Source of the DNA: an uncultured Synergistales bacterium
GTDB lineage: Bacteria > Synergistota > Synergistia > Synergistales > Aminobacteriaceae
Direction: 5' to 3'
Length of the DNA: 35,260 nt
Assembly: GCA_905233455.1 (NCBI GenBank)
Contig: CAJOES010000008.1
Coordinates: forward strand, 1-35,260
Shown here: positions 1-35,260 of the stretch, in pieces
How positions within the stretch are numbered: position 1 is the first letter of the stretch
Layout of the letters: the number at the start of each line of letters is the position of its first letter
The notes under the pieces: generated by a model
Told to the model about the DNA's origin: nothing
Database searches by the model: none
What the model saw: only the letters and a program-made list of their open reading frames with translations
Program-made: the position numbers and the translations under genes

Positions 1-2534
1 GTATAAAGTTTATCTTTGCTTGTAGCCCATGATAAATTCCATTGCTGCCGTCCTGATGATACGATAGCAACTCCAGAACCTGCACCTTCAGATGCCGAAA
101 GAATAGTGTGGACAGTGTAACTTGTGCCGCCTACAGTTACTGTTTGTGTATCGGATTTTATAACTCCTTGAACGCCTTTAGCCCAGTCTTTCATGAAGTT
201 TGTGATAAATTTTAGGGGCTTATTAGCCATTTCATCAAGTTTCATCTTGTTATAGCCGTTGTTGTAGGAGTCAGTTATGGCTTTGTTAATTGCTTCAGCA
301 AATACCTGTTTGATTTTAGGTGGAACTTTGGCACTGGTATAAGGATTGTTAGGATATACATGAATTTCTTTTGCAAGTGCTTCAAAAGATTCAGAGGTCA
401 TTGCAGAATTATCCTGCTGTACTTCCTGAATAGTTTTCATAAGGGCTTTGATATACTGCGATTCAATCCGTTCATAATCCGATTTTGCCAAATCAACTGC
501 GCTGCTCCTGATTTGAGTATTGGCATATTCTACCGGAATATTCATGTATGTAATTTCCATTTCTCCGGGAGTATTGTTGATGTGCTTCAAGTTTACAGCC
601 TTAAGAGACCGCGATTGATTTTCAGGGTATCTAACGTTAAATTCGGCATAATAATTGTGTTCTGTTTCCTGTGTGCCGTCATCACTTCTCTTGGTTCGTA
701 ACTTTACGACTCTAACACCTTTCAAGCTGTCTAACCGGAAACCTTCAGGGAGATCAACAACTTCATAAAGCATGTCTTCTTTTTCTGCAGGAGCGTAAAA
801 AATTTCCTTATCATGTAAGTTCTTATACAGGTAACTTGTAATTGAAAACTTCAGGGTTAAAGTTCTTGTGCTGATGTCATCTTTTATGCAATATACCTTT
901 CCCGGAATTGAAAGAAGTGGTGAATCTTCTTTTTCTGTTGGCAGATTAGGATTTGATACATAAATTATTGACGACAGCATATAAGGAGACGAGATAAAGC
1001 GAATTTCCTCGCCGTCCTTGAAGCCGTCCCCATCACTGTCGGCATCTCCGGAATCCGTATACCACATTCTGCCGAACAGATCCTTCATACCGGCCTCTTC
1101 TACAGCATCGGGCAGGCCGTCTCCGTCAAGGTCATCGCCTTTAACGCCTAAATCAATATTGGCGACTTCCTCAAATTTATTCTGCAGCTGTTCCGAACTG
1201 GAAGCATAGAGATAACTCCCGTCAGTGGCATCACTAATGCTTTCCATAAGATACTGATCCACATCGCCAAGCCCTACTGTAATAACCTGAATACTGTTCT
1301 CCTTGAGTTCCTGAAGCACATTGCTGTATATGTAGCTCTGGCCATCAGACAATAAAACCACAAAATTTTTGTATTCAGAATCGGTTATGCTGTGTGTTAA
1401 TGCCATCTCAAGAGCTGCCTGAATATCAGTTCCGCCAGAAGCATAAAGTGCGGATATGCTGTCTTTCACAAGCTGTCTGCTGTTCTGCAGTTTAGTTGTA
1501 CCTAAAACTTCATTTGCATAATAGCTGAAAGAAATTAACGACACATAATCTTCATCAGAAAGAGCATCTATAAGACTTTGAGCCGAACTTACAGCAGCCA
1601 TTATAGCTGATCCCATCATACTGCCTGAACAGTCAATAGCAAGAATTACGTTGTATTTCACATCCCCGCTCCGTATTTTAGGGATACTTTTTGATATAGC
1701 TTCCTGCCACTCCGACACCGAAACTACACCGTAAATGCTGAAGTGGTTTGCAGAAACCTGAATAGTATTTGCTTCCGTGTCAATCACAGTATCACGGCTC
1801 ATCAAAACGACAGCATCATTAGATTCGTCGTACCACACTATGCCCAGATCGTAAGGTGAAACAGGCAAAGCATCAGGGTCGTAATGAAAAGTTACTGTAG
1901 TCTTTTTGAACTCTGAAAGGTCGGATTTTATGCTGACAGGAACGCCGATTAGTCCTGCCGTACCTAAAACCGGGCTGTCCGTTAATTCCGAAATCTCAAC
2001 AATACCGGCAGAGTCTATGAAGTCATAAGTAACCTCAGCTTCAGTGAGTGAAGAATCAGAAAACGCAACAGAAGTTTTCCCGCCGAATACTGCTTCTTTA
2101 AGTTCTTCAAGCTCTTCATCAGTTACTTCTTCCAGTTCTGCCCATTCAGCAGTAAGTGTAATATCATCATATATAGGCGTATCGAAATTGAAATTATTTC
2201 CGTCTTCATCAAGCCATCGGAGGAAAACATAACCTTCAAGATTAGGATTAAGTTCTGGTTCTGGTTCATATATGATTGCGGTAGCAGGTTCTGGCTCTGG
2301 TTCTGGCGCAATAGTTTCTTCCGGTTCGTCTATCGGTGTCGGGGCAGGAGTTACTGGCTTGGGGTTATGTGGAATAACAGGATATTTGGATCTATTCTGT
2401 ACTAAATTTGTTTCATTGTCCGGGGCAGAAGAAGAATCTTCGCTTCCGCCTCCGCAGCCTCCGGAACTAACTAAAAACGCGGCGCACAGCAAGAACATCA
2501 TCATGGTAATGCTGAAAAATTTTTTGACTGGCAT
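1..2534 (-). CDS. Secreted VWA-domain protein, partial at left edge
   Basis: The reading frame is open from an ATG at 2534 to the window edge (more than 840 residues), so the C-terminus is missing. An N-terminal hydrophobic segment (residues 5-24) ends in SSGGC, a weak lipobox-like site at Cys27. A Pro/Glu-rich linker follows (about 45-98). Residues about 100-135 (GYVFLRWLDEDGN...LTAEW) look like a Listeria-Bacteroides (Flg_new) repeat. A von Willebrand A domain lies at about 290-450, with all three MIDAS pieces visible: DCSGS near 300, the Thr of GGTD near 370 and LSDG near 395. Asp-rich DLDGDGLPD and DSDGDGFKDGEE (about 465-505) resemble thrombospondin type 3 calcium-binding repeats. By family it should be a metal-dependent adhesion or binding protein on the outside of the cell; the ligand is unknown. 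An in-frame TAA lies just before GTG-ATG, which fixes the start within one codon, but no clear Shine-Dalgarno is seen. The gene is more AT-rich than its neighbours. Confidence 0.85.
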   Translation of the reverse strand, partial: MPVKKFFSITMMMFLLCAAFLVSSGGCGGGSEDSSSAPDNETNLVQNRSKYPVIPHNPKPVTPAPTPIDEPEETIAPEPEPEPATAIIYEPEPELNPNLEGYVFLRWLDEDGNNFNFDTPIYDDITLTAEWAELEEVTDEELEELKEAVFGGKTSVAFSDSSLTEAEVTYDFIDSAGIVEISELTDSPVLGTAGLIGVPVSIKSDLSEFKKTTVTFHYDPDALPVSPYDLGIVWYDESNDAVVLMSRDTVIDTEANTIQVSANHFSIYGVVSVSEWQEAISKSIPKIRSGDVKYNVILAIDCSGSMMGSAIMAAVSSAQSLIDALSDEDYVSLISFSYYANEVLGTTKLQNSRQLVKDSISALYASGGTDIQAALEMALTHSITDSEYKNFVVLLSDGQSYIYSNVLQELKENSIQVITVGLGDVDQYLMESISDATDGSYLYASSSEQLQNKFEEVANIDLGVKGDDLDGDGLPDAVEEAGMKDLFGRMWYTDSGDADSDGDGFKDGEEIRFISSPYMLSSIIYVSNPNLPTEKEDSPLLSIPGKVYCIKDDISTRTLTLKFSITSYLYKNLHDKEIFYAPAEKEDMLYEVVDLPEGFRLDSLKGVRVVKLRTKRSDDGTQETEHNYYAEFNVRYPENQSRSLKAVNLKHINNTPGEMEITYMNIPVEYANTQIRSSAVDLAKSDYERIESQYIKALMKTIQEVQQDNSAMTSESFEALAKEIHVYPNNPYTSAKVPPKIKQVFAEAINKAITDSYNNGYNKMKLDEMANKPLKFITNFMKDWAKGVQGVIKSDTQTVTVGGTSYTVHTILSASEGAGSGVAIVSSGRQQWNLSWATSKDKLY

Positions 2535-2539
2535 CACTT

Positions 2540-2658
2540 ATAACCAATCGTTCAACAGCCTGATGATACAGGCCATACGCAACGAAATACGCAGCTATGA
2601 GGAAATTAACGGTTCATTGCCCAAGCCGGAAACGAATGAAGACATAAGAATGGCATAG
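2540..2658 (+). pseudogene. Possible 3' remnant of an unknown gene
   Basis: A plus-strand frame reading ...SFNSLMIQAIRNEIRSY...EDIRMA-stop looks like the C-terminal end of a real protein: a mixed, amphipathic, charged composition quite unlike a shadow frame. It abuts the start of the minus-strand VWA gene and has no start of its own. It may be the tail of a gene whose 5' part was replaced when the VWA gene arrived. No family is recognised, and it could still be a chance open frame. Confidence 0.2.
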
Positions 2659-2661
2659 CAG

Positions 2662-2691
2662 AAAAATTCCCCCTCCGTCTGTGTGAGGGGG
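2662..2691 (-). terminator. Rho-independent terminator of the hybrid kinase gene
   Basis: A CCCCCTC / GAGGGGG stem (arms 2669-2675 and 2685-2691) with a 9-base loop lies directly after the kinase stop codon. Read on the minus strand, it is followed by AATTTTT. Confidence 0.75.
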
Positions 2692-2697
2692 ATAATT

Positions 2698-5439
2698 TTA
2701 CTTCAACGCCTCGTTCAGTGCCTCCCAGTCCATATTACGCACAGCAGTCTCTACAGCCTCAAAGTGCGCTTTCTCCTCTTCAGGAATCCTGTAATGCCTG
2801 GCCTGTTCGATTATCCCGTCAACAGCATCAATGTCGAAACTGCAAGCAAACTCCTTCACGGCTTCGTACATTTCCCGCAGGTCTTCCACTGAGATCTCCG
2901 GCAGGTTCTCGTCCTCAGCATATAGCGGCGATAATTTCTCCTTCAGCCACGCATAATCCTCTAACAGCTTCGGCGTGCGCGACTCTATCTCCTCAACGTT
3001 AAGCGCATTCCCGCAGTCCTCAAGGTATTTCGCATCTGCCGACAGTTCACCCGCACCGATAAGCCGTGCAGAACTCTTCAGCGCATGTACCTTTATCGTG
3101 TAGTTCTTGTAGTCCTTATCCCGCAGAAACTCATCAATCGCTTTAATATTCACGTCAATGGACTGGTAGAACGTCTTCAGCGTGTTCGTGAGTATCTCCT
3201 CAGTTGCACAGAACTTCACAGCATCCGAATAATTCAGGCCGTCGATAGTGCCGTAAAACTCCTGAAGCTCCGTCTTGGCCTCATCCTGAATGCCCGTATC
3301 ATCTTCGGCCGACATTATAATTTTTTCCGGCGGCAGGTATTTCATTAGCACCCCTTCAAGGTCAGACCAACCTACAGGCTTTGCGATATAGTCCGTGAAG
3401 CCTTCAGCAAGATACCTTTCACGTGCTCCGCTGACAGCATCGGCAGTGAGGCACACTACAGGCGTTGAGACGTTGAGGCCGTCTGTCTGCTCCCGTATGG
3501 CGTGAAATGCCTGCGTCCCGTCCATCTCCGGCATCATCTGATCCATGAAGATCAGGTCATAATGATTCTTCAAAGTCATTCCGAGTGATTCGGCCCCGCT
3601 CAATGCAGTATCAATATGTATCTTCGTCTTTGCCAGCAAGCCCTCAATAACCGTAAGATTCATGGCCGTATCATCAACAGCGAGTATTCTTGCTTCCGGC
3701 GCGGTAAGGTATTCACTGCGCGGTTCTTCCTCGTGCATAATGCGTTCAAACTTCTCACGGAAATTACCTGTACATTCCCATGATATGACTTTCTGCGGAA
3801 TGCTGACAGTGAATGTGCTGCCTTTGCCGTAATCGCTTTCTGCAGAAATTTCACCGCCCATCATGACGAGAAGGTTTTTGCTGATTGCCAGCCCAAGCCC
3901 GGTGCCCTCTATGGATCTGTTGCGCGAGAGATTGAGACGCTCGAATTTCGCAAAGATTCTCCCTAAATCCTCATGCTTTATCCCTTCTCCCGTATCTGAC
4001 ACGGTGAATATGAGCCTTAATGTGTCATCAGAAATCTTTTCGCCCTTTACGCATAACGCAACGCTGCCCTTATTCGTAAACTTTACGGCATTAGAGAGCA
4101 CGTTAGCCAGCACCTGCCTTATGCGAACCTCGTCGCCTTCAAAGCTGTCCGGCAGTGATTCATCCGCGTCAATCCTGAACTCCAAACCTTTTTCATGCGC
4201 ACGGAACATGACCATATTTGCGGCATCATTCAGCAGGGAGCTTAACCTGTAAGGAGCGTTAATCACCTTCATCTGCCCTGAATCTATTTTCGATATGTCT
4301 AAAATGTCATTGATTATGGACAGAAGATTTTTTCCGGCACGTTCTATGTTCATTGCGTATGAAGTTATTGTTTTGCTGGTGCTTTCACGTATGATCATCT
4401 CGTTCATTCCGAGCACAGCATTAATCGGGGTACGGATCTCATGCGACATGTTCGACAGGAAGACGCTTTTAGCCCTGCTGCTGTCTTCTGCCTTCTCCTT
4501 AGCTTCAAGCAGTGCCTTAGAGTAAATATCCTTGTCCCTAACGTTAATGTTTAGGAGTATAACGCACACGAACAGAAATACGATGGACAGCACAACCGCG
4601 AACACTCCTGCCAGAACTGCGGGATGAGCCTCAATCGTTCCCATTAATGTCATATTCTGGTATCTGTGGCTGATCCATTTATGCTCGAGAGCATCAATTA
4701 CGCCTTCCTTCTGCATGTCGTATATCACGCCGTTAAGCATGTCCCTGAGTTCCTCATTTCCTGCAAGCAGAGCAACAGCCCCGTAAATGTGCCCGACTGC
4801 ATAGCTGGGCTTAACGTCAGTCATCTTCAGCTTCTCCAGAAAGACATTGCCGACCTGAATCGGGCATATCGCAAAGTCATATTCCCCTGCCTTGAGTGCC
4901 TCAAATATTTTTGCATATGAGTCTATGTAGGTGATTGTTCCCTCAAGGCCAAGCTCCGGAAGCCTGTGCAGTGATGCAACCTTCCTTCCGTAAAGTTCCG
5001 GGACTGATGAAATCTCTTCTCGGCCGTACACTACATACTGTTTCTCGACTGTCGGAAGGGTAGCTGTCATTCTGGGATCATCAGCTACCGAATCCGTTTC
5101 CATGTTCAGGAACACGTCAGCCTGTCCGGAGAAGAATAATTCATTTGCGGCTGTCCAGTCGGTGAGCTTAAGGTCTAAATTCATGTGAAGGCGGTTCGCT
5201 ATCTCCGCAATGAGTTCTGCATCCATTCCCATATACTGCCCGTCCTGACTGATGTATGAGAACGGCTCATAGTCGGAATCTGTTACAGCATGAAGCGTCT
5301 GTTCATATGTGTTGGCGGCATGAATGGTCAGTGCGGGTTCTGGTCTTAATGCGTCCGAAAGATAGAGGAATGCGAATACTGCCCCTGCTGTGAGGATTGC
5401 CAGGCAGATGATCCCTTCGATAAGCAAATTTTTCCTCAA
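2698..5439 (-). CDS. Hybrid sensor histidine kinase with SBP_bac_3-type sensor, receiver and Hpt
   Basis: 913 residues. Order: membrane segment (about 8-28); periplasmic amino-acid-binding-protein fold, lobe I then lobe II in the usual order (about 38-258); second membrane segment (about 274-298); HisKA with the phospho-accepting His333 in SHEIRTP; HATPase_c with an N box near NVLSNAVKF (447-455), SDTGEG (481-486) and GTGLGL (512-517); receiver with acidic pair D589-D590, phospho-acceptor D633 in FMDQMMPEMDG and K687; and a C-terminal Hpt domain with H785 in HALKSS. This is a complete BvgS/EvgS-like phosphorelay in one chain. It probably senses a small amino acid or a related solute arriving in the periplasm and passes phosphate to a separate response regulator, which is not in this window. 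The start is TTG (5439) with AAGGTGG about 12 bases upstream. It is a single gene with its own terminator. Confidence 0.93.
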   Translation of the reverse strand: MRKNLLIEGIICLAILTAGAVFAFLYLSDALRPEPALTIHAANTYEQTLHAVTDSDYEPFSYISQDGQYMGMDAELIAEIANRLHMNLDLKLTDWTAANELFFSGQADVFLNMETDSVADDPRMTATLPTVEKQYVVYGREEISSVPELYGRKVASLHRLPELGLEGTITYIDSYAKIFEALKAGEYDFAICPIQVGNVFLEKLKMTDVKPSYAVGHIYGAVALLAGNEELRDMLNGVIYDMQKEGVIDALEHKWISHRYQNMTLMGTIEAHPAVLAGVFAVVLSIVFLFVCVILLNINVRDKDIYSKALLEAKEKAEDSSRAKSVFLSNMSHEIRTPINAVLGMNEMIIRESTSKTITSYAMNIERAGKNLLSIINDILDISKIDSGQMKVINAPYRLSSLLNDAANMVMFRAHEKGLEFRIDADESLPDSFEGDEVRIRQVLANVLSNAVKFTNKGSVALCVKGEKISDDTLRLIFTVSDTGEGIKHEDLGRIFAKFERLNLSRNRSIEGTGLGLAISKNLLVMMGGEISAESDYGKGSTFTVSIPQKVISWECTGNFREKFERIMHEEEPRSEYLTAPEARILAVDDTAMNLTVIEGLLAKTKIHIDTALSGAESLGMTLKNHYDLIFMDQMMPEMDGTQAFHAIREQTDGLNVSTPVVCLTADAVSGARERYLAEGFTDYIAKPVGWSDLEGVLMKYLPPEKIIMSAEDDTGIQDEAKTELQEFYGTIDGLNYSDAVKFCATEEILTNTLKTFYQSIDVNIKAIDEFLRDKDYKNYTIKVHALKSSARLIGAGELSADAKYLEDCGNALNVEEIESRTPKLLEDYAWLKEKLSPLYAEDENLPEISVEDLREMYEAVKEFACSFDIDAVDGIIEQARHYRIPEEEKAHFEAVETAVRNMDWEALNEALK

Positions 5440-5544
5440 GATTAATTCAATCCACCTTAATGCAGTTTAGATTTTTCTTCATATTTTAGCGTAAGAACTG
5501 CAAAAATTTTTTCTGGTGTAATAATTTTCACGAGGAGCTCGTAA

Positions 5545-5567
5545 ATAAAAAACCCGGCTTGCCGGGC
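5545..5567 (-). terminator. Orphan rho-independent terminator
   Basis: On the minus strand GCCCGGCAAGCCGGG is followed by TTTTTTATTTA. The stem is short and pure G/C. It lies about 230 bases beyond another terminator that already ends the upstream operon, so the transcript it ends is not obvious. Confidence 0.65.
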
Positions 5568-5775
5568 ATGGATACGCAACCCATCAAACGAGGAAGTCCT
5601 CCGCGCAGAAATCTGGTGATGATTATGGCAAAGAAGCGTAAGAACTCCAGACAAAAACAACAGATGAATCTTCTTCGTTCGGTGAATAAATTTGTTGTAG
5701 CTGTGTACTGGATTCCTTCAAGTAGGGAACAACTCCCCTCAACATTGTCCCTATTTTGTCACACTGAACACGCAC

Positions 5776-5804
5776 AAAAAAATTCCCCCTGCATGAGGAG
5801 GAAT
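5776..5804 (-). terminator. Rho-independent terminator of the helicase operon
   Basis: On the minus strand ATTCCTCCT-CATGC-AGGGGGAAT forms a 9-bp stem with one G-T pair, followed by seven T. It lies about 20 bases after the stop codon of the 82-residue protein. Confidence 0.8.
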
Positions 5805-5823
5805 GATAAAATCACAAAATCTT

Positions 5824-6072
5824 TCAGCCTTTCAGCACGACTTCATCATCAAACGCAATAAGATACTTTCTTCCCGAAGAGTCCGTTACTGATGATGTTT
5901 TCTCCTTTACCTTTGAAGACGCGCCTTTTGCCTTCTTCTTGGCCTTCTTGTATGCACTGCTCTTGGTTACTTTCTTCTTCAGCTTCTTCAATGAGTCTTT
6001 CCATGACGCTTCCGCCGAAGGTACAAGCATAAGCATCACAAGCACCATAAACGCCGCAAATATTTTCTTCAT
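5824..6072 (-). CDS. Small lysine-rich exported protein
   Basis: 82 residues. A clear signal peptide (MKKIFAAFMVLVMLMLVPS, probable cleavage after AEA at about residue 22) leads into a very basic stretch (about 25-60) in which Lys alternates with Ala/Ser/Gly, then a more ordinary tail ending in FDDEVVLKG. It should sit in the periplasm or outside the cell, where the charge could bind nucleic acid, polyanionic glycan or membrane. No family is recognised. AGGAGG lies 8 bases before the ATG. It follows the DUF1275 gene by 21 bases and ends the operon at the terminator at 5776-5804. Confidence 0.75.
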   Translation of the reverse strand: MKKIFAAFMVLVMLMLVPSAEASWKDSLKKLKKKVTKSSAYKKAKKKAKGASSKVKEKTSSVTDSSGRKYLIAFDDEVVLKG

Positions 6073-6093
6073 TGCATTATTCCTCCTTATGTC

Positions 6094-6834
6094 TTAATGT
6101 CCGTGCGGTTTCAAGTCTAGCATAGCCCGTTCATAAATCAAGTCTGAACGCAGCATAAACACGAAACATACGCTAAGCGGAATTACGGCAAGCCACACAG
6201 CATGTTCCTTCAGGTACGGACTCGCCGCCGTCATCACTGCACCGCCGACAAAGAACGCTAAAATTATCCTTGCGTGCTTTACTGCCTTCCTGCGCTCCTC
6301 TTCTTCAAGCTCGTGATGCTGTATGATCCTTGCTATGCTGATGCCGATCTGCCGAACATGATTCGTTACGAACGTTGTAGCCATTGGGATTCCTTCTGCC
6401 TGCCGGAACGTGTTGAACTGCATCGAACACAGAAAGCATATTATCACCTGCACGATCTGATCCGGCCAAGTGAACGGAATGAACCCGACGAAGAACAGCA
6501 CGACAATCTCAATTCCGACTAACAGTGTATCCCACCGCACAAAATGCGTGTTCCTGACCTTCTCCGGCAGAATCTCAGATACTATAGTGCCGACGATATA
6601 TGCCGCAAAAGGTATCAGGTAATACAGAGCTTCACTGAAATCACCCTGCCCGAAAGCTACGGACATTTTGACGATATTTCCCGTCTGTGCGTTGGAGAAT
6701 ACCCCGCCGCGAAGATTGTATGTGTACAAGCCCATCATTCCCGCCGCAATGGTGAGAAACTCAAAGATAAAATACTTTTCGCAGGTCAGATAAAATTCTT
6801 TATGCAGTTCATTATGAAGCTGCTTTTTGTCCAT
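6094..6834 (-). CDS. DUF1275 (YoaK-like) membrane protein
   Basis: 246 residues from the ATG at 6834. The frame can also start at a GTG at 6843, but AGGAAAGGA would be almost touching that codon, whereas it sits about 10 bases from the ATG. The sequence has the DUF1275 hallmark GGVFSNAQTGNIVKM near residues 43-57 and about six hydrophobic spans, with a conserved second half (CSMQFNTFRQAEG, TTFVTNHVRQIG). It is an integral inner-membrane protein of unknown function; transport has been suggested for the family. It overlaps the end of the helicase/nuclease gene by 23 bases, so it is probably translated by coupling to it. Confidence 0.9.
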   Translation of the reverse strand: MDKKQLHNELHKEFYLTCEKYFIFEFLTIAAGMMGLYTYNLRGGVFSNAQTGNIVKMSVAFGQGDFSEALYYLIPFAAYIVGTIVSEILPEKVRNTHFVRWDTLLVGIEIVVLFFVGFIPFTWPDQIVQVIICFLCSMQFNTFRQAEGIPMATTFVTNHVRQIGISIARIIQHHELEEEERRKAVKHARIILAFFVGGAVMTAASPYLKEHAVWLAVIPLSVCFVFMLRSDLIYERAMLDLKPHGH

Positions 6835-9800
6835 TGTATGCACATCCTTTCCTGAACGGACAAATTTTGCAGTTATTTATGCTGGGAGTGTACGGCCCGG
6901 ACGCGCATATTTCAGCCGCCTCTGTTACCCGCTCCCTTATAGACTCAAAGTCCGAATGCTCCCGGTACTCCTGCCTGCCCTCACGCAGAAACGCAATGCA
7001 GGTATTGACCTTCTCCGCTCCCGTAAGGTCATGCACTGCCAGCGCGTAAAACTCTAACTGCGATTCATACAGTCCTTCCGGAGTGTTGTCTATGCTGGTT
7101 ATCTTGTAGTCAACTACATTATTTCCGTAAAGCGCATCAATCGCCCCGGCAAGCGATGTCCCTTCCGTAAGCCTGAGCCTGAACCTGTACTCCCGCCGAA
7201 TATCCTTCACGTTACGGAGCATCACGCCTAAATCTCCTTCCGCAAAGTTCATCAGCCACGAATGAAGCTCCTTTTTGGCCGAATCATTGCGCCACATACT
7301 GCGCAGATAGCCCGGCACTGAAGGCAGGACTGCACGGTCATATAGCAGAGTATCGAGTTCACGCGCATAATCATCACCATTAGGCCAGCGGGACAATACC
7401 CAGTGCGCAAGGCTTCCGAGTTCCGCACCGCCGTTACTGCCGTCTTCGGGGTCATTGTCGCGGCTGGGACTCTCCCATGAGAGATTCAAACCCTGCTTGT
7501 AGCTTCTGCGCCATGCGTGAGGACAGAACTTGAACAGTGAATATGATGTTGCTGAAATCTGGCGCAAAGAGTTCTTCTGACGCATAAGGGTTACGGGCTT
7601 TAAGATTCTTTCTTCTTCCTGATGAGTTACTCCAAGATACTCATAATCATTTATGCCCTCTGCAAACGTAATTTCAGGGTTTTCCGCATTCTCAAGCATT
7701 AAGGCTGTCCATGTGTTTTTATGCGGCGTATCATCTTTGCTGTTCACGAGCCCGCAGAAAATCAAACTGTCCTGCGCCCTTGTTGCAGCAACGTAAAATA
7801 ATCTAGTCTCCTCTTCAGCATCTCCCTGTTCGGATAAAAGAGTCTCCCATTTCGCACCCTGCGGCTTTATGTCCCTTCCCTGCAATATCTCATCAGGAAG
7901 GTTAGAGAATACCAAGCCCAGATTTCTTGACGGCCTCAATGATGAGCTGTCTGCTTTCCTGCTGGTCCTGTTCTCGAATATCACCGTAACAGGATACTCA
8001 AGCCCTTTAGCCGAATGCACAGCACCTAGCCTTACAGCGTTTTCACCCTCATCATGCCATGCAGGCTCCTCAACGCTTACTTCATTTCGCACCGCACGGG
8101 TGAGCCATTCCGCACAAGCCCGGAGTCCCGATGCGCCGCCCTTCTGGAACTCACGTACATTAGACACTGCAAGCCGTAGATTCCGCAGTACCCTCAGCCT
8201 GTCTTTGTCCTTGTAGCATGAAAGCCACTGACGGTTATTATCGTAAAGCGCGAGAATGCCCGAAGCTCCCTCATATTCACCGACAAGCGCAAGATACTCG
8301 AGCCGTGAATATGCTTCAGGTAATTTCTGCCTGATTATGTCTATCGGCCTGAGTTTTTCGCTTACGGATTCAAGACACTCTATGGCTTGTTCCTGACTCA
8401 CGCCGGAGAACGGGGACATGAGCCAGCCAGAAACAGCAAAGTCATCATTCATATCACCTGCGGCACGCAACATGCACACAACATCATTGATCTCACCGCG
8501 CGAGAAATAATCCGTGCTCTTGTCCTGTATACTTTTTATGCCGAAATGCTCCAGCGATTCTTCAAGTGCCGGAAAGATATTGCGTGAACGTGATAGTATC
8601 GCGAAATCAGAGAATTTCACCGGGCGTATGATTCTTTTCTGCTTGTCCCATACCGTCCGGCCTTCCCTGACCCATAAGGCTATATTGTAGGCTAACTCGT
8701 CAGCTAAATTCCTGAGTGCGTCCTGTCTGGTGTTCCTGTCATGGCGTGCAAGAATTATCCTGAAGTCCGGCATAGTTCCTGAATCCCTCGTGCCGTCATT
8801 CGATGCCGCATTAAGCCCCTCAAACTTTAAGCCCTCCATAGACTGAGACCTGCCGAGACCATCGCGCCATAAAGACGCAAAAATTTTGTTTATCTTCTCC
8901 AGCAGTGATTTTCTCGTGCGGAAACTCACATCTAAATCTATTTTTGCATCAGCACGGCTTATAGTTCCGGCAAAAAGCGCGGGGTCTGCATGTCTGAATT
9001 TGTAGATTGACTGTTTAGGATCTCCTACAGCGAAAAGGCTCGTATTCTCTCCTGCAAGTGCCTCAATCATAGAGAACTGCAGAGGGTCAGTGTCCTGGAA
9101 CTCATCAACGAGTATATGACTGAATTTGCGTTTGACTCCTCCGGCATTGATGGTGTTTCTTGCGTGCGTGATCATATCGGAGAATGACAGGAGTCCGCGG
9201 CGTTTCTTCATCATATCCCACATTCCCCACGATACAGCACAGAACTTCAGGAGTACTTTGCGCATGTATAATTCTTCTTCCGTGAAAGGCTCGCTGAATG
9301 TCTGAGTGATTTCTCCTATAAGTTTAGGCTGTTCCTTCCTCCAGTCCCCTAAAGTCCGGCCAAGATATATTTTCAGCGTCTTGAATGGTTCGCCTGAATT
9401 TGCCTTTATGTCCCTGCCTGCAGTTATACGGCTGTAGAAAAACATTAATGCTTCTTCATCGTCCGGTGAATTTGCCGCCTGCCAGTCAAGGAGGTCATTC
9501 AATAAGTCTCCAGCTCCTCCTGCTTTCTTTGCTTTAGGCAGTGCCGGGATATTGCGCCATTCATGCCATACATTAAGCCACTCATCACGTAATATATTCT
9601 TCACCAATGGCCTTGAACTTTCTATGAGAGTATCATCTTCGGACCACGATAACATTTCCTCCCATGAATGCCCGGAAGATGCGTGAAGTTCTGCCGTATC
9701 CCGTGCAAACTGGCTGAGATTCCCTGCCCGCCATTTTGAGACTCCTGCACTGAAGCATGAGTCTGTGTCGAGGAATTTCGCCGCGTCCCGTAATGCCTTA

Positions 9801-10279
9801 TCGCCGTAAGCCCGTGCAAGCTCCCGCAAATTCGCGAACTCTGCCGCGTCCTTTATGCTGTCCCAAAAATCCTGTTCCTGCTGTGCCGTGATGACTGATG
9901 CCCCGGGATCTATATCGAGCTTGAGCCCGGATTCACGTATCAGCCTTGCCGCAAATGAATGTATCGTAGAAATCCATGTGTCCGCAAGTCCGTCATTGAT
10001 CCTGCGCCTGCGTTCAGCGTCGCCAAAGTTCTTGAGTTCCCCGCGTAATCTCTCCTCAATCCTGCGCTTCATGTCTCCTGCTGCTGCTTCCGTGTAGGTG
10101 AGCGTGAGAATGTCATTCGGCAGAATCTCTCCGCCTTCAAGCAAAAGCCTGACGTAACGGTTAGAGAGCACCCAAGTTTTGCCAGTTCCTGCTCCTGCAC
10201 CGACAGTAATCAGTTTCTCGTCTGCAGTTACTGCCTGTTTCTGTCCTTCCGGTGTCTCCGGTGGCAATGAAAATTTCAT
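6812..10279 (-). CDS. UvrD-type helicase fused to a PD-(D/E)XK Fe-S nuclease (AddA/RecB-like)
   Basis: 1155 residues. The helicase part has Walker A GAGAGTGKT (27-35), TYTEAAAGDMKRR (motif Ia), Walker B DEFQDTD (392-398), VGDPKQSIYKFR (418-429), a motif V-like HSAKGLEYP and motif VI YVAATRAQ. The C-terminal nuclease has D1048 and D1057-x-K1059 in the order typical of RecB-family nucleases, plus Cys919 and the cluster C1137-x2-C1140-x5-C1146. That Cys spacing matches the 4Fe-4S staple known from AddB. By family it unwinds and resects double-strand ends for recombination. No partner subunit is encoded nearby. The start is ATG 10279: an in-frame TAA lies two codons upstream and AAGGAGG lies 14 bases upstream. 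It leads an operon with the DUF1275 gene and the small exported protein. Confidence 0.9.
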   Translation of the reverse strand: MKFSLPPETPEGQKQAVTADEKLITVGAGAGTGKTWVLSNRYVRLLLEGGEILPNDILTLTYTEAAAGDMKRRIEERLRGELKNFGDAERRRRINDGLADTWISTIHSFAARLIRESGLKLDIDPGASVITAQQEQDFWDSIKDAAEFANLRELARAYGDKALRDAAKFLDTDSCFSAGVSKWRAGNLSQFARDTAELHASSGHSWEEMLSWSEDDTLIESSRPLVKNILRDEWLNVWHEWRNIPALPKAKKAGGAGDLLNDLLDWQAANSPDDEEALMFFYSRITAGRDIKANSGEPFKTLKIYLGRTLGDWRKEQPKLIGEITQTFSEPFTEEELYMRKVLLKFCAVSWGMWDMMKKRRGLLSFSDMITHARNTINAGGVKRKFSHILVDEFQDTDPLQFSMIEALAGENTSLFAVGDPKQSIYKFRHADPALFAGTISRADAKIDLDVSFRTRKSLLEKINKIFASLWRDGLGRSQSMEGLKFEGLNAASNDGTRDSGTMPDFRIILARHDRNTRQDALRNLADELAYNIALWVREGRTVWDKQKRIIRPVKFSDFAILSRSRNIFPALEESLEHFGIKSIQDKSTDYFSRGEINDVVCMLRAAGDMNDDFAVSGWLMSPFSGVSQEQAIECLESVSEKLRPIDIIRQKLPEAYSRLEYLALVGEYEGASGILALYDNNRQWLSCYKDKDRLRVLRNLRLAVSNVREFQKGGASGLRACAEWLTRAVRNEVSVEEPAWHDEGENAVRLGAVHSAKGLEYPVTVIFENRTSRKADSSSLRPSRNLGLVFSNLPDEILQGRDIKPQGAKWETLLSEQGDAEEETRLFYVAATRAQDSLIFCGLVNSKDDTPHKNTWTALMLENAENPEITFAEGINDYEYLGVTHQEEERILKPVTLMRQKNSLRQISATSYSLFKFCPHAWRRSYKQGLNLSWESPSRDNDPEDGSNGGAELGSLAHWVLSRWPNGDDYARELDTLLYDRAVLPSVPGYLRSMWRNDSAKKELHSWLMNFAEGDLGVMLRNVKDIRREYRFRLRLTEGTSLAGAIDALYGNNVVDYKITSIDNTPEGLYESQLEFYALAVHDLTGAEKVNTCIAFLREGRQEYREHSDFESIRERVTEAAEICASGPYTPSINNCKICPFRKGCAYNGQKAAS

Positions 10280-10325
10280 GCGTTAATGCGCGTCCTCCTT
10301 TCTTGTGTGAAAGTAAATTATGCCA

Positions 10326-10363
10326 TAAAAAAACCGGCGGGGTTTCCGTTAAGTTACCCTGCC
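10326..10363 (-). terminator. Rho-independent terminator of the ferredoxin gene
   Basis: CGGCGGGGT pairs with ACCCTGCCG (9 bp, one G-T). On the minus strand it is followed by seven T. It lies about 40 bases after the ferredoxin stop codon. Confidence 0.85.
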
Positions 10364-10404
10364 GATGTGAATCGCAAAATTAATAATAGTGTAGAAAATT
10401 TCTG

Positions 10405-10578
10405 TTACTGGGAAATTGCACTTACGGGACACGTTGATACGCAAGTTCCGCACTCTACACATGCTCCTGCGTCAACGCTGGCTTTTCCGTCGTTCACAGA
10501 AATTGCACTTACCGGACATGCACCTACGCATGACTCACAGCCTACGCAAACATCTGCATCAACTACTGCCTTTGCCAT
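10405..10578 (-). CDS. 2[4Fe-4S] ferredoxin
   Basis: 57 residues, short but unmistakable. There are two C-x2-C-x2-C-x3-C-P clusters: Cys11, 14, 17, 21 and Cys40, 43, 46, 50. The two halves are internal repeats ending in the same PVSAIS. It is the clostridial-type low-potential electron carrier of the cytoplasm, probably serving oxidoreductases of anaerobic fermentation. GGGAGG lies 10 bases before the ATG. It forms its own unit with a -10 box upstream and a strong terminator downstream. Confidence 0.95.
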   Translation of the reverse strand: MAKAVVDADVCVGCESCVGACPVSAISVNDGKASVDAGACVECGTCVSTCPVSAISQ

Positions 10579-10657
10579 AATCTACTAACCTCCCTCGTAA
10601 TGATTTCTTGTCTCAATCGTTTTGTCTTGAAGCCCCTCTTGCTTCTCAACGGTAAGC

Positions 10658-10684
10658 ATTATATCACAAAAACCTAGAAATCAA
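10658..10684 (-). promoter_or_regulatory. Ferredoxin promoter
   Basis: On the minus strand a perfect -10 box TATAAT (10658-10663) is preceded by TTGATT (10679-10684) at a short 15-base spacing. Transcription would start about 75 bases before the ferredoxin start codon. The promoter lies within and just before the end of the upstream DUF364-like gene. Confidence 0.55.
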
Positions 10685-10698
10685 GCGTGTTTGAGCCG

Positions 10699-11439
10699 TC
10701 AACCTTGCGTGTAGACTCTCCACGTTAGAGCTTCGCACTGCCACGTACTGCCCCCCGCAGAAATATGAGCCTCGATAGCTTCCGCATCATTCCCTATAGG
10801 TGCGGCCAGATGAGTAACGCCCATGCGCGAAAACAGTTCCGGCAGGGCGGGAATGCCCGGACCCTGCATGAAACAGCCATTCTTCTCGCGCAGGATATTC
10901 TGTGTGGACATCAGCCACCGGTCCCGGACAGCTTCAGGAGAGAGCCATACCCATTCGGCTTCACGGACTCCCCGCGAAATTTCCGCTTGCGCAAAACAGT
11001 CTTTCCGTCCTGCGCACCTGTCATCGAACACCGCAATACGCCATCCCCAGTCGTGCATGAACGGCAATAGATCCCGCTCATACCCCAGAACTGCAACCTT
11101 GTCCCCCCGTGCACACGGCATCACAGCATCAAGGGGCATCCCCTCGTCCGGGCTGAACGGCACAAGAATGGAACATGCTGCGCTTGCTGCGGCGAACTCC
11201 TGCGGGAATGGTGATACATACAGTGCGGCTAATTCCTTCAGTGCTGCGGACAGTAATGCTTCCGTGTGAATGCTCCTTGCTGTGTGGGGTTCTTTCATGG
11301 AGTCGGGGACGAAACCTACGCCATGACGGTTATCTGCGGTGAGAATGCAGCTTGCGTACCAGCCGAGTATAAGCCGTGATATTTTGCTGTCTTTCTTGTT
11401 TTGTATGTGCTTGGATAAGTCCTCAAAAAAGTTATTCAC
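10699..11439 (-). CDS. DUF364-like (putative metal chelation / Rossmann-like) protein
   Basis: 246 residues. The N-terminal part (GWYASCILTADNRHGVGFVP, about 27-46) and the second half (VAVLGYERDLLPFM...AVFDDR...AEWVWLSPEAV) resemble the DUF4213-DUF364 arrangement, in which a small N-terminal domain precedes a Rossmann-like domain named for putative heavy-metal chelation. The match is by eye and moderate. The start is GTG at 11439, overlapping the TGA stop of the glycosyltransferase gene by four bases (GTGA), so translation is probably coupled. It is the last gene of the ABC-F/glycosyltransferase operon. No metal transport or cofactor genes are near to fix a substrate. Confidence 0.5.
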   Translation of the reverse strand: MNNFFEDLSKHIQNKKDSKISRLILGWYASCILTADNRHGVGFVPDSMKEPHTARSIHTEALLSAALKELAALYVSPFPQEFAAASAACSILVPFSPDEGMPLDAVMPCARGDKVAVLGYERDLLPFMHDWGWRIAVFDDRCAGRKDCFAQAEISRGVREAEWVWLSPEAVRDRWLMSTQNILREKNGCFMQGPGIPALPELFSRMGVTHLAAPIGNDAEAIEAHISAGGSTWQCEALTWRVYTQG

Positions 11440-12270
11440 CGTAAAAGTATCTTCTTTAATTTTCTTACCGCGCCATAAAGACCGGTTCGCCTTAAAATAT
11501 TTATAATAATACCTTTGGCAGATTTAGAAGGAAAAATTAAATTCCAGATTAAAAAACAGAAAGCATGAGGCCAATCCGTTTTAAATCTTCCGGTTGTAGC
11601 AGCTATAACAGGGAATTCCTTAGAATATTTTCTGCAAACCCTGTAACATCCATAATAAAAAGTTCTTGTAGTATTGCCGGATGACAGGTGCAAAAGAACA
11701 GTGTCGCAAACATAAACGTTATACCCCCCCACCCACTAGTAATTTTGACTTAGTGTGAAGGCAGGCTTCAACAGCATATAAATGCCAGTTACTGCAAACG
11801 ACTTCATCAAAAGGATATTTCTTGAAGTGTTCAGCATAACCACCGAAGAAACACTCATCAACTGTATCACATTCCATAATGCCACCCTTTACCGGATACC
11901 ATCCAGCATCAACAATTTTTCCTGACGTGCTGAGAACATGCTTGATATTGGAATAAAAACCTATAATATCAGCTCTTGCTCCTGCTACACCTAAAATATC
12001 ATCAGCATTTATACGGTCAAGATACGACACAAATTTTGCGAGGGTGTCCGGCTCTGTCAGAAGTATATCCTGATGGGAATAGATTACGTACTTTGTATTT
12101 ATCTGGTCTTTCACAGAATTATATGCACCAGCGCATGACGTAAAGGCTTTGTTGTCCCTATTGTCTATGCCGATTATCTCACACGGGCAGGTCTGCGCTT
12201 TCAGTGTGTTCACGAAGTCGTTATATGTTTTCAGATTGTTGTAACAGCATACTATTGTTACCTCATTCAT
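11436..12270 (-). CDS. Glycosyltransferase copy 1, frameshifted at a G7 run (phase-OFF)
   Basis: The N-terminal frame (ATG 12270, AAAGGAGC about 9 bases upstream) ends at a TAA at 11719-11721, just after a run of seven G on the coding strand. The rest of the protein continues in another frame to the TGA at 11436. With one G fewer the two frames join into a single protein of about 277 residues. The fold resembles glycosyltransferase-like family PF13712: the start MNEVTIVCCYNN, IYSHQDILL near 82-90, a DTVDECFFGGYAEHF block before the run and NVYVCDTVLLHLS after it. It should transfer a sugar from a nucleotide donor to a cell-surface glycan. It lies 28 bases after copy 2, and its stop overlaps the DUF364-like start. 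In the frame seen here the product is truncated. Confidence 0.8.
11724..11730 (-). repeat. G7 homopolymer run in glycosyltransferase copy 1
   Basis: Seven C on the plus strand (G on the coding strand), preceded by GGGT. The gene reads in frame only with 6 or 9 G; with 7 it hits TAA two codons later. It sits at the same protein position as the G12 run of copy 2. Confidence 0.9.
11976..12270 (-). repeat. Direct repeat, copy 1 (5' part of the glycosyltransferase)
   Basis: The first roughly 290 bases of glycosyltransferase copy 1 repeat those of copy 2 (12836-13130). In the 270 bases ending at the start codon I count 16 differences. Similarity drops sharply after the GVAG codons. Confidence 0.9.
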
Positions 12271-12298
12271 AAAATTTGCTCCTTTGCTGATTAGCTGA

Positions 12299-13130
12299 CT
12301 AATGGATGATTTTCTTTTTGATGCTCCTTAATATTTCATAAAGACCTGCAGCCTTAAGTGTCTTTAACATTATTTCTCGCGTACGCAGATGAGGATAATA
12401 CAGCAGAGCATGAATAAAATCAGTTCTTGAAGATACACATGTTGTGCGTATGAATGGAAAATACTTTGCGTAATGCCGACATAATTTGTAAAAACCGTAA
12501 TAAAACGAAAGGGTATAGCGTCTTCCCTTATAGACTCCGTTTGAAAGATGTATGAGATAAACATCACATACATAAACGTTATGCCCCCCCCCCCCTTGGG
12601 TAATTTGACTTAATGCGCATACATGCCTCTGCCGCATACAGATGCCAGTTATTGCACAAAACATCGTCAAACGGATACCGTCTGAAGTGTTCAGCATAAC
12701 CACCGAAGAAACACTCATCAACCGTATCACATTCCATCATTCCGCCTTCTACACGCTCATTGCCCGGATATATCAGCTCGCCGGTTAAGTTGTCTATATG
12801 CTTTATGTTGGAGAACAGGCCAGGTTCGTTAAACTTTACGCCTGCCACGCCCAAAATATCATCAGCATTGATGCGGCCAAGATACGACACAAATTTTGCG
12901 AGGGTGTCCGGCTCTGTCAGAAGTATATCCTGATGAGAATAAATTACATATTTTGTTGTTATCTGATCTTTCACAGAATTATATGCACCAGCGCATGACG
13001 TAAAGGCTTTGTTGTCCCTGTTGTCTATGCCGATTATCTCACACGGGCAGGTCTGCGCTTTCAATGTGTTCACGAAGTCATTATACGTTTTCAGATTGTT
13101 GTAACAGCATACTATCGTTACTTCATTCAT
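12299..13130 (-). CDS. Glycosyltransferase copy 2, frameshifted at a G12 run (phase-OFF)
   Basis: A paralogue of copy 1 with a nearly identical first 97 residues. The ATG at 13130 overlaps the stop of the ABC-F gene (ATGA), so translation is coupled. The first frame ends at a TAA at 12579-12581, straight after twelve G on the coding strand; the remaining C-terminal part (HNVYVCDVYLIHLSNG... to the TAG at 12299) is in another frame. Eleven or fourteen G would give one protein of about 276 residues. Features are as in copy 1: HQD motif, ECDTVDECFFGGYAEHF, then NVYVCD. The middle part (about 98-130) differs from copy 1, suggesting a different donor or acceptor. The glycine run would form a poly-Gly linker inside the enzyme. 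The role in a surface glycan is inferred from family and context. Confidence 0.82.
12584..12595 (-). repeat. G12 homopolymer run in glycosyltransferase copy 2
   Basis: Twelve C on the plus strand (G on the coding strand). A run this long is rare by chance and is typical of slipped-strand contingency loci. With 12 the gene is out of frame; 11 or 14 restores it. Confidence 0.93.
12836..13130 (-). repeat. Direct repeat, copy 2 (5' part of the glycosyltransferase)
   Basis: Partner of 11976-12270 at an offset of 860 bases. The two could recombine to delete or convert one gene. Confidence 0.9.
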
Positions 13131-15019
13131 GCTTTCAGTTCCTCCAGTTTTATGCTTAGTTCTTCCCACCGGGAATATAAACCCTTCAGGCTCTTGCTAA
13201 TATTATCACGTTCTATCATTAATACCTGCACCTTCTGGGAATCTTTCAGCGTCTCCGGCCTGCACAACTCTTCATCAATTTCTGCTATCCTTGCTTCCGT
13301 GTCCGCTATATCCTTCTCTGACTGGGCAATCAGCTTCTTCGTCTCTTTTATCTCTTTTGCATTGTCATCACGCTTAACAGTCTTTATCCTGTCCGCAGTT
13401 TTTATGATGCCGGTATCTGCCGTTAATGTCTCCTCGCGTTTCTCCAAGAACCATGAATAATTGCCGGGATAATCATATAATTTCCCGTCCCGTATCTCCA
13501 AGACTCTTTCAGCAAGGACATCTAAAAAATGCCGGTCATGAGACACGATCAACAACGTCCCCTGATACTTTAGCAGTGCACGTTCAACAATCCCGCGTGT
13601 ATTCTGGTCTAAATGGTTTGTAGGCTCGTCGAGAATCAGAAAATTTGTTTCCTCAAGCATCAGCTTATACAGTGCAAGCCTTGCCTTCTCCCCTCCCGAC
13701 AGAACAGAAGCAGGTTTGTATATATCATCTCCGGAGAACAGGAACGCTCCCAGCAGATTACGCCTCTCTGCGTCATTCAGCCTTGAGGATACTGCGCGGG
13801 CTTCTTCCCATACAGTGCGGGAATAATCTATATTCTGTGCGCTCTCCTGAGAGTAGTACGCAAACTTCACGTTATGGCCAAGCCTGACACTGCCGCATGA
13901 AGGTTCTTCGGTCATGCTGAGCAGCCGCAATAACGTAGACTTTCCTGCACCATTCACACCGACAAGCGCAACACGCTCGCCGCGATATAACGTGAAACTG
14001 ACATCACGGAAGACTTCAAGCTCCCCGTAATTCTTGGCCAGACTCTGAGCCTTCAAGACCTCCCAGCCGCTTGGGGGTGCTTCAGGTATCGTTATCTTCA
14101 TGCTCTTATCGTGTCCTGCAAGTTCTATCCTCTCTATCTTCTCTAACTGTTTCAGCCTGCTCTGAACTTGTGCCGCCTTAGTTGCCTTGTAGCGAAACCT
14201 GTTCACGAAAGATTCAATGCGCGCAATTTTCCCCTGCTGCTGTACATATGCCTTCTGCAATAATTCCTGTTTCTGCTCCTTAGCGTCAAGGTATTCATCA
14301 TAACTGCAAGGATAAAGCGTAATTGTCCCCCGCTCAAGATCCGCAATGCTCCCGGCAGTGTTCTCCAGAAACCTCGTATCATGCGACACGGACACTACCG
14401 CCCCCTTATGCGTACGCAGCCAGCCTTCAAGCCACTCCATAGACTCTGTGTCGAGATGGTTTGTCGGTTCGTCCATCAATAACACATCAGGCGACGACAA
14501 TAACAGCGCGGCCATAGCAATACGCATCTTCCAGCCTCCCGAAAAATCCCGGCAGTTCTTCAGCTCCTCACCTGAACGAAAGCCCAGACCGTGAAGCACT
14601 TTCATCGCCATAGACTCAAACGCAAAGCCCCCTAAATCCTCAAAGCGACGCTCAAGCCGTGAATGTTCCCGCAATAAGTCATCATGACTGCCGGCAGACT
14701 GCGATAACCTGTCCTCAACATCACGGAGTTTCAGCTCAATGTCCGCGATCCCTGCACGGTGTTTCAGGTAATCCATCAATGGCACGGCCTCAAGTTCTAT
14801 GAGGTCTTGAGGAAGCCAGCCGAGAGTCAGCCCCTTGGAGCGTTCTATTGTTCCGCTGTCCGGCTCAAGTTCTCCCATCAGGACACGCAGCAGCGTTGTC
14901 TTGCCCGCACCGTTAGCACCAACTATGCCTATTCTTGCAGTGTCGTTTATCTGCAGGTTCAGGCCGCTGAATATTGTTTTTTCTCTGAATGAAAGCCGTA
15001 AATTCTTTATGTCTATCAT
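13127..15019 (-). CDS. ABC-F family ATPase (Uup/YdiF-like)
   Basis: 630 residues with two ABC domains and no membrane segments. Domain 1: Walker A GANGAGKTT (34-42), signature FSGGWKMR, Walker B LLLMDEPTNHLD. An inter-domain helical linker rich in Gln/Lys follows (about 240-310). Domain 2: GVNGAGKST, LSGGEKARLAL, LILDEPTNHLD. A charged coiled-coil tail (about 550-630) is typical of the Uup/YdiF branch. ABC-F proteins bind the ribosomal E site and act in translation or antibiotic protection; they do not transport. The ATG at 15019 has AGGATA upstream. The stop codon overlaps the start of glycosyltransferase copy 2 by four bases. Confidence 0.93.
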   Translation of the reverse strand: MIDIKNLRLSFREKTIFSGLNLQINDTARIGIVGANGAGKTTLLRVLMGELEPDSGTIERSKGLTLGWLPQDLIELEAVPLMDYLKHRAGIADIELKLRDVEDRLSQSAGSHDDLLREHSRLERRFEDLGGFAFESMAMKVLHGLGFRSGEELKNCRDFSGGWKMRIAMAALLLSSPDVLLMDEPTNHLDTESMEWLEGWLRTHKGAVVSVSHDTRFLENTAGSIADLERGTITLYPCSYDEYLDAKEQKQELLQKAYVQQQGKIARIESFVNRFRYKATKAAQVQSRLKQLEKIERIELAGHDKSMKITIPEAPPSGWEVLKAQSLAKNYGELEVFRDVSFTLYRGERVALVGVNGAGKSTLLRLLSMTEEPSCGSVRLGHNVKFAYYSQESAQNIDYSRTVWEEARAVSSRLNDAERRNLLGAFLFSGDDIYKPASVLSGGEKARLALYKLMLEETNFLILDEPTNHLDQNTRGIVERALLKYQGTLLIVSHDRHFLDVLAERVLEIRDGKLYDYPGNYSWFLEKREETLTADTGIIKTADRIKTVKRDDNAKEIKETKKLIAQSEKDIADTEARIAEIDEELCRPETLKDSQKVQVLMIERDNISKSLKGLYSRWEELSIKLEELKA

Positions 15020-15056
15020 AGTGCATTATCCTAGCACACATTAACTGCGGTATTAA

Positions 15057-15086
15057 TTGAATTATGTATGAAGATTAAGATACAAT
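15057..15086 (+). promoter_or_regulatory. Candidate promoter, copy of the glgB-type promoter
   Basis: TTGAAT (15057-15062), 18 bases, TACAAT (15081-15086). The same layout with strong surrounding similarity lies upstream of glgB at 17637-17666. It would transcribe the MBOAT cassette, with an AAAGGAG at 15111-15117 in its leader. Confidence 0.5.
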
Positions 15087-15118
15087 TACAGTACAACAAA
15101 ATCTATAATTAAAGGAGC

Positions 15119-15147
15119 TTGACATAAATATGATGGCCGTGTATAAT
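15119..15147 (+). promoter_or_regulatory. Perfect consensus sigma-70 promoter for the MBOAT cassette
   Basis: TTGACA (15119-15124), exactly 17 bases, TATAAT (15142-15147). The last T of the -10 box is the first base of the 7-bp tandem repeat, so the start of transcription (about 15153-15155) lies inside the repeat. It lies about 100 bases before the MBOAT start codon. Confidence 0.7.
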
Positions 15148-15178
15148 CGCACATCGCACATCGCACATCGCACATCGC
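15147..15178 (+). repeat. Tandem heptamer repeat (TCGCACA)x4.6
   Basis: Four perfect copies of TCGCACA followed by TCGC, 32 bases. The repeat starts at the last base of the -10 box and covers the predicted transcription start and early leader of the MBOAT operon. A 17-codon frame (ATG 15130 to TGA 15183) runs through it. Confidence 0.95.
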
Positions 15179-15243
15179 CTTGATTATTCCCTTTTAACAG
15201 TAGCTAATTTCCTTCACATAATTGTTGGGGAGCGGTGAAAAAA

Positions 15244-16551
15244 ATGCTCTTCAACTCATATGAATTCATTTTTGTTTTTCTTCCTGTCTGTCTCGTTATT
15301 TTCTTCTCGGCATCAAAGCTCAACAAATCCCTTGCAGTTATCTGGCTTGTATTGTCGTCTCTGTTCTTTTACGGCTGGCGGAATGTGTATTACGTTCCTC
15401 TGCTCGTTGCTTCCGTGTGCATAAATTATTTCATCAGCAAAAAGATTAATGACGGCACAGCAAAAAGATTCTGGCTCATTCTCGGAATATCAACAAACGT
15501 TACAGTTCTATGTATCTGTAAGTATATCAACGTTCTTCCGCTGGGAATATCCTTTTTCACCTTCGCGCAGACAGCATATATCGTCAATACCTTCAAGGGC
15601 ACGGCCAAGCCTGAAGGATTTTTGAGCTATGCAGAATACGTTACGTTTTTCGGTTATATCACTTCCGGGCCCATTGCAGATTACCGGGAAATGATTCCGC
15701 AGTTCAGGAGCGCAGGGACTCCGGACTATGAGATGATTGCGCAAGGGATAACACTTTTTGCTCTCGGACTCTTCAAGAAAGTATACATTGCGGACAGTCT
15801 TGCATCTTTCGTGAACGGGCTGTTTGCTCAGGCAGAATTATTGACGTTCTTTGAGGCATGGACTGCAGCATTAGGCTACAGTATGCATCTGTACTTTGAT
15901 TTTTCCGGTTATAGTGATATGGCTATAGCTGTAGGGTTCATGTTCGGCCTGAAACTCCCGGACAACTTCAATTCGCCGTACAAATCAACGAGCATAATAG
16001 ATTTCTGGCGACGCTGGCATATGAGTCTTGGCGCATGGGTGAAAGAGTATATCTATATCCCGCTCGGAGGCAGCAGGGAAGGAGACCTGAAGAGGACGCG
16101 CAATGTGATTCTTGCGATGCTGCTTACGGGATTATGGCACGGACTCGGCTGGACGTTCGTGCTGTGGGGAATGATTCACGGCGTCATGCTTGCAGTGAAC
16201 CATCAGTGGCGGCGATTGGGTTTCAGGCTTCCGGCAGTCATTGCGTGGGGTGTAACGTTCACCTGTGTAGTGCTGTGCTGGGTGATATTCAGGGCTGAGA
16301 GTCTCGGAAGTGCTGTGCATATGCTGGGAACTATGACCGGGCTGAAGGGATTTCCGCTTGAAGGCCTGCGTGTAGGAAGCAAAAAGCTGATTCTTGCACT
16401 GACGCTGATTACGGTATTTACTCCCAACACAAAAGATATATTACGGCGATTCAGGCCGGGCATATTATGGCTTGTTCTTACGTTGATGCTGTTTGTTATG
16501 GCATTCATGAATTTTTCTGGCGTATCTGATTTCCTGTACTTTCAGTTTTAG
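15244..16551 (+). CDS. MBOAT family O-acyltransferase (AlgI/DltB-like)
   Basis: 435 residues from the ATG at 15244. A GTG at 15235 is only two bases from the GGGGAG, so the ATG at about 11 bases is preferred; MLFNSYEFIF is the usual family start. It is a polytopic inner-membrane protein with the family blocks LPLGISFFTF, YSMHLYFDFSGYSDMAI, FNSPYKSTS...DFWRRWHMSLG...YIYIPLGG and the catalytic His in GLWHGLGWTFVLWG. It moves an acyl (usually acetyl) group across the membrane for O-acylation of an extracellular glycan, with the AlgJ/AlgX-like protein from the next gene (21 bases downstream) as partner. Oddity: the loop that normally separates KYxN from LPLGISFF by roughly 20 or more residues is almost absent here. 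Confidence 0.92.
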   Translation: MLFNSYEFIFVFLPVCLVIFFSASKLNKSLAVIWLVLSSLFFYGWRNVYYVPLLVASVCINYFISKKINDGTAKRFWLILGISTNVTVLCICKYINVLPLGISFFTFAQTAYIVNTFKGTAKPEGFLSYAEYVTFFGYITSGPIADYREMIPQFRSAGTPDYEMIAQGITLFALGLFKKVYIADSLASFVNGLFAQAELLTFFEAWTAALGYSMHLYFDFSGYSDMAIAVGFMFGLKLPDNFNSPYKSTSIIDFWRRWHMSLGAWVKEYIYIPLGGSREGDLKRTRNVILAMLLTGLWHGLGWTFVLWGMIHGVMLAVNHQWRRLGFRLPAVIAWGVTFTCVVLCWVIFRAESLGSAVHMLGTMTGLKGFPLEGLRVGSKKLILALTLITVFTPNTKDILRRFRPGILWLVLTLMLFVMAFMNFSGVSDFLYFQF

Positions 16552-16571
16552 ACATTAAGAGGTGTTTTGAA

Positions 16572-17630
16572 TTGAGCGCGAAAAAATATGTGTTATGGGT
16601 TATAACTGTACTGTACGTATTGCTGGCAGGCAGTATCGCTTTGTGGCACGGGTGCGTTAAGCAGATGTTCAGCCAGAGAGATTTAAACCGTCTCGGATAC
16701 TTCGCGGGAAATGAAGATATTATTTCTCCGAAAGAATACTCAATGTATCGTACTGAAATGAAGGACTATCTTGAGGGCAGCATGAGGGAATCGTTTGATG
16801 TGATCACTATCGGGGATTCATTCACAAACGGCAGGAGAGGAAGCTGGTATCAGGATTATCTTGCGGAAAGATACAATATAAAATCCCTGAATTATTTTGG
16901 GAAAAATCTATGTCTTGAGGATTTATACATGCTCATATCTTCAGGACTGATTGACGAGATACATCCGAAAGCCGTTATCCTCGAAAAAGTTGAACGCGGG
17001 GTCCAAAATGAACTTGGCAAAACTAAAATAAATTTAATTCCTTCAGATAAGAAAGATATATACATACTTGCTTCAAAGAAAAATACGAATGCTGCTCAAA
17101 TATCAAATGGTATTTTCCCTCCAGTCATGATAAAAGCCAGCATGAATTTTCTAACAAGTAATCTTATGCGCATAATTAATAGTGAACGTTTAAGCAACGA
17201 AGCATACACAGCAGAACTTGACAGAAATCTATTCACGAACGTAAAAAATGAGCATAAACTTTTGTTTTACTATTACGACTTGAATTACCTTGAGAATCCT
17301 GCTGATGCCAAAATGATAAATAAGAATCTGAATGCTGCTGCTGAAATTCTGAGTGAAAAAGGTATCAAATTAATCTTCATGCCGTGCGTTGATAAATATG
17401 ATCTCTATTACCCTTACATTAAGGACAAGAAAGGGAGGCCGGAGAATAATTTTTTCCCTGCAATGAGGAATGTACCAGACAAGAAATATATATTCATAGA
17501 CACTAAAGCGATTCTTCGGAAAGCATTAGGACGGGGAGAAACAGATTTATACTGGTTCGGTGATACTCATTGGAGCTGGAAAGGCTTTGAATTAGTTTGT
17601 GATGAAATCGTGAAATATTTACAGCCTTAA
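16572..17630 (+). CDS. AlgJ/AlgX-like SGNH (DHHW family) glycan acyltransferase partner
   Basis: 352 residues, starting at TTG 16572 with AAGAGGTG about 8 bases upstream. One N-terminal membrane anchor (about 6-26) places the rest in the periplasm. SGNH features: the nucleophile block TIGDSFTNG near residue 80 and the C-terminal GDTHWSWKGFELV (about 330-342), containing the catalytic Asp-x-x-His of AlgJ/AlgX/DHHW proteins. It should place the acyl group exported by the MBOAT protein onto a polysaccharide. The middle of the gene (about 17000-17350) is AT-rich relative to glgB. It is co-transcribed with the MBOAT gene. Confidence 0.85.
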   Translation: MSAKKYVLWVITVLYVLLAGSIALWHGCVKQMFSQRDLNRLGYFAGNEDIISPKEYSMYRTEMKDYLEGSMRESFDVITIGDSFTNGRRGSWYQDYLAERYNIKSLNYFGKNLCLEDLYMLISSGLIDEIHPKAVILEKVERGVQNELGKTKINLIPSDKKDIYILASKKNTNAAQISNGIFPPVMIKASMNFLTSNLMRIINSERLSNEAYTAELDRNLFTNVKNEHKLLFYYYDLNYLENPADAKMINKNLNAAAEILSEKGIKLIFMPCVDKYDLYYPYIKDKKGRPENNFFPAMRNVPDKKYIFIDTKAILRKALGRGETDLYWFGDTHWSWKGFELVCDEIVKYLQP

Positions 17631-17636
17631 TCTTGA

Positions 17637-17666
17637 TTGAATTAGCTAGTGTGATTACGATAAAAT
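17637..17666 (+). promoter_or_regulatory. glgB promoter
   Basis: TTGAAT (17637-17642), 18 bases, TAAAAT (17661-17666). It begins seven bases after the stop of the SGNH gene. The surrounding sequence is closely similar to 15057-15120. Confidence 0.5.
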
Positions 17667-17722
17667 TACAGCACAATCAAATCCAATAATTAACGGACAA
17701 AAAAAGAAGGAGGCTGATGTTA

Positions 17723-19654
17723 ATGGCCGGAAACATAAGACACGGCGTATCACCATTAACCGACTATGATATTTTCCTGTTCAAGCAGGGAACGCATTAC
17801 CATCTGTATGAAAAGATGGGAGCGCAGAAATTCACGGATTCCGACGGCACTGAAGGAGTAGCATTCAGCGTATGGGCACCTAATGCGCAGTCAGTAAGCG
17901 TTGTCGGCAACTTCAACGGCTGGAACACGGAATCACACCCCTTAGCGGCCCGCTGGGACGGTTCTGGAATCTGGGAGGGATTCATTCCTGATCTCGGCAA
18001 CTGGGAGCTGTACAAGTTCTGCATCAGGAACTCTCACGGCGAGATCAAAGAGAAGATGGATCCATTCTCGCGGGTCTTTGAGCTTCCACCTAAGACATCA
18101 TCAATCGTGCACTGGCCTGAATACCAGTGGGGCGACGGTGAATGGCTTGAACACCGCGGCGAGAAAATGAGCATGTCCGCGCCTATGAGCGTCTATGAGG
18201 TTCATTTAGGATCATGGCGCAGGCATTGGGATGACGGGCTGTCCCTGTCATACCGTGAGATGGCTGAAGAACTCCCGGCATACTGTGAGGATATGGGCTT
18301 CACTGCTGTTGAGTTCCTGCCGGTAATGGAACACCCGTTTTACGGCTCATGGGGCTATCAGACTTTAGGCTATTATGCTCCCACTGCACGTTACGGAACG
18401 CCTGAAGATTTCATGTACCTGATCGACGAGCTGCACAAGAGGGGAATTGCTGTAATCCTTGACTTTGTGCCGAGCCACTTCCCTACAGATGATTTCGGCC
18501 TTGCACGTTATGACGGGACGGCATTATACGAGCATGAAGACCCCCGCAAAGGATATCATCCCGACTGGGGCAGCTACATCTTCAACTACGGACGCAATGA
18601 AGTGCGCAGTTACCTCATATCGTCGGCGGCATTCTGGATCGACGTATACCACGCTGACGGGCTTAGGATTGACGCTGTTGCATCTATGCTGTATCTGGAC
18701 TACTCACGCAAAAACGGCGAATGGATTCCCAACATTTACGGCGGACGCGAGAACCTTGAAGCTATTTCCCTGTTACGCGACATGAACAGCGAGTTGTTCG
18801 GCAGGTTCGGAACGATTCAGACTATTGCGGAAGAGTCTACTGACTGGCCCATGGTTACGCGCCCGGTGTTCCTAGGGGGCTTGGGCTTCGGCATGAAATG
18901 GAACATGGGCTGGATGCACGACACGCTCGACTACATGAGCCTTGAGCCTATATACAGGAGCTGGCATCAGAATCAGCTCACCTTCAGCATATGGTACGCA
19001 TTCAGCGAGAATTTTATGCTCCCGTTATCGCATGACGAGGTAGTTCACGGCAAGGGCTCCCTCATCAACAAGATGTCGGGCGACTGGTGGCAGAAACGCG
19101 CTAATTTGAGGCTGCTTTACGGCTATATGTGGTCTCATCCGGGCAAAAAGTTACTGTTCATGGGCGGCGAATTTGCGCAGGGGCTCGAATGGAATCATGA
19201 CTCCGCTCTGGAATGGCACTTGCTCCAGAAGGATGACTTCAGGGGAATTCAGGACTGGGTCAGGGATCTCAACCACGCACTGAAAGAATATGCACCGCTT
19301 CACGAACTAGATTTCAGCCCTGAAGGATTCAAGTGGATTGACTGTTCAGACTGGCATCAAAGCGTACTCGTCTGGCTGAGGAAAGGCAACAGCGATGATG
19401 AATATATACTCTGTGCCGCAAACTTTACGCCCGTTCCGCGTTACGGGTATCGTGTCGGTGTCCCGCGCTCAGGTTTCTGGGCTGAGGTGCTCAACAGTGA
19501 TGCGACTAAATACGGCGGTTCAGGCATCGGGAACTGCGGAGGCATGGAGGCTGAAATGATAGAGAGCCACGGACAGCCCTACTCACTGCCTTTGACACTT
19601 CCGCCTCTTGCGATCGTAATGTTCCACTTCCACACGAAACAGGAACAGGAATAA
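17723..19654 (+). CDS. glgB: 1,4-alpha-glucan branching enzyme
   Basis: 643 residues from the ATG at 17723. An ATG two codons earlier (17717) lies only three bases after AAGGAGG and is less likely. Numbering here counts from 17717. An N-terminal CBM48 domain (FSVWAPNAQSVSVVGNFNGW, 50-69) is followed by a GH13 barrel with region I DFVPSHF (249-255), nucleophile D319 in GLRIDA, acid/base E372 in IAEEST, D440 in LSHDEVVHGK and a C-terminal all-beta domain. It makes alpha-1,6 branches in glycogen in the cytoplasm. Length is close to the usual bacterial GlgB without the extra N1 domain. No other glycogen genes are nearby; it appears to be a single-gene unit with its own promoter and a terminator at 19720-19759. 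Confidence 0.96.
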   Translation: MAGNIRHGVSPLTDYDIFLFKQGTHYHLYEKMGAQKFTDSDGTEGVAFSVWAPNAQSVSVVGNFNGWNTESHPLAARWDGSGIWEGFIPDLGNWELYKFCIRNSHGEIKEKMDPFSRVFELPPKTSSIVHWPEYQWGDGEWLEHRGEKMSMSAPMSVYEVHLGSWRRHWDDGLSLSYREMAEELPAYCEDMGFTAVEFLPVMEHPFYGSWGYQTLGYYAPTARYGTPEDFMYLIDELHKRGIAVILDFVPSHFPTDDFGLARYDGTALYEHEDPRKGYHPDWGSYIFNYGRNEVRSYLISSAAFWIDVYHADGLRIDAVASMLYLDYSRKNGEWIPNIYGGRENLEAISLLRDMNSELFGRFGTIQTIAEESTDWPMVTRPVFLGGLGFGMKWNMGWMHDTLDYMSLEPIYRSWHQNQLTFSIWYAFSENFMLPLSHDEVVHGKGSLINKMSGDWWQKRANLRLLYGYMWSHPGKKLLFMGGEFAQGLEWNHDSALEWHLLQKDDFRGIQDWVRDLNHALKEYAPLHELDFSPEGFKWIDCSDWHQSVLVWLRKGNSDDEYILCAANFTPVPRYGYRVGVPRSGFWAEVLNSDATKYGGSGIGNCGGMEAEMIESHGQPYSLPLTLPPLAIVMFHFHTKQEQE

Positions 19655-19679
19655 TTTTCATTCACTTGACCCCTCTTAG

Positions 19680-19700
19680 TCCCCCCTAGCTTAGGGGGGA
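19680..19700. repeat. Near-perfect intergenic hairpin
   Basis: CCCCCCTA-GCT-TAGGGGGG with flanking T and A: a strong stem without a following T run. It lies between convergent genes. It may help block read-through or be one copy of a dispersed intergenic palindrome. Confidence 0.5.
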
Positions 19701-19719
19701 AATAGGGAGGTATTTCTTA

Positions 19720-19759
19720 CACAGAGCCGGTGAAACTCTGCCGACTCTGTTCTTTTCTC
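19720..19759 (+). terminator. glgB terminator
   Basis: ACAGAGCCGG pairs with CCGACTCTGT (10 bp with one mismatch, 10-base loop), then TTCTTTTCTCT. Confidence 0.6.
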
Positions 19760-20848
19760 TCAGCGTATCACTATCTGCACCATGTTGCTGTACTCTCCTG
19801 AAACTTCATGCCTGTAATGTGTCTCAGAAACAGCCGCCTTCAGGACTCCGTAAGATATTTTGTTGTCCGTGTCTGCAGGGTCAAACCTGTCCCCGTTATA
19901 GCGCACGGTTATCACTATGCCTTCATCAAGCTCTGAATATTCCGTTACGATACTGATGCAGGGTTCTTCCAGTTCCGCAAAAAGTATCTGCTGTACAAGC
20001 TCCTTAATGACGCTGTGAAACCTGCTCCTGATGTCCTGCGGTATAAGATTCTTCCGGCAATAGTTATCGGCTTCAGACGCAGCACCGGGAAAATCAAAAT
20101 TCTTCCCTTCAATCTTCCACACAAGAACTTTAAGCCTGTTTATGAATCGTCTTGTTTTCTCGTGCTTCGGGTTCTCGAATATCTCTTTGGGGCTTCCGTC
20201 CTCGTATATTATTCCCTCGTCGAGATAGAATACACGGCTGCATACGTTGCGGGCAAAATTCATCTCGTGCGTAACTATCATGAGAGTTTTCCCCGTCTTC
20301 GTCAGATCCCTAACGACTGCCTGAACTTCACCGACCATTGTAGGATCTAATGCGCTTGTAGGTTCGTCAAGCAGAATAATATCCGGGTCCATTGCCAGAG
20401 TTCTTGCGATTGCTATTCTCTGTTTCTGGCCTCCGGAAAGTTCGTCGGGATAATCCAGCATCTTTTCGGAAAGCCCGACAGTCCTCAGCAGTTCCATTCC
20501 CTTGCTGAATGCCTCATTGCGTCCCATTCCCTTTAGCTTTACGGGAGCAAGCATTATGTTTTCTATCACCGTAAGATGCCCGAAAAGATTGAACGACTGA
20601 AACACCATGCCCATTTTCTGCCGCACCCTGTGTATATCGCATGAAGGAGCTGTAATCTCCTCGTCATTGATGTATATCTTGCCCCCGTCCGGCCTCTCAA
20701 GAAGATTTATGCACCGCAGCAGTGTGCTCTTTCCCGTTCCTGAAGGACCGATAACTGCTATAACGTCTCCGTCTTGTATTTCTGCATTAATGTCGGCTAA
20801 AGGCGTTATGTTAGGGTATGATTTCTTCACATGCTCAAGCCTTATCAT
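19760..20848 (-). CDS. Amino-acid ABC transporter ATPase with an extra C-terminal domain
   Basis: 362 residues. The first about 240 are a standard GlnQ/HisP-type ATPase: Walker A GPSGTGKST, Q loop VFQSFNLF, signature ELSGGQKQR, Walker B IILLDEPTSALDP and switch His in VTHEM. The family normally stops here. About 120 further residues follow; they contain KELVQQILFAE, VTVRYN-like strands (VITVRYNGDRFDP) and a final MVQIVI strand, resembling a worn HATPase_c/RsbW-type fold. It energises uptake through the permease made by the preceding gene; the start ATG overlaps that gene's stop (ATGA). A regulatory role for the extra domain is a guess. Confidence 0.9.
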   Translation of the reverse strand: MIRLEHVKKSYPNITPLADINAEIQDGDVIAVIGPSGTGKSTLLRCINLLERPDGGKIYINDEEITAPSCDIHRVRQKMGMVFQSFNLFGHLTVIENIMLAPVKLKGMGRNEAFSKGMELLRTVGLSEKMLDYPDELSGGQKQRIAIARTLAMDPDIILLDEPTSALDPTMVGEVQAVVRDLTKTGKTLMIVTHEMNFARNVCSRVFYLDEGIIYEDGSPKEIFENPKHEKTRRFINRLKVLVWKIEGKNFDFPGAASEADNYCRKNLIPQDIRSRFHSVIKELVQQILFAELEEPCISIVTEYSELDEGIVITVRYNGDRFDPADTDNKISYGVLKAAVSETHYRHEVSGEYSNMVQIVIR

Positions 20849-22407
20849 GAAATTTCAGCCCCCTCCAGATCCAGTCCTTTTAGGATTGACTCGCGTCTTC
20901 TCTTTGAGGGGGTTATGCGGTTCTGTATCATTCCTACGGCGAAATTAACCGCTCCCGCCATCACAAAATATATTACTGCAACGGCAATCAGCGGGAAGAA
21001 TGCTTCAAACGTCCTGCTTCTGACAATATCTCCCATCTTGGTCAAGTCCTGCACCGCTATATATCCTACGATTGATGTCGCCTTGATCAGATTTGCAACT
21101 GCCTCTTTGTATGTGGGCATGAAGTGCACCGCCGCCTGAGGAAGTATCACCGTGAAGAATGCGTGCATTTCCGTGAACCCTAAAGCATAGGCCGCTTCCG
21201 TCTGCCCCCTGTCCACTGCTCCCGTTCCAGTCTTCAGCATGATGAATACCGACGAGCCGAAGATAAGCGAGAATGCTATCACCGATACCCAAAGCCCGTT
21301 AATCTCGAAAGCACCGAAAATGATATAGTACAGAATCATAAGCAGCACTACCGTAGGCGTTCCCTGTATCAGCCATATACTGAAGTCCGTTATTGCGTTT
21401 GCGGCAGCATTGCCCTTCCTGCACGCCATGAATGCCGCGAATCCCGTGCAAGTCCCGAAGATGACAGCAAGGAATGTGATTATCATCGTGTTCAATGCAC
21501 CTTCAGCGAACAAACGCCATCTTCCCTCGCGCATGAATGTACGCTCAAAACTTGCCTTCATGCTGTCGAGAAATGATGAGCCTTCAGCCGAAGGAGCTTT
21601 AAGCACCGTAAGATATGTTGTGCATGTGTAGTACGGTATGGAGAAATACACGCTTTCTTTGTGTTCATCGGTTATGTTCAGAGCCGCCGCCGCAAAATCA
21701 TAGCGTCTGGACTGAATCGCAGGGAGTATTCCGTCATATGCCATAGTTTCAATCTTCAGCCCGTACCCGAAAGCCTCGCAGAAACGTGCTGCCATATCTA
21801 TTTCGAGTCCTGCAACTTCACTTCCCCGGTAATAGTTGAACGGCGCATATTCACCTTCCGTAACCATAACCAGCGTTCCTTTAGGTGCAGGGAATGACGC
21901 ATAATCCGGAAGAGTCTTTGTGTGCTCGTCCGCCGCTGTCCATTTGTCTTTTATTGCGTCAAGCTCTCCGCTGGCTATTATCCTTTGCAGGTATTCATCA
22001 ATTTCGGCGCAAAGTTTCTGCCCTGCTTCCGTTCGCGGGAACATGAACGAAATATCGTAAGTTTCTCCCATAGGAGTATCAAGCATAGCTATTCGGTCAT
22101 TTGTTGCAGACATAAGCCTGAACGCCGGTTCTTCTATCGGGAATGCGTCAATCTTATGTGCCTCTAATGCCGCCGCCAGATCCGCAAACGTGTTGTAGTA
22201 GCTTATCTGCGCATCAGGAAGGTCGGCAAGAACGATCTCTACCCAGTCATCATTGCCGGTCTGAACACCTATACGTTTGCCGTTAAGCTGTTCAATCTCT
22301 GTGTAGTAATCGGGAGTATCATTGGTCTGTTGTGCATATCCGATAGAAATTCCGGACAGCAGAAAAACTAACAGCAAGAAAAGAAAAAATCTGTGATTCC
22401 CCAGCAT
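20845..22407 (-). CDS. Fused amino-acid-binding protein and ABC permease
   Basis: 520 residues: signal peptide or anchor (about 5-25), binding-protein region (about 35-275), then a His/Glu-type permease (about 295-505) with the inner-membrane EAA-like loop QTEAAYALGFTEMHAFFTVILPQA. The binding region is odd. It begins with IEQLNGKRIGVQTGN, which normally opens lobe II, runs to the usual C-terminal helix (LDAIKDKW), and only then gives a lobe I sequence (VMVTEGEYAPFNYY...GLEIDMAARF...ALNITDEHKESVYFSIPYY). The lobes are thus in swapped order. It should import a polar amino acid together with the ATPase. Its 107-base upstream region is shared with the divergent terD operon. Confidence 0.9.
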   Translation of the reverse strand: MLGNHRFFLFLLLVFLLSGISIGYAQQTNDTPDYYTEIEQLNGKRIGVQTGNDDWVEIVLADLPDAQISYYNTFADLAAALEAHKIDAFPIEEPAFRLMSATNDRIAMLDTPMGETYDISFMFPRTEAGQKLCAEIDEYLQRIIASGELDAIKDKWTAADEHTKTLPDYASFPAPKGTLVMVTEGEYAPFNYYRGSEVAGLEIDMAARFCEAFGYGLKIETMAYDGILPAIQSRRYDFAAAALNITDEHKESVYFSIPYYTCTTYLTVLKAPSAEGSSFLDSMKASFERTFMREGRWRLFAEGALNTMIITFLAVIFGTCTGFAAFMACRKGNAAANAITDFSIWLIQGTPTVVLLMILYYIIFGAFEINGLWVSVIAFSLIFGSSVFIMLKTGTGAVDRGQTEAAYALGFTEMHAFFTVILPQAAVHFMPTYKEAVANLIKATSIVGYIAVQDLTKMGDIVRSRTFEAFFPLIAVAVIYFVMAGAVNFAVGMIQNRITPSKRRRESILKGLDLEGAEIS

Positions 22408-22515
22408 ATAAATAAAGCACCTCTCTATCTGTATGATGTGAGATATTACGCGCTATAATATAACACTTCAAAGACAATTCATAATTTTTTATCTTAAATT
22501 GAGGAGTGATAAGAA

Positions 22516-23091
22516 ATGATCAGCTTGTTCAAAGGGCAGAAGATAGACCTCACTAAAGGCAATCCCGGACTCTCTAAACTTCTTGTCGGCTTGGGCTGGG
22601 ACGTGAACAAATACGACGGAGGATATGATTTTGACCTCGACACAGCCGCGTTCCTTCTGGGCACAAACGGAAAAGTCCGTGATGATTCTGATTTCGTCTT
22701 CTACAACAACCTGAAGCATTCATCCGGTGCAGTGATTCATCTGGGCGATAACCTTACAGGCTCAGGTTCAGGTGATGACGAGCAGATAAAGGTAGACCTC
22801 GCAAAAGTGCCGTCAAGCGTCGAGAAGATAGCCTTCACCGTAACGATTCATGAAGCTGAACAGAGGCGGCAGAATTTCGGGCAGGTGTCGAACTCATATA
22901 TTCACGTAATGGACGAGGCAAAGAATCAGGAGCTTATACGCTACGAACTGGGCGAAGATTTCTCCATTGAAACGGCTGTAGTTGTCGGAGAACTCTACAG
23001 GCAGGCGGGCGAATGGAAGTTCAACGCTATCGGAGCGGGCTTCAAGGGCGGGCTTCGTGCATTGTGCCAGAATTTTGGGGTGAACGTATGA
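22516..23091 (+). CDS. TerD family stress protein (first copy)
   Basis: 191 residues. Family blocks: the start [19 protein letters not shown], the Asp-rich [11 protein letters not shown] and [15 protein letters not shown], which carries the calcium-binding acidic residues, and KFNAIGAG near the end. TerD proteins bind calcium and belong to tellurite, phage and oxidative stress loci; their exact action is unresolved. GAGGAGTG lies about 8 bases before the ATG. It is the first gene of a seven-gene operon; its TGA overlaps the ATG of the next gene. Confidence 0.95.
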
Positions 23092-23774
23092 ACTACGAAA
23101 TACTCCATCAGGACGCATTTCCCATAGTGCGCTGTGATCTGTCCCGGGGCGAGTCCCTGAAGGCCGAGTCTGATGCTATGGTGGCAATGTCCGCGAATCT
23201 TGACGTGTCCGGCTCAATGGGCGACGGCGGATTCTTGGGCGGGCTTGCGCGGAAGTTCCTGACGGGCGAGAGTTTCTTCTTCCAGCGCATAACTGCCTCA
23301 CGCGGTGCGGGAAGCGTTCTGCTGGGTCATCCCCTGCCGGGTGGCATAGCTGATGTGAGGCTCAACGGCAGCTTCGGGCTTAACGTGCAGAAAGACGGGT
23401 TTCTTGCTTCGGAGGAAAGCATAGAGATCGGCAGGACAGTTCAGAATCTCACTAAGGGTTTGTTCTCCGGAGAAGGATTTTTTGTGCTCAACATTAAAGG
23501 CAACGGCATAGTGTTCATATCCAGCTTGGGAGCAATTCACGAAATAAATCTTGAAGACGGTGAAGAGGCAGTAATAGATAACGGTCATTTAGTGGCTTGG
23601 CCTGACTACATGCAGTATAAGATAGAGAAAGCATCGTCCGGCTGGATCTCAAGCATAACCAGCGGCGAGGGGCTTGTGTGCAGGTTCAGGGGTCCGGGAA
23701 AAGTTTTGATTCAGACGAGAAACCCCGGATCTTTTGCCTCATGGATACGGGCAGTTGCCGGGAGCGGGAGGTAA
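23088..23774 (+). CDS. AIM24 / TIGR00266 family protein
   Basis: 228 residues from the ATG at 23088, which overlaps the stop of the first terD gene. The frame can be extended upstream, but only into terD. Family features: [21 protein letters not shown] near the start, a glycine-rich [14 protein letters not shown] (about 48-61) and a beta-rich repeat-like body with GHLVAW near 171-176. It is a cytoplasmic double beta-sheet protein of unknown role that often travels with TerD genes. Its placement between two TerD paralogues supports a joint stress function. Confidence 0.88.
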
Positions 23775-23776
23775 TC

Positions 23777-24385
23777 ATGGCGGTAAATCTTCAGAAGGGA
23801 CAGCGTGTAGACCTCACGAAGTCGGACGGGTCTGCATTGCGCCGCGTAATGGTCGGCTTAGGATGGGACGAGGCCAAGAAGGCAGGAAACGGATTGCTCG
23901 GAGGGATTTTCGGCGGGAAGAAAGAGCATGATATTGACTGTGATGCTACGGTGTTCCTGTGCTCCGGCGGAAAGCTCAAGGGCAGGGATGATATTGTGTA
24001 TTTCGGGAATCTTGAGCACATGTCCGGCTGCGTAAAACATATGGGCGATAACCTCACGGGAGAAGGCGAGGGAGATGACGAACAGATTTTTGTTGACCTC
24101 TCACGGCTTCCGGCGCAATACGACAAAATTATTTTCGTGGTGAATATCTACAAGGCGCGCGAACGTTCACAGCATTTCGGAATGATTCAGAATGCCTTTA
24201 TACGCATAGCTGACGACGATACACACAAGGAACTGTTCAGATATAATCTTTCCGAGAATTACGACGGCCTTACTGCTATGGTGTTCGGAGAAATATATTT
24301 GCGAAGCGGGCAGTGGAGGTTTAACGCTATCGGACAGGCAACAAAGGATAACAGCATAGAAGAACTTGCAAGACGTTTCATGTAG
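23777..24385 (+). CDS. TerD family stress protein (second copy)
   Basis: 202 residues, ATG at 23777 preceded by GGGAGG and two bases after the AIM24 stop. It has the same blocks as the first copy: LQKGQRVDLTK, VMVGLGWDEAKK, GDNLTGEGEGDDEQIFVDL and RFNAIGQA. An insert NGLLGGIFGGKK (about 38-49) is absent from the first copy. An upstream extension of the frame into the AIM24 gene lacks a ribosome site and is not used here. The two paralogues probably bind calcium and may form a complex. Confidence 0.95.
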   Translation: MAVNLQKGQRVDLTKSDGSALRRVMVGLGWDEAKKAGNGLLGGIFGGKKEHDIDCDATVFLCSGGKLKGRDDIVYFGNLEHMSGCVKHMGDNLTGEGEGDDEQIFVDLSRLPAQYDKIIFVVNIYKARERSQHFGMIQNAFIRIADDDTHKELFRYNLSENYDGLTAMVFGEIYLRSGQWRFNAIGQATKDNSIEELARRFM

Positions 24386-24398
24386 GAGAGTGGTAGAA

Positions 24399-24656
24399 AT
24401 GAAATTTTATGATTTAGAGTGGCTCGCAGGCAAATGCGGGACGGACAACAAATATGAAATTACGGCCAAGATTGCGGCAGAAGCAAGGCGTGAATCAGAG
24501 GAGGCAGCAATAGATCGCGGGAATCCAGGCAATGAGCGTTTCATCTCCAACGTACTGAATGAGATAGAAGAAGGCAAAAGCCCCATAAACGCAAATGCAG
24601 TATCACAGCCCGAACCAGATGCAGAACCAGAACCGACCGCTGAAGCAACCGCATAG
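24399..24656 (+). CDS. rpoZ: RNA polymerase omega subunit
   Basis: 85 residues, ATG at 24399 with AGGAG 13 bases upstream. The block NKYEITAKIAAEARRESEE (about 17-35) followed by ISNVLNEIEEGK (about 49-60) matches the conserved helices of omega. The match is weak in isolation, but the gene stands directly before coaBC-priA, the usual place of rpoZ in many bacteria. An acidic Pro/Glu/Ala tail (about 66-85) is extra. Omega helps assemble RNA polymerase. The 3' end overlaps the start of coaBC. Confidence 0.78.
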   Translation: MKFYDLEWLAGKCGTDNKYEITAKIAAEARRESEEAAIDRGNPGNERFISNVLNEIEEGKSPINANAVSQPEPDAEPEPTAEATA

Positions 24657-25812
24657 AATCCTTCTCGGCATCACAGGAGGGATAGCAGCCTATAAGATTC
24701 CTGCACTGGTCAGGCTCATCATGAAGGCCGGCAGTGAATGCGAGGTCATCATGACGGATTCTTCCGCAAAATTCGCCGCACCGATGGCAATAGAGACTCT
24801 TTCGGGGCGCAAGGTCTGGACTGATTCCGGTTTCGATCACACCATACCGCATATCAGGCTCACGCAATGGGCTGAAGTCATCGTGATTGCTCCGTGCAGT
24901 GCGAACACCCTCGCGAAAATCGCGCATGGCATGGCCGACAACCTTCTGACATCCGCTGTTCTTGCGTCATCATGTCCCGTTCTGGTATTCCCTGCAATGA
25001 ACGAGCGCATGTACTCCAGCCCTGCAACACAATCAAACATAAAGACTCTCAGGGAACGCGGAATAATGGTCATTGAGCCTGAATCCGGAGCTTTGGCCTG
25101 CGGTGATGACGGCAAAGGAAGAATGCCCGAACCTAATGAGATCATGCACGAGATATTCAGGGCTTTGTGCGTTCATGACATGGCGGGGAAAAACGTAACC
25201 GTTACTGCCGGTGCTACGCATGAATACCTTGACCCAGTGCGCTACATATCGAACCCTTCAAGCGGTAAGATGGGCGTTGCTATGGCTCGTTCTGCATGGT
25301 ACAGGGGCGCAAATGTCAGGCTGATTGCTGGCGAGTCCGTCAGTGCTGACATGTACGGCTTTGATGTCGTGCGAATCGTCTCGGCTGATGACATGCTCCG
25401 TGAAGTTATGGCTGATATTGAGCGGGCTGACTACATCGTCAAGGCGGCGGCTGTCGGGGACTACCGGGCGAAAGAGTATCATGAACGCAAGATTAAGCGT
25501 GAAGGCAGGGACGCAATAACACTTGAGCTTGTGCGGAATCCCGATATTGCTGCGGAGGTCGGGAAGCTCAAACGTGAAGGTCAGGTGCTCATAGGATTTG
25601 CGGCAGAGACGGACAATGTTGCGGGCAATGCACGGGAGAAACTTTTGCGCAAGAATCTGGACTATATACTCGCGAATGACGTTACGGCAGAAGGCTCTGG
25701 TTTCGGTGTTGACACAAACACACTGCGGCTGATCTCACGGGACAAGCCGGAGGAGATATTTTCGGGCCTCAAAGAGGATATTGCGTTTCAGGTCTGGGAT
25801 CATGTTATTTGA
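24595..25812 (+). CDS. coaBC: Bifunctional phosphopantothenoylcysteine decarboxylase / phosphopantothenate-cysteine ligase
   Basis: 405 residues if read from the ATG at 24595; an ATG at 24619 gives 397 and neither has a clear ribosome site, so translation is probably coupled to rpoZ, which it overlaps. N-terminal CoaC flavoprotein domain: GITGGIAAYK, active-site His in HIRLTQWAE, PAMNERMY and the flap GALACGDDGKGRMPE with its catalytic Cys. C-terminal CoaB domain: VTAGATHEYLDPVRYISNPSSGKMG, KAAAVGDYR (about 282-290) and a final FAAETDN block. It carries out two consecutive steps of coenzyme A synthesis. The stop overlaps the priA start by 11 bases. Confidence 0.96.
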   Translation: MQYHSPNQMQNQNRPLKQPHRILLGITGGIAAYKIPALVRLIMKAGSECEVIMTDSSAKFAAPMAIETLSGRKVWTDSGFDHTIPHIRLTQWAEVIVIAPCSANTLAKIAHGMADNLLTSAVLASSCPVLVFPAMNERMYSSPATQSNIKTLRERGIMVIEPESGALACGDDGKGRMPEPNEIMHEIFRALCVHDMAGKNVTVTAGATHEYLDPVRYISNPSSGKMGVAMARSAWYRGANVRLIAGESVSADMYGFDVVRIVSADDMLREVMADIERADYIVKAAAVGDYRAKEYHERKIKREGRDAITLELVRNPDIAAEVGKLKREGQVLIGFAAETDNVAGNAREKLLRKNLDYILANDVTAEGSGFGVDTNTLRLISRDKPEEIFSGLKEDIAFQVWDHVI

Positions 25813-27538
25813 TGTTGCAGTGCCGGAAATGCCTCCTGCAGGTGTCTTGGTGTATGAAGCTCCTGAAGGTCTGCCGGCAAGCTCAAGGGTAATAGTTCAG
25901 GTAGGGAAGCATTCACATACGGGCTTTGTGCTTGGCCAGACAGAACAGAATCTTCCGCCTGAAGTGGAGATAAAGCCGGTTGAAGGGATAATAGATGCTC
26001 ATTGCGTGCTTGAGCCGGACATATGGGACATGGCTTTATGGGCAGGTAAAGTTTCTATGTGCGGTGCAAGCGCGTCATTGAGGGCAGTGCTGCCGGAAAT
26101 GTTCATTGAGGGGGAAAGAATCAAAGCACCTCCCATCATTCATGAAGAGAAAACAAAATTTCGTGAAAGGAACTGTTTTAACCCGTTTGATGCCGAGCGG
26201 GTTAATTTTTATCTCTCTGAACTTCAGAAGCCGGAAAGGACGTTAATATTATTCCCGACAAAAGAATCAGCAAAAAATTTCTATGAACAGCTCCCGGAAA
26301 ATCTCAAGCCTGAAGCATTACTGTGGCCGGCAAAAAATATCTTCACCGCATGGAAGCAGGCACACTTCAAGCAGGTACGAATAGTGATCGGATCTGTCGG
26401 GGCAGTCTTTGCACCATTGAGGCCGCAAAGAATCATCATTGAGGAGGAAGCAAGACCGTCATATATCCTGCCGTACAGACTGAACCTTTCAGCCCGGACT
26501 CTTGCAGGACGCAGGGCACTGACACTCGGCGCGGAACTCATAACCGCCGGGAGAATCCCATCACTGAAGACGTATCTGCGCACAAAACCCAAGCCGCCGG
26601 AGATCCCTGACCGCAAAAATATTGTCCTTGCAGATATGTATCACTCACACAGGGAGCAGGAGCACGGCATAGAGGGCACTATCCCGCTGACGTTCTCGCT
26701 GGTGAAGCGCACGTACAGGGAGTTATCGCAGGGTCATAACGTCCTGTGGATTCTCGACAGGCTCGGAGAATCATCGGAAGTCTTCTGCCGTCATTGCGGA
26801 CAGTCCGTGAAGTGTCCCAAGTGCAATAACATCATGAGGAGCATTCATGACGGAAACATGCTCAGGTGTCATGTGTGCGGCACGGTCATTGAACTTCCGG
26901 AGAAGTGCGGGAACTGCGGAGATGATTTTTTTGTGGGCAAACGTCCGGGCATTGAGGCACTCGCAAAGATTGCGGGCAAATATTATCCCAAAGTCAAACT
27001 GTACGTGAAGGGCGCAAAGAAATCACACATGAAGGGGCTCATCATATCCACACAGCGCGGGCTTGAACTCTGCAGCAATGTCAATATCTCTCTTGTTGCG
27101 TGGCTTGATCTGGACTTGGAGCTGTGGAGGCCGGAAGACAGCTCAAGGCTTAATGTCTATTCGATGCTGTATGAATCATATTACCGGGGACGTGAAAGGG
27201 ACTCTGACAGAAAGGTTTTGATTCAGGCACGGAAGGACGGAATAAAATTCGCAGGTTATTTCGCGGAAGGCTGGGAAAAATTTATACGTGAAGAGCTGCA
27301 ATCACGGAAAAATTTTATGCTTCCGCCGTTCGGTTTTGTAGTTGAAAATGTAGTTGAAAAAAGGAGTAAAATTACCCGTATGGAAATTGTGAGGTTTCTT
27401 GAAGATTCCGGACTGTTCGTGATGGATCCGGGCGATGATGATTCGCCTCTGTATATTAGCACAGATTCACTTGAAGCAGTCAGAAAGATTCTTGAACCTC
27501 TCAGCAGATACCTCAAAATCACAGTAAGGAGTGAGTAA
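25802..27538 (+). CDS. priA: PriA-like primosomal protein lacking ATPase motifs
   Basis: 578 residues from the ATG at 25802, clearly shorter than usual PriA (about 700-800). The N-terminal DNA-binding domain is present (about 1-95). The eight zinc-binding Cys are intact: 329, 332, 338, 341, 356, 359, 369 and 372. The helicase core is worn: no Walker A (GxTGSGKTE) is visible before the strand TLILFPTKES (147-156), and the DEEH box is replaced by EEEA (214-217), although IVIGSVGAVFAPL (195-207) still aligns. The C-terminal region (RKVLIQARKDGI, MLPPFGF) is recognisable. It can probably still bind forks and load the primosome but should not hydrolyse ATP. Helicase-dead PriA is known from Deinococcus. 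It overlaps coaBC. Confidence 0.88.
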   Translation: MLFDVAVPEMPPAGVLVYEAPEGLPASSRVIVQVGKHSHTGFVLGQTEQNLPPEVEIKPVEGIIDAHCVLEPDIWDMALWAGKVSMCGASASLRAVLPEMFIEGERIKAPPIIHEEKTKFRERNCFNPFDAERVNFYLSELQKPERTLILFPTKESAKNFYEQLPENLKPEALLWPAKNIFTAWKQAHFKQVRIVIGSVGAVFAPLRPQRIIIEEEARPSYILPYRLNLSARTLAGRRALTLGAELITAGRIPSLKTYLRTKPKPPEIPDRKNIVLADMYHSHREQEHGIEGTIPLTFSLVKRTYRELSQGHNVLWILDRLGESSEVFCRHCGQSVKCPKCNNIMRSIHDGNMLRCHVCGTVIELPEKCGNCGDDFFVGKRPGIEALAKIAGKYYPKVKLYVKGAKKSHMKGLIISTQRGLELCSNVNISLVAWLDLDLELWRPEDSSRLNVYSMLYESYYRGRERDSDRKVLIQARKDGIKFAGYFAEGWEKFIREELQSRKNFMLPPFGFVVENVVEKRSKITRMEIVRFLEDSGLFVMDPGDDDSPLYISTDSLEAVRKILEPLSRYLKITVRSE

Positions 27539-27540
27539 CC

Positions 27541-27999
27541 ATAACTGCAAGGCTTGCCCGCGGTGCACTTATCGCCGCACTTTATGCCGCACTTACAATA
27601 ATATTAGCTCCAATATCATACGGCTCTGTCCAATTCAGGGTGTCGGAAGCATTAACGCTTCTTCCGTTCTTCCTGCCCGAAGCAGTCCCGGGACTTTTAG
27701 CCGGGTGCGTGTTCGCTAATTTCTTCGGTGGCTACGGAATGATTGATATAGTCTTCGGTTCTCTCGCAACACTCATAGCTGCAGTATTGTCCCGGCATTC
27801 ACGGAATATATACACTGCGGCATTATGGCCCGTTATCGCAAATGCAATAATCATAGGCGCGGAACTTCATTACCTGATTGATGCTCCGCTGTTCATGACG
27901 TGTCTTTATGTCGGGCTGGGCGAAGCAGGTGCATGTTATGCTGTTGGAGTGCCGTTAATGAAGATTCTTGTGCGTCAGAATATCATACAGAAGGGCTAA
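27541..27999 (+). CDS. queT: QueT-type queuosine precursor transporter with probable ATA start
   Basis: 152 residues if begun at ATA 27541. The frame is closed by a TGA six bases before it, and the next usual start (GTG 27640, in VSEALTLLPFF) would remove the first membrane helix and the conserved APISYGSVQFR. AAGGAG (27526-27531) lies exactly nine bases before the ATA, so ATA is the best-placed initiator. Family blocks: IAALYAALTIILAPISYG, QFRVSEALTLLPFFLPEAVPGL and FANFFGGYG. It is a small membrane S-component that imports a queuine/preQ1-type base with an ECF module. It lies two bases after priA as the last gene of the operon. Confidence 0.85.
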   Translation: MTARLARGALIAALYAALTIILAPISYGSVQFRVSEALTLLPFFLPEAVPGLLAGCVFANFFGGYGMIDIVFGSLATLIAAVLSRHSRNIYTAALWPVIANAIIIGAELHYLIDAPLFMTCLYVGLGEAGACYAVGVPLMKILVRQNIIQKG

Positions 28000-28095
28000 T
28001 GAGTAATCTTTACGTTTTTGCTGATAAAACATGAATGTTAGAATGCAACACAAAAATTTTCTAGGTTTCATTCAGACTAAGGGAGGAAATTTGAA

Positions 28096-28566
28096 TTGTC
28101 ATTAAGGAAAACAATAACAATCTTTAGCGTATTATCTCTTATGGTACTAATCTTTACTGCTTCTGCGTTCGGTGCAGCGGCCAGAAAGACCCCGGCAACC
28201 TCTGCAGCAGGAACAGACAGCGTAGGAGTGGTGGACCGCGGGGAAATCCTGAACAATCATCCGGGACTTGAGCAGGTACGCCAGCAGCTGAACAACATAG
28301 CCCGTCAGAAGGAGAACGAAGCAAAAGCAGCGGCAGATAGGGAGACGGATACGGCACGCAAGGCACAGGCAGTACAGGCCAAGAGAATGGAGCTTGCACA
28401 GGAAGAACAGAGACTTATGGCACCTATATACAGGGACTGCGAACAGGCAGTGCGTGAGGTTGCAGTGAGGAAGAAACTTACGCTTGTGCTCGATAAGTTC
28501 GTGGTGCTTATAGGCGGCGTAGATATAACACAGGACGTTATACAGCAGTTATCCCGCAAAAAGTAA
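28096..28566 (+). CDS. OmpH/Skp-like periplasmic protein
   Basis: 156 residues starting at TTG 28096, with GGGAGG 10 bases upstream. A signal peptide (about 4-27, cleavage near AFGAA) is followed by VGVVDRGEILNNHPGLEQV (about 43-61), the start pattern of OmpH proteins, a long charged coiled coil (about 62-115) and a closing strand KLTLVLDKFVVLIGGVDIT. Skp-type chaperones hold unfolded outer-membrane proteins in the periplasm, so this supports a diderm cell. It is shorter than, but close to, the family length. It is followed 20 bases later by a binding-protein gene. Confidence 0.8.
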   Translation: MSLRKTITIFSVLSLMVLIFTASAFGAAARKTPATSAAGTDSVGVVDRGEILNNHPGLEQVRQQLNNIARQKENEAKAAADRETDTARKAQAVQAKRMELAQEEQRLMAPIYRDCEQAVREVAVRKKLTLVLDKFVVLIGGVDITQDVIQQLSRKK

Positions 28567-28586
28567 TGAAGTAACACCGTAATGCT

Positions 28587-29780
28587 ATGCGTAAAATCTT
28601 TGCGTTATCCGTAATCTTTTTATGCTTCGCTTCACCGGCATTCTGCACCCGATTAGCTCCGGAAACGTATAACTGGGTGTGGAATGTTTCTGTTGTCCCC
28701 CCTTCAGGAGGCTGGGACACCGAACCGGGCAGATCCATCAATACCGCGCTGACATGGTGCGAGCGTGAAATATCCGAGAGCAGCAACGGCATCGGCGGTC
28801 ATGATGTCGTCTTCCGCAGGGTAAAGGTATCCGGTGATGTAGCCTCGTTCCGTGCAGTGAACCTCAGCACCGACAACCGTACTATTGCCGTGATGAGCTT
28901 TGCGGGAACATCCGAGCTTGATTCTGTTCTTGTGTCCCGTATGGCGGGCAGTAATATTCCACTTATGCTTGCTTGGGGCGAAAGCGTCAGGTTTGCGCAG
29001 GGCGGAAGGATAATGCCGAATGTTTTTGCGCTGGACATGTTCAGGGACTACAGGGCTTCGGCGTTCGCTGAATATGCCTCAAAGATATACGACAGGGGGA
29101 AAAGGATTGCATTAGCGGCGAGCCGTTTCACCGTCAATCAGGAGCGCGAGGCGGGAATATGCTACAGCCTTCTTGACAGGGCAGGGTTTATGCCTATGCC
29201 TTACTGGACGGACGCTTCAGTGAAGGATTCTTACGTCATGATGTCTGAAGAGATAGAGAGCTTCGAGGGAGACGAGGCCGGAGTCGTAATATCTTTTCTC
29301 GGCGGAATGGGGGCGCGGGAAATATGGCGGAACTTCATGCGCCTGAAAACATCGTGGCGTTTATGGAACTGTGCAGAACCGGATAACGCCTATCTGTCAT
29401 GCAGGGGGATGATTTTTGCGGATCAGAATATACAGCTTGATACGCTGGGAGGATTCATCAACACCAAGAGAATGCTTTTGATGACGCGGGGGCTTCAGAT
29501 ACAAGACCCCGTAGCTGCCGGAAGGGTTATAGCCCTGTATCACTGGCTGAAAGGTGCGGTTGAACGTATGCCACAGCCTATAGACACTATGCCGAGAGGT
29601 CTTCTGCTGACTAACCTTGCACGTGCTCAGGCTATACCTTTCGGGAATCAGATGCTGAATATCTCTCCTGAGCTTCACAGGCCGCTGCAGAGAAATGCTT
29701 TTATCGTAGAGATCAAGGACAGGCAGTATATCAACATAGACACTATAAATACGAGGGGAATAGCGAATGTTCCCAGATAA
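28587..29780 (+). CDS. Periplasmic type I binding-protein-like (Peripla_BP_6) protein
   Basis: 397 residues with a signal peptide (about 1-20, MRKIFALSVIFLCFASPAFC). The order of elements fits the branched-chain amino-acid receptor fold: GGWDTEPGRSINTALTWCEREIS (a source of ligand-loop residues), IAVMSFAGTSELDSVLVSRMAGSNIPLM (about 97-124, matching the usual GxxxSxxxxAxxxxxxxxxP region), MFRDYRASAFAEYASKIY and VISFLGGMGAREIWRNFM. The ligand is unknown. No permease or ATPase lies beside it, so it may serve a distant transporter or act as a sensor. No strong Shine-Dalgarno is visible. It is the second gene of the 28096-30908 group. Confidence 0.65.
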   Translation: MRKIFALSVIFLCFASPAFCTRLAPETYNWVWNVSVVPPSGGWDTEPGRSINTALTWCEREISESSNGIGGHDVVFRRVKVSGDVASFRAVNLSTDNRTIAVMSFAGTSELDSVLVSRMAGSNIPLMLAWGESVRFAQGGRIMPNVFALDMFRDYRASAFAEYASKIYDRGKRIALAASRFTVNQEREAGICYSLLDRAGFMPMPYWTDASVKDSYVMMSEEIESFEGDEAGVVISFLGGMGAREIWRNFMRLKTSWRLWNCAEPDNAYLSCRGMIFADQNIQLDTLGGFINTKRMLLMTRGLQIQDPVAAGRVIALYHWLKGAVERMPQPIDTMPRGLLLTNLARAQAIPFGNQMLNISPELHRPLQRNAFIVEIKDRQYINIDTINTRGIANVPR

Positions 29781-29799
29781 TAGAGGAGGAAATGTTGTC

Positions 29800-30654
29800 A
29801 TGAAAAAGGGAAAAATTTTAGCCGTTGCATTAGTTGTAGTGATTCTTTCTTCATTGTCCGCATTTGCTGATGATACAAAAATCGGTGTCCTTGCAAAGGC
29901 AGGAATGACAGAAGAAGAGTTTACCGCTTCAGTTGCAAAAGTCTGGAAATGGTCAGTTATCGACGAACTGCACAAGAACGGTGCGAATATCTATTACTTT
30001 TATGATTCAGTGAACTCAATGCTGTTAGCCTTGATGCGCGGGGATATTCAGGAGATAGAACTGCCCAGAACGATAGCTGAATACGTCATAGCCACCAATC
30101 CCGGCCATAAAATATCGTGCGTTCTCGGAACAACGGAAGCTGATTTTGTGTTCGGCTTTCTCCGTGATGACAAGGGGGCTGAACTGCAGAGGAAGTTCAA
30201 CGGCGCGATCAGGACGCTGAAGAAGGACGGTACGCTTGAGGCACTGCAGAAGGAATATATCACCAACCCCAAATATGACTCGCTGAAACCGGCGGAGTTC
30301 GCGAAATTTGACGGTGCGGAAACGATAAAGGTAGCGATAACCGGCGACGTTCCTCCGATAGACTTCATTGCACCGGACGGACAGGCTGTAGGGTTCAATG
30401 TTGCTCTGCTCTCTGAGATCGGAAAGATTCTCGGCGCAAATATTGAGCTGGTAGAAGTTGACGCTATAGCCCGTACCCCCTCGCTGACTTCCGGAAGAGT
30501 TGATGCAGTGTTCTGGTATCAGGTCGTTGTAGGCGCGGAGATTCAGCACGACATACCCGAAGAAGTTATCGTGTCGGAGTCGTATTACGATTGGGATACT
30601 TTCGTGCACATCAGGAAGGCTGATGCGTCAGATACGGAGGATGAAGAGGAATAA
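29800..30654 (+). CDS. Exported SBP_bac_3-like protein with swapped lobes
   Basis: 284 residues from the ATG at 29800 (AGGAGGA at 29784-29790; the frame also opens at 29767, but that start lacks a site). Signal peptide about 1-24 (AFA). The first half (KIGVLAKAG...YYFYDSVNSMLLALMRGDI...LKKDGTLEALQKEYI) reads like lobe II and the C-terminal helix of a polar amino-acid-binding protein. The second half (IKVAITGDVPPIDFIAPDGQAVGFNVALLSEIGKIL...SGRVDAVFWY...VSESYYDWDTF) reads like lobe I. The fused binding domain at 20845-22407 has the same order. It ends in an acidic tail. It probably binds an amino acid in the periplasm; no transporter partner is adjacent. Confidence 0.82.
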   Translation: MKKGKILAVALVVVILSSLSAFADDTKIGVLAKAGMTEEEFTASVAKVWKWSVIDELHKNGANIYYFYDSVNSMLLALMRGDIQEIELPRTIAEYVIATNPGHKISCVLGTTEADFVFGFLRDDKGAELQRKFNGAIRTLKKDGTLEALQKEYITNPKYDSLKPAEFAKFDGAETIKVAITGDVPPIDFIAPDGQAVGFNVALLSEIGKILGANIELVEVDAIARTPSLTSGRVDAVFWYQVVVGAEIQHDIPEEVIVSESYYDWDTFVHIRKADASDTEDEEE

Positions 30655-30908
30655 TGATCAGGGTTCAGAAATTCGCAATACTTTCTGAGGCTGTATGCTG
30701 GATCATTCTTACGCTGGTAATAGTTGTTATCGGTTTCCCTGTAGGCGTAGTCTTGGTGCTTGCAGGAGGGTTTTTCGGGCTGTTTCACATAAACTTCATA
30801 ACTAATGCGGCAGAATATGTCTTGCAGCACTTGACTTCAAGCATACAGTTCATAACGCGTAAGATACAGGCATTATCACGGAGAGCAGAAGAACTCAAAG
30901 CACAGTAA
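30654..30908 (+). CDS. Small membrane protein of unknown function
   Basis: 84 residues. The start codon shares one base with the stop of the preceding gene (TAATG), and AGAGGA lies a few bases upstream. Residues about 12-48 are strongly hydrophobic, enough for two short membrane spans with a Gly-Phe-Pro turn (IGFPVGVVLVLAGGFFGLF). The rest is an amphipathic helix with a basic end. No family is recognised. Tight coupling to the lobe-swapped binding protein suggests the two work together. Confidence 0.65.
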   Translation: MIRVQKFAILSEAVCWIILTLVIVVIGFPVGVVLVLAGGFFGLFHINFITNAAEYVLQHLTSSIQFITRKIQALSRRAEELKAQ

Positions 30909-30918
30909 GAAATAATTT

Positions 30919-30950
30919 CAGGGGGCAGAAAGTTTACCCCCTGTTTTTTT
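30919..30950 (+). terminator. Rho-independent terminator of the 28096-30908 group
   Basis: CAGGGGG (30919-30925) pairs with CCCCCTG (30937-30943), followed by seven T. It lies between this operon and the convergent RND gene. Confidence 0.9.
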
Positions 30951-30954
30951 GCCT

Positions 30955-33900
30955 TTATTCGTCTTCGTCGTCAGGTTCAGGGCACGGAACGTTATACGCA
31001 ACAGCCGTAAGCACCGGAATCACTAACAGAGTCAGTATCGTGCTCACCGTAAGCCCCGCCATGATCGTAACCGCCATAGGCCCGAACATAACATCCCATA
31101 CAAGCGGAACCATTCCGAGAACCGTTGTTACTGCCGACATAGCTACAGGCCGCAGCCTGCTTACACCGTCCTCAACTATTGCAGTATATTTGTCGCGTCC
31201 GGCATCAAAATCCGCGCTGACCTGATCGAGCAGCACAATAGAATTTTTCGCCAGCATTCCGACGAGTGAGAGAATGCCGACAATAGCAAGAAAGCTCAAA
31301 TCCATATCAGCAATCCATAAGCCTCCTACAACTCCTATCATGATAAGCGGCAGTGAGAGGAATATTATTATTGTCTGCCGGAATCCGTTGAACAGGAAAA
31401 TCATAACCACAAACATAATCAATATTGCCGGAGGGAAAGCTACAGCCATTCCAGCAATGGACTCATCTGAAAGTTCAGACTGTCCGCCCCATTCAAGAGT
31501 GTAGCCTAAAGGAAGCTCCATAGATTCAATCTTAGGCTTTATGCGTGCAAGCATGGCATCAGCATTCATGCCCAGCTTAACCTCGCTCATTGCCGTAATC
31601 ATTCTGCTTCTGTCCCGGTGAATGATTATGTCGTCCTCAAATACTGTCTCTAAGTTCGTGAAGACAGTACCCAGAGGAACGGATTTATTCACTGCCGGAG
31701 ACCATACGGGCAGGGAACTAAGCAGGGTAATATTATTGCGTTCTTCCGGGATTAATGCGGCGTATATAGAGAGAGATTTATCCCCGTCCCTGAATGCCCC
31801 GATAGTCATTCCCGTTGTAGCTGTCTGGAGTGCGGCATTGATCAGCGGCCGGGACAAGCCTAAATTCTGCATCTGATCCTTCAGGATATGAGGCCGTATG
31901 ACTTCTACAGTCTCTCTCCAGTCCATGCGCAGAAACTGGCTCGCGCTGTCCTGTTCCATGATCTCCAGTGCCTGTTTGGCCAGCCCCCGCAGAATCACCG
32001 GGTCTTCGCCGTAGAATCTCACGCCTATTTTCTCGCTCATCCCGCTGCCACGTGCGAACAGCCTGCATATCCCTTCAGCGTGTGGCATACGTTCATTTAT
32101 GTATTCCTGAGTCTTCATGAGAATCGGACGTGTCATAGCTCCGTCTTCCGTCTCTATCATGAGCTGTGAGAACGCCGTATTGTTTTCGGGAGGCGAATAC
32201 GTCAGCATGAAGCGCAATCCTCCCCCGCCAATGAACTGCGTAATATTCTTCACGCCGGGCTGTGATGCTATGTAGTCTGCAAGCTCCTTCGTGTTTCTCT
32301 CCTGTGCTTCTATTGATGTCCCTTCCTGACTCCATAAATCCACGCTGTAATATACGGTTTCGGCATCAGGGAAAAATGATGTTTCTATTGCAGTGAAAAG
32401 ATACATTGAAACAGAGAACATTGCGACTGTTGCAATTATGGTCAGGGTACGATGGCGCAGACACCCTTCAAGTATTGACCTGTACAGCCTGAATAAAAAC
32501 CTGTCGTATGGATCTCCTTCCTGCTTTGAGGCCTTCAGCATGAATTTTCCCAGAACCGGTGCGGCAATCAGTGCGGCAAACCAGCTCAGGAGCATAGATA
32601 TTCCTACCACCTGAAGCAGACTGCGCAGGAATTCCCCTGCCTGTGCCTTTGAGAGTCCTACGGGAGCAAACGCCAGAACTGCAATGAACGTTCCGCCCAG
32701 CATTGCCCACTTTGAGCCTTCAACCGATTCTGATGCCGCGTCTTCTATGCTCTTCCCGCGCTCAACACCTACAAGCATACCTTCAGCTACTACGATGCCG
32801 TTATCGACCAGAGACCCCAGCGCGATAATCAGTGCTGCAAGAGATACTATCTGAAGCGTTATTCCGGCATAATTCATGATGGTGAAAGTTCCTGCTACGG
32901 TGATGAGAAGCACAAGCCCTATGATCAGCCCTGAACGCAAGCCCATGAACACGAGCAGAACTCCGACGACTATAGCGAGGCTTTCGGCTAAATTGATGAG
33001 GAAATCATTTGTTGACTTCACGACCTGCTCAGACTGCATATATATTTCTTCAAGCTCAATCCCTACAGGCCGGAAAGTCTCAAGCTCCTTCAGCCTTGCC
33101 GACACTGCCCGGCCCATATCTACGACGTTGCCGCCCTCAACCGTAGAGATTCCTATAGCCAGCGCGGGACGGTCATTGAACTTCAGCTTAAAGCTCTGGG
33201 GTTCGACGTAATCACGCCGTACAGTTGCAACCTCACGAAGGCGTGTCAGGTTGCCTCCTGCACTCCCTATCACGAGATCCTCTATATCCTCAACGGAGAG
33301 TATTGCGCTTGTAGGTGAAATGCGTATATACCTGTCGCCGAGCGTGATATTTCCGGTCTGCGATAACGTGTTCTGCTGTGTCAGGGCAGCAAATACAGTC
33401 AGGGGAGAAATTCCGAGTGATGACATTCTTGACGCGGAGAATTCAACGTAGATCCCTTCAGTCTGTTCGCCGAGAATCTTCACGCTTGCAACTCCCGGCA
33501 CAAGCACTAAATTCTTCTTGAGGAAATCGGCATAATCATAAAGTTCTTTCATGGTGTAGCCGTCCCCGATCAGCGCGTAATACTGCCCGTAAACCTCGCC
33601 GAAGTCGTTGTTGATGATTGTTGTTGTCCCTGAAGGCATGTAGACCTGCGCATCATTGACCTTCTGCCGGAGCTTGTCCCATATCTGCGGGAGCTGTGAG
33701 CTGTCGTATTCGTCCTTAATGTCGACGTATATTATCGCCATTCCGGGCGTAGATCTGGAACGTATATGCTTGATTTCGCCCATTGCCTGTACAGCATCTT
33801 CAATCCTTGCTGTAACTTCCTGCTCAACTTCATACGCGCTTGCACCGGGATATACAGCCGATATTACTGCTGTCTTTATGGTGAATGAGGGATCTTCCAG

Positions 33901-34011
33901 CTTGCCTATCTGGAAATATGCCATGATTCCCCCTGCCAGTGTCAGAAGGCATATGAATAGTATTACCTTGCAGCGTTTTATGCTGGCTCTTGCTATATCC
34001 ATGCCTCTCAC
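30955..34011 (-). CDS. RND family efflux pump (inner-membrane transporter)
   Basis: 1018 residues, the normal length for AcrB-type proteins. It has twelve membrane spans with two large periplasmic loops (after TM1 and TM7). The proton-relay region in TM4 reads GSLVDNGIVVAE, keeping the first of the two Asp of AcrB and having Asn for the second, as in many non-proteobacterial homologues. TM10 keeps the Lys in MLAKNSIVLLDQ. GASAYEVEQEVT (about 56-67) and PGASAY-type blocks are typical. It exports drugs, detergents or other toxic compounds by proton antiport together with the adaptor encoded upstream; an outer-membrane TolC partner is not in the window. The ATG overlaps the adaptor stop by four bases (ATGA). 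Confidence 0.95.
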   Translation of the reverse strand: MRGMDIARASIKRCKVILFICLLTLAGGIMAYFQIGKLEDPSFTIKTAVISAVYPGASAYEVEQEVTARIEDAVQAMGEIKHIRSRSTPGMAIIYVDIKDEYDSSQLPQIWDKLRQKVNDAQVYMPSGTTTIINNDFGEVYGQYYALIGDGYTMKELYDYADFLKKNLVLVPGVASVKILGEQTEGIYVEFSASRMSSLGISPLTVFAALTQQNTLSQTGNITLGDRYIRISPTSAILSVEDIEDLVIGSAGGNLTRLREVATVRRDYVEPQSFKLKFNDRPALAIGISTVEGGNVVDMGRAVSARLKELETFRPVGIELEEIYMQSEQVVKSTNDFLINLAESLAIVVGVLLVFMGLRSGLIIGLVLLITVAGTFTIMNYAGITLQIVSLAALIIALGSLVDNGIVVAEGMLVGVERGKSIEDAASESVEGSKWAMLGGTFIAVLAFAPVGLSKAQAGEFLRSLLQVVGISMLLSWFAALIAAPVLGKFMLKASKQEGDPYDRFLFRLYRSILEGCLRHRTLTIIATVAMFSVSMYLFTAIETSFFPDAETVYYSVDLWSQEGTSIEAQERNTKELADYIASQPGVKNITQFIGGGGLRFMLTYSPPENNTAFSQLMIETEDGAMTRPILMKTQEYINERMPHAEGICRLFARGSGMSEKIGVRFYGEDPVILRGLAKQALEIMEQDSASQFLRMDWRETVEVIRPHILKDQMQNLGLSRPLINAALQTATTGMTIGAFRDGDKSLSIYAALIPEERNNITLLSSLPVWSPAVNKSVPLGTVFTNLETVFEDDIIIHRDRSRMITAMSEVKLGMNADAMLARIKPKIESMELPLGYTLEWGGQSELSDESIAGMAVAFPPAILIMFVVMIFLFNGFRQTIIIFLSLPLIMIGVVGGLWIADMDLSFLAIVGILSLVGMLAKNSIVLLDQVSADFDAGRDKYTAIVEDGVSRLRPVAMSAVTTVLGMVPLVWDVMFGPMAVTIMAGLTVSTILTLLVIPVLTAVAYNVPCPEPDDEDE

Positions 34012-35165
34012 TCCTCAAGAATCCTCACGTGCTGGCCCTCATGCAGGAAGTACACCCCCGCAGTAACGATAATGTCGCCGTTCCTGAGTTCTGCACTCTC
34101 TATTTCAACGGAAGCATCATTGTTGATCTGTCCTGTATTCACCTGAATGCGCGAGACACTTCCGCCGTAATATCTCCAGACGTAATTATTTCCGCCGTGA
34201 TTGTATATTGCGGTTGTGGGCACTGCGTATCTGCTTTCCGTCTCGCCGTCCTTCTCTTCTCCGGTAAAGTTCACTTCAACAGTAACCGCCATCCCCGGAA
34301 GTATCCTCACGTCGTCATGTCTGGTCATCACTGCGGTTATGGGGTAAGTGTTCGCCGCCGTAGCCTGTGCTGCAATTTCTTTCAGGCCGAGCGGGAAGAC
34401 CTTATCGGGTATTGCGTCAAACCTTGCGTTCATCGTGTAATATTTCCCGGCGTTCTTCTGGAGATCTGCAATGCTCCTGACCTGCGGAATAGGGGCAAGG
34501 ATTATGTCATTGTCCGGTATGTTGAAGACAACTTCAAGCGCGGACAAATCCTGAATGGTGAATATTGTCTGCTTGGCCGTAACGTCCTGGAAATTCTCCA
34601 CCGTCCTTTCAGTGATGACTCCCTCAAACGGTGCGCGCAGTTCCGTATCCTTGAGTGCATCACGAGCGGATTTCACGCCTGCCTCTGCCGTAGCAACAGC
34701 AGATTTCGTTACGTCTACCTGCGTCTTGTATGAATCATACTGTGCCCGTGCTATGACTCTCTGCTTGTAGAGATTCTCATAGCGGGTAAAGTCGGCCTGT
34801 GCGTTTTTGTACTGTGCTTCAGCCTGTGCAAGCGAGCTCTGAGCCTGCCGCACCCTTGTGTTGAAGTCTCTAGGGTCAAGTGTTGCGAGAAGCTGCCCTC
34901 TCTTGACTGCTACGCCCTTCTCAACGTTTACCTTGCTGAGAGTTCCGGATACCCTGAAGGATAAATCTGCTCTCTTTCCTCCCTGAACTGTCCCGAAATA
35001 TCTTCGGGTCATAGAGTCCCTTCCGCCCTGAAGCGTGATTGTCCTGACAGGGCGTATGATCTCCTGTTCCTGCTCCGGTGCTTTTTCGCGGCGGAGTGTG
35101 TTGAGGCCGTAGCATATTCCGGCAACAATAATTGTTCCCAGCAATATTTTTACTGCATGTTTCAT
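34008..35165 (-). CDS. RND efflux periplasmic adaptor (membrane fusion protein)
   Basis: 385 residues. An N-terminal membrane anchor (about 5-22), no good lipobox. A split lipoyl domain (ADLSFRVSGTLSKVNVEKGVAVKRGQLLATLD before, RAPFEGVITERTVENFQDV after) encloses a helical hairpin rich in Ala/Gln (about 112-170). Beta-barrel and membrane-proximal parts follow. It links the inner-membrane pump to an outer-membrane channel. AGGAG lies about 9 bases before the ATG. It is the first gene of the pump operon in this window, behind a promoter with an inverted repeat. Confidence 0.94.
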   Translation of the reverse strand: MKHAVKILLGTIIVAGICYGLNTLRREKAPEQEQEIIRPVRTITLQGGRDSMTRRYFGTVQGGKRADLSFRVSGTLSKVNVEKGVAVKRGQLLATLDPRDFNTRVRQAQSSLAQAEAQYKNAQADFTRYENLYKQRVIARAQYDSYKTQVDVTKSAVATAEAGVKSARDALKDTELRAPFEGVITERTVENFQDVTAKQTIFTIQDLSALEVVFNIPDNDIILAPIPQVRSIADLQKNAGKYYTMNARFDAIPDKVFPLGLKEIAAQATAANTYPITAVMTRHDDVRILPGMAVTVEVNFTGEEKDGETESRYAVPTTAIYNHGGNNYVWRYYGGSVSRIQVNTGQINNDASVEIESAELRNGDIIVTAGVYFLHEGQHVRILEE

Positions 35166-35193
35166 TAAATCAACTCCTGAAAATTTTTGCGTG

Positions 35194-35226
35194 ATTATAG
35201 TATGCAGGTAATTATTTTGTCCTGCA
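35194..35226 (-). promoter_or_regulatory. RND operon promoter with operator-like inverted repeat
   Basis: On the minus strand a perfect TATAAT (35194-35199) lies about 30 bases before the adaptor start codon. A perfect inverted repeat TGCAGG-N12-CCTGCA (35203-35226) covers the -35/-10 spacer and the -35 region. The -35 box itself is poor. Such a palindrome is a good place for a TetR- or MarR-type repressor or for a MerR-type activator; no regulator gene lies in the window. Confidence 0.5.
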
Positions 35227-35260
35227 AAGTGTTACGGTTTACTTTTATCATGATTTATGG

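Follow-up and report, generated by a model that had tools for sequence, protein, structure and literature searches.

The window analyzed here, a 35,260-nucleotide stretch from an uncultured Synergistales bacterium, raises the question of whether a homopolymer that splits a glycosyltransferase reading frame is a genetic switch or the mark of a broken gene. On the plus strand the run is C12 (positions 12584-12595), which reads as G12 on the coding (minus) strand of a gene that we refer to as glycosyltransferase copy 2 (Table 1). It is the sole G/C run of at least 8 nucleotides in the window, and the G/C eight-mers number 5 as compared to 0.38 ± 0.66 in shuffled sequences, in agreement with a preliminary description of this DNA that considered such a run in a coding region to be beyond chance. 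That description also placed the break in frame exactly at the run, with homologous protein (NVYVCD...) continuing in another frame, and this is borne out by alignment: translation from the ATG at 13130 ends at a TAA directly past the run (12579-12581) to give 183 aa, and the out-of-frame continuation, which reads HNVYVCDVYLIHLSNG...FYKLCRHYAKYFPFIRTTC... and ends at a TAG (12299-12301), aligns with intact orthologues over the conserved CD..L.H.S.G, FY.LCRKYA and TTC stretches. Its frame arithmetic, by which 11 or 14 G would restore the full protein, fits the frames that flank the tract. The count of 12, and hence the OFF state of copy 2, is uncertain, because assemblies of metagenome-assembled genomes (MAGs) can miscount G runs.

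Table 1. Features of the two glycosyltransferase copies in the window and promoters whose spacers hold a G tract (boxes separated by spacer length).
Feature	Position or promoter	Strand	Remarks
Copy 2, 5' part; Glyco_tranf_2_5 glycosyltransferase, 183-aa truncated product as assembled	12579..13130	-	frames, Pfam
G12 tract (C12 on +), frame-breaking	12584..12595	-	run count, shuffles, frames
Copy 2 flank motif GTCAAATTAC, AATTACNYA type, imperfect dyad	12600..12609	-	4 nt upstream of G12 tract
Copy 2, 3' part; C-terminal third, other frame (HNVYVCD...KKKIIH)	12299..12583	-	stop TAG 12299-12301
Copy 1, 5' part; paralogous glycosyltransferase, 183-aa truncated product	11719..12270	-	stop 11719-11721
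Copy 1 interrupted tract GGGTGGGGGGG, homologous position, frame also broken	11724..11734	-	
Copy 1 flank motif GTCAAAATTAC	11739..11749	-	
Copy 1, 3' part; other frame (YNVYVCDTVLLHLSSG...KKILLR)	11436..11723	-	stop TGA 11436-11438
L011	TTGATT-19-TATAAT		tract in promoter spacer
L012	TTGAAT-19-TATAAT		tract in promoter spacer
L013 and L029	TTGACA-20-TATAAT		tract in promoter spacer
L028	TTGATT-18-TATAAT		tract in promoter spacer
L034	TTGACA-20-TAGAAT		tract in promoter spacer

What the truncation removes can be judged from the protein family. The two copies match Pfam PF13712 (Glyco_tranf_2_5) with 43.1 and 44.3 bits against a cut-off of 27, and relatives were found in 21 of the 43 genomes of the genus; many of these orthologues are complete proteins of ~250-290 aa that run unbroken across the tract site, a variable loop, and contain no tract. 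A structure model of the intact orthologue L070 (mean pLDDT 91) places the tract position in a loop between a helix (residues 164-175) and a strand (residues 182-185). The model meets the criterion for a GT-A fold, as GT-A enzymes, SpsA and GalNAc-T2 among them, come next after its best PDB matches, 2nxv and 2qgi. The closest solved structures are thus those of Majastridin from Rhodobacter blasticus (2nxv) and its UDP complex (2qgi), which share the fold of the window's glycosyltransferase family (profile E 8e-9, Foldseek E ~1e-12) at an identity of 18%, and the similarity to 2qgi continues beyond the tract position. Given the location of the tract in this loop and a structural match that runs past it, the 183-aa form, as judged from the model, lacks the final third of the fold; its inactivity is an inference.

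Copy 1 has a longest G run of only 7, yet it is broken at the same place as copy 2, and with its interrupted tract it may be permanently off. In orthologues from other genomes the tract site reads G7AGGG (L071, broken), G7 (L073, in frame), GGGTG7 (L076, broken) and G7 (L089, broken); the tract at this loop seems to have been gained, lost or eroded more than once within the genus, an inference made without a tree. The two copies (11436-12270 and 12296-13130) are ~95% identical in their first 240 nt and only ~40-80% identical thereafter, a pattern which suggests that segmental gene conversion may have acted on them. Near these genes, the plus strand of the window (15235-17630) encodes an MBOAT acyltransferase and, after it, a protein with a weak likeness to AlgX, a pair that suggests polysaccharide O-acetylation.

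The G12 run is one of many in its genome, a 2.49-Mb draft MAG of 166 contigs in which the window is contig 8. Whole-genome counts were obtained from pattern searches only; the regions that were fetched had been preselected for tracts. There are 38 runs of at least nine G (lengths 9-15, mode 10), and run lengths are bimodal, with 18 runs of exactly G7, 3 of exactly G8 and 38 of G9 or longer, a gap that is not the tail of a chance distribution; poly-A of at least nine yields 25 nested matches genome-wide as compared to 98 for G. A contingency gene should contain a repeat longer than chance inside its reading frame or its promoter, which the G12 run and the genome-wide gap at G8 satisfy, and changes in repeat length should toggle a full-length and a truncated product, which is satisfied on the strength of reading frames and intact orthologues only, without expression data. 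A Pfam match was obtained for 23 tract genes, and by our own grouping 16 of them belong to the glycan genes: eight glycosyltransferases (GT1, GT2, GT87, GT92-like), two pyruvyl transferases, two FkbM and one TylF methyltransferase, two epimerases and FdtA. Among the remaining genes are an ABC exporter, a hybrid histidine kinase, a TPP enzyme, an iron alcohol dehydrogenase and a sugar kinase. The frame is kept at 10 of the 22 internal coding tracts and broken at 12 (7 by one shift, 5 by the other), which is roughly the split that drift predicts; three of the 22 adjoin assembly Ns. Among 107 tracts in four genomes, 6 are located no more than ~50 nt from the start of a contig, where 0.26 would be expected (P ~4e-7), as is anticipated if assemblies end at tracts of mixed length or at sites of failed reads. 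Loss of mismatch repair was rejected as the cause of the tracts, since mutS, the only such gene searched for, is present. Campylobacter and Helicobacter are without MutS and Neisseria possesses it, so its presence does not exclude slippage.

Runs of at least nine G were found in all 18 of the genus genomes sampled, and tracts in the same place differ in length between species. One orthologous or paralogous set has G9, G13 and G12 (L015, L148 and L184), and others have G10 and G13 (L025, L047), G11, G14 and G16 (L037, L141, L161), and G12, G10, G11 and G13 (L112, L114, L172, L173). Tract length alone does not give the frame, because small flank indels accompany the tracts. These differences were seen between species only, with no read-level or same-species comparison. 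In five genomes examined from other families the G runs are mostly short and composition-driven, chiefly G9.

Tracts also occur outside coding regions. The criterion for a porA-type promoter, a homopolymer between the -35 and -10 boxes, is met by six other tracts of the genome (Table 1). When five genomes and named relatives are considered, 13 of 145 tracts occupy such a spacer as compared to 2.8 (maximum 6) for shuffled flanks, and several of the 13 carry exact TTGACA/TATAAT boxes. Genes downstream of L011, L013 and L028 have signal-peptide-like starts, giving these loci a porA-like appearance. In Neisseria meningitidis porA a G/C tract is likewise located between the two boxes (PMC3639595), and here at least three such tracts front exported-protein genes, with spacers of 18-20 as assembled; the genes differ, and switching by the spacer tracts of this genome is inferred only. 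Two unrelated genes (L013:2900-3100 and L029:1900-2000) share a near-identical 51-bp promoter unit, TTGACAGATA-C10-TTAACGTATAATTGCTGAAAAGTCAA, and a similar unit is present at L187 in another species. Behind its tract promoter, L013:3096-4295 encodes a protein of 399 aa that looks exported and whose C-terminal tail, GGGCDTGLGFLGLMLALTLLRRK, we take to resemble a Synergistes-type sorting signal.

Many tracts are preceded, mostly at 1-6 nt, by a near-palindromic GTAA-W(1-3)-TTAC or AATTACNYA motif, which was discovered by inspection among many comparisons before being checked against controls and additional genomes. The pattern [AT]{4}AC occurs within 20 nt upstream of 68 of 136 tracts as compared to 29 of 400 control G5-6 runs, and GTA[AT]{2,5}TAC precedes 24 of the 136 tracts and none of the 400 controls. 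When these flanks were shuffled 1000 times the latter pattern was found 0.7 times on average (maximum 5), so plain AT-richness was rejected as its origin. Thirteen of the 23 distinct GTAA-W(1-3)-TTAC sites in ~460 kb adjoin a tract, and a downstream TAT accompanies 24% of tracts versus 2% of controls. With the motif defined, another 30 tracts were drawn from six additional genomes, and [AT]{4}AC was present at 13 of them and the dyad at 2. AATTAC-N(1-8)-G9 is found in 24 of 43 genomes of the genus versus 2 of 140 other Synergistales (Fisher 3e-16), a value that ignores kinship, as genomes of one genus are non-independent and this genus is also richer in G tracts. Tracts with the motif begin at any of the three codon positions, which rules out a protein constraint, and a codon effect was rejected; a general Synergistales property was rejected too, as the runs in other families are mostly short G9 runs, driven by composition, that lack the motif. 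Flanks are more alike within than between genomes (z 9.0; control region z 0.9), and local composition may explain part of this likeness. The motif is not universal, since L016 (G14) is without it and its orthologue L150 in genome G017 has it, and in genome G012 motif-like words are located downstream of the tracts, not upstream.

A scan of named genomes for the motif matched the ruminant-stomach Synergistaceae MAGs RGIG1612, 3696, 3411 and 3256, as well as two uncultured Fretibacterium MAGs, and on this basis the genus of the window is assigned, by inference, to Synergistaceae. Matches in Helicobacter and Bacteroidales, a multicopy repeat and mostly single matches, were taken as unrelated or chance. 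In Helicobacter sp. 13S00477-4 a repeat with a G10-11 tract recurs in seven near-identical copies (L096, L102, L107, L109, L113, L120 and L124), six of which hold a second G10-11 tract on the opposite strand, in a repeated signal-peptide-like sequence; these copies look like a phase-variable cassette family. In another Synergistales family, three loci of genome G021 (L200, L210 and L215) share a multicopy repeat in which G9-11 comes after aacccttgcggcgcaagggttc, a hairpin-like element beside a G run, and a Spirochaetaceae MAG (L126:6897-7435) contains two close copies of one flank with G8 and G9 tracts. We advance only tentatively that the motif, in species-specific dialects, is a functional cis-element that sets where G tracts arise or how often they slip, for example via a lineage-specific protein; AT-assisted melting and shared descent of the tracts are alternatives. 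If it is a cis-element, tract mutability in the genus would not depend on the homopolymer alone but would be steered by its sequence context. In the open-access literature we found no tract-flank motif described for other phasomes.

Could the break at the G12 run be an artifact of assembly or sequencing, the true run being in frame and invariant? The genome is a draft MAG of 166 contigs, Ns lie beside several tracts and homopolymers are difficult to count, but a miscount cannot create the length gap around G8, the bias towards glycan genes, the flank motif or tract positions that are kept across independent assemblies, and it leaves the break in copy 1, at a run of only 7, unexplained; we give this reading very little credence. 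A related concern is that copies 1 and 2 are decayed pseudogenes, broken once and remaining so. Both are indeed broken, copy 1 has only an interrupted G7, and L071, L076 and L089 are broken at interrupted or short tracts at the same site in other genomes. For copy 1 alone this reading is plausible. As an account of both genes it is improbable, as both 3' halves remain open and resemble intact orthologues for ~95 codons, and 10 of the 22 internal tracts genome-wide are in frame.

It has also been considered that the DNA is fixed and that programmed slippage along the G run, transcriptional or ribosomal, yields both protein forms. Slipping at the RNA level is possible at long homopolymers (PMC3711429), but all three frame relations are present at the tracts of one genome, orthologues differ in tract length and promoter-spacer tracts cannot be explained in this manner, leaving scarcely any room for this possibility. 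We conclude with high confidence that the G12 run belongs to a genome-wide set of contingency tracts, or switches, that undergo slipped-strand phase variation, because run lengths are bimodal, tract genes are largely glycan genes, frames are mixed, tracts occupy promoter spacers, orthologous tracts differ in length and contigs start at tracts. The preliminary proposal of a phase-variable gene is thus supported by the genome-wide pattern, with switching strongly inferred and no within-clone length change observed; the proposal overlooked the break at the same site in copy 1, the genome- and genus-wide extent of the tracts and their flank motif.

In the mechanism we propose, slipped-strand mispairing at replication would occasionally add or remove a G in the G12 run, moving copy 2 between a full-length (~280 aa) GT-A glycosyltransferase and the 183-aa product without the C-terminal third. 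The ~38 G tracts would form one genome-wide switch set in which intragenic tracts switch translation, mostly of glycan genes, and about six spacer tracts probably adjust, via spacer length, the transcription of genes that include at least those for exported proteins. The predicted outcome is many surface-glycan variants within a clonal population; the lineage very probably switches its surface coat on and off through G-tract miscounting. The sequences themselves establish the anatomy, the frames, the genome-wide pattern, the kept tract positions and the differences in length between species; slippage in living cells, loss of activity on truncation and the surface phenotype are all inferred.

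The preliminary description regarded G-tract switching as new for such an organism, and likewise none of the open-access papers that we consulted describes phase variation in Synergistetes or Synergistaceae. The present set would add a host-associated Synergistota clade to the few lineages with dozens of surface-glycan G-tract switches, here in commensals with MutS present, and the flank motif provides a handle on whether contingency tracts are merely slippery homopolymers or are placed or tuned by neighboring sequence. For annotation, frame-broken glycan genes in these MAGs should be checked for a tract before they are called pseudogenes. The set closely resembles the poly-G/C phasomes of Campylobacter and Helicobacter (PMC6321876, PMC2823697), in which intragenic G tracts likewise number tens per genome, peak near a length of 9-10 (as documented for Campylobacter in PMC6321876), and leave surface-glycan genes in a mixture of ON and OFF states. 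However, the present genome belongs to an unrelated phylum, has MutS and carries an AATTACNYA or GTAA-W-TTAC motif before many of its tracts.
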